A stretch of 64,000 nt of DNA from Leucobacter sp. wl10 (GTDB taxonomy: Bacteria; Actinomycetota; Actinomycetes; Actinomycetales; Microbacteriaceae): assembly GCF_003569785.1 (NCBI RefSeq), contig NZ_KZ983997.1, forward strand, positions 62,001 through 126,000. The letters run 5' to 3'. Of this stretch, positions 1 through 64,000 are shown piece after piece (the first letter of the stretch is position 1; each line of letters starts with the position of its first letter). The translations under genes were made by a program, and so were the position numbers. The notes below the pieces were generated by a model. That model saw only the letters and a program-made list of their open reading frames with translations, made no database searches and was not told the origin of the DNA.

Positions 1-24
1 GCGGGCGGGCTCGGCATCGCTCAC
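1..24 (-). CDS. 5' end of an unidentified gene running off the left edge
   Basis: Only the first eight codons are present, starting with GTG (M-S-D-A-E-P-A-R). A good ribosome binding site (GGAGG) lies about seven bases upstream of the GTG. The product cannot be named. Its upstream region holds the palindrome at 54-63, which resembles the site in front of the marR gene at 1069, so this gene is a likely target of that regulator. This is inferred from the shared motif only. Confidence 0.5.
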
Positions 25-52
25 GCGAACCTCCTCGTGGTCGCAAATATTG

Positions 53-64
53 ATTCCATGGAAG
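53..64. promoter_or_regulatory. Candidate MarR operator, site 1
   Basis: The perfect 10-base palindrome TTCCATGGAA (54-63) lies in the divergent region between the leftmost gene and the VOC gene. It differs by one base from TTCCATAGAA at 1111-1120, upstream of the marR gene. Two near-identical short palindromes in front of a MarR gene and a nearby gene are typical of a local MarR regulon. Confidence 0.45.
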
Positions 65-173
65 ATAAATGTATCGTAGGATCGGATCGCCGCGACTGTG
101 CGGATCGCACCCCCGCGCGAGGTGTCCGAGGAGGCTGTCGGGGGTGCGCGACTCGAGAGGAAAGAGGGAAATC

Positions 174-554
174 ATGAACGCTCCGGCACTCAACTCGGTG
201 GCCTGGTTCGAGATCGGCACGGACAGGGCCGAGGAGGTCAAGGAATTCTACGGCGAGCTGTTCGGCTGGCAGTACAAGCTCAACACCGACCTGCCCGGCG
301 TCGATTACCACGCCACCATCACCCCGGGCGCCCCCGGCCCGGTCGGCGGCATCTTCGACCATGCGGGGAAGTTCGCCGACTACGCCATCTTCTACGTGCT
401 GGTCGCCGATGTCGCCGCGACGATCGAGCAGGCCACGGCGCTCGGCGCCGAGGTGCTGATGGAGCCGGTCACCGATGCCTCCGGCTTCACCTTCGCGCGC
501 CTGGCCGACAACACCGGCCACCACTTCGGGGTGTTCTCCACTCCGGAGGCCTGA
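174..554 (+). CDS. VOC family (glyoxalase/bleomycin-resistance fold) protein
   Basis: This 126-residue protein has one vicinal-oxygen-chelate module. The opening NSVAWFEIGTDRAEEVKEFY and the later GHHFGVF segment are typical of single-domain VOC proteins annotated as glyoxalase-like. Members act as metal-dependent lyases, dioxygenases or drug-binding proteins, and the substrate cannot be read from the sequence. The ATG at 174 follows a purine-rich GAGG-AAAGAGGG stretch, which favours it over an in-frame upstream start. A strong hairpin follows the gene. It lies between two copies of a MarR-type palindrome and beside the marR gene, so control by that regulator is plausible. Confidence 0.85.
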   Translation: MNAPALNSVAWFEIGTDRAEEVKEFYGELFGWQYKLNTDLPGVDYHATITPGAPGPVGGIFDHAGKFADYAIFYVLVADVAATIEQATALGAEVLMEPVTDASGFTFARLADNTGHHFGVFSTPEA

Positions 555-558
555 GCCT

Positions 559-597
559 CCGGTCTGCGAGCGGGGCGAGACCTCGCTCGCAGACCGG
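559..597. terminator. Hairpin terminator between convergent VOC and marR genes
   Basis: A perfect 14-base stem (559-572 with 584-597) encloses an 11-base loop, a few bases after the VOC stop codon. The marR gene ends at 620 on the other strand, so the hairpin can serve both directions. No T-tract follows, as is usual for high-GC actinobacterial terminators. Confidence 0.65.
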
Positions 598-619
598 CTC
601 CGGCGGCACGCGTGCCGGG

Positions 620-1069
620 TCACGCGGTCAGTCGATCCGACGGGGCGAACGCCGTGGTCCGCAGCAGCCGCAGGCTCGCCGCCAGCCGATCCAGTTCCGT
701 GCCCCCGGCGAGGGCGCCGAACCGGAGCGCGAGCTCGTCCTCGAACACCGGCGTCGCATCGGCGAGCTTCTGCTTGCCGTGCCGTGTCAGTTCGAGCAGG
801 GAGGAGCGGCGGTCGTCCGGATTCGCCACTCGCCGCAGCAGCCCTGCCTGCTCGATCCGGTCGACGACCTTGCTGGTCCCGCCGACCGTGATCACGAACT
901 CGGTCGCGAGATCCTGCACCCGCTGCCGGGGCCGTCGCCCCAGGGACTGCAGGACCTCGAACCAGGTGAGCTGCAGATCGCACTCCCGCCGCAGCCGCGT
1001 ATCCGCCGCGGACCACAGCTCGGTTTCGAACCGCACCAGTTCGTGATACAGGCCCTTCAGATCAGGCAT
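620..1069 (-). CDS. MarR family transcriptional regulator
   Basis: This 149-residue protein has the MarR layout: N-terminal helices, a winged helix-turn-helix around residues 40-100, the conserved wing motif NPDDRRSSLLELT, and a C-terminal dimerisation helix. MarR proteins are dimeric repressors released by small ligands or oxidants. The ATG at 1069 is chosen because GAGGAG lies seven to eight bases upstream. In-frame sequence further upstream is low-complexity and crosses the probable promoter. A TTCCATAGAA palindrome near its promoter and a sister site at 54-63 suggest that it regulates itself and the genes at the left edge. Confidence 0.9.
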   Translation of the reverse strand: MPDLKGLYHELVRFETELWSAADTRLRRECDLQLTWFEVLQSLGRRPRQRVQDLATEFVITVGGTSKVVDRIEQAGLLRRVANPDDRRSSLLELTRHGKQKLADATPVFEDELALRFGALAGGTELDRLAASLRLLRTTAFAPSDRLTA

Positions 1070-1108
1070 CGCACGCTCCTCGTACTCGCATGTTTCCACG
1101 CTCTTATA

Positions 1109-1121
1109 GATTCCATAGAAT
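1109..1121. promoter_or_regulatory. Candidate MarR operator, site 2 (marR promoter)
   Basis: The near-palindrome ATTCCATAGAAT (1110-1121) lies about 40 bases upstream of the marR start codon, in an AT-rich patch that also holds TATA-like hexamers on the minus strand. It matches the site at 54-63 except at one base. It probably mediates autorepression. Confidence 0.45.
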
Positions 1122-1323
1122 AATCTTCCCGCGATCCATTCTAACGCGAGCAGGGAAGCCTGTTCTCGCGTGGAGGCGGGGCGTATCCGGGGCAGGGCCC
1201 GCTGGTGGGCCGGTTGCGGGGCAGCGCGGCCGGTCACGGACGCCCGCGCTCCTGGAGGACGCGTTCCCCGGCGTCGACGTAGCTCGCGAACAGATCGGTG
1301 ACGTCGCGGAGGCGTTGCGACCA

Positions 1324-1893
1324 TCAGCGAGCACCGAGAAGGCTGCGAGGAGGATCTGCCACCTGCAGCCAGAAGTCAGCGAAAGGTTTTGCGTCACGGA
1401 ACGTCTTGATACTCCAGCATCCAGCCGTGTCCAGCAATAGACCCATTCCCCACTCGTCACCGGGTCGTCCGTAGCTACTGGCGGTATGAGGCTCTGGCCC
1501 CCACACCAGGTCTCGTTCGAGTTCAGAAGGATCGGTAATCTGCACTGCAAGATCGCCTTCACCGGTGAGGCGGATGACGAACTTCTTGACCTCTTCGCTC
1601 GCGACAAGCTCTGCAGAAGAAGGAATCTGGAAGTAACCGAATGCCGAATCTCCCCGTAGGACCGCGGTGCCCATCACCTCGGGCCACTCTATGGGCGAGG
1701 GCGGTGAACACGTCGGCTCTCCCAGGTCTCCGAACGCTTCAGCGTTCTTGAGCCCATCTATTGGACCCATTGGAGGAGTTGCTGAATCATCGCCCTTCGA
1801 TGCCTGCGGGCTCGCACAGGACACAAGGAGAGCAATTCCGATCGCAGCGACCACGAAGGTTCGTGCGGCGATTACTGCACGATTTCTCAGCAT
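1324..1893 (-). CDS. Predicted lipoprotein, unknown function
   Basis: This 189-residue protein starts with a basic n-region and a hydrophobic stretch ending in the lipobox LVSC, so Cys26 would be lipidated and the protein anchored outside the cytoplasmic membrane. The remainder is acidic and proline-rich, with one internal Cys pair candidate, and matches no family I recognise. Its base composition is less GC-rich than the flanking core genes, which suggests an accessory gene. After its stop, the same frame stays open for 29 more codons with coding-like residues (see findings). Confidence 0.7.
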   Translation of the reverse strand: MLRNRAVIAARTFVVAAIGIALLVSCASPQASKGDDSATPPMGPIDGLKNAEAFGDLGEPTCSPPSPIEWPEVMGTAVLRGDSAFGYFQIPSSAELVASEEVKKFVIRLTGEGDLAVQITDPSELERDLVWGPEPHTASSYGRPGDEWGMGLLLDTAGCWSIKTFRDAKPFADFWLQVADPPRSLLGAR

Positions 1894-1913
1894 CGCAGTT
1901 ACGCCCGCAGTGT

Positions 1914-2543
1914 TTAGGTCGTTGCTGTGAAGCTGACGGGCTGGCGGAGTATCGTGCGTAGCTTGTCGGGGGTGACTTTGCGGAAGTCGCTGAAGTAGAC
2001 CTCGTGGTGCTTGCCGTCTACGCGCAGGCCGTTCTCGGGGATGAACTCGTCGTGCATGCGTTTCAGCACGGGGCCTTCATCATCGAAGGAGCCGTAGTGG
2101 AGCGTTTGGACACAGCGCCCCTCCGAGAGCGTTTCGAGGCGAACCCCGTCCAGGCGAGCGGGCTTGTTCTTGGCCCCGGCCTGCTCGACCGCGCTCTGGA
2201 ACGAATCCCGGTCGAGCCAGTCGGGAACCATGAGCATCATCGTCCAGTCCCATCGAGACTTGTCGCGTGCGGCGGTGAACGCGTCCATGTCCTCCGCCCA
2301 CCACAGACCCTCCAGCGGTGGAACGACGTAGTCGCGTTCAAGTTCTCGCTTGCTGATGAACTTGAGCTTGTAGGCGACCGGATACAGCGCCGAAAGAGCC
2401 TCCGTGTAGGCCGGAGCGGTGTTGGGGTCGCCGTGCCCGTCGATCATGAGGTATTGCATGTCGGGAACATCCACGATGCGAAACTGTCCGCGCGGGGCTT
2501 GATAGCTATCGAGAGACTTCTTGAAGTCGATCTTGTCAGTCAT
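1914..2543 (-). CDS. GyrI-like small-molecule-binding domain protein
   Basis: This 209-residue protein resembles the GyrI-like (SbmC/Rob effector domain) group. Features include a YLMIDGHGDPN segment near the start, a central WWAEDM and WDWTMMLMVPDW region, and a conserved acidic end containing KHHEVYFSDFRKV. Proteins of this group bind small hydrophobic or cationic molecules and are often encoded beside transcriptional regulators. The gene overlaps the end of the PadR gene by eight bases, so the two are probably co-transcribed, with this protein as ligand sensor or detoxifying partner. The enzymatic role, if any, is unknown. Confidence 0.8.
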   Translation of the reverse strand: MTDKIDFKKSLDSYQAPRGQFRIVDVPDMQYLMIDGHGDPNTAPAYTEALSALYPVAYKLKFISKRELERDYVVPPLEGLWWAEDMDAFTAARDKSRWDWTMMLMVPDWLDRDSFQSAVEQAGAKNKPARLDGVRLETLSEGRCVQTLHYGSFDDEGPVLKRMHDEFIPENGLRVDGKHHEVYFSDFRKVTPDKLRTILRQPVSFTATT

Positions 2544-3060
2544 GGGATGCCTGGACTCGGGACGCGAGCCACGACCTTTCCGCCTCCAAGAGGCTCAGTG
2601 CGTAGGAGAACACCTCTCGCGCAGCAAGCGGGAGCGGGGCCTGGGATCGTTCGGCTTCTTCGACCGCGGTGATGCGGGCTTCGATCTGCGGGAGTCGGGC
2701 GCGCACTGCATCGGTGTATTCGCGCTCGGTAAGAAGCGGCAGGTTGGAAACGCCCACAAGGAACGGATGCGGAACCGGGTGGGCCTCGATGAGCTGGGCG
2801 ATCACGTCTCGCCGGGCGACGTGCCTACCCTCGTCCGTGGCGTGGAAGACGCGACGTGGCTTCATCCCTGGCGTGGGTTGCGCGCCCTGGACGAGTCCGC
2901 GCTTCTCCAGTTTGGCGAGTAGGTAGTAGATCGAGGAGAACCCAACTTCCGTCCACTGGCGGATACCTCGTTGCTCGATCACCTGTTCGAGGTCGTAGCC
3001 GTGGGCCGGTCGCTCGATGATGAGGCCGAGGATTGTGAGCTCTGCCGGAGTCAACGCCAT
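2536..3060 (-). CDS. PadR family transcriptional regulator
   Basis: This 174-residue protein carries the PadR winged helix at residues 1-85 (LTPAELTILGLIIERPAHGY, then SSIYYLLAKLEKRGLV) and a C-terminal helical dimerisation region. PadR proteins usually repress their own operon and a detoxification or efflux gene. The ATG at 3060 sits six bases after a TAGGAT hexamer, so the mRNA is probably leaderless. A perfect palindrome CTAGTACTAG overlaps that hexamer, consistent with autorepression. The downstream GyrI-like gene overlaps its end. Confidence 0.9.
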   Translation of the reverse strand: MALTPAELTILGLIIERPAHGYDLEQVIEQRGIRQWTEVGFSSIYYLLAKLEKRGLVQGAQPTPGMKPRRVFHATDEGRHVARRDVIAQLIEAHPVPHPFLVGVSNLPLLTEREYTDAVRARLPQIEARITAVEEAERSQAPLPLAAREVFSYALSLLEAERSWLASRVQASHD

Positions 3061-3066
3061 GTTCTT

Positions 3067-3079
3067 ATCCTAGTACTAG
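3067..3079. promoter_or_regulatory. PadR promoter -10 with overlapping palindromic operator
   Basis: On the minus strand TAGGAT (3072-3067) is followed by six bases and the PadR ATG, the spacing of an actinobacterial leaderless promoter. The 10-base perfect palindrome CTAGTACTAG (3070-3079) overlaps the hexamer, so a bound dimer would block RNA polymerase. Confidence 0.5.
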
Positions 3080-3084
3080 AATAT

Positions 3085-3600
3085 CGACATAGAGGCGCCG
3101 TCGCTTCAAGGGTTGCGGTGGGAAGCCATCGGCTGAGGAAAGTGAGCGAGCATCAACGTCTGACGTTGACGCCGGTAGGAGCGTTTCCCGGGTCTGATTC
3201 GGCCTCTGACCGGCTTCGTGCCGTCACCATGATCCGTCGGCCCGCCGGGCCGGTTGCCGAACCCGCTGAAGAGAAGGGTATCGGGCCGGAGTCGTTCTCA
3301 ACGGGTTATCGGGTGGCTCAATCGTTTACGAGACAGGGAACGATCCCTCACGGGCAATGCTCGGGATGGATCTGACGAGTCTGAGCCCAGCGGCTCGGCG
3401 TCTCGCGCATCACCCTGTCGAGAAACCCGAAAAGACGCGGCTCATGGCGCCCGAGTGGCCGCCTTCTCTGACAGCTTGTGAACAGCCAAAGCCACCATGA
3501 CGTACCAGCACATGCGCTTTGAGCATCGACGATCTGCGAGGGCAGAGCCGGAAACCATCACAGCGCACCAACGCCAAAATCCTTTTGATCAGGTATTTTG
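3085..3600. other. Intergenic stretch without recognisable gene
   Basis: No reading frame here has convincing protein character or a ribosome binding site. The only structure noted is a short inverted repeat (TCAACGT-ctg-ACGTTGA, 3153-3169). The part nearest the tRNA is less GC-rich than the surroundings. Confidence 0.5.
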
Positions 3601-3627
3601 CCCAAACAAAGGGAGTTTGGGAGCGGG

Positions 3628-3700
3628 TGGGCCCTGCCGGGATCGAACCGACGACATCCACGGTGTAAACGTGGCGCTCTACCAGCTGAGCTAAAGGCCC
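3628..3700 (-). tRNA. tRNA-Val (anticodon TAC)
   Basis: The minus strand folds into a complete 73-base cloverleaf. The acceptor arm GGGCCTT pairs with AGGGCCC plus discriminator A. The D-arm contains AGCTGGTAGA, the anticodon stem CCACG/CGTGG holds the loop TTTACAC, and the T-arm contains GGTTCGATCC. The anticodon TAC reads GTA and other valine codons. CCA is not encoded. A TACACT hexamer at 3729-3724 is a plausible -10 element about 17 bases before the RNA starts. Confidence 0.97.
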
Positions 3701-3763
3701 GTGACCGCGAGGCGGACCTGCCAAGTGTATGTCAACTCTCCGGGCGGTCGCGAATCAGCGCGA

Positions 3764-4225
3764 TCAGCCGATGGCGGCGAGCGCGTCCCGGTACGCCGAG
3801 AAGTCGCGGGGCTGACCCGGCGCGGTCTCGAACGACGCGAGCACGCGGCGATCCTCGCCGACCACCAGCGTGGCGCGGGTGGCGATGCCGGCCTCTTCCA
3901 CGAACACCCCGCACTGCTTCGCGACGGCGCCGTGGGGCCAGAAATCGGAGAGGATCGAGAACTGGTAGCCCTCCTGCTCGGCCCACGCCCTCAGCGTATG
4001 GACGGAGTCGGCCGAGACGCCCACCAGCCGCACATTGCTGTCGGAGAACACCGACAGGTTGTCGCGCAGCTCGCACAGCTCACCGGTGCAGATGCCCGAG
4101 AACGCGAACGGGAAGAAGACCAGCGCGACAGGTCCCTCCGCGACGATCTCGGACAGCGTGAGCTCCTCGCCGCGCTGATCCGACAGCGTGAAATCCGGCG
4201 CCTGCGCGCCGACCTCGAGCACCAC
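3764..4225 (-). CDS. ahpE: Peroxiredoxin, AhpE type
   Basis: This 153-residue thioredoxin-fold protein (AhpC-TSA/redoxin family) reduces hydroperoxides and peroxynitrite through a cysteine sulfenate. The active-site segment FFPFAFSGICTGELCE places the peroxidatic cysteine at Cys46, as in mycobacterial AhpE. A second cysteine (Cys51) and one near residue 104 could help recycling. AhpE of mycobacteria is recycled by mycothiol and mycoredoxin, which is plausible here but cannot be shown. The GTG at 4225 follows an AAAGGGGG ribosome binding site. The neighbouring gpx gene shares the antioxidant theme. Confidence 0.9.
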   Translation of the reverse strand: MVLEVGAQAPDFTLSDQRGEELTLSEIVAEGPVALVFFPFAFSGICTGELCELRDNLSVFSDSNVRLVGVSADSVHTLRAWAEQEGYQFSILSDFWPHGAVAKQCGVFVEEAGIATRATLVVGEDRRVLASFETAPGQPRDFSAYRDALAAIG

Positions 4226-4295
4226 GGTGCCCCCTTTCCGGCGCGACGCGCCCCTGTGACGACGGGTTGCTGTTCAGACTACCGGGGAGGGTCGA

Positions 4296-4781
4296 TCAGG
4301 CGGGCAGGGCGGCCTCGATCGCGGCGATCACCTCGGGGTCGTCGGGTTCGACCTGCGGTCGGAAACGCGCGACCGAATCATCGGGGGCGACCACGAATTT
4401 CTCGAAGTTCCACTTGACGCGCCCGGTCTTGCCGTCGGCGTCCGGCACCTCGTGCAGCAGGGCGTAGAGCGGGTGCTTACGGCGACCGTTCACGCGCACC
4501 TTCTCCATGAGCGGGAAGGTGACGCCGTAGCTCGTCGAGCAGAAGGTCTTGATCTCCTCGGCGTCTCCGGGCTCCTGATTGAGAAACTGATTGCACGGGA
4601 AGCCGAGCACCGTGAGGCCGCGGTCGCCGTAGCGGCGCTGCAGATCCTCGAGCTTCTCGTACTGCGGGGTCAACCCGCAGCGCGATGCGACGTTGACGAT
4701 GAGCACGGCCTGATCGGCGTAGGCGGCGAGCGTGGTGTCTTCTCCATCGATGGTGGTCAGCGGGATCTCGCGAAGCTTCAT
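4296..4781 (-). CDS. Glutathione peroxidase family protein (thiol peroxidase)
   Basis: At 161 residues this is a typical bacterial Gpx. The family motifs are visible: NVASRCGLT with catalytic Cys35, GFPCNQF with the probable resolving Cys64, and WNFEKF with the catalytic Trp and Asn. Cysteine-type Gpx proteins without selenocysteine usually use thioredoxin, not glutathione, as reductant, so the substrate name should not be taken literally. TAGGCT lies six bases before the ATG on the coding strand, which suggests a leaderless mRNA separate from ahpE. Confidence 0.93.
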   Translation of the reverse strand: MKLREIPLTTIDGEDTTLAAYADQAVLIVNVASRCGLTPQYEKLEDLQRRYGDRGLTVLGFPCNQFLNQEPGDAEEIKTFCSTSYGVTFPLMEKVRVNGRRKHPLYALLHEVPDADGKTGRVKWNFEKFVVAPDDSVARFRPQVEPDDPEVIAAIEAALPA

Positions 4782-4895
4782 GCCACCAGCCTACGCGTGT
4801 CGCGAGAGCAGGATCGCCCGGAATGTTCTGGGAAGCGGCGGTGTTGGAGGACTCAGTGGGCCGCGAGGGATCGCGGCGCGAAGGGAGATTGAGGA

Positions 4896-5426
4896 ATGGG
4901 CCCGGACGTGAGCGGCGCGACTCGGCGGATCGATGTGGAGACCGGTGGTGAGGCGCTCAAGCGAGCGTTCCGCGAGCATCCCACGGGTGTCGCACTCATC
5001 ACCGCGCAGACCGCGGCTGGTCCCGTCGGCCTCACCGCCTCGAGTGTCGCCTCGGTCGGAGTCGACCCCCCGGCGCTCTCCTTCTCGGTGACCCGCGCGA
5101 CCGGAAGCGCCGGCGGCATAGTGGGGGCCGACACCTACCTGGTGCACCTGCTCGACGCGCGCCACCCGGACATCGCGCGCTCGTTCGCCGTCTCCGGTGC
5201 CGAGCGCTTCACCCCGGATCAGGGATGGGAGATCCTGCCCACCGGCGAACCGTATCTGCCCGCGTCCCGCGTCGCGCTGCGCTGCCGCACCCTGCACTCC
5301 CTGGGCGTCGGCTCGTCGGTGGTCGTGATCGCCGAGGTGCTCGACGCGCGCTTCGGCGAGGCTCACGAGCCGATGGTGTACCACGATCGCGAGTTCCGCG
5401 CGCTCCCGGTAGGCTCGGGCTCATGA
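4896..5426 (+). CDS. Flavin reductase family protein (FMN-binding split barrel)
   Basis: This 176-residue protein matches the flavin-reductase-like domain. The opening REHPTGVALIT and GLTASSVASVGVDPPALSFS are the FMN-binding hallmarks. Such proteins reduce FMN or FAD with NAD(P)H for a partner oxygenase, or act as stand-alone flavoproteins. The start is set by GGAGATTGAGGA just before the ATG. Its TGA overlaps the ATG of the next gene by four bases (ATGA), indicating translational coupling with the glutathionyl-hydroquinone-reductase-like protein. A joint role in quinone or xenobiotic reduction is inferred. Confidence 0.88.
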   Translation: MGPDVSGATRRIDVETGGEALKRAFREHPTGVALITAQTAAGPVGLTASSVASVGVDPPALSFSVTRATGSAGGIVGADTYLVHLLDARHPDIARSFAVSGAERFTPDQGWEILPTGEPYLPASRVALRCRTLHSLGVGSSVVVIAEVLDARFGEAHEPMVYHDREFRALPVGSGS

Positions 5427-6562
5427 CAGCGGAGAGGGCGGATGGGCACGACATGGGCGGATACGTGACCGGCGGCGCGCCGTTCGAGCGCGACACCAAC
5501 TACATCGAGGATCGCATCGTGGCCGACCCGGCGACGATCCGCGAGCTGCAGCCGCCACCGCCCTCGAAGGTCGGCTCCCTCGGCTACGGGCTCGCCCCGG
5601 GAGCGGAGGCGTGGCCGGTCGAGCCGGGGAGGTACCGGCTCGTCGCGGCGGCGGCTTGCCCATGGGCAGGCCGCACCCTCATCGTGCGGCGGCTGCTCGG
5701 ACTCGAGCACGTGATCTCGCTCGGGCGCCCGGGCCCCGTGCACGACGCGCGATCCTGGACCTTCGACCTCGAGGGCTCCCCGGACAACGCGGGAGGGGTG
5801 GATCCCGTGCTCGGCACCGAGCGCCTGCAGCAGAACTACTTCGCGCGGTTCCCGGGCTATCCGCGCGGCATCACGGTGCCCGCCCTCGTCGATGTGCCGA
5901 GCGGAGGGGTCGTCACGAACGACTACCCCCAGATCACGATCGACTTCTCGACCCAGTGGCGGGAGTTCCACCGCGAGGGCGCCCCCGACCTGCTGCCGGG
6001 CGAGCGGCTCGAGGAGATGTGGCCCGTGATCGAGCGCGTGTTCACCGAGGTCAACAACGGGGTGTACCGCTGCGGCTTCGCAGGCAGCCAGGAGGCCTAC
6101 GACGCGGCGTACGCGCGGCTCTGGGAGGCGATGGACTGGCTGGAGGAGCGTTTGGCCGGCAGCCGCTACCTCGTCGGCGACACGATCACCGAGGCCGACG
6201 TGCGCCTCTTCACGACGCTCGTGCGCTTCGACGCGGTGTACCACGGGCATTTCAAGACGAACCGCAACAAGCTGGCCGAGATGGACCGGCTCTGGGCGTA
6301 CGCGCGCGACCTGTTCCAGACCCCCGGGTTCGGCGACACCGTCGACTTCGTGCAGATCAAGCGGCACTACTACGCGACGCACACCGACATCAATCCGACC
6401 CGGATCGTGCCCGACGGCCCCGACCTCTCGAACTGGCTCGAACCGCACGGCCGCGAGCGTCTCGGGGGTTCCCCCTTCGGCGACGGATCCGCTCCGGGGC
6501 CGGTCCCCGAGCCGGAGCGCGTGGCGCCCGGTCACAACCCGCTCTACCCCGCCGACGGGTGA
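5423..6562 (+). CDS. Glutathionyl-hydroquinone-reductase-like glutathione S-transferase family protein
   Basis: This 379-residue protein belongs to the Xi-class GST group (YqjG/PcpF-like). The N-terminal thioredoxin fold carries the catalytic CPWA motif (Cys79), followed by the long insert with TNDYPQITIDF and a helical C-terminal domain (EADVRLFTTLVRFDAVYHGHFK). Family members reductively remove glutathione from glutathionyl-hydroquinones. Actinobacteria normally make mycothiol rather than glutathione, so a mycothiol-conjugate substrate is a reasonable guess. The gene overlaps the flavin reductase gene by four bases and ends with a proline-rich tail. Confidence 0.9.
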   Translation: MTAERADGHDMGGYVTGGAPFERDTNYIEDRIVADPATIRELQPPPPSKVGSLGYGLAPGAEAWPVEPGRYRLVAAAACPWAGRTLIVRRLLGLEHVISLGRPGPVHDARSWTFDLEGSPDNAGGVDPVLGTERLQQNYFARFPGYPRGITVPALVDVPSGGVVTNDYPQITIDFSTQWREFHREGAPDLLPGERLEEMWPVIERVFTEVNNGVYRCGFAGSQEAYDAAYARLWEAMDWLEERLAGSRYLVGDTITEADVRLFTTLVRFDAVYHGHFKTNRNKLAEMDRLWAYARDLFQTPGFGDTVDFVQIKRHYYATHTDINPTRIVPDGPDLSNWLEPHGRERLGGSPFGDGSAPGPVPEPERVAPGHNPLYPADG

Positions 6563-6592
6563 CCCCGGCGCCCCGTCAGCCGCCGAAGGCGC

Positions 6593-7249
6593 TCACCAGC
6601 CTCGCGCGATCCAGGCCTCGAGATCGGGCTGCTCGTGGGCGATCGTCGTACTCTCCCCGTGTCCCGGCCGCGCGCTCGTCTCGATGGGCAGGGTGAACAG
6701 GCGGGAACGGATGGAGGCGATGATCTGATCGAAGCTGGAGTAGTCCCAGCGCGTCGCGCCCGGCCCGCCTCGGAAGAGCGTGTCGCCCGAGAACACGGTC
6801 CCGAGCGTCGGCGCCGCGAAGCAGACCGACCCGGGGGTGTGCCCGGGGGTGTGCAGCGCCACGATCTCTGCGCCCGCGATCGAGAAGCCCGCTCCGTCGG
6901 CGAGCTCGAAGTCGGGCGTCCCGGTGCCGTAGGTCTGCTCCCACAGGAACAGGTCGGCCGGGTGCAGATAGACGTGGGCGTCGAGCTGCTCCGCGACCTC
7001 GAGCGCCGCATTCACGTGGTCCTCGTGGCCGTGGGTGAGCAGGATCCCGAGCGCTTCCCGGTCGCCCACCGCCCGCGCGATCGCTTCGGCGTCGTGCGAA
7101 GCGTCGATCACGATCGCCTCGGCGTCGTCGCCCACGACCCACACGTTGTTCTCGAGTTCGACGCCTCCGGTCGGATACCCGTCCCGGCCGATCCCGACGA
7201 GCCCGCTCGTCACCACACGATCGATCCGCACCTCAGACATGTCGCTCAT
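6593..7249 (-). CDS. Metallo-beta-lactamase fold hydrolase (Rv2260-like)
   Basis: This 218-residue protein has the dinuclear zinc motif THGHEDH (His73, His75, Asp77, His78), followed by HTPGHTPGS and SGDTLFRGGPG, as in glyoxalase II-type hydrolases. The N-terminal ENNVWVVGDDAEAIVIDAS strongly recalls the actinobacterial subgroup usually encoded beside mycothiol-dependent formaldehyde dehydrogenase. Hydrolysis of an S-acyl-mycothiol is therefore a sensible guess. That dehydrogenase gene is not in the window. Two in-frame ATGs (7249 and 7240) are possible, and GAGGAGAGG is better spaced for the second. Confidence 0.88.
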   Translation of the reverse strand: MSDMSEVRIDRVVTSGLVGIGRDGYPTGGVELENNVWVVGDDAEAIVIDASHDAEAIARAVGDREALGILLTHGHEDHVNAALEVAEQLDAHVYLHPADLFLWEQTYGTGTPDFELADGAGFSIAGAEIVALHTPGHTPGSVCFAAPTLGTVFSGDTLFRGGPGATRWDYSSFDQIIASIRSRLFTLPIETSARPGHGESTTIAHEQPDLEAWIARGW

Positions 7250-7274
7250 CCTCTCCTCGGTCGGATGCGCCGGT

Positions 7275-8120
7275 TCACGCCCGCGTCACGATGACCGGGC
7301 ACGGCAGGGCCTGCAGCACGCCGTGGCTCACCGAGCCCAGCAGCAGCCTCGAGATGCCGCCGCGGCCGCGGCTGCCCACGACGAGCAGCTCGGCGTGCCC
7401 GGCGGTCTGCACGAGCGCCGACACCGGCGGCGACTGAACGATCTCACGACGAATCTCCAGATCGGGGTACCGTTCGGCGAGGCCCGCGACGCCGATGGCG
7501 ATCGCCTCCTCGGCCGCCGAGCGCTGCGACTCGACGAGCTCCTCGCTCCACAGGTACTCGAGGCCGGGGGTGAGCGGCGGCATCCACGCGTACACGGCGA
7601 TGAGCGGCACGCCGCCCCGGGAGGCCTCCTCGGCCGCGAACGAGATCGCCTTCTTGGAGGCCTCCGAACCGTCGACGCCGACCACCACGCCGCCCCCCGG
7701 CTGCGCCTCATGCTTGGGGATCACCGCGACCGGGCAGTGCGCCGTGGCGGCCGCCTTGACGGCGCGGGTGCCGAAGAACGATCCCGCGAATCGGCTTCCG
7801 CCGTGTGCGCCGAGGATCAGCAGGTCGGCCCGCTTGGAGGCCTCCTCGATCTCGGCGATGGGGTGCCCGACCACGGCGGTGCCCGAGATCTTCCCCGCGA
7901 AGCCGAGGCTTCGGGCGTATTCCGTCTCGGCCTGCAGCATCTGCTCCGAGGCCTCCTGGGCCTCGGAGAGGAACGCGACGCTCTCCGAGAGGAACGAGTC
8001 GTCGGCCACGTGCAGCAGCTCCACCGAGGCGCCGCGCGCGGTTGCGCGCGAGAGCCCCCATGCCAGCGCCACCCGGCTCTGCTCAGATCCGTCTACTCCG
8101 ATGAGGTACTTCTCCGACAT
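7275..8120 (-). CDS. Universal stress protein with two UspA domains
   Basis: This 281-residue protein has two tandem Usp domains (about 1-140 and 145-281). The second keeps the ATP-binding signature VGSRGRGGISRLLLGSVSH, and the first has the related LGAHGGSRFAGSFFGTRAV. ATP-binding tandem Usp proteins of actinobacteria are linked to hypoxia, stationary phase and general stress. The gene lies 42 bases after gapB on the same strand and may be cotranscribed with it. Confidence 0.93.
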   Translation of the reverse strand: MSEKYLIGVDGSEQSRVALAWGLSRATARGASVELLHVADDSFLSESVAFLSEAQEASEQMLQAETEYARSLGFAGKISGTAVVGHPIAEIEEASKRADLLILGAHGGSRFAGSFFGTRAVKAAATAHCPVAVIPKHEAQPGGGVVVGVDGSEASKKAISFAAEEASRGGVPLIAVYAWMPPLTPGLEYLWSEELVESQRSAAEEAIAIGVAGLAERYPDLEIRREIVQSPPVSALVQTAGHAELLVVGSRGRGGISRLLLGSVSHGVLQALPCPVIVTRA

Positions 8121-8162
8121 CTTCCGGTCCTTTCTCGAGGGTGTGTGGGGTCGGCGAAACGA

Positions 8163-9602
8163 TCAGGCCTCGCGCGCCGGGAGGTGCGCGGGGTGGTTTC
8201 CGGCCAGCTGCTCGATGACGCGCACCACCTGGCAGCTGTAGCCGTACTCGTTGTCGTACCAGACGTACAGCACGGCGCTGTCGCCGGTGGCGATCGTGGC
8301 CAGTCCGTCCACGATGCCGGCGCGATTGGATCCCACGAAGTCGGTCGAGACGATCTCCGCCGATTCGACGTAGTCGATCTGGGTGCGCAGCCCACCGGTC
8401 AGCGAGACCTGCTCGAGGAAGCGGTTGAGCTCGTCGCGCGTCGTCTCGTTCTCGAGCTGCAGATTGAGCACCGCCATCGAGACGTCGGGGGTGGGAACGC
8501 GGATCGCGTTGCCCGTGAGCTTGCCCTCGAACTCGGGAAGCGCCTTCGAGACCGCCTTCGCGGCGCCGGTCTCGGTGAGCACCATGTTGAGCGCCGCCGA
8601 ACGACCGCGGCGGTCGCCCCTGTGGAAGTTGTCGATGAGGTTCTGGTCGTTGGTGTACGAGTGCACCGTCTCGACGTGACCGCGCTTGACCCCGAATCGG
8701 TCGTTGATCACCTTGAGCACCGGCGTGATCGCGTTGGTGGTGCAGGAGGCGGCGCTGAGGATCGTGTGCTCGGCGGTGATCCGGTCGTTGTTGACGCCGA
8801 AGACCACGTTGAGCATGTCGCCCTTGCCCGGGGCGGTGAGCAGCACACGTGCGATGCCCGGGTTCCGCAGGTGCTGCGAGAGCCCGTCGGCGTCGCGCCA
8901 CCTGCCCGTGTTGTCGACGAGGATGGCGTCCTGAATGCCGTACCGCGCGTAGTCGACGCTCGCCGGATCGTCCGAGTAGATGACCTGGATGCGAACGCCG
9001 TTGGCGAGGATCGCGTTCTCGTCCTCGAGCACCTTGATGGTGCCGTTGAACGGCCCGTGCACGGAGTCGCGGCGCAGCAGATTGGCCCGCTTCGCGAGGT
9101 CGTTCTCCGACCCTCTGCGCACCACGATGGCGCGCAGGTTGAGGCCGCGGCCGCTGCCCGAGTGGTCGATGATGATGCGGGCGAGCAGGCGGCCGATGCG
9201 GCCGAATCCGTAGAGCACGACGTCGGTGCCCCGGCCGGGCTGCGCCTCGAGCGCCGGAGCGAGCTGCTCGCGCAGGTAGGCGTCGAGGTCTGCGCCGCCC
9301 GTGGCGCGGAAGCCGTTGGCGAGGAGCGCAAGATCCACGGAGACCGGGCCGGGCTGGATGCGCGCGAGCGCCTCGACCACGGCCGAGGTCTCCGTGAGCG
9401 GCAATTCGACGTCGTCGATCTTGCGGGCGAAGCTGTGGGCCCGGATGATGTCGATGGGGGAGCGCCCCACCAGGCTCCGGCCGTGCACGGACATGACCAC
9501 GTCGTGGTCGCGGTAGAGCTGACCGATCAGCGGAATCATCCGCTCCGCGAGTTCCTGCTTCGCCTTCCACGTCTCAAGGTGAGCATCAGCGCGCTGAATC
9601 AT
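8163..9602 (-). CDS. Glyceraldehyde-3-phosphate dehydrogenase, long (GapB/GapX-like) form
   Basis: This 479-residue protein is about 140 residues longer than classical GAPDH. An all-helical N-terminal extension (1-125) precedes the Rossmann motif GFGRIG (132-137) and the catalytic SAASCTTN motif with Cys287. This architecture matches the second GAPDH of corynebacteria (GapB), used in the gluconeogenic direction with NADP or NAD. Cofactor choice cannot be decided here. It is not in a glycolytic operon with pgk and tpiA, which supports a specialised role. Confidence 0.9.
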   Translation of the reverse strand: MIQRADAHLETWKAKQELAERMIPLIGQLYRDHDVVMSVHGRSLVGRSPIDIIRAHSFARKIDDVELPLTETSAVVEALARIQPGPVSVDLALLANGFRATGGADLDAYLREQLAPALEAQPGRGTDVVLYGFGRIGRLLARIIIDHSGSGRGLNLRAIVVRRGSENDLAKRANLLRRDSVHGPFNGTIKVLEDENAILANGVRIQVIYSDDPASVDYARYGIQDAILVDNTGRWRDADGLSQHLRNPGIARVLLTAPGKGDMLNVVFGVNNDRITAEHTILSAASCTTNAITPVLKVINDRFGVKRGHVETVHSYTNDQNLIDNFHRGDRRGRSAALNMVLTETGAAKAVSKALPEFEGKLTGNAIRVPTPDVSMAVLNLQLENETTRDELNRFLEQVSLTGGLRTQIDYVESAEIVSTDFVGSNRAGIVDGLATIATGDSAVLYVWYDNEYGYSCQVVRVIEQLAGNHPAHLPAREA

Positions 9603-9741
9603 GTGAACGGAGGGTTCCTTTCAATGCTTCGAAGAGGGATCGGCCTGCCCGCCGGCGACGTTTCGACGTCTCCTCCCAGTATCCCATGCGGATGACGCCG
9701 CGTGACACCGCGATTTCTCTCGGCGGCGCCGGTTCCATCAG

Positions 9742-9787
9742 GCTGGGGGATCGGCGCGGTCGCACCGCGCCTCCATCATTCCCCAGC
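9742..9787 (+). promoter_or_regulatory. Structured leader in front of metQ
   Basis: An outer stem GCTGGGG/CCCCAGC (9742-9748 with 9781-9787) encloses a perfect inner hairpin GGCGCGGT-cgc-ACCGCGCC (9753-9771). A TTTT follows shortly after, and the metQ start is 19 bases downstream. The position suits a transcriptional or translational control element for methionine uptake. It does not match a SAM riboswitch consensus that I can recall, so its nature is open. Confidence 0.35.
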
Positions 9788-9805
9788 GAGTTTTCGAGGA
9801 ACAAC

Positions 9806-10708
9806 ATGGCTCTCAAGAAGCGCGGCGCTCTCGCCGCTCCGCTCATCGCGCTCGCGCTCGCCGCGACGACTGCGCTCGCGGGCTGCTCGGCAAGCGGCTC
9901 GGGCGGCACCGCGGGCGAGACGGTCAGGATCGGCGTCGTCGGCGCGAGCGATCCGTACTGGGAGACCTTCACGGCGGCAGCCGCCGAGGAGGGCATCCAG
10001 GTCGAGCTCGTCGACTTCACCGACTACAACCAGCCCAACCCCGCGCTCAGCGAGGGCGAACTCGATCTCAACCAGTTCCAGCACATCCAGTACCTCGCCG
10101 ACTACAACGTCGCCAACGACGATGATCTGGTGCCGATCGGCGCGACGGCGATCTATCCGCTCGCCGTGTTCTCCACGAAGCATCGGAAGCTCGAGGACAT
10201 CCCCGAGGGCGGAACCGTCGCGGTGCCCTCCGATCCCTCGAACCGCGCCCGCGCCCTGAACGTGCTGCAGGCCGCCGGCCTCGTGAAGCTCAGGGACGGG
10301 GGCACGCTGTTCTCCACCCCAGACGATGTCGATCCCAAGGCATCGAGGGTGCAGGTGACCGAGATGGACGCGTCGTTCACCGCGACCTCCCTCGCCGACG
10401 TCGACGCGGCCGTCGTGAACAACGACTTCGTCACCGATGCCGGCCTGGAGTTCTCCGACGCGCTGTACCAGGACGATCCCAGCGACGAGGGGGCGAAGCC
10501 GTTCATCAACATCTTCGCGGTTCGCGCCGAGGACAAGGACAACGAGACGTACCGGAAGCTCGTCGAGATCTACCAGACCAACGACGAGGTGCAGCAGGGC
10601 GTGCTCGAGAACTCGGGCGGCAGCGCGATCCTGCTCGACACGCCGGTCGCCGAGCTGGAGCAGGTCCAGGCCGACGCCGAGAAGGAGATCCGCGCGGCGG
10701 CCTCGTGA
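9806..10708 (+). CDS. metQ: NlpA/MetQ family substrate-binding lipoprotein
   Basis: This 300-residue lipoprotein has signal peptide and lipobox LAGC (Cys27), followed by the MetQ fold, recognisable from VRIGVVGASDPYWE, DYNQPNPALSEGELDLNQFQ and VVNNDFVTDAGL. It captures methionine (D- or L-) or a related compound outside the membrane and delivers it to the MetI permease. The ATG at 9806 follows CGAGGA at proper distance, rather than the in-frame start 120 bases upstream. It is first in a metQ-metN-metI operon, preceded by a structured leader. Confidence 0.93.
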   Translation: MALKKRGALAAPLIALALAATTALAGCSASGSGGTAGETVRIGVVGASDPYWETFTAAAAEEGIQVELVDFTDYNQPNPALSEGELDLNQFQHIQYLADYNVANDDDLVPIGATAIYPLAVFSTKHRKLEDIPEGGTVAVPSDPSNRARALNVLQAAGLVKLRDGGTLFSTPDDVDPKASRVQVTEMDASFTATSLADVDAAVVNNDFVTDAGLEFSDALYQDDPSDEGAKPFINIFAVRAEDKDNETYRKLVEIYQTNDEVQQGVLENSGGSAILLDTPVAELEQVQADAEKEIRAAAS

Positions 10709-10747
10709 TCCGAGGCGGTCCCGCATCGACGGTGAAGGGGTGAATCC

Positions 10748-11776
10748 ATGACGCGCGTCCAGATGACCGGCGTGTCGAAGCGCTACCCGGGGCGCGGCAA
10801 GGGCGCCGCGCCCGTGGTCGCGGTCGACGACGTGTCGATCGATGTCGCCTCCGGCGAGATCCATGCGATCATCGGCTACTCGGGGGCCGGGAAGAGCACG
10901 CTGCTGCGGCTCGTCAACGGGCTCGAGCAGGCGACGTCGGGGCGCATCGTCGTCGGCGACGACGAGATCACGAGCCTCCCCGAGTCGAGACTCCGCGCCG
11001 TGCGCGGACGCATCGGCATGATCTTCCAGCAGTTCAACCTGTTCCACTCGAAGCGGGTCGCGAAGAACGTCGAGTACCCGCTCGTCGTCGCCGGCGTCGC
11101 GCCCGCCGAACGCGGGCGCCGTGTCTCCGAGCTGCTCGACTTCGTCGGGCTCGCCGACAAGGCGGAGGCCTACACCGATCAGCTCTCGGGCGGTCAGAAG
11201 CAGCGCGTGGGCATTGCCCGTGCGCTCGCGACCAACCCCGGCGTGCTCCTCGCGGACGAGGCGACGAGCGCCCTCGACCCGCAGACCTCGCGGGAGGTGC
11301 TGGCGCTGCTGAAGCGCGTCAACGAGGAGTTCGGCATCACGATCATCCTCATCACCCACGAGATGGAGGTCGTGCGCGAGATCGCGCATCGCGTCACCGT
11401 CATGGACGGCGGGCGGGCCGTCGAGCAGGGCGAAGTGTTCGAGGTGTTCTCGGATCCGCGGACGGCCACCACCCGCCGCTTCGTCGCGACGGCGCTGCCG
11501 ACGGAGCCCGAGGCGGAGCAGCTCGAGGAGCTGCGCAAGCGGCACCGTGGGCGGCTCGTCTCGCTGACGCTCCGCGACGGCGACGTCGATCAGCCCGTCG
11601 TGTTCCGCATCCTCGCCGAGCGCGGCGTGGGCGTGAGCATCGTGCACGGCGGCATCACCGACGTCGGCGGGCGGAGCTTCGGCAGGCTCACGCTCGAGCT
11701 CATCGGCGACGACCTGAGGGTGGAGCACGCCATCGCCGCGCTCGCGCAGGAGACCGACCTGGAGGTGCTGGCCTGA
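10748..11776 (+). CDS. metN: Methionine ABC transporter ATP-binding protein with NIL domain
   Basis: This 342-residue protein has Walker A GYSGAGKST (43-51), the ABC signature LSGGQKQR near residue 152, and Walker B LLADEATSALDP. Residues from about 270 to the end form the NIL domain, an ACT-like regulatory domain that in MetN binds methionine and inhibits transport (trans-inhibition). This domain distinguishes MetN from other importer ATPases and strengthens the methionine assignment. The gene ends one base into the metI start codon, so translation is coupled. Confidence 0.95.
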   Translation: MTRVQMTGVSKRYPGRGKGAAPVVAVDDVSIDVASGEIHAIIGYSGAGKSTLLRLVNGLEQATSGRIVVGDDEITSLPESRLRAVRGRIGMIFQQFNLFHSKRVAKNVEYPLVVAGVAPAERGRRVSELLDFVGLADKAEAYTDQLSGGQKQRVGIARALATNPGVLLADEATSALDPQTSREVLALLKRVNEEFGITIILITHEMEVVREIAHRVTVMDGGRAVEQGEVFEVFSDPRTATTRRFVATALPTEPEAEQLEELRKRHRGRLVSLTLRDGDVDQPVVFRILAERGVGVSIVHGGITDVGGRSFGRLTLELIGDDLRVEHAIAALAQETDLEVLA

Positions 11777-12441
11777 TGGACAAGCTCATCGAACTGCTCT
11801 CGAACGGGAAGTTCCTCGAGGCCACCGTCGAGACCCTCGTCTACGTCGTGATCGCGATGGGGCTCGGCGGCGTCCTGGGCCTCCTGGTCGGCGTCCTCCT
11901 CACCGTCTCCCGGCAGGGCGGGATCCTGCAGAACCGGGCCCTCTACTGGATCCTCAACTTCCTCGTCAACTTCTTCCGACCGATCCCGTTCGTCATCCTC
12001 ATCGCCGCGATCCAGCCGCTCGCGAGGGTCGTCGTCGGCACCGGCATCGGCGACCGCGCCCTCATCTTCGTGCTCACCTTCGCCGCGACCTTCGGCATCG
12101 CCCGCCTGGTGGAGCAGAACCTGCTCACCGTGCCGCCCGGCGTGATCGAGGCGTCGCGCGCGATGGGCGCCGGCCCGACGCGGACCATCTTGACGGTGCT
12201 CATCCCGGAGGGGCTCGGGCCCGTGGTGCTCGGCTACACCTTCGCGTTCATCGCGGTGGTCGACATGACGGCGATGGCCGGCGTCATCGGCGGCGGCGGG
12301 CTCGGAAACCTCGCGCTGCAGTACGGCTATCGCCAGTTCAACCCGTGGATCACCTGGTCGGCGGTGCTGATCATCATCCTGATCGTGCAGCTGGTGCAGC
12401 TGTTCGGCAACGTGTTCGCGCGGAGACTTCTGAGAAGATAG
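11776..12441 (+). CDS. metI: Methionine ABC transporter permease
   Basis: This 221-residue membrane protein is of the MetI/BPD permease type with about five transmembrane helices. The coupling-loop region is seen in VPPGVIEASRAMGAGPTR, and AGVIGGGGLGNLALQYGY is the typical MetI end. It forms the homodimeric channel for the MetN ATPase. The start overlaps the metN stop by one base. A Nif3-family gene follows after five bases, perhaps by read-through. Confidence 0.95.
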   Translation: MDKLIELLSNGKFLEATVETLVYVVIAMGLGGVLGLLVGVLLTVSRQGGILQNRALYWILNFLVNFFRPIPFVILIAAIQPLARVVVGTGIGDRALIFVLTFAATFGIARLVEQNLLTVPPGVIEASRAMGAGPTRTILTVLIPEGLGPVVLGYTFAFIAVVDMTAMAGVIGGGGLGNLALQYGYRQFNPWITWSAVLIIILIVQLVQLFGNVFARRLLRR

Positions 12442-12446
12442 GCGGC

Positions 12447-13286
12447 ATGACGACGCACACCCTGCGCGAGCTGCGCGAGACCGCCGAGGAGCTCTGGCCC
12501 GTCGAGACCGCGGAGGAGTGGGATCGCGTCGGTCTCGTGTCGGGTGCCGACGACGCGCCCCTGCGCCGCGTGCTGCTGGCGGTGGACGCCGTCGCCTCGA
12601 CCGTGGACGAAGCGCTCGAGTGGCGCGCGGATGCGCTCGTCACCCACCATCCGCTGCTGCTGCGGGGCGTCCACACCGTCGCCGAGGACACCTCGAAGGG
12701 CGCGCTGCTCGCCCGGCTCATCCGCGGCGGCTGCGCGCTCTACGCGGCGCACACCAACGCGGACCAGCCTGAGGGCGGCGTCTCGGCGGCGATCGCCGAG
12801 CGGCTCGGGCTCGCCGACGCGGCGGCGATCGTGCCCGCCCCGGGTCCGCGCTCGGACGAGGTGTTCGGGATCGGCCGCGTCGGCGTCCTCGTGGAACCGC
12901 TCTCCCTGCGGGCCTTCGCCGAGTGCGCGGCCTCGATCCTGCCCGCCACCGTGAGCGGGGTGCGCGTCGCCGGAGATCCCGATCGGATCGTCTCCAGGGT
13001 CGCGCTGCTCGGCGGCGCGGGCGACGGCCTGCTCGACCACCCAGCCGTGCGCGCCGCGGACGTCTACCTCACCTCCGACCTGCGGCACCACCCGGCGCAG
13101 GAGTCGCTCGAGCGTTCGGCCGCCGCGGGCGGGCCCGCGCTCGTGGACGTGGCGCACTGGGCGAGCGAGTCGCTCTGGCTCGAGGGCGCGGCCGCGCGGC
13201 TCGCGGAGCGCATCCCCGGCGTCGAGTTTCGCGTGAGCCCGCTGCGGACCGATCCGTGGACGTTCGCCGTCGGCGCGGAGCAGTAG
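12447..13286 (+). CDS. Nif3-like dinuclear metal centre protein
   Basis: This 279-residue protein belongs to the Nif3/YqfO family (often mislabelled GTP cyclohydrolase I type 2). Metal-binding motifs are THHPLLL (about residue 67), AHTNADQ and the C-terminal DVAHWASE. Members form toroidal hexamers with two metals per subunit, and their substrate is unknown. It starts five bases after metI and ends ten bases before a coiled-coil gene, a pairing seen in many actinobacteria. Confidence 0.92.
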   Translation: MTTHTLRELRETAEELWPVETAEEWDRVGLVSGADDAPLRRVLLAVDAVASTVDEALEWRADALVTHHPLLLRGVHTVAEDTSKGALLARLIRGGCALYAAHTNADQPEGGVSAAIAERLGLADAAAIVPAPGPRSDEVFGIGRVGVLVEPLSLRAFAECAASILPATVSGVRVAGDPDRIVSRVALLGGAGDGLLDHPAVRAADVYLTSDLRHHPAQESLERSAAAGGPALVDVAHWASESLWLEGAAARLAERIPGVEFRVSPLRTDPWTFAVGAEQ

Positions 13287-13296
13287 GCTTGACCCC

Positions 13297-14025
13297 ATGA
13301 AGGCCAGCCCTCGCCAGCAGCGACTGCTGCTCGACCTCCAGCAGCTCGACCACACGATCGCCCAGCTGCGACGCAAGCGGGTCTCGCTGCCCGAGCGAGC
13401 CGAGCTCGAGGGCCTCGCGGGCGAGATCGCGGAGGCGCGCGGTCGCTTCATGGCGGCTCAGCGCGATCTCGACGCTCAGAACGCCGAGATCGCGCGCGTC
13501 GAGGCCGATATCACGATGGTGCGCCAGCGGCGCGAGCGCGATGAGCAGCTGCTCTCGGCGAGCACCTCCAGCAAGGAGGCGCAGGCGCTGCAGGGAGAGC
13601 TCGACACGCTCGCGCGGCGGAAGGGCGAGCTCGAGGATCGCGAGCTCGAGCTGATGGAGGTGCAGGAGCGGGCGCAGGCCGACTTCTCCGAGGCCGAGCG
13701 GCTGCTCGCGGGTGTCGACGAGCGACGCGCCGCACTCGAGACGAGCCTCGAAGCGTCCGAGCAGAGGCTCGACCGCGAGATCGCTTCTCAGACGGTGGAG
13801 CGCGCGGGGCTCGCCGCGGAGATCCAGCGCGACCTGCTCGAGCTCTACGAGGAGCTGCGGGGGCGCATCGGCATCGGCGCGGCGCGCCTGCGCGGCAATG
13901 TCTCCGAGGCGAGCAATATGGCGCTCGCCCCGGCGGAGCTCAGCGATATCAGGGCGGCGGCGCCGGACGAGCTCGTGTTCTGCCCGGGAACCGGGGCGAT
14001 CCTGGTGCGCGGCGAGAGCGAGTAG
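13297..14025 (+). CDS. Coiled-coil C4-zinc-ribbon family protein with degenerate zinc ribbon
   Basis: This 242-residue protein is a long antiparallel coiled coil (about 1-180, rich in E, R and L) with a short C-terminal domain, as in the CT398/HP0958 family paired with Nif3. Normally that domain has two CxxC pairs that bind zinc. Here the positions read S-E-A-S (in GNVSEASNMALAP) and C-P-G-T (in VFCPGTGAILVR), so three of four ligands are gone. A scaffold role is likely; metal binding is doubtful. TAGGCT followed by seven bases and ATG indicates a leaderless start at 13297. Confidence 0.88.
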   Translation: MKASPRQQRLLLDLQQLDHTIAQLRRKRVSLPERAELEGLAGEIAEARGRFMAAQRDLDAQNAEIARVEADITMVRQRRERDEQLLSASTSSKEAQALQGELDTLARRKGELEDRELELMEVQERAQADFSEAERLLAGVDERRAALETSLEASEQRLDREIASQTVERAGLAAEIQRDLLELYEELRGRIGIGAARLRGNVSEASNMALAPAELSDIRAAAPDELVFCPGTGAILVRGESE

Positions 14026-14028
14026 ACT
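14023..14028 (+). promoter_or_regulatory. Probable rnpB -10 element
   Basis: TAGACT overlaps the TAG stop codon of the preceding gene. It lies six bases before the predicted 5' end of RNase P RNA, the expected -10 to +1 distance. Confidence 0.5.
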
Positions 14029-14034
14029 GGATCC

Positions 14035-14415
14035 CGGAATGGGCCGGCGGACGGTCGCGTCGCGGCACTTCGGTGCACGCGCCGAGGAACGTCCGGGCTG
14101 CACAGAGGAGAACGGTGGGTAACACCCACCCGGGGCAACCCGCGAGCAAGTGCAACAGAGAGTAGACCAGCCTTCCGGCGCAGCCGGGAGGTCCGGGTGA
14201 AAGGGTGGTGTAAGAGACCACCGGCGTTCGTGGTGACACGGGCGGCCAGGCAAACCTCGTTCGCAGCAAGGCCGGACAGCAGGCGTTGACGCTCCTCGCC
14301 GAGCCTGCGGGTGGGCCGCTAGAGGGTGTCGGCAACGGCACTCCGAGAGAGATGACCGTCACCGCCGATCTCCGGATCGGCGGGACAGAACCCGGCGTAC
14401 AGCCGGCCCATTCCG
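14035..14415 (+). ncRNA. rnpB: RNase P RNA component, bacterial type A
   Basis: The terminal helix P1 is formed by CGGAATGGGCCGGC (14035-14048) and its perfect complement at 14402-14415. Conserved core elements are present: GAGGAACGTCCGGGCT near 14083, the GCAACCCGCGAGCAAGTGCAACAGAGA-type region after 14130, the AGATGACC-like strand near 14350, and ACAGAACCCGGCGTACA near 14386. It is the catalytic RNA that removes 5' leaders from tRNA precursors. It sits between the coiled-coil gene and convergent map. Confidence 0.95.
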
Positions 14416-14425
14416 CTCCCGCCCC

Positions 14426-15295
14426 CTACTCCGAGAGGGTGAGCAGCTCGAAACCGTTCTCGCGCACCACGACGGTGTGCTCGAACTGCGCGGTGAGGCT
14501 CTTGTCGCGCGTGGTGATGGTCCACCCGTCCTCCCACTGGTCCCACTCGTGCACGCCGAGCGTGAGCATCGGCTCGACCGTGAAGACCATGCCGGGCACG
14601 ATCACGTCGCTGTAGGCGGGCGCCGAGTCGTAGTGGGGGATGATGAGTCCGGTGTGGAACGCCGCGCCGACGCCGTGCCCCGTGAAGTCGCGCACCACGC
14701 CGTAGCCGAAGCGCTTCGCGTAGGTTTCGATCACGCGGCCGATCACGTTCACCTGGCGCCCCGGTTTCGCGGCCCTGATGCCGCGCATCATCGCCTCGTG
14801 GGTCCGCTCGATCAGCAGGTCGACCTCCTCGGCGACCTCGCCCACGCGGAAGGTGCGGTTGGTGTCGCCGTGGAAGCCGTCGAGATACGCCGTCACGTCG
14901 ACGTTGACCAGGTCGCCCTCGCGCAGCTCGGTGTCGTCGGGCACGCCGTGGCAGATCACCTCGTTGACCGAGGTGCACGACGAGGCGCGGTAGCCCCGGT
15001 ATCCCAGCGTCGACGGGTAGGCTCCCTGCGACACGACGCACTGGTGCGCGATGCGGTCGAGCTCGGCTGTCGTGACGCCCGGCCGCACCGCCGCGCCGAC
15101 GGCGTCGAGCGCGCGCGCGGCGATGCGGCCGGCGGTGCGGATGCGCTCGACCTCGACCTCGGTGTAGGTGTTGTCGCCCGCGTAGCCCGGCGGCGCGGCG
15201 AGCCCGACATACGGAGGGCGCGCGATGTGGGCGGGCACCGCGCGGGCGGGGGGCAGCGCTCCCGGGACGAGATGGCCGTGTGCGTCGAATGGCAT
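14426..15295 (-). CDS. map: Type I methionine aminopeptidase
   Basis: This 289-residue enzyme removes the N-terminal methionine from nascent proteins. Metal ligands of the pita-bread fold are visible: NVDVTAYLDGFHGDTNRTF (two Asp), TGHGVGAAFH (His), FTVEPML (Glu) and FEHTVVV (Glu). The N-terminal extension of about 30 residues (PARAVPAHIARPPYVG) is typical of actinobacterial MetAP1c with an SH3-binding-like motif. The ATG at 15295 follows AGGAGGC. The gene runs toward rnpB, eleven bases away. Confidence 0.95.
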   Translation of the reverse strand: MPFDAHGHLVPGALPPARAVPAHIARPPYVGLAAPPGYAGDNTYTEVEVERIRTAGRIAARALDAVGAAVRPGVTTAELDRIAHQCVVSQGAYPSTLGYRGYRASSCTSVNEVICHGVPDDTELREGDLVNVDVTAYLDGFHGDTNRTFRVGEVAEEVDLLIERTHEAMMRGIRAAKPGRQVNVIGRVIETYAKRFGYGVVRDFTGHGVGAAFHTGLIIPHYDSAPAYSDVIVPGMVFTVEPMLTLGVHEWDQWEDGWTITTRDKSLTAQFEHTVVVRENGFELLTLSE

Positions 15296-15359
15296 GCCTC
15301 CTAGTCTATGAAGTGCACCCGGCAGATCGCCGAGGCGGAGAACGATCGGAGACGGCAGC

Positions 15360-15563
15360 ATGAGCAAGAGGGAGTGGGGCATCGACGACCCGCAGGAGAC
15401 GTACTGGTTCAACACCCGGACCGGTGAGGTGGAGGAGGGGCCGCAGTCGCTGTCGGTCGACCGCATCGGGCCCTTTGCGACGCGCGAGGAGGCCGCCCGC
15501 GCCAACGAGATCGTCGCCGAGCGGGCCAGGAAGTGGGCCGAGGAGGAGGCCGCCGAGGACTGA
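15360..15563 (+). CDS. Small conserved actinobacterial protein (SPOR-like)
   Basis: This 67-residue acidic protein begins MSKREWGIDDPQETYWFNT and continues with a region reading VDRIGPFATREEAARANEIV, which resembles a short SPOR-type motif. Small proteins of this sort are often found near glnA or map in actinobacteria, and their role is unknown. The ATG at 15360 has GGAG upstream. A strong hairpin starts seven bases after its stop. Confidence 0.8.
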   Translation: MSKREWGIDDPQETYWFNTRTGEVEEGPQSLSVDRIGPFATREEAARANEIVAERARKWAEEEAAED

Positions 15564-15569
15564 GGAGTT

Positions 15570-15611
15570 CTATCGCGGCCCCGTAACACGAATGTCACGG
15601 GGCCGCGATAG
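15570..15611. terminator. Strong hairpin terminator
   Basis: A 15-base perfect stem (15570-15584 with 15597-15611) has a 12-base loop. It immediately follows the small gene and separates it from glnA2. The right arm contains TAGTCT (15609-15614), which could serve as -10 element for glnA2. Confidence 0.65.
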
Positions 15612-15688
15612 TCTGATGCTGGCGGTGCGACGGCGCTGCCCGTTCCGGCCCATACCGGCCGGGACCCGCACGAGCGAACGGAGCCGGT

Positions 15689-17026
15689 GTGAGCAAGCAG
15701 CGCGATTTTGTTCTCCGCACGATCGAGGAGCGCGGTGTGAGATTCGTGCGTCTCTGGTTCAGCGATGTCTCGGGCACGCTGAAGTCGGTCGCACTCGCCC
15801 CGGCCGAGGTGGAGGGCGCGTTCGGCGAGGGGATCGGCTTCGACGGTTCCGCCATCGAGGGCCTCACGCGCGCCTACGAGTCCGATCTGCTCGCGGTGCC
15901 GGATCCGTCGACCTTTCAGCTGCTGCCCTGGCGCAGCCAGACCGCTCCCACTGCCCGCATGTTCTGCGACATCCGCACGCCCAACGGCGAGCCGGCCGTT
16001 GCCGATCCGCGCAACGTGCTGAAGCGCGCCCTCGCGCAGGCGGCCGAGCAGGGGTTCACCTTCTACACCCACCCGGAGATCGAGTTCTATCTGCTCAAGT
16101 CGAAGGATTTCGGCGCGGACGGGCCCGTTCCGGTCGACCGAGCCGGCTACTTCGACAACGTGCCGGGGGGGACCGCGCACGACTTCCGCCGCGAGAGCGT
16201 AGCCATGCTGGAGGATCTGGGCATCTCCGTGGAGTTCAGCCATCACGAGGCGGGGCCGGGGCAGAACGAGATCGACCTCCGGTACGCCGACGCGCTGACC
16301 ACCGCCGACAATCTGATGACGTTCCGAACGGTGGTGAAGGAGGTCGCCATCTCGCAGGGCGTGCACGCGACGTTCATGCCGAAGCCGATCCCGGGACAGC
16401 CCGGATCGGGCATGCACACGCACCTGTCCCTCTTCGAGGGCGACAGCAACGCCTTCTACGACCCGGGCGCCCGCTACCAGCTCTCGCAGACCGGTCGCCG
16501 CTTCGTCGCCGGTCTGCTGCGGCACGCGCCCGAGATCACGGCGATCACCAACCAGTACATCAACTCCTACAAGCGCTTGTGGGGGGGCGACGAGGCGCCC
16601 TCCTTCGTGAGCTGGGGCCACAACAACCGCTCGGCGCTCGTGCGGGTGCCGATGTACAAGCCCGGGAAAGGCGGCGCGGCGCGCGTCGAGTACCGCGGAC
16701 TGGACAGCGCGGTCAACCCCTACCTCGGGCTCTCCGTGCTGCTCGCGGCGGGCCTGAAGGGCATCCGCGACGAATACGACCTGCCGCCCGAAGCCGAGAA
16801 CAACGTGTGGGCGCTGAGCGACGGCGAGCGGCGCGCCATGGGCTTCGATCCGCTGCCCACGAGCCTCGACCACGCCCTCGCGGTCATGGAGCGATCCGAG
16901 CTGGTGGCCGAGACGCTCGGCGAGCAGGTGTTCGCCTTCTTCATCCGCGACAAGCGCCGCGAGGTCGCCGAGTACCGGAGCCAGGTGACGCCCTACGAGC
17001 TCTCCTCGATGCTCGACACGGTGTAG
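15689..17026 (+). CDS. glnA2: Glutamine synthetase, GlnA2-type
   Basis: This 445-residue type I glutamine synthetase is of the short alpha-like class: it lacks the adenylylation loop, and the region that would carry the regulatory tyrosine reads ENNVWALSDGE. Active-site motifs are intact: GFDGSAIEG, HPEIEFYLLK (metal-binding), MPKPIPGQPGSGMHTH and NNRSALVRVP. In actinobacteria such paralogues sit beside glnE and serve a minor or specialised amidation role. The start is GTG at 15689, and glnE follows after three bases. Confidence 0.93.
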   Translation: MSKQRDFVLRTIEERGVRFVRLWFSDVSGTLKSVALAPAEVEGAFGEGIGFDGSAIEGLTRAYESDLLAVPDPSTFQLLPWRSQTAPTARMFCDIRTPNGEPAVADPRNVLKRALAQAAEQGFTFYTHPEIEFYLLKSKDFGADGPVPVDRAGYFDNVPGGTAHDFRRESVAMLEDLGISVEFSHHEAGPGQNEIDLRYADALTTADNLMTFRTVVKEVAISQGVHATFMPKPIPGQPGSGMHTHLSLFEGDSNAFYDPGARYQLSQTGRRFVAGLLRHAPEITAITNQYINSYKRLWGGDEAPSFVSWGHNNRSALVRVPMYKPGKGGAARVEYRGLDSAVNPYLGLSVLLAAGLKGIRDEYDLPPEAENNVWALSDGERRAMGFDPLPTSLDHALAVMERSELVAETLGEQVFAFFIRDKRREVAEYRSQVTPYELSSMLDTV

Positions 17027-17029
17027 CCC

Positions 17030-20000
17030 GTGCGCGACGCGGATGCGGGCGGCGCGCAGACGACGTTGAAGCTCGCCGATGTCGCGCGCGCCGGCTTCCA
17101 GGATCTCTCCGCCGCGAGAGACGAGCTGCACGCGCTCGCCCGTCTGATCGGCGCCCCGGTCGGAGACCTGCTCGAGGCCTTCTCGCGGGCCGCCGACTCG
17201 GACGCCGCGCTGGTGCGGGTGCGGCACCTGGCGGAGCGGCACCCGGGGGCGCTGGGGGAGTTCGATGCGCGTTCGCTGCGCCGTCTGGGCCAGCTCGTGG
17301 GGGCTTCGCCGGCGCTCGGGGACTTCTTCACGCGCCGCCCGGAGCGACTCGGAGAGATCCTCGCGGGCGGAGGAGGGCCGATCGACCTCGAGACGGCCCG
17401 GGGCGAGCTCCTGTCGGCCGTGACCGCCCCGGAGACGGGCACGGCGTTCGCGGGCGAGATCGGGTGGAACGCGCTGCGAGTGCGTTACCGCGAGCTGCTG
17501 GCCTCGGTGATGCTGCACGACCTGCGGTGCGCGCGCAAGGGTCGCTCTCTCGAGGCGTTCGAGGGGGTCGCCGCGTCGCTCTCGGCGCTCGCGGGTGCGG
17601 CGATCGAGGCGTCGCTCGTCGTGGGGCGGGCCACGATCGCGGCGGGGATCTCGGGGCCCCCGCTGCCGCCGGAGCGCCTCGCCGCCCTTCGCCTGGCCGT
17701 CGTCGCCATGGGCAAGTGCGGCGCCGAGGAGCTCAACGTCGTCTCGGACGTCGACGTGATGTTCGTTGTGGAGAGCGCCGACGAGGAAGCGCTGTGCGGC
17801 GACGCGCTGATCCGCGCAGGCACTCGTCTGGCGAGCGAGACCATGCGCGGGATCCACGACCCGGCGCTCGAGCCGCCGCTGTGGCAGGTCGACGCGAACC
17901 TGCGCCCCGAGGGTCGGCACGGGCCGCTCGTGCGCACCCTCGGTTCGATGCTGAGCTACTACGACCGCTGGGCGAAGGCCTGGGAGTTCCAAGCGCTGCT
18001 CAAGGCGCGCCCGCTCGCCGGTGATCTCGAGCTGGGCGGGGAGTTCGTGCGGCGCACCCGGCACCTCGTCTGGGCGTCGTCGTCGCGCGAGGACTTCGTG
18101 GGCTCGGTGCAGCGCATGCGTCAGCGGGTCACCGAGCACATCGCCGACGACGAGCTCGACGTGCAGCTGAAGCTCGGTCCCGGAGGTCTGCGCGACATCG
18201 AGTTCAGCGTGCAGCTGCTGCAGCTGGTGCACGGTCAGTACGACGAGCGGCTGCACTTGCGCGGCACGCTTCCCGCCCTGCGCGCGCTCGTCGAGGGCGG
18301 GTACGTTGCCCGCAGCGACGGCGAACGGCTCTCCGACGACTACCGATCGCTCAGAGTGCTCGAGCACCGGCTCCAGCTGCGCGAACTGCGCCGCACGGCG
18401 ATCATGCCGCTCGACGACGAGGGGCTCAGGGTGCTCGCGAGAGCCAGCGGGCTCGCGGGCACGGGTGGTGACCTGCTCGCGCTCTGGGAGCGCACGAAGC
18501 GGGAGGTTCGGGAGCTCCATCTGAAGATCTTCTACGCGCCGCTGCTGAGCGCGGTGGCGGCGTTGCCGGAGGAGGAGCTGGTCCTCGGGAGCGACGAGGC
18601 GCGCGCCCGGCTCACCAGCATCGGCTTCCGGGACCCGGACGGGGCGATGCGCCATCTCGCGGCGCTCACGCGCGGCACCACGAGGCGGGCGAGGATCCAG
18701 CGCAACCTCATGCCGGTTCTGCTGCAGTGGCTGGCCGAGGGCACCGACCCCGATTACGGACTGCTCGCCTTCCGGCGGGTGAGCGAGGCGAACAGCGAGG
18801 CTCCGTGGTACCTCCGGCTGCTGCGCGACGGCACCGATGCCGCGGAGCGTCTCATGCGCGTGCTGTCGTGCTCCCGTTTCGCGGCGGAGCTGCTCGAATC
18901 CATTCCGGACGCTGTGGCCTGGCTCGAGCGGAACGAGTCGCTGCGGCCGGTCGCGCTGGACGCGCTGCTCGAGGAGATGCGGTCGCTGGGGTCGCGCAGG
19001 GAGAGCATCGAGGCGGTGGCGGCCGCGCTGCGCGCGGTGCATCGGAGGGAGGTGCTGAGGCTCGCGATGGGGCGCGTCGTCGGCGCGCTCGACGACGAGG
19101 AGGTGGCGATCGGCCTCGACGCCGCTCACACGGCCCTGCTCGACGGCCTGCTGATCGCTCTGTTCCACGACGATCGCACGACCCAGTCGAGCATCGCCGG
19201 GCGGGGCTCGCCGCCGGGCCTCGAGCTGGCCCTCATCGGCCTGGGGCGCTACGGCGGGCGCGAGCTGGGCTTCGCCTCTGATATCGATCTCGTCGCCGTG
19301 TTCAGAGCTCCGCCCGAGGTGCCGCAGGATCGCGCCTCGCGGGCGGCGGGACGCATCGTCTCCGAGCTGCGGAGGCTGGTGTCGGATCCGCGCTTCCCGG
19401 TCGACCTCGATTTCGATCTGCGCCCCGAGGGCAAGAACGGTCCGATCGTGCGCAGCCTCGACGCGTATCGGAGCTATTACGGGCGCTGGTCGGTGACGTG
19501 GGAGGCGCAGGCCCTGCTGCGGGCGCGGCCCGTGGCGGGAGGGCGGGCGCTCGGGGCCGACTTCATCGCGATGGCCGATGAGATCCGGTATCCCGCGGCC
19601 TTCGGGGAGAACGAGGCGCGCGAGGTGCGCCGCGTCAAAGCTCGCGTTGAAGCCGAACGCCTGCCGCAGGGCGCTGATCCGAAGCGGCATCTGAAGCTGG
19701 GTCCGGGCGGCATCAGCGACGTCGAGTGGCTCGTGCAGCTGCTGCAGCTGCGCGAGGGGGCTCGGCGCCCCGAGCTGCGCACGGTATCCACTCTGCGCGC
19801 GCTCGACGCGGCCGCGGAGCTCGAAATGCTCACCCCTCAGGATGCGGCGCACCTCGCCGACTCCTGGTGCTTCGCCAGCCGGGTGCGCTCCGCGTTGAAG
19901 CTGTGGACCGGCCGCCGATCCGACACCCTGCCCGCCGACTGGACCGATCTCGAGGGAATCGCCGGCGTGCTCGGTCTGCCGAGCGGGCGCACCTCCGAGC

Positions 20001-20098
20001 TGGAGGAGCGCTGGTTCGCCGTCTCCCGACGCGCACGCGGCGTGTTCGAGCGGGAGTTCTTCGGGTACACCGACGATCGCCGGTATCAGCTGTACTGA
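17030..20098 (+). CDS. glnE: Bifunctional glutamine synthetase adenylyltransferase/deadenylase
   Basis: This 1022-residue protein has the classic two nucleotidyltransferase halves. The N-terminal (deadenylylating) half has GKCGAEELNVVSDVDVMFV near residues 227-244, and the C-terminal (adenylylating) half has GRYGGRELGFASDIDLVAVF near residues 738-756. It attaches or removes AMP on a tyrosine of GlnA1 according to nitrogen status. The neighbouring GlnA2-type enzyme lacks that tyrosine, so the real substrate is probably the product of 26352-27776. It starts with GTG three bases after glnA2 and is certainly cotranscribed. Confidence 0.96.
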   Translation: MRDADAGGAQTTLKLADVARAGFQDLSAARDELHALARLIGAPVGDLLEAFSRAADSDAALVRVRHLAERHPGALGEFDARSLRRLGQLVGASPALGDFFTRRPERLGEILAGGGGPIDLETARGELLSAVTAPETGTAFAGEIGWNALRVRYRELLASVMLHDLRCARKGRSLEAFEGVAASLSALAGAAIEASLVVGRATIAAGISGPPLPPERLAALRLAVVAMGKCGAEELNVVSDVDVMFVVESADEEALCGDALIRAGTRLASETMRGIHDPALEPPLWQVDANLRPEGRHGPLVRTLGSMLSYYDRWAKAWEFQALLKARPLAGDLELGGEFVRRTRHLVWASSSREDFVGSVQRMRQRVTEHIADDELDVQLKLGPGGLRDIEFSVQLLQLVHGQYDERLHLRGTLPALRALVEGGYVARSDGERLSDDYRSLRVLEHRLQLRELRRTAIMPLDDEGLRVLARASGLAGTGGDLLALWERTKREVRELHLKIFYAPLLSAVAALPEEELVLGSDEARARLTSIGFRDPDGAMRHLAALTRGTTRRARIQRNLMPVLLQWLAEGTDPDYGLLAFRRVSEANSEAPWYLRLLRDGTDAAERLMRVLSCSRFAAELLESIPDAVAWLERNESLRPVALDALLEEMRSLGSRRESIEAVAAALRAVHRREVLRLAMGRVVGALDDEEVAIGLDAAHTALLDGLLIALFHDDRTTQSSIAGRGSPPGLELALIGLGRYGGRELGFASDIDLVAVFRAPPEVPQDRASRAAGRIVSELRRLVSDPRFPVDLDFDLRPEGKNGPIVRSLDAYRSYYGRWSVTWEAQALLRARPVAGGRALGADFIAMADEIRYPAAFGENEAREVRRVKARVEAERLPQGADPKRHLKLGPGGISDVEWLVQLLQLREGARRPELRTVSTLRALDAAAELEMLTPQDAAHLADSWCFASRVRSALKLWTGRRSDTLPADWTDLEGIAGVLGLPSGRTSELEERWFAVSRRARGVFEREFFGYTDDRRYQLY

Positions 20099-20165
20099 TC
20101 CCGGGCACCGCCAGAGCGTTCACCGTCACGCCATGCAACATGCGCGATCCGTTTACGGGGAGGGC

Positions 20166-20194
20166 TGGATAAAACCGTTATCGAAGCGTAATCT
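20166..20194 (+). promoter_or_regulatory. Leaderless promoter of the 25-codon ORF
   Basis: TAATCT (20189-20194) lies seven bases before the ATG, and TGGATA lies 17 bases upstream of it as a moderate -35 match. The block is AT-rich compared with its surroundings. Confidence 0.45.
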
Positions 20195-20201
20195 GATTGT
20201 T

Positions 20202-20279
20202 ATGCAGTACTTACAGTCATTTCTCGAGGCCCTGCTCGCCGAAGACGGGGCCGAGTTCGAGGACGAGTTCGAATCCTGA
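20202..20279 (+). CDS. Candidate 25-residue acidic micro-protein
   Basis: The short frame reads MQYLQSFLEALL and then a strongly acidic end (AEDGAEFEDEFES). No ribosome binding site is present, but the -10-like TAATCT seven bases before the ATG fits a leaderless message. After the TGA (20277-20279) the same frame continues for another 33 sense codons with a very basic, coding-like sequence ending at 20381. It could be an independent micro-protein, a leader peptide, or a small gene split by a stop codon. I do not recognise a family. Confidence 0.35.
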   Translation: MQYLQSFLEALLAEDGAEFEDEFES

Positions 20280-20281
20280 CC

Positions 20282-20595
20282 TTCTGCGGGCTTCATCCGA
20301 GACGGCCTGCGCTGGCGCCGGCTTCCGGATCCGATGCGTGCCGTGCAGCGCAGATTGTACAGGAACCCGAACGAACGCTGATTGCCCTCAGCACTGCGAG
20401 GCGGGAGAATCGCTGCATGCCGGGCGGTGCGCGATGGTAGTTTTGAGCGGGAGCGCCTTCCCATCGAGCCGTCGCCGGACGCATTCCTGACGGTAGGGGA
20501 GCACGCCCCACCGGCTCTCGGTCGGGCCGGATCGACGCCGGCGCCCCGCCGCTCACCGGAAGCACCACGACCCCGTCTCGGGGCAGGGAGAGGAA
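20282..20595. other. Intergenic stretch; possible basic continuation of the micro-ORF
   Basis: The first 100 bases hold the in-frame basic continuation described for the micro-ORF (ending at 20381). The remainder shows no convincing frame or RNA. A ribosome binding site for the membrane protein gene lies at its right end. Confidence 0.4.
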
Positions 20596-21060
20596 ATGGT
20601 TCGGCACACGCCATCCGGGGCACAGCGTGAGGGCCTGCGGCAGGCGGTCAGGCTGACGGCGCTGTCGATGGTGTTCGTCACCCTCGGCGTCGCCATGACC
20701 GCCTCCGGGGAGCTGCTGCTCGGATCGGTGGTGACGCTGCTCTTCTCCAGCTCCCTGATCGTCGGGATCCTCCGCTGGCGGGCGGTGCGTCACGGCCGGC
20801 CGCTCCCGCGGACGGACGGATCCTCGGTATGGATCGCCGTTGCGGCCATACTCATGGCCGTCGCCAGCCTCGGGGTGTTCTTCGTCGCGTGGACGGCCTG
20901 GGACATCCTGCCGCCGGGCACCCGGAGGCGCTACGCGCGGGAACTCGTGCTCGTCGTTGGAGCCGTCGGGACGGTCTTCTTCAGCGCGGGCGGGGTCCTA
21001 TCGCTGATCCGGCGGCTTCGCCGGCGCACGGCTCAGGGGACGGGCGACGATCAGAGGTAG
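20596..21060 (+). CDS. Small integral membrane protein, unknown function
   Basis: This 154-residue protein has four predicted hydrophobic segments (about residues 18-38, 42-60, 78-100 and 115-138), separated by basic loops such as RWRAVRHGR and a basic tail. The ATG at 20596 follows GGGAGAGGAA. I do not recognise the family, and its position next to a micro-ORF and an IclR gene gives no clear clue. Confidence 0.6.
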   Translation: MVRHTPSGAQREGLRQAVRLTALSMVFVTLGVAMTASGELLLGSVVTLLFSSSLIVGILRWRAVRHGRPLPRTDGSSVWIAVAAILMAVASLGVFFVAWTAWDILPPGTRRRYARELVLVVGAVGTVFFSAGGVLSLIRRLRRRTAQGTGDDQR

Positions 21061-21245
21061 CCGCTCCCGGGAGAGGGGCGGGCCGGGAGCGGCCCGATCT
21101 TGTTGAGCAACGAGGGGCACCAGCCGCAGACTCAGTGCGAAGACGGACTGTACCTTGCCACGGTCAGGTGCTGCGCCGTCATCAAGACGGGCCGTGGCCG
21201 GATCGTGGAATAATGCTTTGAGTCCACGCCAAGCGCAGGAGTCCG

Positions 21246-22007
21246 ATGCCAGCCGAATCCGAGACCGGAAACATGCGGTCGTTGAGCCGCGCCATCGACG
21301 TCCTCGAAGTGCTCGATGACGAGCCGTACGGCCTTCGCCTCACAGAGATCGCTCAGCGTGTGAACCTGCCGGTGCCGACCGTCAAACGCATCCTCCGCAC
21401 ACTCGAGGGTCGAGGGCGGGTCGAGCGATACGGTTCTGTGTACCGCGCAGGCATCAACCTGCTCTTCGGAGCCCATGCGTTCCTCACCGGTAGCGAGTTG
21501 ATCCGTGGCGCGCGCCCGTTTCTACAGGACCTCGCCGCAGGTACCGGGCTTACGGCCTCCCTGTTCGTCCGCTCGCAGCGCGCGCGCATCGTCGTGGCGC
21601 GCGTTGAGGGCGACAACCCGCTGAAATACGAGCTTCCTGTAGGTGAGCGCCTCCCGCTTCACCTCGGCGCGGGTAAGGCTCTGCTCGCGCACGCGCCCGA
21701 CGAGGAACTCCGCGAGCTGGCGAAGGATATCGCGCCGTTCGAGACCGCGGGCGGCGATATCGTCTCCCCAGAGGACTTCCTCGAGAGCCTCGAAGAGGTG
21801 CGGCGCTCCGGCTACTCGGTCTCGGAGAACGAGCGCGTCTTGGGCGCGCGGTCAGTGGCGAGCGCTGTGAGAGGCGAGAGCGGGACCGTCCACGGGGCGA
21901 TCCAGGTTGTAGGCTCGTCGGACGTGTTCCTGTCGGAGCGGATACTGCCGGTCGCGAGAGCCGTGCACGAGGCCGCATCGAGGCTGGGGCGCCTGACGCG
22001 ATTCTGA
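21246..22007 (+). CDS. IclR family transcriptional regulator
   Basis: This 253-residue protein has an N-terminal winged helix (about 10-70: SLSRAIDVLEVLDDEPYGLRLTEIA) and a C-terminal GAF-like effector domain from about 85 (LPLHLGAGKALLAHAPDEEL, GYSVSENERVLGARSVASAV). IclR proteins control nearby catabolic operons and sense pathway metabolites. The ATG at 21246 follows CAGGAG. The catabolic genes begin 230 bases downstream on the same strand, and a palindrome lies between, so it is the probable local regulator. Confidence 0.92.
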   Translation: MPAESETGNMRSLSRAIDVLEVLDDEPYGLRLTEIAQRVNLPVPTVKRILRTLEGRGRVERYGSVYRAGINLLFGAHAFLTGSELIRGARPFLQDLAAGTGLTASLFVRSQRARIVVARVEGDNPLKYELPVGERLPLHLGAGKALLAHAPDEELRELAKDIAPFETAGGDIVSPEDFLESLEEVRRSGYSVSENERVLGARSVASAVRGESGTVHGAIQVVGSSDVFLSERILPVARAVHEAASRLGRLTRF

Positions 22008-22149
22008 GCTCCTCCGGTGACCCGGAACTGCGGTGCTTCTGCCGTCGGACTGCCCGACCTCCATCCCGAAGAGGCGTGCGCGTGACGACGCGTGTACGAA
22101 CGATGGGATCAGGCCCACTCCCGCAGCCGAGATTGCCCAACGGCAAAAA

Positions 22150-22166
22150 TGACTGTACAGTGATCA
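22150..22166 (+). promoter_or_regulatory. Candidate IclR operator over the rraA promoter
   Basis: The perfect palindrome ACTGTACAGT (22152-22161) extends to TGACTGTACAGTGA with 12 of 14 symmetric positions. It contains TACAGT, which can act as the -10 element for the operon, so binding here would block transcription. Confidence 0.45.
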
Positions 22167-22238
22167 ATGCTTTCATCTAATGACACTTCTAGTCTCAGTG
22201 TGATTCTTCACGAACGCCAACGTCGTCGAAAGGGACGC

Positions 22239-22835
22239 ATGAATTTACATCAGGACTCACCCGCCCCATGGGAGGCCCTGCGCGGCATCCCCGTCGCGAA
22301 CATCGGGGACGCCGTCGACCGTCTCGGGCTTGCGGACAGCGGCATCGCCCCGGTCTGGCGCGGAGCCACGCTGGTCGGTCCCGCCTTCACCGTATGGACG
22401 CGCGAGGGGGACAACCTGGGCATCCACGAGGCCATCGCCGCAGCCCCGGCAGGCTCCGTCATCGTGGTGAACGCGGCGGGTTTCACCTCGCGCGCACTGC
22501 TCGGCGAGCTGATGGCCGGCCGGGCGCACCAGCGGGGCATCGCGGGCTTCGTCGTCGACGGCGCCGTGCGCGACGCGGGCGAGCTCGGGCGTCTGCGGAT
22601 CCCGGTCTTCGCCCGCGGGATATCACCGGCCGGCCCTTACAAGAACGGCCCGTTCCGCAACCAGGTACCCGTCGCGCTCGGCGGGGTGTCGGTCTCGCCA
22701 GGAGACATCATCGCGGGTGATGACGACGGTGTTGCCGTCGTTCCCGCATCCGATCTCGGGCGGGTCGCTGCGGCGGCACGTGCCGTGCGGGAGGACGAGA
22801 ACCAGAGACGCGAGAAGATCTGGAGTGCCTCATGA
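22239..22835 (+). CDS. RraA family protein (class II pyruvate aldolase-like)
   Basis: This 198-residue protein belongs to the RraA/HMG aldolase family. The catalytic signature R-D-x2-E is present (Arg111, Asp112, Glu115 in GAVRDAGEL), together with the upstream LGELMAGRAHQRG helix. Family members cleave 4-hydroxy-2-oxo acids (for example 4-carboxy-4-hydroxy-2-oxoadipate) to pyruvate or oxaloacetate. The operon context points to an aldolase rather than an RNase E regulator. AAAGGGA precedes the ATG at 22239. Its stop overlaps the next gene (ATGA). Confidence 0.88.
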   Translation: MNLHQDSPAPWEALRGIPVANIGDAVDRLGLADSGIAPVWRGATLVGPAFTVWTREGDNLGIHEAIAAAPAGSVIVVNAAGFTSRALLGELMAGRAHQRGIAGFVVDGAVRDAGELGRLRIPVFARGISPAGPYKNGPFRNQVPVALGGVSVSPGDIIAGDDDGVAVVPASDLGRVAAAARAVREDENQRREKIWSAS

Positions 22836-23605
22836 CCCGCATCGCGGTCATCGGCCTCGGTGAAGCCGGATCAGTCTACGCGACCGCCTGGGTCAGAGCC
22901 GGCCATGCCGTGGTCGGATTCGATCCCGCGGTCTCAGAGGGGATCGAGGGGATCCGATTCGCCTCCTCCGCCGCAGAGGCCTGTCAGAGCGCGGACGCCG
23001 TCTTCACGCTCACCGGGGCGCGTTTCGCCCCGGGGATCGCCGCCGAGTGCCTGCCTGTGCTCGACGAGACCGCGATCTATGTGGACATGACCTCATCCGC
23101 CCCTGAGGCGATGCGCGAGGCCGCGGCCTTGCGCGAGGCGCCGATCTTCGTCGATGCGGCGATCCTCGGCCCGGTGATCGCCATGGGTGAGAAGACGCCG
23201 CTCATCGTCAGCGGAGCTCGCAGCGCCCGAGCCGCTGAACTGTTCGTTTCGCTCGGGGCGTCCGTTGCCGATGCGGCCGGACAGCCCGGGGACGCGACCG
23301 CCCGCAAGCTCGTGCGCAGCGTTGCGGGGAAGGGGATCGCCGCCGTGGTGTGCGAGGCGATGGAAGCCGCGCGCGCCGCGGGGATCGAGGATTGGATGCG
23401 TGAGCAACTCGCGGAGCTCCTGCCCGGCGAGGGGTTCGCCGTCATCGACCGATACGAGAGCGGCACACGTAAGCACGCCGGGCGTCGTGGGCAGGAGATG
23501 CACGCGACCACCGACTTCCTCACGCGACTCGGCGTCCACGCCGACATGTCGGCAGCTGCTGCCCGAGTTCACGATCGATTCGCTGAGAAGGGGGCCGCAT
23601 CATGA
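22832..23605 (+). CDS. NAD(P)-dependent oxidoreductase, 6PGDH/beta-hydroxyacid dehydrogenase type (DUF1932)
   Basis: This 257-residue protein has an N-terminal Rossmann domain with GLGEAG (residues 8-13) and a C-terminal helical domain resembling DUF1932, including the KLVRSVAGKGIAAVVCEAMEAA segment. Relatives oxidise 2- or 3-hydroxy acids. In this operon it would make or use an oxo acid linked to the aldolase. It overlaps both neighbours by four bases, so all three are translationally coupled. Confidence 0.85.
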   Translation: MTRIAVIGLGEAGSVYATAWVRAGHAVVGFDPAVSEGIEGIRFASSAAEACQSADAVFTLTGARFAPGIAAECLPVLDETAIYVDMTSSAPEAMREAAALREAPIFVDAAILGPVIAMGEKTPLIVSGARSARAAELFVSLGASVADAAGQPGDATARKLVRSVAGKGIAAVVCEAMEAARAAGIEDWMREQLAELLPGEGFAVIDRYESGTRKHAGRRGQEMHATTDFLTRLGVHADMSAAAARVHDRFAEKGAAS

Positions 23606-24939
23606 TCGGCGTCTGGGCACTGGTCGCCTACATCGCAGTCATCGCGGTGTGGGTGATGCTGCTGAAGCGCAATGTCGCCGAGGCGATGATCGTCGGATTC
23701 ATCTCCACGCTCCCCTTCCTCGGCGGTGACTGGCTGTCACTCGGATGGGAGGCGCTCTTCACGGCGATCACCGATGAGATCGCCTATGCCACCGTGATGT
23801 TCGTGTTCATGGGCTACGTGCTTGAGCGCAACGGTGTGATGACCCGCATGATCGACCTGCTGAACTCTATTCTCGGAGGAGTCAAGGGCGGGCCGGCGTA
23901 CGTCTCGACGGTCGGCGCAGCCGCGCTCGGCAGCGTGGTCCACAACCAGGCTGCGATCGCCGCTACGGTCGGCTCCGTCACCATCCCCTGGATGCGCCGA
24001 GCGCAGCTCCCCGCGCGCGATGCGACGGTGGTCGTCGCGGGGAACGCGGGAATGGGCATCACCTTCCCGTTCAGTGCGTCGATGTTCGTTCTCGTCGGAT
24101 CGGCATCGATGGCGGGTGTGCTCACCGCGGAACAGCTGGTGATCCCGCTGCTCATCGGCGGATTGTGGTGCTTCCTCTACCGCTTGATCGTGACCTGGAT
24201 CATCGTGCGGCGCTCGCCGATGCGGGCCATGGCGAAGGAGGACCGTCTGCCCTTCCGCGCGGCGTTCCGGTCCGGTTGGCCGACGCTCCTGCTGTTCTTC
24301 GCGGTCGCCGTACCGCTCTTGATGACCACGGAACCCCTTGCCGGGTGGATATCCGCGTACCTCGGTGCACCCGTGGGCGACTCGGTGAGCATCATCTTCT
24401 GGATCCCGATGTTCCTCATCGCCGCCGGCATGCTCATCGGCTGGCGTGAGCTCCCGAAGTCGTGGCACGACTGGAAGCGGCTTCTCGCAGATTCGGCGCC
24501 TCGGTTCCCCACGGTCGGCGTCACCGTGCTCTTCGCGTTCGCGGGAGCGAATGCCGTGGCGGCGACAGGCATGGCGGACCAGATGACGGGTCTGCTCGGC
24601 GGGCTGAACATACCGCTGTGGGTGCTCGCGATCGCGATCGGCGTCATCGTCATCCTCGTCGCGGCGCCGCTCTCGGCGTCGGCGACGATGGCGGCCGTGG
24701 GCGCTGTGAGCGTGCTCGCCTTGGTCTCCGCGGGGGTTCCCGCGACGACAGCCGCGGTTGCGGTGCTCGTCTTCTCGTCCTGCGAGGCGGCGGTGCCGCC
24801 GGGCGGAGCGCCGTTGTACGTGGCAGCAGGTATCGCGAACGTGAACCCCATCAAGACATTCGGCAAGATGGCCGTGTACTACGCGTTCCCGACCCTCTTC
24901 ATTGGGGTCCTCATCATCCTCGGCGTTCTGCCGGTCTAG
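23602..24939 (+). CDS. TRAP transporter large permease (DctM-like)
   Basis: This 445-residue protein has about twelve hydrophobic segments and the repeated DctM signatures, for example GYVLERNGVMTRMIDLLNSI, NQAAIAATVGSVTIPWMRRA and CEAAVPPGGAPLYVAAGIAN. DctM proteins import organic acids with sodium, using a periplasmic binding protein DctP and a small subunit DctQ. Neither a DctP nor a normal DctQ is encoded nearby. The 75-residue membrane protein that follows may replace DctQ. The likely cargo is a carboxylic acid metabolised by this operon. Confidence 0.85.
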   Translation: MIGVWALVAYIAVIAVWVMLLKRNVAEAMIVGFISTLPFLGGDWLSLGWEALFTAITDEIAYATVMFVFMGYVLERNGVMTRMIDLLNSILGGVKGGPAYVSTVGAAALGSVVHNQAAIAATVGSVTIPWMRRAQLPARDATVVVAGNAGMGITFPFSASMFVLVGSASMAGVLTAEQLVIPLLIGGLWCFLYRLIVTWIIVRRSPMRAMAKEDRLPFRAAFRSGWPTLLLFFAVAVPLLMTTEPLAGWISAYLGAPVGDSVSIIFWIPMFLIAAGMLIGWRELPKSWHDWKRLLADSAPRFPTVGVTVLFAFAGANAVAATGMADQMTGLLGGLNIPLWVLAIAIGVIVILVAAPLSASATMAAVGAVSVLALVSAGVPATTAAVAVLVFSSCEAAVPPGGAPLYVAAGIANVNPIKTFGKMAVYYAFPTLFIGVLIILGVLPV

Positions 24940-24947
24940 GAGCAATC

Positions 24948-25175
24948 ATGACAAAGTTCACGACAGCGATGTTCGTTCTCACCCTGGCCGTCAGCGTGGG
25001 CGGCGGTCTGCTGCTCGTCGCAGCGCAGATCATGGGGCTCCTCTTCGGAGCCTCCTACTTCACCGAGATGATCAATGTCGACGTGAAGCCGTGGATCGTC
25101 GGAACCTCGGCGGCGTGCGCCATGTTCTCGTTCGTGCTCATGTATCTGCGAGGCGATGGAAAGAAGAACGCCTGA
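24948..25175 (+). CDS. Small membrane protein, possible reduced TRAP subunit
   Basis: This 75-residue protein has two hydrophobic helices (about 6-30 and 45-66) and a basic end. It lies eight bases after the large permease with GGAG before the ATG, and its stop shares one base with the next start codon. It is much shorter than a DctQ subunit (about 160 residues, four helices), so a role as accessory subunit is only inferred from position. Confidence 0.7.
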   Translation: MTKFTTAMFVLTLAVSVGGGLLLVAAQIMGLLFGASYFTEMINVDVKPWIVGTSAACAMFSFVLMYLRGDGKKNA

Positions 25176-26149
25176 TGATCGAGTACCCGACGTTCGCCGA
25201 GCTCCAGACCGCGGGGCCGTCGCGACCAGCTGGCACGTCCTGGGGAGTCTTCTCCACGCCTGGTCGCGGTTCTGCCTCGTTCGCCACCCCTTCAGCAGCA
25301 GTGTCTGCGGCGAGCCTCATAGTCGAAGGCGAGTCCTTCGGACTCGACTACGCGCTCGACGCGTTCGATCCCGGCATGTCGGTCAAGCGGGAGAAGCCGC
25401 GTCACGTCGTCTACTCCGGACATCCATGCCACCGGGACGACTATCTCGACGGCTTCTATCTGCAAGGCTCCACCCAGGTCGATGCTCTTCGCCATCGTCG
25501 TTCCGACGAGGTCGGGTTCTACGAGGGCGTCGATGACGAGGGGATCGTTGCCGGTAGCCCTGCGCTCGGAGTGCAGGAGTGGGCCGAACGCCCCATAGTC
25601 GGTCGAGGAGTGCTGGTGGACCTGGCACGGCACGCAGCGGTGGTCGGAGCACCGATCGATCATGTGGAGGGTGAGGCGCTCTCGTTCGACTTCGTTCAGG
25701 AGGCGATGGGCGCTCAGGGAATCGTGCTGCGCCCGGGAGACATCGTCATGCTGCGTACGGGGTGGGCCGAGTGGTTCCTCGCTCTGTCGGAGGAGGAGCG
25801 GCGTGCCCATGCTCGGACGCGACGCGCCACGGGGATCGGTCAGCAGATCGAGTTCCCGCAGTGGGCGTGGAACTCCAGGTTGAGCCTGCTCGCCTCAGAC
25901 ACCTTCGCCGTGGAGCGCCTGCCGGTCGTCCCGGCCTCGCCATACCTGGAGACGGCGCCCGATGACGAGGGCATGATGCACCAGGAGTTCCTCGCGAAGC
26001 TCGGCATCCCGCTCGGCGAGCTGTGGCGCCTGGGCCCACTTGCCGATGCGCTCGCAGCGCGCGATCGGCACTGCTGCTTCGTCACCGTCAAACCCCTGAA
26101 CCTCATAGGAGGCACGGGATCGCCCGCGAATGCGACGGCAATCCTGTAA
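25175..26149 (+). CDS. Cyclase family protein (kynurenine formamidase-like hydrolase)
   Basis: This 324-residue protein resembles the PF04199 cyclase family in its larger subgroup. The metal-binding region reads YLQGSTQVDALRH, with Asp103 and His107 in the places of the usual HxGTHxDxPxH motif. Further family blocks are GRGVLVDLARHAAV and LRPGDIVMLRTGW. Family members hydrolyse amides, lactones or related bonds using zinc or manganese. In this operon it may open a ring or remove an amide before the dehydrogenase and aldolase steps. The start overlaps the preceding stop by one base. Confidence 0.85.
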   Translation: MIEYPTFAELQTAGPSRPAGTSWGVFSTPGRGSASFATPSAAVSAASLIVEGESFGLDYALDAFDPGMSVKREKPRHVVYSGHPCHRDDYLDGFYLQGSTQVDALRHRRSDEVGFYEGVDDEGIVAGSPALGVQEWAERPIVGRGVLVDLARHAAVVGAPIDHVEGEALSFDFVQEAMGAQGIVLRPGDIVMLRTGWAEWFLALSEEERRAHARTRRATGIGQQIEFPQWAWNSRLSLLASDTFAVERLPVVPASPYLETAPDDEGMMHQEFLAKLGIPLGELWRLGPLADALAARDRHCCFVTVKPLNLIGGTGSPANATAIL

Positions 26150-26285
26150 CGGTGGAGTGCTTGCCGCTGCTGAGATGCACTCAGCGCGCATCGAGCGGAT
26201 CTCGCAGTGACCGGATCTTTCCGCAGCACGCTCATCGCCGTCGTCAATTGCCGCTTCAGGCCATGAATGGTCGTCCCCTGGCCAC

Positions 26286-26326
26286 AAGAAGCGCCTCCCG
26301 TACTTGCGATCCGGGAGGCGCTTCTT
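26286..26326. terminator. Bidirectional terminator between cyclase and glnA1
   Basis: A perfect 15-base stem (26286-26300 with 26312-26326) has an 11-base loop. It sits 26 bases beyond the glnA1 stop and 136 bases after the cyclase stop. It can close both convergent transcripts. Confidence 0.7.
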
Positions 26327-26351
26327 GGACAACTGGACGCAACCCCAGTTC

Positions 26352-27776
26352 TTACACCCCGTAGTAGAGCTCGAACTCGAAGGGGTGCGGGCGCAGCGCC
26401 ATCGGAGCGATCTCGTTCTCGCGCTTGTACTCGATCCAGGTCTGCACGAGTTCCTCCGTGAACACGCCGCCCTCGAGGAGGAACTGGTGGCCTGCCTCGA
26501 GCGCGTCGAGCGCCTCCTCGAGCGAGGCCGGCACCTGCGGGATGTTCTTGGCCTCCTCCGGGGGCAGCTCGTAGAGGTCCTTGTCGATCGGCTCCATCGG
26601 CTCGATGCGGTTGCGAATACCGTCGAGGCCCGCCATCATCTGGGCCGCGAACGCGAGGTACGGGTTGCCCGACGCGTCCGGTGCGCGAAACTCGATGCGC
26701 TTGGCCTTCGGGTTCGAACCGGTGAGCGGGATGCGCACGGCCGCCGAGCGGTTGCCGGCCGAGTAGGCGAGGTTGACCGGAGCCTCGTAGCCCTTGACCA
26801 GGCGGCGGTAGCTGTTGATCGTGGGGTTCGTGAAGGCGAGCAGCGCGGGAGCGTGATGCAGGATGCCGCCGATGTACCAGCGGGCGATATCGGAGAGCCC
26901 GGCGTAGCCGTTCTCGTCGTAGAACAGCGGCTCCCCGTTCTTCCACAGCGACATGTGGGTGTGCATGCCCGAGCCGTTGTCGCCGAAGATCGGCTTGGGC
27001 ATGAAGGTGGCGGTCTTGCCCCAGAGTTCGGCGGTGTTCTTCACGACGTACTTGAACTTGAGCACGTCGTCCGCCGCTTGCACGAGGGTGTTGAAGCGGT
27101 AGTTGATCTCGGCTTGGCCGGGCGCCCCCACCTCGTGGTGCGAGCGCTCCAGGTGCAGGCCTGCCTCGATGAGGCGCAGCGAGATGTCGTCGCGGAGATC
27201 CGCCTGCTTATCGACGGGGGAGACGGGGAAGTAGCCGCCCTTCAGCGGCGTCTTGTGTGAGAGGTTGCCGCCCTCGTCCTCGCGAGCGGAGTTCCACATG
27301 GCCTCTTCCGCGTCGATGGCGTACATCGTGCGCTGCGGAGTGGTCTCGAAGCGCACCGAGTCGAGAATGTAGAACTCCGCCTCGGGGGCGAAGAACGCGG
27401 TGTCGGCGACGCCGGTGGAGACGAGGTACTGCTCGGCCTTCTTGGCGACCTGGCGGGGATCCTTCGCGTAGATCTCGCCCGTGCGCGGGTTGAAGATGTC
27501 GCACACGAGGATGATCGTGCGCTCGGCGCGGAACTGATCGACGTAGGCGGTCGAGACGTCGGGGATCAGCTGCATGTCCGACTCGGCGATGCCCGCGAAG
27601 CCGCGGATCGACGACCCGTCGAACATCTGGCCGACCTCGAAGAAGTCGAGATCCACCGTTGCTGCGGGGATGTTGAAGTGCTGCTGCACCCCCGGCAGGT
27701 CGGTGAAACGGATGTCGACGAACTTGACGTCCGTCTCCTTGATGAAGTCGATGACTTCCTGCGGGGTGTTGAACAT
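26352..27776 (-). CDS. glnA: Glutamine synthetase type I, adenylylatable (GlnA1)
   Basis: This 474-residue enzyme makes glutamine from glutamate, ammonia and ATP and is the main nitrogen-assimilation enzyme. Active-site motifs include [33 protein letters not shown] and [11 protein letters not shown]. The adenylylation loop reads [10 protein letters not shown] with Tyr402 as target for GlnE. AAGGAG precedes the ATG at 27776. The promoter region carries two GlnR boxes, so nitrogen control acts at both transcription and protein level. A terminator follows. Confidence 0.97.
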
Positions 27777-27860
27777 GCTGCTCCTTATTCGCCTGTGCGC
27801 AGTTCCACCCGAGATCGGCGCCCGAACTCGAACGGTTGCGTTCAACCCTACGCGACCGGG

Positions 27861-27898
27861 ATTTCAGGACCGTAATTCGTGTGTTTCGCGCGTGTTAC
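27861..27898 (-). promoter_or_regulatory. Double GlnR box upstream of glnA1
   Basis: Read on the minus strand the site is GTAAC-n6-GAAAC-n6-ATTAC-n6-GAAAT, each gap exactly six bases. This fits the actinobacterial GlnR consensus gTnAC-n6-GaAAc repeated twice. A TAGGGT -10-like element (27850-27845) follows ten bases later. GlnR, the global nitrogen regulator of streptomycetes and mycobacteria, is not encoded in this window. Confidence 0.7.
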
Positions 27899-27941
27899 GC
27901 CGGCGAGGGGGACCGTGCGCCGAAACCGGAGCGACACGGAG

Positions 27942-28370
27942 CTAGGCTCTGACGAGAACGGTGCCGGCGATCTTGTCGTGGAAACCGCGCTGGTCCGAGT
28001 CCCAGACGAGCACGGGGATCACGAGGCACAGCAGCGCGGTCCGTGCGACGGGCCGCCAGAGGCCGACCCATCCGCCCGCGATGGGGACCACGCGCAGGCC
28101 CGTAATCCGGTGCCCGATGGATCCTCCGATCGTCGGAATGAAGAGGATCTGCATCGCGGCGAAGATCAGGTAGTTCCACCACTCGGGAGACGCGCCGCCG
28201 ATCAGCAGGTAGGCCGGGAGCGCGGCGAGGCCCCAGTCGATGAGGATCGCGAGCACCCTCCGACCGAGGCGCGCGACCGAGCGCGGACCGGTGTCGGGGA
28301 GGCCGAGGCGCTCGCCGGGCCACTCGCTGGGTTCGAGATCGCCGAAGCGCTGCGGAGCGGGATTCGTCAT
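27942..28370 (-). CDS. RDD family membrane protein
   Basis: This 142-residue protein has the RDD domain: the opening RRVLAILIDWGLAALPAYL with conserved R and D, a central GGSIGHRITGLRVV, and an ending QRGFHDKIAGTVLV. It would form about three transmembrane helices. RDD proteins are mostly uncharacterised, and some are linked to ion transport. It begins four bases after the DUF4191 gene and is probably cotranscribed with it, upstream of glnA1. Confidence 0.88.
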   Translation of the reverse strand: MTNPAPQRFGDLEPSEWPGERLGLPDTGPRSVARLGRRVLAILIDWGLAALPAYLLIGGASPEWWNYLIFAAMQILFIPTIGGSIGHRITGLRVVPIAGGWVGLWRPVARTALLCLVIPVLVWDSDQRGFHDKIAGTVLVRA

Positions 28371-28374
28371 CGGA

Positions 28375-29064
28375 TCAGCGGGGGCGCTGGGCTCGAATCC
28401 GGTTCGGGTCCATCCCCTTGGGAATGCCGACCGGAGCGGCCTGCAGCGAGGACAGCCGGTTGTAGACCGCTGCGACCTCGTTGCGGTTGAGCTTCGGCTT
28501 CAGTTTGACCAGCGTCTTGGAGAGCCGGGCCAGCGGGATGCCCTCGCCGTCGGGTCCGACGTACAGGTGCACGATCTCGACGTTGCGCATCGCGCGCTTG
28601 ATCTTGCGCTCCTCGTCGGCGGCCATGCGCTGCGTTCGCTGGCGAGAGCCCTCGGAGATCAGCACGATGCCGCCGCGACCGACCACGCGGTACACGGCGT
28701 CCTGATTGCGGTTGATCGCGACGGGCACCTCCGAACCGCGCCAGGAGCGGCGCAGCGCGCTCTGCACGACGGCGCCGACGGCGCCGGGGCGGCCCTCGAT
28801 CTGCTGATAGGCGACCTTCTCCGCCCGGCGACCCAGCACGATCATCACCAGCAGAATGCCCACGAGGAGACCGGTGACGGGCCACAGCACCCATCCGAAC
28901 CAGTTGTCGCTCAGCAGCAGGGCGAGCACCACCGAAACCGCGACGGGGGCGACGAAGCAGAGCAGGAGGGCCCACGGCAGGTTGCGATCGTGGACCTTCG
29001 TGGTCCGATAGATCTCGACCATCTGCCGTATACGGCCGGTCCGCTTCGCCTTCTCTTCTGCCAT
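28375..29064 (-). CDS. DUF4191 family membrane protein
   Basis: This 229-residue protein starts MAEEKAKRTGRIRQMVEIY, has two central hydrophobic helices (about 30-80), and a conserved cytoplasmic part with QIEGRPGAVGAVVQSALRR and a basic region after it. This matches DUF4191, an actinobacterial family of unknown function often found near glnA and lipoyl genes. TATCCT lies seven bases before the ATG at 29064, giving a leaderless start. No ribosome binding site is present. Confidence 0.88.
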   Translation of the reverse strand: MAEEKAKRTGRIRQMVEIYRTTKVHDRNLPWALLLCFVAPVAVSVVLALLLSDNWFGWVLWPVTGLLVGILLVMIVLGRRAEKVAYQQIEGRPGAVGAVVQSALRRSWRGSEVPVAINRNQDAVYRVVGRGGIVLISEGSRQRTQRMAADEERKIKRAMRNVEIVHLYVGPDGEGIPLARLSKTLVKLKPKLNRNEVAAVYNRLSSLQAAPVGIPKGMDPNRIRAQRPR

Positions 29065-29251
29065 GACACCAAGGATATCGCCTCCTGGCGTCGAGAGGCG
29101 GCGCACGGAGGCACCTCCCGGCCTGTGTTCGCTCACAGCGGCTGGACCGACTGCGAAAGGGACCGACTTGTTCATGGACATCGAGAATCCGCGGCTGCCG
29201 CCCGAACGGAGGCGCAGAATGGGCGACGAGGAACGGAGAGAGGGGAGAGGG

Positions 29252-29797
29252 ATGATTCGGGACCTTCAAGCGCGCGCGGTGGCGCCGAGGCGGGGCGCTG
29301 CCGCGAACCTCGCGCTTCGGCTCGAGCGGATCTGCGCGGCGGGCATCGAGCTGCGGGCGAGGGGACGCTGCGCTGCGCCCGACGGCCGCGAGAGCGCGCA
29401 CGTGTGGCGGGGGCACGATGCGGGGTGCCGCACCATCGGTCTCCCGCTGCACGGCCTTCGCCGCGCGCTCGGACGGTGGGACACGACGGGAGCGGCAGGG
29501 CTGCTCGTCGAGGCCGTGGCCGAGGCCGCCGCGGAGCTCGAGCGGCTCGGCGACGACCGGTGGTCACGAGAACAGGCGCGGGAGATCGTCGGCTACGGCA
29601 TCGCGCAGCGCATCACTCCGAGGGCGCCCGCCGCCCGCCAGCGGGAGAAACGGTTCGGGCCGCGACCCCCGGAGGAGTCGCGGCCCGAACCGCCGGTGGG
29701 ATCCCGGATCAGATCCCGAGGTCCGAGGCGAAGTCGCCGGCCTCCAGGCGCTGGCGCAGCTGCCCCAGGAAGCGGGCTGCGTCGGCGCCATCGATGA
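29252..29797 (+). CDS. Doubtful hypothetical protein
   Basis: The stretch 29065-29708 holds no recognised gene. This frame of 181 codons has a ribosome binding site (AGAGGGGAGAGGG) before an ATG and a middle part with protein-like alternation ([19 protein letters not shown], then [18 protein letters not shown]). Against it, the frame runs through the hairpin at 29651-29692 and about 90 bases into the 3' end of the E2 gene on the other strand, and its tail is low-complexity. It may be a decayed gene or chance. Confidence 0.25.
29651..29692. terminator. Terminator after the E2 gene
   Basis: A perfect 16-base stem (29651-29666 with 29677-29692) and ten-base loop lies 16 bases beyond the E2 stop codon on the minus strand. 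Confidence 0.7.
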
Positions 29798-31460
29798 TGC
29801 GGTGATCGTACGAGAGCGCCAGGTACACGGTCGATCGAATGGCGATCGCGTCGCCCTCGGGGCCTGAGACCACAGCGGGCTTTTTCACGACGGCACCCGT
29901 GCCCAGGATCGCGCTCTGCGGCAGGAACACGAGCGGCGTGTCGAACAGCGCACCGCGCGACCCCGTGTTGGTCAGCGTGAAGGTGCCTCCCGCCAACTCG
30001 TCCGGCTTGAGCTGGTTCTCGCGCGTGCGCGCGGCGAGGTCGGCGATCTCGCCCGCGATCTGGGCGATGTTCTTGTCACCCGCATCGCGGAGCACCGGTG
30101 TGAGCAGCCCCTTCTCGGTGTCGACCGCGATGCTGATGTTCTCGGTCGCCGGGTAGACGATCGAATCGCCGTCCACCGTCGCGTTGACGATGGGGAAACT
30201 GCGCAGCGCCTCGGCGGCGGCCAGCGCGAAGAACGGCATGAAGGAGAGCTTCGAGCCGGTCTTCGCGAGGAACTCGTCCTTCTTCGACTGACGCAGCTGG
30301 GCGATCCGGGTCACGTCGACCTCGACGACCGTGGTGAGCTGGGCGGTGCCCTGCAGCGACGCCACGGCGCGCTCCGCGATCACCTTGCGCAGGCGGGTCA
30401 TCTTCTGGGTCGTCCCGCGCAGAGGCGAGACCTCGGCCTCTGCCGGCGCAGCCGGGGCGGGCGCGGCGGCGGGGGCGGGTGCCGCCGCCTTCTCGGCCGC
30501 CGCCAGCACGTCCTCCTTGCGGATGCGGCCGCCCACGCCCGTGCCGGTGACGGTGCTGAGGTCCACGCCGGAATCGTTGGCGAGCTTGCGCACGATGGGG
30601 GTGATGTAACCCGCGGCGTCGGCCGGAGCAGGCTCGGCGTGCGCCGGCGCCGCCGGCTTGGCGGGCGCGGGCTCCGGCTCCGGCTCCGGTTCCGCGGGCG
30701 CCTCAGCCGGAGTCGTCGGCTCCGCAGAGGCAGGGGGCGCTTCTTCTGCCGATGCAGCGGGGGCGGCCTGCTCGACGGGAGCCTCGGCAGCCTCCGGCTC
30801 GGCCGGAGCGGCGCCGCTGCCGATGCGCGCGAGCGCGCCCCCGACCTCGACGGTGTCGTCCTCCTGGACCAGGATCTCCTGCAGTACACCCGCGACGGGG
30901 GAGGGCACCTCGGTGTCGACCTTGTCGGTCGAGATCTCGAGCAGCGGCTCATCCACCTCGACGGTGTCGCCCACGTTCTTCAGCCAGCGCGTCACGGTGC
31001 CCTCGGTGATGCTCTCCCCGAGGGAGGGGAGCACGACGTCCTGGCTGTCGCCACCCGAGGCGGGCGTGGAGGCCTGCGGGGCGGAAGTCTCGGCCGGAGC
31101 GGGGGCGGCCGGAGCCGGCTCGGCGGGCGCCGGTTCCGCGGGCCCCTCGGAGGAGGCGGACGGTTCAGCCTCGGGCTCATCCTCGGTCTCGGCGGGCTCT
31201 GCGGGCTCCGAGCCGCTGCCGCTGCCGTCGCCCACGCGCGCCAGCACCGCGCCGACCTCGGCGGTCTCGTCCTCCTGGACCAGAATCTCCTCGAGCACCC
31301 CGGCCACCGGCGAGGGAATCTCGGTGTCGACCTTGTCGGTCGAGACCTCGAGCAGCGGCTCGTCCACCTCGACGGTGTCGCCCACGTTCTTCAACCAGCG
31401 GGTCACCGTCCCCTCGGTCACGCTCTCACCCAGTGCGGGGAGGACCACCGATTCACTCAT
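29709..31460 (-). CDS. sucB: Dihydrolipoamide acyltransferase (E2) with two lipoyl domains
   Basis: This 583-residue protein is the E2 core of a 2-oxoacid dehydrogenase complex. Two nearly identical lipoyl domains (about 1-77 and 141-214) carry the lipoylation lysines in STDKVDTE (Lys43 and Lys180). Each is followed by a long Ala-Pro-Glu linker, then a peripheral subunit-binding domain (about 284-320) and the catalytic domain with [14 protein letters not shown] (His553, Asp557). In actinobacteria the same E2 type serves pyruvate dehydrogenase and, with OdhA/Kgd, 2-oxoglutarate dehydrogenase, so the sucB label is conventional. It follows lpd in an operon. Confidence 0.92.
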
Positions 31461-31501
31461 CGTGCATTCTCCGTTCGTTGCTTACGTCGTGTTGGCCGCT
31501 G

Positions 31502-32875
31502 TCAGATCGCGTGCAGCGGCTTGCCTGCGAGCTTCAGCATGGTCTCGCCGATGGTCTCGTTCTGGGTGGGGTGAGCGTGGACGAAGGGCGCGACGTCCTC
31601 CGGGTAGGCCTCCCAGTTCACGATGAGCTGCGCTTCGCCGACGAGCTCGCCGACTCGCGCCCCGATCATGTGCACGCCCACGACGGGCCCGTCGTTCACG
31701 CGCACGGCCTTCACGGTGCCGGAGGTGCCGAGGATCGAGCTCTTGGCGTTGCCCGCCAGGTTGTACTCGTAGCTGCTGACGTTCTCAGCGCCGTACTGCT
31801 CCTTGGCCTTGGCTTCCGTGAGGCCGACGGAGGCGATCTCGGGATCGCAGTAGGTGATCTTGGGGATGTTGACGTCCTGCACCACGACCGGCTTCAGGCC
31901 GGCGATCTCCTCGGCGACGAAGATGCCCTGCTGGTAGCCGCGATGGGCGAGCTGCAGACCGGGCACGATGTCTCCGACGGCGTAGACGCCGGGCACGTTG
32001 GTGGCGAGCCGTTCGTTCGCGAGCACGAAGCCGCGGTCCATCTCGATCCCGGCCTCCTCGAAGCCGAGACCCTGCGTCGCGGGCCCGCGGCCGACCGCGA
32101 CCAGCAGGTAGTCGGCCTCGACGCTCGTGCCGTCCTCGAGGGTCACGACCACCCCGTTCGCGTCCTGCGACACCGACTGGAAGCGAACGCCGAGCTTGAA
32201 GCCGATGCCGCGCTTCTTGAACGCCCGCTCCAGCTGCTTCGAGACAGACTCCTCCTCGTTGGGAACGAGGTGGGGCAGAGCCTCGACGATGGTCACCTCG
32301 GCGCCGAACGAGCGCCACACGCTCGCGAACTCCACGCCGATCACGCCGCCGCCCAGGACCGCGACGCGGCCGGGCACCTCGTCCAACTCGAGCGCCTGCT
32401 CGCTCGTGATCACGCGTCCGCCGAGCTCCAGGCCGGGAAGCGAGCGGGAGTAGGAGCCGGTGGCGAGCACCACGTGCTTGCCGATCAGACGGTCCTCGCC
32501 GACCTGCACGGTCGTGGGGGAGACGAGCTTGCCCTCGCCCGCGATCACCGCGACGCCGTTGGCCTTGAGCAGGCCCTGCAGGCCCTTGTACTTCCCGGCG
32601 ACGAGGTTCTCGCGATAGGCGTTGACCCTGGCCGCGTCGACGCCGGCGACGCTGGAGAGAATGCCGTACGTCTCGCCCTCGCGGGCGACGTCGGCGATCT
32701 CGGCCGCGTGCAGCAGCGCCTTGGTCGGCACGCAGCCGCGGTGCAGGCACGTGCCGCCGAGCTTGTCCTTCTCGACGACGGCTGCGCTGAATCCCAGCTG
32801 CGTTGCGCGGATCGCCGCGGCGTAGCCCGCGCTCCCTCCGCCCAGGACGACGATGTCAAACTGCTGATCGGCCAA
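31502..32875 (-). CDS. lpd: Dihydrolipoamide dehydrogenase (E3)
   Basis: This 457-residue flavoprotein reoxidises the dihydrolipoyl groups of E2, passing electrons through FAD to NAD. Visible motifs are the FAD-binding GGGSAGYAAAIRA, the redox disulfide GGTCLHRGCVPTK, the NAD-binding LGGGVIGVEFA, the second FAD site YAVGDIV and the active-site pair HAHPTQNE. The best start is TTG at 32875, six bases after GGGAGA. Upstream in-frame codons lack a ribosome binding site. The E2 gene follows after 41 bases. Confidence 0.95.
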   Translation of the reverse strand: MADQQFDIVVLGGGSAGYAAAIRATQLGFSAAVVEKDKLGGTCLHRGCVPTKALLHAAEIADVAREGETYGILSSVAGVDAARVNAYRENLVAGKYKGLQGLLKANGVAVIAGEGKLVSPTTVQVGEDRLIGKHVVLATGSYSRSLPGLELGGRVITSEQALELDEVPGRVAVLGGGVIGVEFASVWRSFGAEVTIVEALPHLVPNEEESVSKQLERAFKKRGIGFKLGVRFQSVSQDANGVVVTLEDGTSVEADYLLVAVGRGPATQGLGFEEAGIEMDRGFVLANERLATNVPGVYAVGDIVPGLQLAHRGYQQGIFVAEEIAGLKPVVVQDVNIPKITYCDPEIASVGLTEAKAKEQYGAENVSSYEYNLAGNAKSSILGTSGTVKAVRVNDGPVVGVHMIGARVGELVGEAQLIVNWEAYPEDVAPFVHAHPTQNETIGETMLKLAGKPLHAI

Positions 32876-33055
32876 GTGGGATCTCCCTCGGTGTATTCGC
32901 AATGGTGTCGGCGTCCGTATGCTGGTCGCCGGACGCACTGCGTCCAGCCTACACCCGTAGGGGAGCGGGGAATCCGGGCCCGGCGCCCGCCCGGGTTCGC
33001 TGAGGGCGTGACCGGGATCGCGTTCGAACCGGCCCGGAGTTCATAGGATAGAACC

Positions 33056-33994
33056 GTGACGGATTCGATCTTCTCGGCGGAGTACGCGGAGCGGCGGGCG
33101 GGGGTGCCTCGCGGGGTTCCGCTCGTCGTCGCGATGCAGGGCCTCAGCGACGCGGGTGGCGCTGTGAGCCAGCTCGAGGAGTACCTGTGGGAGCGGTGTC
33201 GACCCGAGGAGGTGCTGCGTTTCAACGCCGACCTGCTGCTCGACTACCGCGCTCGGCGGCCCGTGATCACCTTCGACGAGGATCACCTCGTCGACTACTC
33301 GCCCGAGGAGCTGACGCTCTGCGTCGCGCGTGACGAGCTCGGCACCCCGTTCCTGCTGCTCAGCGGCTACGAGCCGGACTTCCGCTGGGATCAGTTCATC
33401 GACACCGTGCTGCTGCTGGTGCACGAGTTCGAGGTTTCGGTCACGGTGTGGACGCACGCGATCCCGATGCCCGTGCCGCACACCAGGCCGATCTCGATGA
33501 CGGTGAGCGGATCCCGGGACGACCTCATCGAGGCGCGTTCGGTGTGGCGGCCCACGACCAAGCTCTCCGCCTCGGCCGGGCACGTGCTCGAGTACCGCCT
33601 GCACAGCCTGGGGGAGGAGGTCGTCGGACTGGCCCTGCTCGTGCCCCACTACCTCGCGAACACCGAGTACCCCGAGGCGCTCTACACCTCTCTCGACGGC
33701 ATCATGGCCGCGACCGGTCTCATCCTGCCCACCGACGACGTGCGCGAGCAGTCGCGCCAGTTCCACGCGCAGGTCGACACGCAGATCGCCGATAATCAGG
33801 AGTCGCTCGAGATGGTGCAGACGCTCGAGCGCAGGTACGACGCGTACATGGAGGATCAGAGCGTCCGGTCGCCGCTGATCGGCGAGGACGGTGCGATTCC
33901 CACCGCCGACCAGCTCGCGAGCGAGCTGGAGCGCTTCCTCGCCGAGCGCCAGAGCGGCTCGGGCGACGAGGAAGCCGGAAGCCCCGGATCCTGA
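33056..33994 (+). CDS. PAC2 family protein (proteasome assembly chaperone-like)
   Basis: This 312-residue protein contains the PAC2 domain found in archaeal and actinobacterial proteins (VPLVVAMQGLSDAGGA-like start, LLLSGYEPDFRWDQFI, TVWTHAIPMPVPHTRP). The group is annotated as proteasome assembly chaperone 2-like, but the function in bacteria is unproven. The C-terminus is an acidic helical tail. The GTG start lies six bases after TAGGAT, with no ribosome binding site, so a leaderless mRNA is likely. It is upstream of sigA. Confidence 0.9.
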   Translation: MTDSIFSAEYAERRAGVPRGVPLVVAMQGLSDAGGAVSQLEEYLWERCRPEEVLRFNADLLLDYRARRPVITFDEDHLVDYSPEELTLCVARDELGTPFLLLSGYEPDFRWDQFIDTVLLLVHEFEVSVTVWTHAIPMPVPHTRPISMTVSGSRDDLIEARSVWRPTTKLSASAGHVLEYRLHSLGEEVVGLALLVPHYLANTEYPEALYTSLDGIMAATGLILPTDDVREQSRQFHAQVDTQIADNQESLEMVQTLERRYDAYMEDQSVRSPLIGEDGAIPTADQLASELERFLAERQSGSGDEEAGSPGS

Positions 33995-34184
33995 TCGCGC
34001 ATCGGGACGGGCTGTCAGGAAACCGGCTCGCGCCGTGCAATAATTGATGCTCTAGCCCATTCAATCCGAGTGGTCAACCGCTCCGCGGGAATAATTCGGA
34101 CTTGACATGGGTTTTCATGCTGTGAGCACCCGTCGCCGGACCGGCTGCGGTTGCAGCAGGGATTCGAGACAGAGAGGCGGCTGC

Positions 34185-35438
<1,254 letters not shown>

Positions 35439-35449
35439 TCGGCAGGATC

Positions 35450-35487
35450 CATGGAAATGCCCCGGCCTCGGCCGGGGCATTTCCATG
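35450..35487. terminator. Bidirectional terminator between sigA and DUF7455
   Basis: An 18-base perfect inverted repeat (35450-35467 and 35470-35487), ending in TTTCC on the top strand, lies 11 bases after the sigA stop and nine bases before the end of the convergent gene. Confidence 0.75.
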
Positions 35488-35496
35488 TGGCCGAAG

Positions 35497-35718
35497 CTAC
35501 GCGTTCAGCCGGTGGCTCTCGTCGTGCCACGTCTCCGCCATCGGACGGAGCTTCGGTTCGTGCTTGTTCGCGTGGTGCGCGCAGAACAGCAGCTCGCTGC
35601 CGCTCAGCACGACGCGCACGTAGGCCTGTGCGCCGCAGCTGTCGCAGCGGTCCAGCGCCGTGAGCGGGCGATCCGCGGCTTCGACTTCTTCGGCGCGATC
35701 CTGCTCGAGCGTCGTCAT
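35497..35718 (-). CDS. DUF7455 small zinc-binding-like protein
   Basis: This 73-residue protein has paired metal-ligand candidates: CDSCG near residue 25 and CAHHANKH near residue 46. Such small proteins are conserved beside sigA in actinobacteria and have no established role. The motif spacing suggests a single zinc ribbon. The gene converges on sigA and shares its terminator. Confidence 0.85.
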   Translation of the reverse strand: MTTLEQDRAEEVEAADRPLTALDRCDSCGAQAYVRVVLSGSELLFCAHHANKHEPKLRPMAETWHDESHRLNA

Positions 35719-35881
35719 GGCGTCCTCCCGTTCCTTAGGTTCCCAATCGGTGCACCTCTATCCAAGCATGCCGGAGCGGGTTTTCCCCGCGGAGGCGTCG
35801 CCGGTTCGCTGAACGCGTATCCTGCGGGGGTCTGTTCGGCACTCGCCGGGGCCGTGGCCGCCCGATGTCGGAGGTCTGCCC

Positions 35882-35887
35882 TAGGGT
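35882..35887 (+). promoter_or_regulatory. Probable parE -10 element
   Basis: TAGGGT places the transcript start near 35894. The in-frame ATG at 35890 would then lie outside the mRNA, which supports the GTG at 35920 as the start of parE. Confidence 0.4.
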
Positions 35888-35919
35888 AGATGCGTCATCG
35901 AACAGAGGAGATCCCCGCA

Positions 35920-38013
<2,094 letters not shown>

Positions 38014-38043
38014 CGGCACCGTTCGCGCCGACCGCCGCGACCC

Positions 38044-38409
38044 TCACAGGGACGAGAGGTAGGAGAGCAGCAGGGCCCCGACTGACAGAAAGAGCATGCC
38101 GAGGCAGTTGATCCAGAACGCCGAACCGAGAAAGCGTGCCCGCAGATGGGCTGCGACGGCGCAGAGGAAGTAGGCCACAACGCCGACGTTCGCCGCGAGG
38201 CCGAGCCCGGGGATCCAGACGCCCGCGAAGAGGCCGGCGACGGCGAGGAGCTTGATCACGATGAGCGTCCACCACCAGTCGCGGGGGAAGCGCACGCCGT
38301 CGAGGCAGTCGCGGATGAAGCGGGGCGGCCGGAGGGAGAGCAGCGCGTCCGCGAGCAGCACCGCCGCGAGCAGGGCCTGCGGCCACCAGGGATCGGGGAG
38401 CAGAATCAC
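38044..38409 (-). CDS. DoxX-like small membrane protein
   Basis: This 121-residue protein has four hydrophobic segments and resembles the DoxX family (DWWWTLIVIKLLAVAGLFAGVW, then VVAYFLCAVAAHLRAR). DoxX-like proteins have been linked to membrane redox reactions. It starts with GTG 27 bases after the stop of a short TetR-like frame and is probably in the same transcript, so TetR-type control by the tandem palindromes upstream is plausible. Confidence 0.8.
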   Translation of the reverse strand: MILLPDPWWPQALLAAVLLADALLSLRPPRFIRDCLDGVRFPRDWWWTLIVIKLLAVAGLFAGVWIPGLGLAANVGVVAYFLCAVAAHLRARFLGSAFWINCLGMLFLSVGALLLSYLSSL

Positions 38410-38436
38410 GGTCTCACCCCCGTGCCGCCCTCGTCG

Positions 38437-38526
38437 TCATCTCGAGTCCCCGGCCCTGAAGCACCGCTCGGCGCTCTCGATCACCCGCTCCCACGCGCGT
38501 TCGCGCGCTTCCGTCCTGGTGGCCAT
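38437..38526 (-). pseudogene. Truncated TetR-type regulator N-terminus or micro-ORF
   Basis: This 29-codon frame starts at an ATG with GAGGAG six bases upstream. It encodes a segment (ARERAWERVIESAERCFRAG) that looks like helix 1 of a TetR DNA-binding domain. It then stops, with no helix-turn-helix after it, and the DoxX-like gene begins soon after. The start signal and upstream operators are intact, so either the regulator was lost by deletion or the short product is functional. Confidence 0.4.
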
Positions 38527-38546
38527 GGCAGCTCCTCGACTGCGAA

Positions 38547-38572
38547 GCGAATATGTTCGCTGAACATGTTCA
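38547..38572. promoter_or_regulatory. Tandem palindromic operators, TetR type
   Basis: A near-palindrome GCGAATATGTTCGC (38547-38560) is directly followed by a perfect one, TGAACATGTTCA (38561-38572). They lie 20 bases upstream of the TetR-like frame. The centre-to-centre distance is 13 bases. The spacing of the half-sites excludes a standard LexA box. Confidence 0.5.
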
Positions 38573-38624
38573 CTCTAACTCGGGAGGCGCTCCATGGGAA
38601 CCGCCTCCTCCGCGAATCGGGGGC

Positions 38625-41075
<2,451 letters not shown>

Positions 41076-41085
41076 AATGGAGTTC

Positions 41086-42291
41086 ATGCTACCGACGACC
41101 GCCGACAACGGCGCGAGGCTTGCCGCGATTCTGCCGAGCGGGCTCGCGACCGTCGCCCGGGGTCTCGGCTCCGAGCTGCCCGAGGAGCTGGCCTTCGCGC
41201 GCGCGAACGCGGTGGCCGAGCGGCTGCCCGCGGCCCGATCGTTCGTGATGGTCGTGGTCGACGGCCTCGGCCACGCCAACCTCGTCGCGGCGAAGGGGCG
41301 CGCGCCGACGCTCGCCGGACTGCAGCGCCGCCGCATCGAGACCGTCGCGCCCTCGACGACGGGCGCCGCCCTCACCACGCTCACGACCGGTGAGCTGCCC
41401 GGGCGGCACGGGCTCATCGGGTACCGCATCCGGCACCCGCGACTGGGGCTCGTGACGACGCTCAAGGACTGGGGCGGCATCGACGACCGGGCCGCCTGGC
41501 AGCGAGCGAAGCCGCTGTTCGAGATCGCCGGGCGGATCGGGGCGCGACCCGTCGCGATCGGCCGGCCGGCGCACGCCGCGGGCGGCCTGACGGAGGCGAT
41601 CCTCGGCGGCGCCGAGTACCACCCGGGCCAGCGCATCGAGGATCGCTTCGCGGTCGCCTCGCGGCTGCTGCGCGCGGGAGACCCGGTCGTCGCCTATCTC
41701 TACGTGGACGAGCTCGACAAGGCGGCCCACGACCGGGGGTGGCGGAGCGGAGGCTGGCTGCAGCGCCTCGAACAGCTCGACGGGGCTCTCGAGGGGTTCT
41801 TGCGCACGCTCCCCGGAGACGTGGGAGTCGCGGTGACGGCCGACCACGGCATCGTGGACGTCGAGCGCCACCAGCAGGTGATGCTCGACGCCGATCCCGG
41901 ACTCCTGGAGGGGGTCGCGGATATCGGGGGCGAGCCCCGCTTCCGCTCGCTGTACCTCGAGGACGGGGCCGACGCCGCGACCGTCGCCGCGCGCTGGGCC
42001 GCAGCCGAGGGGCCGCGGGCCTGGGTGGCGACGCGCGACGCGGCCGTGACCTCGGGCTGCTTCGGGCCGGTGGCGCCCGAGGTGGCGCCCCGCCTCGGCG
42101 ACGTGCTCATCGCGGCGCGCCGACAGGTGGCCTACTACCGCAGCACCGACGATCCGCGCTCGCTCGCCATGGTCGGGCAGCACGGCTCGTTCAGCGAGGA
42201 CGAGCGGGGAGTGCCCCTGGCGCTCGGGGGCGCGCTCGAGGGAACGGGCTTCGCCGCCGCCGTGGCGGAGGCCGCAGCGCTCAGGAGCTAG
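41086..42291 (+). CDS. Alkaline phosphatase superfamily nucleotide pyrophosphatase/phosphodiesterase
   Basis: This 401-residue protein belongs to the type I phosphodiesterase family. The first metal site is VVVDGLGHANL, the nucleophile region is STTGAALTTLTTGELPG (probable catalytic Thr), and later metal ligands are YVDELDKAAHDRGW and TADHGIVDVE. Substrates may be nucleotides or other phosphodiesters. CATAAT, seven bases, ATG indicates a leaderless start at 41086, though an ATG at 41077 is also in frame. Its stop overlaps the sepH stop (shared CTAG). Confidence 0.9.
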   Translation: MLPTTADNGARLAAILPSGLATVARGLGSELPEELAFARANAVAERLPAARSFVMVVVDGLGHANLVAAKGRAPTLAGLQRRRIETVAPSTTGAALTTLTTGELPGRHGLIGYRIRHPRLGLVTTLKDWGGIDDRAAWQRAKPLFEIAGRIGARPVAIGRPAHAAGGLTEAILGGAEYHPGQRIEDRFAVASRLLRAGDPVVAYLYVDELDKAAHDRGWRSGGWLQRLEQLDGALEGFLRTLPGDVGVAVTADHGIVDVERHQQVMLDADPGLLEGVADIGGEPRFRSLYLEDGADAATVAARWAAAEGPRAWVATRDAAVTSGCFGPVAPEVAPRLGDVLIAARRQVAYYRSTDDPRSLAMVGQHGSFSEDERGVPLALGGALEGTGFAAAVAEAAALRS

Positions 42292-43445
42292 GCGGGATCC
42301 TCGTCGCTGCGGGTTCCGAAGAGGATGTCGTCCCAGCTGGGGATCGACGCACGGCCCCGGCGACCCGTGCGCTCCTGGGGCTCTCGACTCGCGCCATCGG
42401 CGGGGTCCTCGCGGGATTCGGCCGGCCGAGGCTCGCTCGCGAGGTCGGGAACGGGAGTGGGCTTCGCCGGCGTCCCCGCGTCGTCGCCGGTGACGCCCGA
42501 GGCCTGCCAGATGCTGCGCGAGGGAGCGTCCTCGTCGTCGTTCGCCGGCGCAGCCGGGGCTTCGGCCGCGCCCCGAGCGGGGTGCGCTCCGGAGGAGCCT
42601 CGGCCCCGATCCCGCTCGCCCCTCCGCCTCCGCAGCGCGTCGAGCAGATCCGCGGTCTGGCTCAGGTCGACCGGCTGCTGCTCGCCCGTCTTGATGGCGC
42701 GCTGGTCGATCTCGCGGCGGCGCTCGTACTCCGCGTTCGTGTCGGAGAGCGCGGGGGAGGCTTCGGCCGGTTCGTCCTGGGGAGCGTCGGTCTCGATCTC
42801 GATGGGAAGCTGGGAGGTGTCGAACGCGTCGGAGTCGAATCGGGCGGGCTGCTCCGCGTTGTCGACCGCCCGCAGCTTCGGGATCAGCCGATCCCCGACC
42901 TCACCCTGCTTGGAGAGGGTGACGGCGTCCGGATTGATGGGGGAGAGCGTGCCCTTGCGATGCTCGAACGACCACACCGCCCGGTGAGCGATGTCGTGCG
43001 AGGCGAACTCGAGGCTGATCATCCAGCCCGTCTCCTCGTCGCGCCACGACTCCCACGCGCTCGCGTCGGCGCCGAGCGCGATGAGGCGCTCCGCGATCAC
43101 GGTGCCGAAGCGCTGATCGTCGTCGTCGTTCGCGTCGGTGCGCACCGGCACGGCGTGGGCCCGCTCCAGAATGTACCGGCGCTCCGCCAGGACCGGCTCC
43201 GCATAGCGCTCGATATCGTTCTCGTCGACCCCGGTCTCCTCCGCGACCTGCGCCCGGGATCTGCCCGCCCGGATGAGCGCCTGGATCTCGCGCGGGCGCA
43301 CCCTGGAGGTGTCGCGTTCTCGCCGACTCAGGTGCCGCAGCTCGCTCAGCACGGCGTCGTCGACCACCATGCGGAACTCCCCGCCGGCGTCGTTGGCCAC
43401 AATCAGCGACCGGTCGTCGCGTCGCACAAAGCGCAGTTCGTCCAT
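42288..43445 (-). CDS. sepH: Septation protein SepH (DUF3071)
   Basis: This 385-residue protein has the conserved N-terminal DUF3071 domain. It contains a helix-turn-helix-like part (SRRERDTSRVRPREIQALIR, RSRAQVAEETGVDENDIERY) and GWMISLEFASHDIAHRAVWSF. A long disordered acidic and proline-rich region follows, ending in SIPSWDDILFGTR. SepH stimulates FtsZ assembly during actinobacterial division, as shown in Streptomyces and mycobacteria. The ATG at 43445 has AAAGGGA upstream. Confidence 0.93.
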   Translation of the reverse strand: MDELRFVRRDDRSLIVANDAGGEFRMVVDDAVLSELRHLSRRERDTSRVRPREIQALIRAGRSRAQVAEETGVDENDIERYAEPVLAERRYILERAHAVPVRTDANDDDDQRFGTVIAERLIALGADASAWESWRDEETGWMISLEFASHDIAHRAVWSFEHRKGTLSPINPDAVTLSKQGEVGDRLIPKLRAVDNAEQPARFDSDAFDTSQLPIEIETDAPQDEPAEASPALSDTNAEYERRREIDQRAIKTGEQQPVDLSQTADLLDALRRRRGERDRGRGSSGAHPARGAAEAPAAPANDDEDAPSRSIWQASGVTGDDAGTPAKPTPVPDLASEPRPAESREDPADGASREPQERTGRRGRASIPSWDDILFGTRSDEDPA

Positions 43446-43658
43446 CGGCGCATCCCTTTCGTGATTCGCGATCCAGGCTGCCACAGTGGAGGCCGATCCC
43501 GTGGTATTGACTCGGCGCGTGAGAAAGTTCGGGCGCGGCGGACTTCGCGCTCAGAGAACTCGCAGTCGCCGAGTTTGCATCCGACGCGCATCGTAAGGCA
43601 GACTATGGCCGCTCGCAGGTTGGAGGTGCCGTCACACGGCACGGGAATGCAGGAGAGA

Positions 43659-43949
43659 ATGGCCACCGATTACGATGCCCCGCGCAAGTCCGAGGAAGAC
43701 GCCGAGTCGATCGAGGCGCTGAAGGAACGCGGACCCGCGAAGGGCGTTTCGGGAATCGACTCGGAGGACGCCGACAACCCGAGCATGTTCATCGGCGGCT
43801 CGGACCTCTCCGACGTGGAGCTCGACGTCGTCGTGCTGCCGCAGCAGGACGACGAGTTCACGTGCGTCAGCTGCTTCCTCGTGCGGCACCGCTCGCAGAT
43901 CGATCACGAGACCGATCTCGGTCCGATCTGCAGGGAGTGCTCGGCCTGA
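43659..43949 (+). CDS. DUF4193 family protein
   Basis: This 96-residue protein ends in two Cys pairs (CVSC and CREC), typical of DUF4193, a small actinobacterial family with a probable zinc site and no known function. The N-terminus is acidic and contains ESIEALKERGPAK. AGGAGAG lies just before the ATG. It diverges from sepH. Confidence 0.9.
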   Translation: MATDYDAPRKSEEDAESIEALKERGPAKGVSGIDSEDADNPSMFIGGSDLSDVELDVVVLPQQDDEFTCVSCFLVRHRSQIDHETDLGPICRECSA

Positions 43950-43959
43950 GAGGCGGGCC

Positions 43960-44433
43960 TCACGCCCCCCGGGCAGCCTCGATGGCCTCGGCGAGGCGCT
44001 GCGGGTGCCGCGTGGTGATGATCCAGACGGGCGCCGGATCGGCGGGATCGATGTTCTCGATGCGCAGGGCGCTGTGAATCCAGCCCCGCACGAGCAGATA
44101 GCTGCGCGCGTCGATGCCGGGGCCGATCGCCGCGCGCAGCCCCTCCGCGCCGAGGAGCTCGATCTCGCCGAGCTGGTCGGCCGGGATGGTGGCGCGGTCG
44201 GCGATGAGGCGCCCGCCGACGACCATGACGGTGGGGCTGAGCAGCAGCAGCGTCACAGCGGCGATGAGGTAGACGATGATGCCCGTGGGGAGGGCGATCG
44301 TCGCGTTCAGGGGCGTCAGCACGAGCGCCACCGCTGGAATGAGGAGCAGCAGCGCTATGAAGAGCCCGATTCCCGGGATGAGTCGTTCGCGATAGGTGCG
44401 AGTGGATACGTCGGGGGAGGGTGCTCCGGTCAT
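43960..44433 (-). CDS. DUF3093 family membrane protein
   Basis: This 157-residue protein has two N-terminal hydrophobic helices (LIPGIGLFIALLLLIPAVAL, IVYLIAAVTLLLLSP) and a soluble end (DPAPVWIITTRHPQRLAEAI). DUF3093 is an actinobacterial family usually next to dut and DUF4193, with unknown role. GATAAT lies seven bases before the ATG at 44433, so the mRNA is probably leaderless. The alternative ATG at 44442 would fall inside that -10 element. Confidence 0.88.
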   Translation of the reverse strand: MTGAPSPDVSTRTYRERLIPGIGLFIALLLLIPAVALVLTPLNATIALPTGIIVYLIAAVTLLLLSPTVMVVGGRLIADRATIPADQLGEIELLGAEGLRAAIGPGIDARSYLLVRGWIHSALRIENIDPADPAPVWIITTRHPQRLAEAIEAARGA

Positions 44434-44523
44434 GTGCTCCATTATCCCTCTCGCGGCCTCGCGTTCGCCGAGAGGCCGCCCGGCCCGCAGCCCGTTCGGG
44501 GATCGATCCGATAGCCTGTCCGG

Positions 44524-44961
44524 GTGACCGATGTCGTAGAGATCCCCATTCGTGCCGAGCAGCCGCCGAGCTACGCGCACGCCGACGACGCGGGCGCCGA
44601 TCTGCGCGCGGCCGAGGCCGCCGAGATCGCCCCGGGTGAGCGGGCGCTGATCGGCACGGGCGTGTCGATCGCCCTGCCCGAGGGGTATGCCGCCTTCGTG
44701 GTGCCGCGGAGCGGCCTCGCCGCGAAGCACGGCATCACGGTGCTGAACTCGCCGGGCACGGTCGATGCCGGTTACCGCGGCGAGATCAAGGTCACCCTGC
44801 TGAACACGGATCGCGAGCGCCCCTTCCGCGTGGAGCCGGGCGACCGCATCGCGCAGGTGATCTTCACGCCGGTGTCCCGGGCGGTCTTCGTCCCGGTGGA
44901 GGAGCTCCCGGCGAGCGTGCGGGGGGCGGGGGGCTTCGGCTCGACGGGCGTGCGGGGGTGA
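44524..44961 (+). CDS. dut: dUTP diphosphatase
   Basis: This 145-residue trimeric dUTPase hydrolyses dUTP to dUMP, keeping uracil out of DNA. All five motifs are seen: DAGADLRA, PRSGLAAKHG, NSPGTVDAGYRGE, PGDRIAQVIF and GAGGFGSTG (C-terminal P-loop-like lid). The start is GTG six bases after TAGCCT, again a leaderless arrangement. DUF3093 and DUF3710 neighbours match the usual actinobacterial dut locus. Confidence 0.96.
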   Translation: MTDVVEIPIRAEQPPSYAHADDAGADLRAAEAAEIAPGERALIGTGVSIALPEGYAAFVVPRSGLAAKHGITVLNSPGTVDAGYRGEIKVTLLNTDRERPFRVEPGDRIAQVIFTPVSRAVFVPVEELPASVRGAGGFGSTGVRG

Positions 44962-45047
44962 CCCGTCGTCGGACGATTCGCAGCCGCGCGCATGCGCGGT
45001 CGTACAGGGCCTCCGAAGACGAGGCGTGAACAAGGAGTTTGTGGAAG

Positions 45048-45716
45048 ATGAGCGAAGCAGAGCAGCGCGGAGCCGACGAGGTCGAACTGCGCGAGGAGTC
45101 GGCGCCCGAGCTCGACGATTCGAAGTCGGCGCCCGACGATCGCGCGGAGGCGGGCCCCTTCGACGCGAGCGAGGTTCCGGCGATGCGCCCGTATGTCGAT
45201 CTGGGCGGCATCAAGGTCGCGCCCCGCGAGGGACTGCAGTTGCGGCTGGAGGTGGACGAGCGCGCGAACCGCGTGGTGGCCGTCTCGCTCGAGTACGCCG
45301 AGTCGCTGCTGCAGGTGCAGGCCTTCGCCGCTCCGAAGACCACCGGGCTCTGGAACGGGGTGCGCGCCGAGCTGATCCAGCAGATGGGCGCGCAGGGAGC
45401 CTCGACCGCAGAGGAGTCGGGCCCGCTGGGCCCCGAGCTGCTGGTGCGGAGCCAGGCCCCGGCCGAGCAGGGCGGCGGCACGAGGGTGGCCCGCTTCGTC
45501 GCCGTGGACGGACCCCGCTGGATGCTGCGGGGTGTCATCATGGGCAAGGCCGCGGTCGACGCCGAGGCGCGCGAGCAGGTTGTGGACCTCTTCCGGGAGC
45601 TCGTGGTGGTGCGAGGCGAGCAGCCGATGCCGCCGAGCGAGCTGCTGCCGCTCAAGGTGCCCGCGGGCGTGCAGGCGCAGCGCCAGGCGCCGCAGGACGG
45701 GGCCCAGCAGGCGTGA
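45048..45716 (+). CDS. DUF3710 family protein
   Basis: This 222-residue soluble protein has an acidic disordered N-terminus (about 1-45) and then the DUF3710 core: MRPYVDLGGIKVAPREGLQL, FAAPKTTGLWNGVRAELI, GPRWMLRGVIMGKAA. The function is unknown, but it is conserved between dut and DUF3159 in actinobacteria. AAGGAG lies ten bases before the ATG. It overlaps the next gene by four bases (GTGA). Confidence 0.9.
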   Translation: MSEAEQRGADEVELREESAPELDDSKSAPDDRAEAGPFDASEVPAMRPYVDLGGIKVAPREGLQLRLEVDERANRVVAVSLEYAESLLQVQAFAAPKTTGLWNGVRAELIQQMGAQGASTAEESGPLGPELLVRSQAPAEQGGGTRVARFVAVDGPRWMLRGVIMGKAAVDAEAREQVVDLFRELVVVRGEQPMPPSELLPLKVPAGVQAQRQAPQDGAQQA

Positions 45717-46474
45717 GCGGCGAGCGCCGCCGCGCGGGTCTCGGGCGCGTCGTCGAGGCCGGGCTCCACGGCGAGTCGGTCTCGGCACGAGGCCTGCTGC
45801 AGGCGATCGGCGGCTGGCGAGGCATCGCCGAGACCCTGTTGCCGGCGACCGTCTATCTCGCGGTATTCGTGTTCACCCGCGACGCCCGGATATCGGCCAT
45901 CGCGCCGCTCGCGCTGGCAGGCCTGTCCTTCGCCTGGCGCTTGATCCGCCGCGAGCCGGTGCAGGCGGCGCTCGCGGGGCTGCTCGGCGTGGTCGTCTGC
46001 GTCGGGGTGACGCTGTTCACGGGCCGGGGCGAGGACTACTATCTGCCGGGATTCTGGATCAACGCCGCGTGGATCGTGGCCCACACGGTCTCCCTGCTGG
46101 TCGGATGGCCGCTGATCGGCCTGCTGCTCGGGTTCCTGCGGGGCTCCCTGACCGAGTGGCGGAGGGTGCCGGTGCTGCGCAGGGCGGCGACGGTGTGCAC
46201 GCTGTTCTGGATCGCGGCCTTCGCCGCGCGGCTGCTCGTGCAGCTGCCCCTGTACTTCGCGGCGCAGAACGGCGACACCGCCGCCACGGATGCGCTGGGA
46301 CTCGCGCGCCTGCTGATGGGGGTTCCGCTGTTCGCGCTCGCGGCGATCCTGACCTGGCTCGTGCTGAGCCGGGTGTCGGCGGCCCTCGACCGTCCCGTTG
46401 AGGCGGACGCTTCATCAGATGATTCGAATCACGGATCCGTTGAAAACACTGGGCGAAACGGCTCTTCCGCGTGA
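45713..46474 (+). CDS. DUF3159 family membrane protein
   Basis: This 253-residue protein has five or six hydrophobic helices in the DUF3159 pattern (GWRGIAETLLPATVYLAVFV, FTGRGEDYYLPGFWINAAW, VGWPLIGLLLGFLRG). DUF3159 is an actinobacterial membrane family of unknown function. The GTG start overlaps the DUF3710 stop, so both are translated together. The C-terminal tail after residue 225 is polar and low-complexity. Confidence 0.9.
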   Translation: MSGERRRAGLGRVVEAGLHGESVSARGLLQAIGGWRGIAETLLPATVYLAVFVFTRDARISAIAPLALAGLSFAWRLIRREPVQAALAGLLGVVVCVGVTLFTGRGEDYYLPGFWINAAWIVAHTVSLLVGWPLIGLLLGFLRGSLTEWRRVPVLRRAATVCTLFWIAAFAARLLVQLPLYFAAQNGDTAATDALGLARLLMGVPLFALAAILTWLVLSRVSAALDRPVEADASSDDSNHGSVENTGRNGSSA

Positions 46475-46497
46475 CGGCGAAGACGGCGGATTCGGTG

Positions 46498-46582
46498 TAG
46501 AATTATCTCGACATCGAGAGACTTTAGCTCGGCCGGGACCGTTCGGCCGGCGAAACAACCGCCGCCCGGCCTTCCGGGCGGC
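46498..46582 (+). promoter_or_regulatory. acnA promoter region with operator palindrome and leader hairpins
   Basis: TAGAAT (46498-46503) is a good -10. Directly after it lies TCTCGA-ca-TCGAGA (46506-46519), a perfect 6+6 palindrome over the expected transcript start. The leader then has CGGCCG-n8-CGGCCG and a 9-base hairpin GCCGCCCGG-cctt-CCGGGCGGC (46561-46582), ending 20 bases before the start codon. Regulator binding at the palindrome is inferred. Confidence 0.45.
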
Positions 46583-46602
46583 AGACTATACGGAGGAGCC
46601 TC

Positions 46603-49296
<2,694 letters not shown>

Positions 49297-49377
49297 GACC
49301 CGTGTATATTCCCCAACGTGGGCGTATTCGCGCAGCTTCTCCGTGGATTTGATCACTGAACCCCGCGTGATGACAGC

Positions 49378-49677
49378 TTAGATGCCCCCGCTGTCATTGC
49401 AGAATGGACCGGGTTTCTCAACCGCGACCATCACACACGCTTTCCCTGTGGACGCGCCACTCAACCCGGTACTCATGCCGCCCACGAAGGTCTCATCGAC
49501 TTCCACGAGCCCGTGGAGTTTCTCCCGGCCGTCGCGCACCATCACACGGCGGAACTTGTGCAGCCACGCCCACGCCGTCTCATACGACCGGAACCCGAGG
49601 ACGCGTTGCAACGATTGGGCGCTCATCCCGTTCTTCTGCGAGGTGATCAACACGCCAGGGCAATATACCCCATGCAT
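49378..49677 (-). pseudogene. IS1595-family transposase fragment
   Basis: About 95 codons remain of an ISXO2-like transposase. They cover the segment ITSQKNGMSAQSLQRVLGF, the TAWAWLHKFR helix and the first catalytic region GLVEVDETFVGG. The N-terminal zinc ribbon and the later DDE residues are missing, so the element is dead. No terminal repeats were found. It marks the edge of the insertion between acnA and dxs. Confidence 0.8.
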
Positions 49678-49705
49678 AGCTCTCACGGTTCTGGATAGAG
49701 GGGCT

Positions 49706-50236
49706 TCAGTGTGCGGAGTGCTGCGCGGCGGGGGTGAGTTGAGTCTGCAGTTTTTGGCGGATCCTCGAGTATCGTTTGCGGGAGGTATCGGGTTTGAGCC
49801 CGAGAACGGCTCCGGCTTCAGCGATGCCGAACCCTTCCCAGGCGACAAGTAGCAGCAGTTCCTGGTCTTGGGCCCGGAGCTTCGCGATGGCTTCTGCGAG
49901 GCTTTTGTCTTCATGAATGTGGATCTCGGCTTCTTGGGCCCGCAGTTCTTGTTTGAGGTGCTCGGTGAGCGTGAGGCGCTGCAGTCGTCCTTTCCGGCAT
50001 GTGGAGAGCACGTTCCGGGCGGTGCCGTATACGTACTGGCGGAATCGGGTGAGATCGTCCGGGAGACGGTTGGGTCGCTTGAGGAGTTCCACGATGGTGT
50101 CGCTGGCGGCGTCGGCGGCGTCGTCATAGTTCCCGAGGCGACGTGAGAAATACCCGACGAGTTCCGGAAGCATGTTGCCGAGCATCTTCTTTGCGTTGTG
50201 CACGCGAGCAGTCTCGCTCTGCTCCGGCTCTCTCAC
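49706..50236 (-). CDS. RNA polymerase sigma factor, sigma-70 family (ECF-like)
   Basis: This 176-residue protein has a region 2 (ELVGYFSRRLGNYDDAADAA, FRQYVYGTARNVLS) and a region 4 helix-turn-helix near the C-terminus (LLLVAWEGFGIAEAGAVLGL, RKRYSRIRQKLQ). It lacks regions 1 and 3, as in extracytoplasmic-function sigma factors. It starts with GTG overlapping the upstream membrane protein gene by four bases (GTGA). That upstream gene is the probable anti-sigma or sensor. The divergent exported-protein genes are its likely targets. Confidence 0.85.
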   Translation of the reverse strand: MREPEQSETARVHNAKKMLGNMLPELVGYFSRRLGNYDDAADAASDTIVELLKRPNRLPDDLTRFRQYVYGTARNVLSTCRKGRLQRLTLTEHLKQELRAQEAEIHIHEDKSLAEAIAKLRAQDQELLLLVAWEGFGIAEAGAVLGLKPDTSRKRYSRIRQKLQTQLTPAAQHSAH

Positions 50237-51075
50237 GGGGTCTCGTCCGGGGATTGCGCGGTGAGGGAGCCGGCCAGGATCCCCCCGCTGAGTTCGCCTC
50301 TGTCGTTTCCATCCCACAGTTCGGTCCAGTCGTAGAACTGTGCGTATGCCTGGGCGGCGGCATAGTCTCCGCCGCCGATCATGCGCATCCACTCGCGAGT
50401 CTGCTCAGCATAGGCGCCGCGGGATGTGGCCTGTTCCGCCGGCCAATCCACTGATCTCTCCAATACGGCTCCTATGGCCTTCATGCGACCGTCGTCGCCT
50501 GTGTCGTAGGCGGCGAACCAGGCCCGAAGCCAGGCTCTGCGCGCTTCATTTTCGAGCATGGTGTCGATCACCACGCTTTCTGCTTTCACGCCTTCTCCGC
50601 CAGGGCTGTTCGACGCGAGATACTCGCTCTGGGAGAACCGGCTGAAGAAGCCATCGAGCACGTCATCCCAGGTGACGCCGTCGGGCAGCGGCAAGTCTCG
50701 GGGCGCGACCGACGCGATATAGCCGTTGAGATCGGACGACCCCATGTCGATCCACTCAGCACCTGGAGCGCCTTCCGGTCCCGGAGTGAGCAGGTCCTGC
50801 GCCTCATCGGGCGCAGAACCGTCTTCCTCCGCATTGAACGTGCCCGTCTGCGCCCCGAAGACGCTACTCGCAATGGCGGCGGTGGGCACCGCGAGAACTC
50901 CGCAGACCAGAAGCGAAGCCACCGAGAGGTACCGCAGCCGCCTGCGCTGCCCGCGCGCTGCGACTTCCGCCAGGTTCACCAGCAGTGCGCTGGTGCTCTC
51001 ATCGATCATCGGCGTCGGCCGGGCTTGGGAGGCCAGCCGCCGGTCGAGCTCGGAGTCAAAACGGGACGGGTCCAT
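50233..51075 (-). CDS. Single-pass membrane protein, probable anti-sigma factor or sensor
   Basis: This 280-residue protein has about 47 cytoplasmic residues, one transmembrane helix (YLSVASLLVCGVLAVPTAAI, about 49-68) and an acidic extracytoplasmic domain of about 200 residues with no family I recognise. The layout, and translational coupling to the sigma gene, fit an anti-sigma factor. A zinc-binding HxxxCxxC motif is absent, so it is not a ZAS-type anti-sigma. AGGAGG lies five bases before the ATG. The order anti-sigma then sigma is the reverse of the common one. Confidence 0.7.
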   Translation of the reverse strand: MDPSRFDSELDRRLASQARPTPMIDESTSALLVNLAEVAARGQRRRLRYLSVASLLVCGVLAVPTAAIASSVFGAQTGTFNAEEDGSAPDEAQDLLTPGPEGAPGAEWIDMGSSDLNGYIASVAPRDLPLPDGVTWDDVLDGFFSRFSQSEYLASNSPGGEGVKAESVVIDTMLENEARRAWLRAWFAAYDTGDDGRMKAIGAVLERSVDWPAEQATSRGAYAEQTREWMRMIGGGDYAAAQAYAQFYDWTELWDGNDRGELSGGILAGSLTAQSPDETP

Positions 51076-51107
51076 GCCTACCTCCTAGCGGCGTTTGCAA
51101 CAGTACC

Positions 51108-51133
51108 TGTCACTTTCCTCGCGAAACGTGACA
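51108..51133. promoter_or_regulatory. Inverted repeat between divergent sigma and exported-protein genes
   Basis: TGTCAC (51108-51113) and GTGACA (51128-51133) form a perfect 6-base inverted repeat. It encloses TTTC and GAAA as a second, slightly offset pair. It lies 33 bases upstream of the anti-sigma start and 58 bases before the first exported-protein start, where a shared control site would be expected. Confidence 0.45.
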
Positions 51134-51190
51134 TCAACTTCGTCGTCCATCGTTTACCTGCAGAACGACACAAGAAGGCTATGGTTAGAA

Positions 51191-51811
51191 ATGTACCCGT
51201 ATTGTTCTGAAGGGTGGATAGTTATAGAAATTAGTAGGTACGCGCCTGTGGCAGCTGTGGTGATTGCCGGTGGATTTTTTGCGTTCAGTGCGGTTTCGGC
51301 GGCCGTCGCCGAAGACCAGCCACAAGGATTGGCGGGGGAGCGGCAGAGCCGGGAAGCTTCACTCTTCATCGGCGACGAACCGGTGTTCTATACCCCTCAA
51401 GAGGGCATTGAGAAGTTTGCGAGGATCGTGAACGCTGACTCGGCACTTCAGGGGCTCGACATCAGTATCGCCATGGACGGCGCACCAGCTATGTTCCCGA
51501 ACGCCGACAAGGACGGCTACCCGATTAAGTACGAATCCGGCTATATCGAATCAGTTGCCGCAACCGCGTCGAGGTGTATTCAAATCTCGGCCTGGATCTC
51601 CGACCCCGCGATCTCCTCCGATGAGGTGCGGAAGCTTTCTGATCAGCAATTCCAGGAGTACGCGAGCGTTCCAGCGGTGGCAGAGTTGAGCAACGCGAAC
51701 GAGGAAATGTCAGGAACACTCACATCAGCACGTGCAGCCGGCGAGGACCCTGTTGTATTCGAAGCTAAAGAGACCTGCGGGGTGTTCGGCCTGAACGGAG
51801 GCGCCCCGTGA
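51191..51811 (+). CDS. Exported protein, unknown function
   Basis: From the ATG at 51191 this protein has 206 residues. A hydrophobic segment (VAAVVIAGGFFAFSAVSAAVA) follows a short n-region, so it is probably secreted with cleavage after AVA. A second start, GTG at 51248 with AGTAGG upstream, would give a shorter signal peptide. A TTGTTC-n17-TAGAAA promoter inside the longer version supports the shorter one. The mature part is acidic with two cysteines (about positions 148 and 198). I do not recognise the family. It overlaps the next gene by four bases. Confidence 0.6.
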   Translation: MYPYCSEGWIVIEISRYAPVAAVVIAGGFFAFSAVSAAVAEDQPQGLAGERQSREASLFIGDEPVFYTPQEGIEKFARIVNADSALQGLDISIAMDGAPAMFPNADKDGYPIKYESGYIESVAATASRCIQISAWISDPAISSDEVRKLSDQQFQEYASVPAVAELSNANEEMSGTLTSARAAGEDPVVFEAKETCGVFGLNGGAP

Positions 51812-52272
51812 AACGTGGAATGCGGAAAGCGGCGATCCTCTACTCCATTGCCGCAGCGCTGGTCGCAGGCGGAACCGTCAACGCTGCACCCAGCACGGCT
51901 ACGTCCTCGGAAGCGGTGTTCTACATCGATCAACTCGCAGTGACGTCCGGAAGATACGATGTGTATCAGTGGGGCTACAAGCGGACCCTGGGGTCGAGTA
52001 CGCCATCCGCGTCATACATTCACAATGGATGGAATGTCGCGACCGGTATCTATACCTTCAGAATGGGGTTACGGGATACGTCCGGCAACCAGTTCGCAGG
52101 CGCGGTCATCACATATCCAACTTCCTTCTACGGAACGAACTGCACTCTCACGACAGGAGCCGGAATCACAGGTTCCAAGCCTTTCTATCTCAACACGCGG
52201 TGGGACAAAGCGGGTGGCGGGAATCCTGCCCAGCGCACCTTCTATGGGGAGTTGCACTGGAATGGACCTTGA
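51808..52272 (+). CDS. Secreted small protein, unknown function
   Basis: This 154-residue protein has a basic start and signal peptide ending near VNA-A (residue 26). The mature protein of about 128 residues is rich in Tyr, Trp, Gly and Thr, with one cysteine, and looks like an all-beta fold (VYQWGYKRTLGSSTPSASYI, ITYPTSFYGTNCTLTTGAGI). No known family was recognised. The GTG start overlaps the preceding stop (GTGA), so the two are made together. Confidence 0.65.
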   Translation: MKRGMRKAAILYSIAAALVAGGTVNAAPSTATSSEAVFYIDQLAVTSGRYDVYQWGYKRTLGSSTPSASYIHNGWNVATGIYTFRMGLRDTSGNQFAGAVITYPTSFYGTNCTLTTGAGITGSKPFYLNTRWDKAGGGNPAQRTFYGELHWNGP

Positions 52273-52369
52273 GCCGGAAGGCGCCCGCCGAATAGGGCTC
52301 CGGCTGCTGGCGCCTTTTGATAGGCTTCCGAGGTGACGTCGCCGTACACGCGATAGCGAGGAGACACCA

Positions 52370-52981
52370 GTGAAGAAACTCTCGATGCTGATCGTTTCGG
52401 TGGTTTCAACCGCATTGCTGTCTTCCTGCGCCGCGACGCCCGACAATACTCAGGCTGACAATGTTCCTGACCCGGTCACCATTCAGGAGGACCCGCGTCT
52501 CCCCAGGAACGGCGAGGCCGCTTCGGGTGAACTGCTGGCACTGGACGGATCTTCTATTGGGGCGGTGCGCGCGGTGTTCTGGGGCAACGAAGATGACTCC
52601 ATCTCGTCTGCCGACCTCGAGTTCACCGATATCGACCCGGCATACGACGGAACCCGGGTCGGTGGTTCGCTCGAACCCAGAGCCCCCGATGACCCCTGCT
52701 TCGATATCGGTATTCGCACGAGCGAAACGCCGCTGGACCTCACCGGAGACAATAACTCCGATCTCAAGCAAATCGACCCCGAGTACAAAGGCTACCTTTT
52801 ATACGAAGTCGTGCTCTACCTGGACCTGGAGACGGGGTATCGGGCGCCCTCTTTGGGATTTTTCGGGTGGGACGAGGATCCCGTGACGACAAAGTGTATT
52901 AATCCCGTGGTGGCGCGTGCCGAACTCGCATGGGATCAACCGTCTGCCACATCCAAACCCGCCCAATCGGACAGTCAGTAG
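52370..52981 (+). CDS. Predicted lipoprotein, unknown function
   Basis: This 203-residue protein has a signal peptide with lipobox LSSC (Cys20). The mature part is acidic, with two cysteines (around 108 and 176), and contains DLEFTDIDPAYDGTRVGG. It does not resemble a family I know. The GTG start has GAGGAGACACC upstream. It completes a divergent set of exported proteins opposite the sigma operon. Confidence 0.7.
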   Translation: MKKLSMLIVSVVSTALLSSCAATPDNTQADNVPDPVTIQEDPRLPRNGEAASGELLALDGSSIGAVRAVFWGNEDDSISSADLEFTDIDPAYDGTRVGGSLEPRAPDDPCFDIGIRTSETPLDLTGDNNSDLKQIDPEYKGYLLYEVVLYLDLETGYRAPSLGFFGWDEDPVTTKCINPVVARAELAWDQPSATSKPAQSDSQ

Positions 52982-52984
52982 CAC

Positions 52985-53328
52985 GCCTCTAGGATTCCCG
53001 ACAGGAAGAAGAAGCCTGAATCATCCCGGGGACGGGAGGGCTCTGCCGATCCTGCTTTCTGCAAAATCGGCGAGCAAGGACGCGGGCAAGGAGCGGCCTG
53101 GCACCTCGATATTCGGCGGCAGGTCCGACTCCCCACTCACCCAACGTCTTAATAGATGATGTCTGCTTCCTCGCCCTCGGACTCGGCACCCGCGCGAAGC
53201 CTTTGAATCCACGCGGAAACAAGTCTCTCGATCCGTGGTCGCCTGTTCCCGCAGGGCTCCATTACGTCCGGTTGACCGGCTGGCCGGTGCTCCCTGGTGT
53301 AGCGGCCCGGTGGGGCTACACTGAGAAG
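52985..53328. other. Intergenic stretch at the right edge of the accessory region
   Basis: No coding frame with convincing signals was found. The left half has mixed base composition. The right half holds the dxs promoter: TACACT (53317-53322) six bases before the dxs ATG. Confidence 0.5.
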
Positions 53329-55248
53329 ATGCTTGAGCACATCGAGGGTCCGCGCGACCTCGATGCGCTCAGCATTGAGGAGTGCCGCGTGCTCGCCGCC
53401 GAGATCCGCGAGTTCCTGATCTCGGAGGTCTCCAAGACCGGTGGCCACCTGGGGCCGAACCTCGGCGTCGTCGAGCTGACCATCGCGCTCCACCGCGTCT
53501 TCGAGTCGCCGCGGGACCCGATCGTCTTCGACACCGGCCACCAGAGCTACGTGCACAAGCTGCTGACGGGGCGCAAGGACTTCTCCCGGCTGCGGCAGCG
53601 GGGCGGCCTCGCCGGCTACCCGCAGCGCGCGGAGTCGCCGCACGACGTCGTCGAGAGTTCGCACGCCTCGAGCTCGCTGAGCTGGGCCGACGGCATCTCG
53701 CGCGCGTTCTCGCGCCGGGCGCAGGCCGACCCGGCGCAGGGGGACCGGCACGTGGTCGCCGTGGTGGGCGACGGCGCCCTCACCGGGGGGATGACCTGGG
53801 AGGCGCTCAACAACATCACGGACGACAACGACCGCAACCTGGTGATCGTCGTCAACGACAACGGCCGCTCCTACGCCCCCACGATCGGCGGGATGGCGCG
53901 CTTCCTCAACTCGGTGCGCACGACCTCGAGCTACCGGGACCTGCAGGAGGGGAGCGAGAGGCTGTTCTCGGCGTTCGGGTCGCCGGGGCGCACGGTGTAT
54001 CGAGCGGCCCGCGGGGCGATGCGCGGCATCGCGAGCCGGGCCTCGGGCAACCAGGATCTGTACTCCAACCTCGACATCAAGTACGTCGGCCCGATCGACG
54101 GTCACGACCTCGAGGCCGTGGAGAAGGCGCTGCGGCAGGCGAAGGGCTACGGCCGCCCGGTGCTCGTGCACGTGATCACCGAGAAGGGGCGGGGCTACGC
54201 GCCGGCGGAGAACGACATCGCCGATCAGTTCCACTCGGTCGGGCAGATCGATCCGGGCAGCGGAGAGCCGATGGGGGCCTCGGAGGGACGCAGCTGGACC
54301 TCCGTGTTCCGGGAGCGGATCGTGGAGCTCGCCGAGGCCGACGAGCGCGTCGTGGGCATCACCGCGGCGATGCTGGCTCCGACCGGCCTCGACCTGCTCG
54401 CGGAGCGCCACCCGGGGCGCGTGTTCGACGTCGGCATCGCCGAGCAGCACGCCGTGACGAGCGCCGCCGGGCTCGCCTACGGCGGCCTGCACCCGGTGGT
54501 CGCAGTGTATGCGACGTTCATGAACCGCGCCTTCGACCAGTTGCTCATGGACGTCGCGCTGCACCGAGCGGGCGTCACCCTGGTGCTGGATCGGGCCGGC
54601 GTGACGGGCCCGGACGGCGCGAGCCACAACGGCGTCTGGGACCTCGCCACCCTCCAGATCGTGCCGGGGATCAGGATCGCGGCGCCGCGGGACGAGGAGA
54701 CCCTCCGGGAGCTGCTGGGGGAGGCGGTGGCCATCGGCGACGGCCCGACCGTGCTCCGCTACCCCAAGGGCGCCGTGGCGCCGACGGTCGCCGCCGTGCG
54801 CCGCACCGACGACGGGGTCGACGTGCTCCGAGAGGATTCTTCGAGCGGGCAGGGGGACGTGCTCTTCGTCGCGGCAGGACCCATGGCGCACGTCGCCCTC
54901 GACGCCGCCGGGATGCTCGGCGAGCGGGGCATCTCGAGCACCGTCGTCGATCCGCGCTGGGTCGTGCCGGTGGCGCACTCGGTGGTCGAGCTCGCCCGGA
55001 GGCACCGCCTGCTCATCAGCGTCGAGGACGGCATCCGCGTGGGGGGAGTCGGTACCCGGATCCGCCAGGCGCTGCGCGACGCGGGCGTCGACACGGCGGT
55101 GAGCGAGCTCGGCGTGCCGGACGAGTTTCCCGCACACGCCTCCCGGGGCGAACTGCTCGAGCAGGCCGGACTCACCGCCGAGCGGATCGCGGCCGACGTC
55201 GCGGAGCAGGTCCGGGGCGTGCGGATCCCGGTCGCCCGCCCGGAGTGA
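53329..55248 (+). CDS. dxs: 1-deoxy-D-xylulose-5-phosphate synthase
   Basis: This 639-residue thiamine-diphosphate enzyme condenses pyruvate with glyceraldehyde 3-phosphate, the first step of the MEP isoprenoid pathway. Hallmarks are [15 protein letters not shown], the TPP-binding [25 protein letters not shown], and the transketolase centre [22 protein letters not shown], six bases, ATG marks a leaderless start at 53329. In-frame upstream codons lie before the transcript start. A hairpin spans its stop codon. Confidence 0.96.
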
Positions 55249-55264
55249 CGGGGCGACCGGGATC
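55224..55264. terminator. Hairpin spanning the dxs stop codon
   Basis: A perfect 14-base stem (55224-55237 with 55251-55264) carries the dxs stop codon in its loop. It lies eight bases before the end of the convergent fadB-type gene, so it can terminate both. Confidence 0.6.
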
Positions 55265-55271
55265 GGGGCGC

Positions 55272-57407
55272 CTATTTCGCGCCTGCGATGCGGGGCTCGT
55301 GGAACGCGCTCCCGAAGACACGCTCGCTCGCCCCCACGCGGTCGAGGTACGGGGTCGCGCCGCCGGCCTGGAAGGGCCAGCCGGCGCCCAGGATCAAGCA
55401 GAGGTCGATGTCCTCCGCAGCCGCGACCACGCCCTCGTCGAGCATGATCCGGATCTCGCGGGCGAGCTCGTCCTCGACGCGGCGCAGGATCTCGTCCTCG
55501 CCCACGGCGGTCGCGCCGACGCTGATCGCCTTCCTGCCGGCCCTCGAGAGGTCCTCGACCTTGCCGTGCTTCGTCTTCGACAGCGGCGCGTCGACCTTGG
55601 CGAGCCTGTGCAGGTTCTCCGAGGCGTAGAAGCGCTCGGGGAACGCGTCGACCATCGTGTCCTGCACGTGCGCCGCGACCTTCCAACCGACGAGATCGAT
55701 AAGCTCGAACGGCCCCATCGGCAGGCCGATCGGCGCGAGCGCCCGCTCCACGACGGGCAGCGGGGTGCCCTCGTCGAGCGCTCGGGCCGCCTCGCCCATC
55801 ACCTTCGCCAGCAGGCGGTTGACCACGAAACCGGGGCGGTCCGCCGTGATGACGGCGCTCTTGCCGAGCTTCTTGGCGACGGCCATCGCGGTCGCGAGGG
55901 TGGCGTCGTCGGTGCCCGGCGCCCGGACGACCTCGATGAGCGGCATCACCGCGACCGGGTTGAAGAAGTGGAAGCCCACGAGGCGCTCGGGGTGCGTCAG
56001 CTTCGCGCCGATCTCCTCGACCGACAGGGAGGAGGTGTTGGTCGCGATCACCGCGTCGGGGGAGATGATCGGCTCGATCTCGGAGAAGACCTGCTGCTTC
56101 ACGCCGAGTTCTTCGAAGACCGCCTCGATCACCCAGTCGCAGTCGGCGTAGAGCGTCTTGTCCGTGGTGCCGCTCACGAGCGCCTTGGTCTGATTCGCGT
56201 TGTCCGCGCTGAGCCGGCCCTTCTCCTGCATCTTGTCGATCTCGCCGCGGATGTACTCGAGGCCCTTGTCGACGCGCGCCTGATCCAGGTCGGTGATGAG
56301 CACGGGCACCCGCAGCTTGCGGGCGAAGAGCAGCGCGAACTGGCTGGCCATCAGACCCGCCCCGATCACGCCGACCTTCTTGACGGGCTTCGCGAGCTCC
56401 CTGTCGGGTGCGCCGGCCGGGCGCTTCGCGCGCTTCTGCACCAGGTCGAAGGCGTAGATGGAGGCGGCGAACTGGTCGCCGGAGATCAGCTCCGCCAGCG
56501 CCTCGTCCTCGCGCTCGAAGCCGCGCTCGAGGTCCCCGTCCTTCGCGGCGCTCAGGAGGTCCAGCGCGACGTAAGGCGCCCTCGCGGCGGTGCCGATGCG
56601 CGTCCTGAGGGTGTCGCGGGCGATCTTGATCGCCGCGGGCCACTTCGTGAGCCGCTCGAGCTTGCCGGGCACGTGCGGTCGCTCGACCTTCACCGCCCCG
56701 GTGAGCACGCCGTCGGCCCAGGCCACCGAGCGCTCCAGGAAGCTGGCCGAGCCGAACATCGCGTCGAAGAGCCCGAGCTCGTATGCCTGCTGCGGCTTCA
56801 GCATGCGGTTGTTCTTGAGCGGGTTCGAGACGATGACGTCGAGCGCCTTCTCGATGCCGATGAGGTTGGGCACGATCGTGGCTCCGCCCCAGCCGGGGAT
56901 GATGCCGAGGAACACCTCGGGGAAGGCGAGGGCCGCGGCCGAGGAGTCGAGCGTGCGGTAGTCGCAGTGCAGCGCGATCTCCATGGCGCCGCCGAGCGCG
57001 AGCCCGTTGACGAAGGCGAAGGAGGGCACGCCCAGCCCGCCGAGCTTGCCGAGCACGAAGTGGCCGTACTGCGCCATGAGGCGCGCGTTCGGCTCCGTGG
57101 CGAGCGTCGACACCTTCGAGAGGTCGGCGCCGGCCGCGAAGATGAACGGCTTGCCCGTGACGGCGACGGCCGAGATCTCGCCCGAGGCGGCGCGGTCGCG
57201 CAACTCGTCGAGCGAGCGGGCGAGGCCCTGCAGCGTGCGCGGCCCCAGGGTGTTCGGGCGGGTGTGGTCGCGTCCGTTGTCGAGGGTGATCAGCGCGAGA
57301 GTGCCGCCCGACGGCAGCGCGACATCGCGCACGTACGACTCGGTGACCACCTCATCGGCGGATGCCTCGATGATGGGTGAGAAATCGATCCTGCGGTAAT
57401 CGGTCAT
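55272..57407 (-). CDS. fadB: Fatty-acid oxidation enzyme: enoyl-CoA hydratase/3-hydroxyacyl-CoA dehydrogenase
   Basis: This 711-residue protein has an N-terminal crotonase-like half (GKPFIFAAGADLSKVSTLAT, oxyanion hole GLALGGAMEIALHCDYR) and a C-terminal 3-hydroxyacyl-CoA dehydrogenase half (VGVIGAGLMASQFALLFAR, FHFFNPVAVMPLIEVV, DRPGFVVNRLL). It catalyses the hydration and oxidation steps of beta-oxidation. The thiolase gene lies six bases upstream on the same strand, giving a complete trifunctional unit. The ATG is at 57407. Confidence 0.94.
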   Translation of the reverse strand: MTDYRRIDFSPIIEASADEVVTESYVRDVALPSGGTLALITLDNGRDHTRPNTLGPRTLQGLARSLDELRDRAASGEISAVAVTGKPFIFAAGADLSKVSTLATEPNARLMAQYGHFVLGKLGGLGVPSFAFVNGLALGGAMEIALHCDYRTLDSSAAALAFPEVFLGIIPGWGGATIVPNLIGIEKALDVIVSNPLKNNRMLKPQQAYELGLFDAMFGSASFLERSVAWADGVLTGAVKVERPHVPGKLERLTKWPAAIKIARDTLRTRIGTAARAPYVALDLLSAAKDGDLERGFEREDEALAELISGDQFAASIYAFDLVQKRAKRPAGAPDRELAKPVKKVGVIGAGLMASQFALLFARKLRVPVLITDLDQARVDKGLEYIRGEIDKMQEKGRLSADNANQTKALVSGTTDKTLYADCDWVIEAVFEELGVKQQVFSEIEPIISPDAVIATNTSSLSVEEIGAKLTHPERLVGFHFFNPVAVMPLIEVVRAPGTDDATLATAMAVAKKLGKSAVITADRPGFVVNRLLAKVMGEAARALDEGTPLPVVERALAPIGLPMGPFELIDLVGWKVAAHVQDTMVDAFPERFYASENLHRLAKVDAPLSKTKHGKVEDLSRAGRKAISVGATAVGEDEILRRVEDELAREIRIMLDEGVVAAAEDIDLCLILGAGWPFQAGGATPYLDRVGASERVFGSAFHEPRIAGAK

Positions 57408-57412
57408 GACGG

Positions 57413-58618
57413 TTACTTCTTGCCCTTCTTGCCGTTGAAGTGAGGGTTCTCCCAGATCGCGGTTCCGCCCTGTCCCAGGCCGACGCACATGGCGGTCACG
57501 CCGTAGCGCACGTCGGGGCGCTGCTCGAACTGGCGCGCGAGCTGGATCATGAGCCGTACGCCGGAGGCGGCGAGCGGGTGGCCGAACGCGATGGCGCCGC
57601 CCCAGGGGTTGACGCGCGGATCGTCGTCGGCGATCCCGAAGTGATCGGTGAAGGAGAGCACCTGCACCGCGAAGGCCTCGTTGAGCTCGAAGAGGCCGAT
57701 GTCGTCGACCGTGAGGCCCGCCCGCTTCAGCGCCTTCTCCGTGGAGGGCACCGGGCCGAGGCCCATGACCTCCGGCTGCACCCCCGCGAAAGCGAAGCCG
57801 ACGAGGCGCATCCTGGCCGGCAGGCCGAGCTCGCGCGCGGTGTCGGCGCCTGCGAGCAGCGAGACGGTCGCGCCGTCGGTGAGCGGCGAGGCGTTGCCCG
57901 CCGTCACGCGGCCGTGCGGGCGGAAGGGCGTTTTGAGCCCCGAGAGCCCCTCCATCGTCGTCTCGGGGCGGCGCCCCTCGTCCTCGGTCGCGAGTCCCCA
58001 TCCGGCGGCCGAGCGCGTGGCGACCGGCACGAGATCCGCCTGAATGTCGCCGCGGTCGTAGGCGGCCTGCACCTTGTGCTGGCTGAGCATGCCGAATCGA
58101 TCCGCGCGCTCCTTGGTGAGCTCGGGGAAGCGGTCGTGCAGGCGCTCGGCGGTGATGCCCATGTTGAGCGCGTCGGCGCTTACGAGCTTCTCGGCGACGA
58201 AGCGCGGATTGGGATCGGCGTCGAGGCCGATCGGATGCCGCCCCATGTGCTCGACGCCGCCCGCCACCGCGAGGTCGTACTGACCCGATCCGATCGCGGC
58301 GCCCATGAACGACGCGACCGTGAGCGCGCCGGCGCACATGCGGTCGAGGGCGAAGCCCGGGACCGTCACCGGGAGCCCGGCCAGGATCGAGACGGTGCGC
58401 CCGAGCGTGAGTCCCTGGTCGCCCTGCTGGGTCGTCGCGGCGATGCCCACGTCGTCGATGCGGTCGAGCGGGAGATCGGGGTTGCGCTCGAGCAATCCCT
58501 GCAGCGCCTTGACCGCCAGATCATCCGCGCGCGTCTCCGCGTACATGCCCTTTTCTCCAGCGCGTCCGAAGGGGGTGCGCACCCCGTCCACGAACACGAC
58601 CTCTCTCATTGCGGCCAC
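57413..58618 (-). CDS. fadA: Acetyl-CoA acyltransferase (thiolase)
   Basis: This 401-residue thiolase cleaves 3-ketoacyl-CoA. The acyl-enzyme cysteine is Cys95 in LDRMCAGALTVASF. The other catalytic groups are in NEAFAVQ, GHPLAASG and the late AMCVGLGQGG. It is the first gene of the beta-oxidation pair. GTG at 58618 is close to GGAGG; ATG at 58609 is also possible but 13 bases from it. Confidence 0.93.
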   Translation of the reverse strand: MAAMREVVFVDGVRTPFGRAGEKGMYAETRADDLAVKALQGLLERNPDLPLDRIDDVGIAATTQQGDQGLTLGRTVSILAGLPVTVPGFALDRMCAGALTVASFMGAAIGSGQYDLAVAGGVEHMGRHPIGLDADPNPRFVAEKLVSADALNMGITAERLHDRFPELTKERADRFGMLSQHKVQAAYDRGDIQADLVPVATRSAAGWGLATEDEGRRPETTMEGLSGLKTPFRPHGRVTAGNASPLTDGATVSLLAGADTARELGLPARMRLVGFAFAGVQPEVMGLGPVPSTEKALKRAGLTVDDIGLFELNEAFAVQVLSFTDHFGIADDDPRVNPWGGAIAFGHPLAASGVRLMIQLARQFEQRPDVRYGVTAMCVGLGQGGTAIWENPHFNGKKGKK

Positions 58619-58731
58619 TTCGCCTCCATCAGGTATGTGTACTGCATCATCACCCATCCTAGAGACGCAGTCTCATTTTGGGGAGGGGCCGTGCGAATCT
58701 GCCGTAAATCGGCACAACTCACGAGAGGGCA

Positions 58732-59919
58732 TTATGCAAGTTCGACAAAAGCAGCGGTGATGATTGGTGCGGTTATTCCAATCTGCCACTCCCGTGCTCC
58801 GAGCTCTTTGAGACGGAGTGCAATCTGCTCGGCGCTGCGCGGCTCGGGAGGCCGCCAGGCCACGGCGCGCAGATGATCGGGCGTGAGCAGATTCTCCGCG
58901 GGAATGCGCTGGCGCTCGGCCTCGGCCCTGATCGCCTCGCGCGCCGCCGCGAGGCGTGCGGCGGCCTCCGGGTGACGCTGAGGCCAGCCCCGATGGTGCG
59001 GGATCGCGCCCGGGTCGCGCGGTCTGGGGCCGGGCAGGTCCTCGGTGGTCTTCCCGGTGAGCACCGCCCGCCACCAGAGGTCGAGCTCGCTTCGGCTGGC
59101 GCGGCCCTTGAAGGTCTGCAGCCGCGCCAGATCGCCCTTGGAGCGAGGGCTCGCCCCAGCCGCTGCCACGATCGACGAATCGGGGATCAGGCGGCCCGGA
59201 GCGACATCGCGCTCGCGCGCCAGCCCGTCGCGCGCGAACCACAGCTCCCGGGCGATCGCGAGTGCGCGGGGACTGCGCAGCGCGTGGCCGCCGGAGAGCT
59301 TGCGCCACGGCTCCGCGCTGCGCGTCTTCTCCGGGCGCGTGCGCACCGCCTCGAACTCCTGCAGCGCGAACTCGGTCTTGCCCTGGGCCTCGAGATCCCG
59401 CATCACGGAGTCGCGCAGGTCCGGCAGCAGCGCGACATCGAGCGCCGCGTATTCGAGCCACGATTCCGGCAGCGGCCGCTGCGACCAGTCGGCGGCCGAG
59501 TGGGCCTTCTCTAGCTTGATGCCGAGCCTGGCCTCGACGAGCGCGCCCAGGCCGACCCGCTCGTATCCGAGCAATCGCGCGGCGAGCTCGGTGTCGAAGA
59601 GCGCCGGCGGGTGGAGGTCGAGCGCATCCAGGCACGGAAGGTCCTGGCTCGCCGCGTGGAGGATCCACTCCTCGCCGTCGATGGCCTCGGCGAGCGGGGC
59701 GAAGGTGCTGAGCCGAGTCGGATCGAAGAGGAAGGGGCGGGCCCCGCGCCGGAAGACCTGCACCAGGTAGGCCTCGGAGCCGTACCGGAAGCCGGAGGCG
59801 CGTTCGGCATCGACCCCGATAGGCCCCGATCCCGCTGCAACGGCCTCCGCCGCGCGCTCGAGCGCGTCGTCGTCGGTGACGAGCGACCAATCGGCTTCGA
59901 GTTCGGACTGCTCGACCAC
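58732..59919 (-). CDS. rnd: Ribonuclease D-like 3'-5' exonuclease with HRDC domain
   Basis: This 395-residue protein has the DEDDy exonuclease domain: GVDAERASGFRYG with Asp37 and Glu39, HAASQDLPCLD, and YAALDVALLPDL. The HRDC helical domain follows (RALAIARELWFARDGLARER and on). RNase D trims the 3' ends of tRNA and other stable RNAs. It starts with GTG three bases after DUF3000, a gene pair conserved in actinobacteria. Confidence 0.93.
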   Translation of the reverse strand: MVEQSELEADWSLVTDDDALERAAEAVAAGSGPIGVDAERASGFRYGSEAYLVQVFRRGARPFLFDPTRLSTFAPLAEAIDGEEWILHAASQDLPCLDALDLHPPALFDTELAARLLGYERVGLGALVEARLGIKLEKAHSAADWSQRPLPESWLEYAALDVALLPDLRDSVMRDLEAQGKTEFALQEFEAVRTRPEKTRSAEPWRKLSGGHALRSPRALAIARELWFARDGLARERDVAPGRLIPDSSIVAAAGASPRSKGDLARLQTFKGRASRSELDLWWRAVLTGKTTEDLPGPRPRDPGAIPHHRGWPQRHPEAAARLAAAREAIRAEAERQRIPAENLLTPDHLRAVAWRPPEPRSAEQIALRLKELGAREWQIGITAPIITAAFVELA

Positions 59920-59922
59920 GCG

Positions 59923-60498
59923 CTACGCTCCCTCGCCGTGCGGCAGGCCGGCCAGCAGGCACAGCAGCTCGGACCACGCCTCGGCGTGGACGGCGAAGTT
60001 CGCGCCGCGCGGGGTCCAGGAGGCGCGCAGCTCGATCTGAGCAGCGTCGCCCTGCGCCTCGAGCGTGCCGAAGCCGCTGGACAGGGTCTTCGTCGCCGTG
60101 CCCGAGAGATACGTGTACTCCGCCCCGCGCGCGTCGAGCGCATCGACGAGCCACGACCAGGCCACGTCGGAGATGAAGGGATCGACGCCGATCTCGACCT
60201 CCAGGGGCGCCTGAGCGAAGCAGACGATGCGGTACGGCGATCCCCACTGGTCGGCGGAACCGGGATCGTGCATGAGCACGAGCCGCCCCGCGCCGTGATG
60301 GGAGTCGATCGAGCCCTCTGGGGTGAGGCCGCGGCGAGGGCCGCGCGCCACGCCCGCCGCCAGGGCGATCGACCGGGGGGCGATGCGCTCGGGGGCTGCG
60401 ATCTCCTGCACGACGAGCTCGTCGCGCAGGCGAGCCCCGCGGATCTGCGCGGCGGCCGCCTCGAACTCAACGGGCTGCAGCTCGATCCTTGCCATCAC
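59923..60498 (-). CDS. DUF3000 family protein
   Basis: This 191-residue protein belongs to DUF3000, found beside RNase D in actinobacteria and without known function. Conserved blocks are RDELVVQEIAAPERIAP and RLVLMHDPGSADQWGSPYRI. TAGTGT followed by seven bases and GTG marks a leaderless start at 60498, one codon before an ATG. The divergent hydrolase gene uses the same arrangement 95 bases away. Confidence 0.9.
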   Translation of the reverse strand: MMARIELQPVEFEAAAAQIRGARLRDELVVQEIAAPERIAPRSIALAAGVARGPRRGLTPEGSIDSHHGAGRLVLMHDPGSADQWGSPYRIVCFAQAPLEVEIGVDPFISDVAWSWLVDALDARGAEYTYLSGTATKTLSSGFGTLEAQGDAAQIELRASWTPRGANFAVHAEAWSELLCLLAGLPHGEGA

Positions 60499-60593
60499 AC
60501 AGGGAACACTAGGGTTTGCTGTGAATCTTGCGGGGATGCCACGCCGGTGACCCGCGGATCGGCCGAAGCGAGGCCAGCGGTAGAGTCGAAGCC

Positions 60594-61769
60594 ATGGGGC
60601 AGTGGGAGCGGGGGATGGGGCGGGCGCTCGGGATCGGCGCCGGCGCGGCCGTGGTCGGCGCGGCGGGCGCGGTGGCGGCCGGGGCGCTGCTCGCCCGAAC
60701 GGCCGTCATGCCGGAGGAGCCGATGACGCCGGTGCGCATCACCCGGCTGCGGCGGGAGCCCGGCGGCCTCATCGTCTGGCTGCGCGGGATCGACGCCGAC
60801 CTGCCCGGACGGTACTCGCTGCTCTTCGACCGCGGGGCCGGGCACGCGCGCCTGGGCCCGGTACTCGCGAGGGGGAGCGACGGCGTTGCGCGCGAGGTGA
60901 TCCGTACCGACCGGGGCGAACTGCGGGAGGGGACTCTCGGGCGCATCGCCGGCTGGTGGTACACCGATGCGGCCGAACTCGGATATCGCACGGAGCGCAT
61001 CCTGTACCCCACGGATCTGGGCGAGGCGGAGGCCTGGCTCGTGCGCCCCAGGCGGACGCGCAAGAAGCGCTGGGCGATCCACGTGCACGGCCGCGGGGCA
61101 CTGCCCGAAGAGGCCATCCGCGGGGTCGCTCCGCTCGCGCGGGCCGGCATCACGAGCCTCGTCATCAGCTACCGCAATGACCCCGGGGCGCCGCGCGGAT
61201 CCCACGGGCGCTACGGCGTCGGCATCGCGGAGAGCCGCGACGTCGACGCCGCGGTCGCCGAGGCCGTGCGACGCGGAGCCGAGCGGGTGACGCTCTTCGG
61301 CTGGTCGATGGGCGGGACCGCCTGCCTCGTCGCCGAGAACCGCGGGACGCACCGCGACGTCATCGACGGGCTGATCCTCGACTCGCCCGCGGTGGACTGG
61401 GCCTCGCTGCTGCGCTACCATGCTGCCGGCCGGTCGGCGCCCCGTTTCGTCGCGGACATCGGCATCGGCATGCTGACTCGGGGTATCGTGCGCGCGGGGG
61501 AGCCGGGCGGCCTCGCCATCGGCGGCCTCAGCGCGGCCGAGTTCGGGCGCGAGCTGCGCGTTCCCGTGCTCATCCACGCGAGCGAGCAGGACACGTTCGT
61601 TCCCTGCGAGGGCTCGCGGCAGCTCGCCGCCGCCCGGCCCGACCTGGTCCAGCTGCGGCTGCAGCATCGCGGCGAGCACGTCAAGCTGTGGAACGCGCAA
61701 CCCGAGGCGTGGGAACGCGTCACGGAGCGGTTCGCGCGCGCCCTGCCGCGCCCGGCGTGGCGCGGCTGA
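60594..61769 (+). CDS. Alpha/beta hydrolase, membrane-anchored
   Basis: This 391-residue protein has an N-terminal hydrophobic segment (about 11-35), which may anchor it in the membrane, and a serine hydrolase core. The nucleophile elbow is GWSMGG, the oxyanion region is HVHGRGA, and the late acid and histidine are in IHASEQDTFVPCEGS and RGEHVKLW. It probably hydrolyses an ester, peptide or lipid. TAGAGT, seven bases, ATG gives a leaderless start. Confidence 0.85.
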   Translation: MGQWERGMGRALGIGAGAAVVGAAGAVAAGALLARTAVMPEEPMTPVRITRLRREPGGLIVWLRGIDADLPGRYSLLFDRGAGHARLGPVLARGSDGVAREVIRTDRGELREGTLGRIAGWWYTDAAELGYRTERILYPTDLGEAEAWLVRPRRTRKKRWAIHVHGRGALPEEAIRGVAPLARAGITSLVISYRNDPGAPRGSHGRYGVGIAESRDVDAAVAEAVRRGAERVTLFGWSMGGTACLVAENRGTHRDVIDGLILDSPAVDWASLLRYHAAGRSAPRFVADIGIGMLTRGIVRAGEPGGLAIGGLSAAEFGRELRVPVLIHASEQDTFVPCEGSRQLAAARPDLVQLRLQHRGEHVKLWNAQPEAWERVTERFARALPRPAWRG

Positions 61770-61854
61770 GACACCGCCCCGCCCGCACCGGGCCCGCCCG
61801 CGCCCGCGGCGGAGGCGGGCCCGGGCCTCGCCCGGCAGCGATACACTAGCTCCG

Positions 61855-62916
61855 ATGTCCTCTGACAAGCACCACAGCTCCGCGCGACTCGTCGACCGGC
61901 GCCCCAGCATCTCCGGCACCGAACTCGTCGCCACCCTCGTACCGCCGCCGCAGTTCGACCACGCCTCGTTCGACTCGTACCGGCCGGATCCCGAGTACGC
62001 CTCGCAGGAGGAGGCCCGCGAGCTGCTGCGCGCGTTCGCCGAGCCGGAGGCCCCGGTCGCGCGCGGCCTCTTCGGCTTCGGGCGCAAGAAGCAGGCGGAG
62101 TCGCGGCCGAACGCCCCAGCGAAGCCCGGGGTCTACCTCGACGGCGGCTTCGGCGTCGGCAAGACCCACCTCCTCGCGGCGACCTGGCACGCGACCCGCG
62201 GGCGCCGCTACTTCGGCACGTTCATCCAGTACACGGCGCTCGTGGGGGCGCTCGGCTACAACGGGGCGGTCGGCGTGCTGCAGGGCGCGCGGCTCATCTG
62301 CATCGATGAGTTCGAGCTCGACGATCCCGGCGACACGATGCTCATGACGCGCCTCATCGGCGACCTGACGAGCACCGGATCCCGCATCGTCGCCACCTCC
62401 AACACGCCGCCGAACGCCCTCGGCGAGGGGCGCTTCGCCGCGGCCGACTTCATGCGCGAGATCCAGGCCATGTCCGACCGCTTCGCGGCGGTGCGCATCG
62501 ACGGCGTCGACTACCGGCAGCGCGACATCAAGGGCGATGCGGTCGTGCTGAGCGACGAGGCCTACCGCTTCGCCATCGCCGACGTGGCCGCGTCGGGCGA
62601 GCGCATGACCGACGACGACTTCTCGGAGCTGATCGCCCACCTCGCCACCGTGCACCCTTCGAGCTACATCGGCCTGCTCGAGGGCGTGCAGTGCATCGGA
62701 CTGCGCGGCGTGCACGAGCTCACGGATCAGTCTGCGGCGCTGCGCTTCGTCGCGTTCATCGACCGCGTCTACGACGCGCAGATCCCGATCCGCGCCACCG
62801 GCCTCCCGCTCACGTCCATCTTCGGCGGGGGCATGCTCGACGGCGGGTACCGTAAGAAGTACCTCCGCTGCATCTCGCGCCTGGGGGCTCTGACGGCGAG
62901 CGAGATCCCGCAGTGA
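61855..62916 (+). CDS. zapE: AFG1/ZapE-like ATPase
   Basis: This 353-residue P-loop ATPase has Walker A GGFGVGKTHLL and Walker B LICIDEFELDD, followed by sensor-1 RIVATSNTPPNAL. ZapE in Proteobacteria acts on the Z-ring, and the mitochondrial homologue AFG1 works in protein quality control. The role in actinobacteria is open. TACACT followed by seven bases and ATG suggests a leaderless start at 61855. Confidence 0.92.
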   Translation: MSSDKHHSSARLVDRRPSISGTELVATLVPPPQFDHASFDSYRPDPEYASQEEARELLRAFAEPEAPVARGLFGFGRKKQAESRPNAPAKPGVYLDGGFGVGKTHLLAATWHATRGRRYFGTFIQYTALVGALGYNGAVGVLQGARLICIDEFELDDPGDTMLMTRLIGDLTSTGSRIVATSNTPPNALGEGRFAAADFMREIQAMSDRFAAVRIDGVDYRQRDIKGDAVVLSDEAYRFAIADVAASGERMTDDDFSELIAHLATVHPSSYIGLLEGVQCIGLRGVHELTDQSAALRFVAFIDRVYDAQIPIRATGLPLTSIFGGGMLDGGYRKKYLRCISRLGALTASEIPQ

Positions 62917-63005
62917 GTCGCCCCGCCCCTTCCGGGGAGCCGCCCGAGGCGGGATAATGGCCGCAGCGCGCCGAACCGCTCGGCCGCGATACGGAAGGGA
63001 TGCGC

Positions 63006-63242
63006 ATGGCTATCGAGGATCTGAGCAAGAAGGCCTCCGACCTCGCCGGTAAGGCGGGCGGATTCGCGAAGCAGAACGCCGACAAGATCGAGGAGGCGCT
63101 GAAGAGCGAGAAGGCGGAGGGGATCAGCGATAAGATCCTCGACGGCGCCGCGGGCCTCGCCAACAAGGTGACCGGCGGCAAGCACGCCGACAGGATCTCG
63201 GAGGCCAGGGACAACCTCGACGGCAAGATCGGCAACGAGTAG
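63006..63242 (+). CDS. Rv0909/MT0933-type antitoxin-like small protein
   Basis: This 78-residue helical protein is made of Lys/Ala/Gly/Asp-rich heptads (ASDLAGKAGGFAKQ, then KVTGGKHADRISEARDNLDG). It matches the PF14013 group named for the antitoxin Rv0909. No toxin gene is beside it; the same fold occurs in many stand-alone stress proteins. GGAAGGG lies about six bases before the ATG at 63006. GATAAT (62953-62958) is a probable -10. Confidence 0.75.
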   Translation: MAIEDLSKKASDLAGKAGGFAKQNADKIEEALKSEKAEGISDKILDGAAGLANKVTGGKHADRISEARDNLDGKIGNE

Positions 63243-63346
63243 GGGTCGCCCGCGCACCCTGGCACAGATGCGCGCTGCGGGCAACCCCCTGGAGACCGCT
63301 CTCCGATGTTGGGAGAGTGGTGGTCGACACGACGAAGGAGGTCCCA

Positions 63347-63532
63347 ATGAGTGCATCGGACAAGCTGTCGGCCGGTATGGACAAGCTGAAGGGCAAGGCG
63401 AAGGAAGCCGTGGGCCGCGCGACCGACGATGACGAGAAGGTCGCCGAGGGCAAGGCCGATCAGGCCAAGGGCGATCTCAAGAGTGCCGCCGAAAAGGCGA
63501 AGGACGCCGCGAAGAACGTGTTCGACAAGTAG
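63347..63532 (+). CDS. CsbD family stress protein
   Basis: This 61-residue protein matches CsbD: KLKGKAKEAVGRATDDDEKV, AEGKADQAKGDLK and AAEKAKDAAKN. CsbD proteins are small, charged and mostly disordered, induced by general or osmotic stress. GAAGGAGG precedes the ATG at 63347. It follows the antitoxin-like gene by about 100 bases, and both may belong to a stress response. Confidence 0.9.
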   Translation: MSASDKLSAGMDKLKGKAKEAVGRATDDDEKVAEGKADQAKGDLKSAAEKAKDAAKNVFDK

Positions 63533-63546
63533 AGGCAGCAGCAGCC

Positions 63547-63588
63547 ACCGATCCCCGTGGCTCCCCGTCGGGAGCCACGGGGATCGGT
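63547..63588. terminator. Terminator between csbD and Pr6Pr genes
   Basis: A 19-base perfect stem (63547-63565 with 63570-63588) and four-base loop (cgtc) lies 14 bases after the CsbD stop. Its last base is the first of the convergent stop codon. This is the strongest hairpin in the window. Confidence 0.8.
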
Positions 63589-64000
63589 CATTGCGATGCG
63601 GTGCTCTGCCTGATCCGCCGCGCGATCGCCCGCGGGCCGGGGAGCCTGCCGGCCCCCCACACGGCGGCGCCGGCGACGAGCAGCACGATCAGCAGCCCGG
63701 CGACGTGGAGCAGGAGCGACGGCGATCCGCGCTCGGGGAGCAGGAAGCCGTAGGGCACCCACCCGTCGGTCGCGCCCCGCACGAGGACGACGGTCAGCCA
63801 CAGCAGCGGGTAGGGCAGCACGATCCAGAGCCTGCGCCACGGGAGCGCCTGCCGGTCTCGCGCCAGGAGCCAGTCGAGGGCCGCGTAGCAGGGGAACACC
63901 GCGTGGAGCACCGCACTCACCCACGGCGGAGCGGAGGCGGTCCCGGGGACGAGACCGTTGTAGATGGCCGCCACGACCAGCACGCACGCGGTGCCGACGG
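63588..64000 (-). CDS. Pr6Pr family membrane protein, C-terminal part
   Basis: The frame is open to the right edge. The 137 visible residues hold several hydrophobic segments with Pr6Pr family features (VLVVAAIYNGLVPG, ALPWRRLWIVLPYPLLWLTV, RGATDGWVPYGFLLPE). Members are six-helix membrane proteins of unknown function. The N-terminus lies outside the window, so the true start is unknown. Confidence 0.8.
   Translation of the reverse strand, partial: VGTACVLVVAAIYNGLVPGTASAPPWVSAVLHAVFPCYAALDWLLARDRQALPWRRLWIVLPYPLLWLTVVLVRGATDGWVPYGFLLPERGSPSLLLHVAGLLIVLLVAGAAVWGAGRLPGPRAIARRIRQSTASQ

Follow-up and report, generated by a model that had tools for sequence, protein, structure and literature searches.

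A likely two-gene ECF sigma/anti-sigma module in Leucobacter, with unrelated genes alongside in a low-GC insert

The general kind of ECF system, as outlined in the accessible part of PMC8103513, is an autoregulated sigma factor operon in which a membrane-bound anti-sigma factor is co-transcribed. According to excerpts of PMC7406223, CnrY, a class II anti-sigma of Cupriavidus, wraps its sigma factor with two helices, and zinc is not required of all members of class I. For ECF41 factors, the promoter given in the accessible text of PMC3426412 is TGTCACA-n16-CGTC. A gene pair in Leucobacter sp. wl10 is of the ordinary kind. It comprises a two-domain ECF sigma factor and an overlapping gene for a single-pass membrane partner, preceded by a conserved bipartite promoter-like site, which is consistent with autoregulation as outlined in the same part of PMC8103513. 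It differs in that the membrane-protein gene comes first and the partner matches none of the listed anti-sigma families. Its -10 element is CAGGTAC, whereas CGT is typical in the available passages of PMC8103513 and PMC3426412. Literature on Leucobacter with sigma factor and anti-sigma, as far as its accessible text goes, yielded nothing about this pair. The likely reading is an ECF sigma/anti-sigma module of two genes that activates itself, the genes alongside being unrelated cargo. This would provide an ECF switch in Leucobacter that is small and open to testing, has a predicted promoter and includes an anti-sigma-like family with no match in Pfam or NCBIfam; a tempting, unsupported five-gene system is removed.

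The window analyzed here is a stretch of 64,000 nucleotides on contig NZ_KZ983997.1. A sequence-only reading had proposed a self-contained envelope-signalling system of five genes, and the gene content and coordinates that it gave were confirmed in the Leucobacter genome. The ECF-type sigma factor gene (49706–50236, minus strand; 176 aa) begins with GTG (50236–50234), which overlaps the TGA stop codon of the upstream membrane-protein gene (50233–51075, minus strand; 280 aa) to form the GTGA at 50236–50233, as that reading had stated. Searches were run on 49709–50239, which includes one additional upstream codon (177 residues as searched). The sigma factor matched Pfam Sigma70_r2 (E 1.2e-6, residues 24–78) and Sigma70_r4_2 (E 8e-10, residues 113–164), as well as NCBIfam TIGR02937 sigma70-ECF (E 3.2e-17; 62.7 bits, cut-off 42.9). 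Region 3 gave no match in the profile search; the protein thus has regions 2 and 4 without region 3, as ECF (group IV) sigma-70 factors do. As the 176-aa protein ends shortly past region 4 (residue 164 of the 177 searched), it lacks the C-terminal extension of ECF41, and its partner is a membrane protein rather than a COE protein.

We searched for the pair in 60 genomes: its own, 36 out of a set of 53 further Leucobacter genomes, and 23 from other families. It is present in 8 of the 36 and 1 of the 23. In all 10 genomes that have the membrane protein, own included, the sigma factor gene adjoins it and the two overlap by ATGA or GTGA, as befits the co-located, coupled partner of an ECF sigma/anti-sigma module. 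The sigma factor can be read in frame from the membrane protein in nine of the ten; in the tenth, G024, the frame is disrupted. In a tree with 11 other ECF factors, the sigma factors of the nine Leucobacter pairs form a single group (96/98 support), outside which that of the distant pair (G053) falls. Seven of the eight other Leucobacter carriers share a different, housekeeping locus for the pair; in seven of the eight, the far side of the sigma factor gene holds an EttA-like gene (an assignment made by eye). The closest relative, in G028 (sigma factor 58–59% identical), is away from this usual locus. These sequence comparisons support the view that the membrane protein and the sigma factor behave as a unit.

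The membrane protein has a cytoplasmic N-terminus of about 50 aa, one membrane helix and a helical extracytoplasmic domain. It had been said to lack known anti-sigma motifs, and this held. There were no matches in Pfam (E ≤ 10), NCBIfam or PHROGs (E ≤ 1) or PADLOC (E ≤ 0.1), all anti-sigma families of Pfam and NCBIfam being among those unmatched. By eye, the class I zinc motif Hx3Cx2C is absent from nine aligned N-termini (this protein and eight relatives; the tenth, from G024, was left out, its frame being broken near the start). Judged by these searches, the protein is a member of a family unlisted in Pfam or NCBIfam. In a model built from five sequences (mean pLDDT 61.4), the blocks at 111–240 mostly have pLDDT 65–91, with a dip to 44 at 151–160, and the N-terminus and membrane part are below 60. 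Foldseek gave no similar fold at E 0.001, and the best VIA-align Z of 6.2 is at the level that helical bundles reach by common arrangement. Helices are modelled at 3–17 and 26–77, both at pLDDT <60; at this low confidence, the cytoplasmic segment has two helices and a linker and may resemble CnrY with its two helices. In the Cnr system the anti-sigma gene also comes first, as in the Leucobacter pair, and CnrX is a separate sensor, whereas the presumed sensing domain here lies within the same protein.

The ECF-type promoter motif (T/C)GTCACG-N16/17-CAGGT precedes the pair in all nine Leucobacter carriers. Here the predicted promoter (51103–51133, minus strand) has a -35 element TGTCACG (51133–51127), a 17-nt spacer and the -10 element CAGGTAC (51109–51103), and 27 bases separate it from the start codon of the membrane-protein gene. 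The exact pattern occurs at nine sites in the 60 genomes, eight of them before pairs and the other in G003, a genome lacking the pair; its reversed control found none. The ninth Leucobacter pair, in G015, carries a site with CAGGTC, and the exact motif was not found in G053. A looser pattern, limited to the shorter spacing, gave five sites in nine pair-bearing genomes, all before pairs, and its reversed control gave four. The -35 box TGTCAC(A/G) and a 16-nt spacing are shared with ECF41 as described in the available part of PMC3426412; the -10 element CAGGTAC is different.

Some regulator besides the sigma factor of the pair may use the conserved motif. It is quite unlikely that such a regulator binds it and that the membrane protein is a partner of some kind other than an anti-sigma. 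This would agree with the unmatched anti-sigma families and with the gene order, as the membrane-protein gene is first here, whereas 15 of 21 other ECF loci have a membrane-protein-like gene downstream (by a crude hydrophobicity count). However, the stop/start overlap with an ECF gene recurs in 10 of 10 pairs, the spacing between -35 and -10 matches that of ECF promoters, and two ECF genes placed away from the Leucobacter pairs in the sigma tree, those of G045 and G049, also have an upstream overlapping gene for a membrane-protein-like product. The membrane protein probably holds the sigma factor in check. In this sigma/anti-sigma module, the short cytoplasmic N-terminal segment would bind the sigma factor and keep it inactive until the helical extracytoplasmic domain receives an envelope signal, which would free it. 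The sigma factor would then drive its own operon from (T/C)GTCACG-N16/17-CAGGTAC, a conserved site whose use by this factor we propose, and the conserved ATGA/GTGA overlap would couple translation of both proteins.

Facing the pair on the plus strand are two coupled genes for predicted exported proteins and one for a predicted lipoprotein, as the sequence-only reading had described. The first, exp1, lies in an open reading frame at 51095–51811 with a likely, although uncertain, ATG start at 51191 (51191–51811; 206 aa). It is overlapped by exp2 (51808–52272; 154 aa) through GTGA, and lipo follows (52370–52981; 203 aa). The three export predictions rest on reading the N-termini by eye: those of exp1 and exp2 look like signal peptides ending in AxA, and that of lipo has LSSC. 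Their families went unrecognized in our searches too, as profile matches were all sub-threshold (best E 0.048, in PHROGs; lipo with TIGR03490, at E 0.06 and 11.8 bits where the cut-off is 325.5).

A shared inverted repeat had been noted between the two units. The repeat exists (51108–51133, with 6-bp arms TGTCAC at 51108–51113 and GTGACA at 51128–51133); its shared role was not upheld. When the 115-bp intergenic stretch was dinucleotide-shuffled 2000 times, 594 shuffles (30%) had at least as many 6-bp repeats, so the repeat is no more than expected by chance. It overlaps the -35 and -10 of the pair's own promoter. Because it is at shuffle level and missing from all eight orthologous Leucobacter promoters, we rejected an operator common to both divergent units.

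Promoter-site scoring gave a weak facing site directed toward exp1, GTCACTTTC-N13-ACATCAA (51109–51137, plus strand). Its -35-like part has 7 of 9 consensus bases (8 if a base seen in one of nine sites is counted), the spacing is right, and the -10 part matches at 3 of 7 (4 if a minority base seen in three of nine sites is counted). The site ranks 12th in the window, higher than a stretch this short would be expected to yield (expectation about 0.01, for a site picked post hoc), and control of exp1 by the sigma factor is therefore possible. We regard it as unlikely that a divergent promoter overlapping the pair's own lets the sigma factor transcribe the facing exp1-exp2 operon too, with strain-specific control of secreted proteins. 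The divergent arrangement and the low GC3 common to the five genes, as though imported jointly, would fit with this, as would the -35-like element and its spacing. The poor -10 agreement argues against it, as does a score of 9.94, one third of the 29.61 for the pair's promoter. Moreover, the -35-like arm overlaps the pair's -10 and is lacking in the eight orthologous promoters, and the other pairs have no such trio around them. It is distinctly improbable that an undescribed anti-sigma/ECF pair captured two orphan secreted proteins in this lineage via the overlapping divergent promoter; if it did, a single stretch of about 30 bp would fire the switch or, alternatively, the secreted genes.

The proposed five-gene system was not borne out by co-occurrence. 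None of exp1, exp2 and lipo was found in the 15–18 kb around the nine other pairs, G028 included, and the five-gene set did not recur in any of the genomes searched. Relatives of lipo occur in 5 of the 36 other Leucobacter genomes, four of which have no pair; in the remaining one, lipo and the pair are on separate contigs. In the genomes searched, exp2 had no relative and exp1 no convincing one. For exp1, G242 gave a weak match (E 6.2e-4), which was rejected because it covers residues 69–161 only, contains a stop and was not recovered when the 15 kb around it were searched by tblastn at 1e-2. Independent occurrence of the genes had been named by the sequence-only reading itself as grounds for refutation, and these results show it. 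Evidence for a single system of five genes is scant.

GC content is 57–65% in 500-bp steps across 49250–53249, with flanks at 65–76%, and the low-GC stretch between acn and dxs extends over 49297–53328. GC3 is 0.64–0.77 in all five genes, compared with 0.95–0.97 in acn, dxs and the next gene. An IS1595-family transposase remnant (49381–49620, minus strand; profile positions 26–106 of 215) scored 71.2 bits, below the cut-off of 75, and 21.1 bits for PF12762, below the cut-off of 27. Other genomes carry assorted other cargo between acn and dxs. The region is apparently inserted low-GC DNA that carries an IS1595 remnant inside this variable interval, and the pair, the two orphan exported-protein genes and the lipoprotein gene would share it. 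Most likely, exp1, exp2 and lipo are neighbors through insertion, outside the module. That the five genes are instead a mobile unit, acquired whole and with a selected joint function, is very improbable: the common low GC and the IS1595 remnant fit joint acquisition, and the G028 pair is likewise away from the usual locus, but that pair has no trio beside it, the set recurs nowhere in the genomes searched and the interval carries varied cargo elsewhere.

A likeness of exp2 to lactococcin-972-like bacteriocins was considered and is not claimed, because Pfam gave no match and a PDB sequence search returned only an unrelated antibody chain (E 0.9); a single-sequence model of exp2 was uninformative (pLDDT 36.5). 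Neither exp1 nor exp2 matched the open frames adjoining the lipo relatives by tblastn at 1e-2; two of these frames, in G015 and G006, look exported. Between exp2 and lipo is a hairpin (52275–52319, plus strand) with UUUUG at the end of its 3′ arm. A terminator scan limited to loops of 3–8 did not list it and found fewer sites than in shuffles. The hairpin folds at -24.1 kcal/mol (z -1.43; equalled by 17 of 200 shuffles) and is a possible weak terminator.

The membrane-protein gene (50233-51075, minus strand) was found in 10 of the 60 genomes searched: Leucobacter sp. wl10 itself, 8 of 36 further Leucobacter genomes, and G053, a genome of another family. In all 10 carriers an ECF sigma gene (49706-50236, minus strand, in the window) adjoins it through an ATGA or GTGA junction, and the sigma is in frame from the junction start in nine. 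The exception is Leucobacter coleopterorum (G024; L018, about 7000-8150), where the frame of the membrane-protein gene is broken close to its beginning and the overlapping ATG does not share the frame of the sigma; these breaks are decay or sequencing errors. Seven of the eight other Leucobacter carriers have the pair at one common locus, with a gene named by eye as EttA-like beyond the sigma. The pairs of G028 and of the wl10 genome lie away from this locus. Judged by sequence, the membrane-protein family extends beyond Leucobacter, since the distant G053 pair (L020, 7148-7864) keeps an AQTG stretch after the membrane helix as well as the ATGA overlap.

The sequence-only reading had joined the pair to two predicted exported proteins, exp1 (51191-51811) and exp2 (51808-52272), and a predicted lipoprotein, lipo (52370-52981), all on the plus strand, as a possible self-contained envelope-signalling system. 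All five genes are present as described. Independent occurrence of the genes elsewhere had been named beforehand as a finding that would refute the system, and this is what the searches gave. None of the 9 other pairs has a relative of exp1, exp2 or lipo within the 15-18 kb taken around it. Exp1 was found in its own genome only among the 60, and there plus in one unconvincing match among 396 genomes drawn from the order. Exp2 was confined to its own genome in the 60, in 54 Leucobacter and in the 396. A plasmid collection gave no match and viral contigs no confirmed match to either, and phage records held no exp2 match. Lipo has relatives in 5 of the 36 other Leucobacter, and accompanies the pair only in G015, on separate contigs. 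The larger five-gene system is thus not supported.

The five genes lie between acn and dxs, in an interval (49297-53328) of 4.0 kb with low GC. Among the matches listed (49 of 54 genomes matched) were 30 acn loci, 29 of them from other Leucobacter. In 21 of these 29, dxs starts within 1.5 kb of acn; of the remaining eight, five have intervals of 1.7-2.9 kb and three have no dxs within 7.6 kb of acn. The cargo also differs (L110-L119), including a lipoprotein, a signal-peptidase-like gene and transposases, all named by eye. GC3 is 0.64-0.77 in the five genes, against 0.95-0.97 for acn, for dxs and for the gene that follows, and an IS1595 remnant, scoring below the curated cut-off, lies at the acn end. 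Because of this varied content, the low GC and GC3 and the remnant, we read the interval as variable and insertion-prone and regard its five genes as acquired.

Upstream of the pair, the minus strand reads TGTCACG-N17-CAGGTAC, 27 bases before the membrane-protein start. GTCACG-N16/17-CAGGT precedes 9 of 9 Leucobacter pairs, with T (7) or C (2) before GTCACG; the G015 site reads CAGGTC. The exact pattern GTCACGTT-N14/15-CAGGTA occurs at 9 places in the 60 whole genomes, 8 of them before pairs, and its reversed control at none; it was absent from 100 shuffles of the window and not found in G053. The ninth place is in G003, a genome without the pair (L079, 4060-4087), and its end lies some 50 bases before a small plus-strand open frame adjoining a gene that by eye is mfd-like. 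A looser pattern, limited to the shorter of the two spacings, gave 5 sites, all before pairs, in the 9 pair-bearing genomes, against 4 for its control. The same stretch holds what had been called a shared inverted repeat (51108-51133). Its 6-bp arms, TGTCAC and GTGACA, do exist, but when the intergenic stretch was shuffled 2000 times, 594 of the shuffles held as many, and the GTGACA arm is absent from the other 8 Leucobacter pair promoters. Given this and the conservation of the site, the simplest reading of the repeat is that it consists of the -35 of the pair together with bases at the -10.

Profile searches make the sigma a plain ECF factor, and the membrane protein matched no family in Pfam, NCBIfam, PHROGs or PADLOC. 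In a tree with 11 other ECFs, the 9 sigmas from Leucobacter pairs group together. By a crude hydrophobicity count, a membrane-protein-like gene lies just downstream in 15 of 21 other ECF loci examined, and an overlapping one upstream in three (G045, G049 and G053), whose sigmas fall outside the Leucobacter pair group. The wl10 genome has a second, distant ECF sigma (G000:C5:110329-110787, 33% identity). The ECF41 promoter, given as TGTCACA-n16-CGTC in PMC3426412, is like that of the pair in -35 and spacing, but the extension typical of ECF41 factors is missing from the window sigma. According to PMC8103513, autoregulation is common in ECF operons, as is the presence of a gene for the anti-sigma; by this rule and its own layout, the membrane protein is most probably an anti-sigma factor and would detect a signal through its helical outer domain. 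A model of the protein supports the predicted helical outer domain and nothing more. In structural comparison it gave no Foldseek match at E 0.001, and its best VIA-align Z of 6.2 lies in the range that helical bundles reach through their shared arrangement. The pair appears to be a switch of an ordinary type, in which the membrane partner belongs to an unlisted family and the candidate promoter is well conserved.

A matrix built from the nine promoter sites scored the pair's promoter, itself one of the nine, at 29.61 and a site facing exp1 (51109, plus strand) at 9.94, rank 12 among all window positions at four spacings. Such a rank in so short a stretch has a chance of about 1/100, for a site chosen after looking, and the site is a weak candidate for divergent control of exp1. 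A hairpin 3' of exp2, weak against shuffles, may separate lipo from exp1-exp2.

Exp1, exp2 and lipo, whose export signals were judged by eye, gave only sub-threshold matches in the same four collections (best E 0.048). After the signal peptide, exp1 (51377-51400) and exp2 (51910-51933) share a short motif, E-P/A-VFY..Q, with 79% DNA identity across 24 bases; they are possibly distant paralogues, or the motif arose by chance. A 9-codon frame, ATG...TGA (51181-51210, plus strand), overlaps the likely exp1 start, is preceded by AAGAAGG (51172-51178) and stays open farther upstream; it may encode a leader or have arisen by accident. Exp2 has an unusual base composition (GC1<GC2) and is overlapped in another reading frame by a second long open frame (51969-52295, plus strand); its signal peptide favours the exp2 frame.
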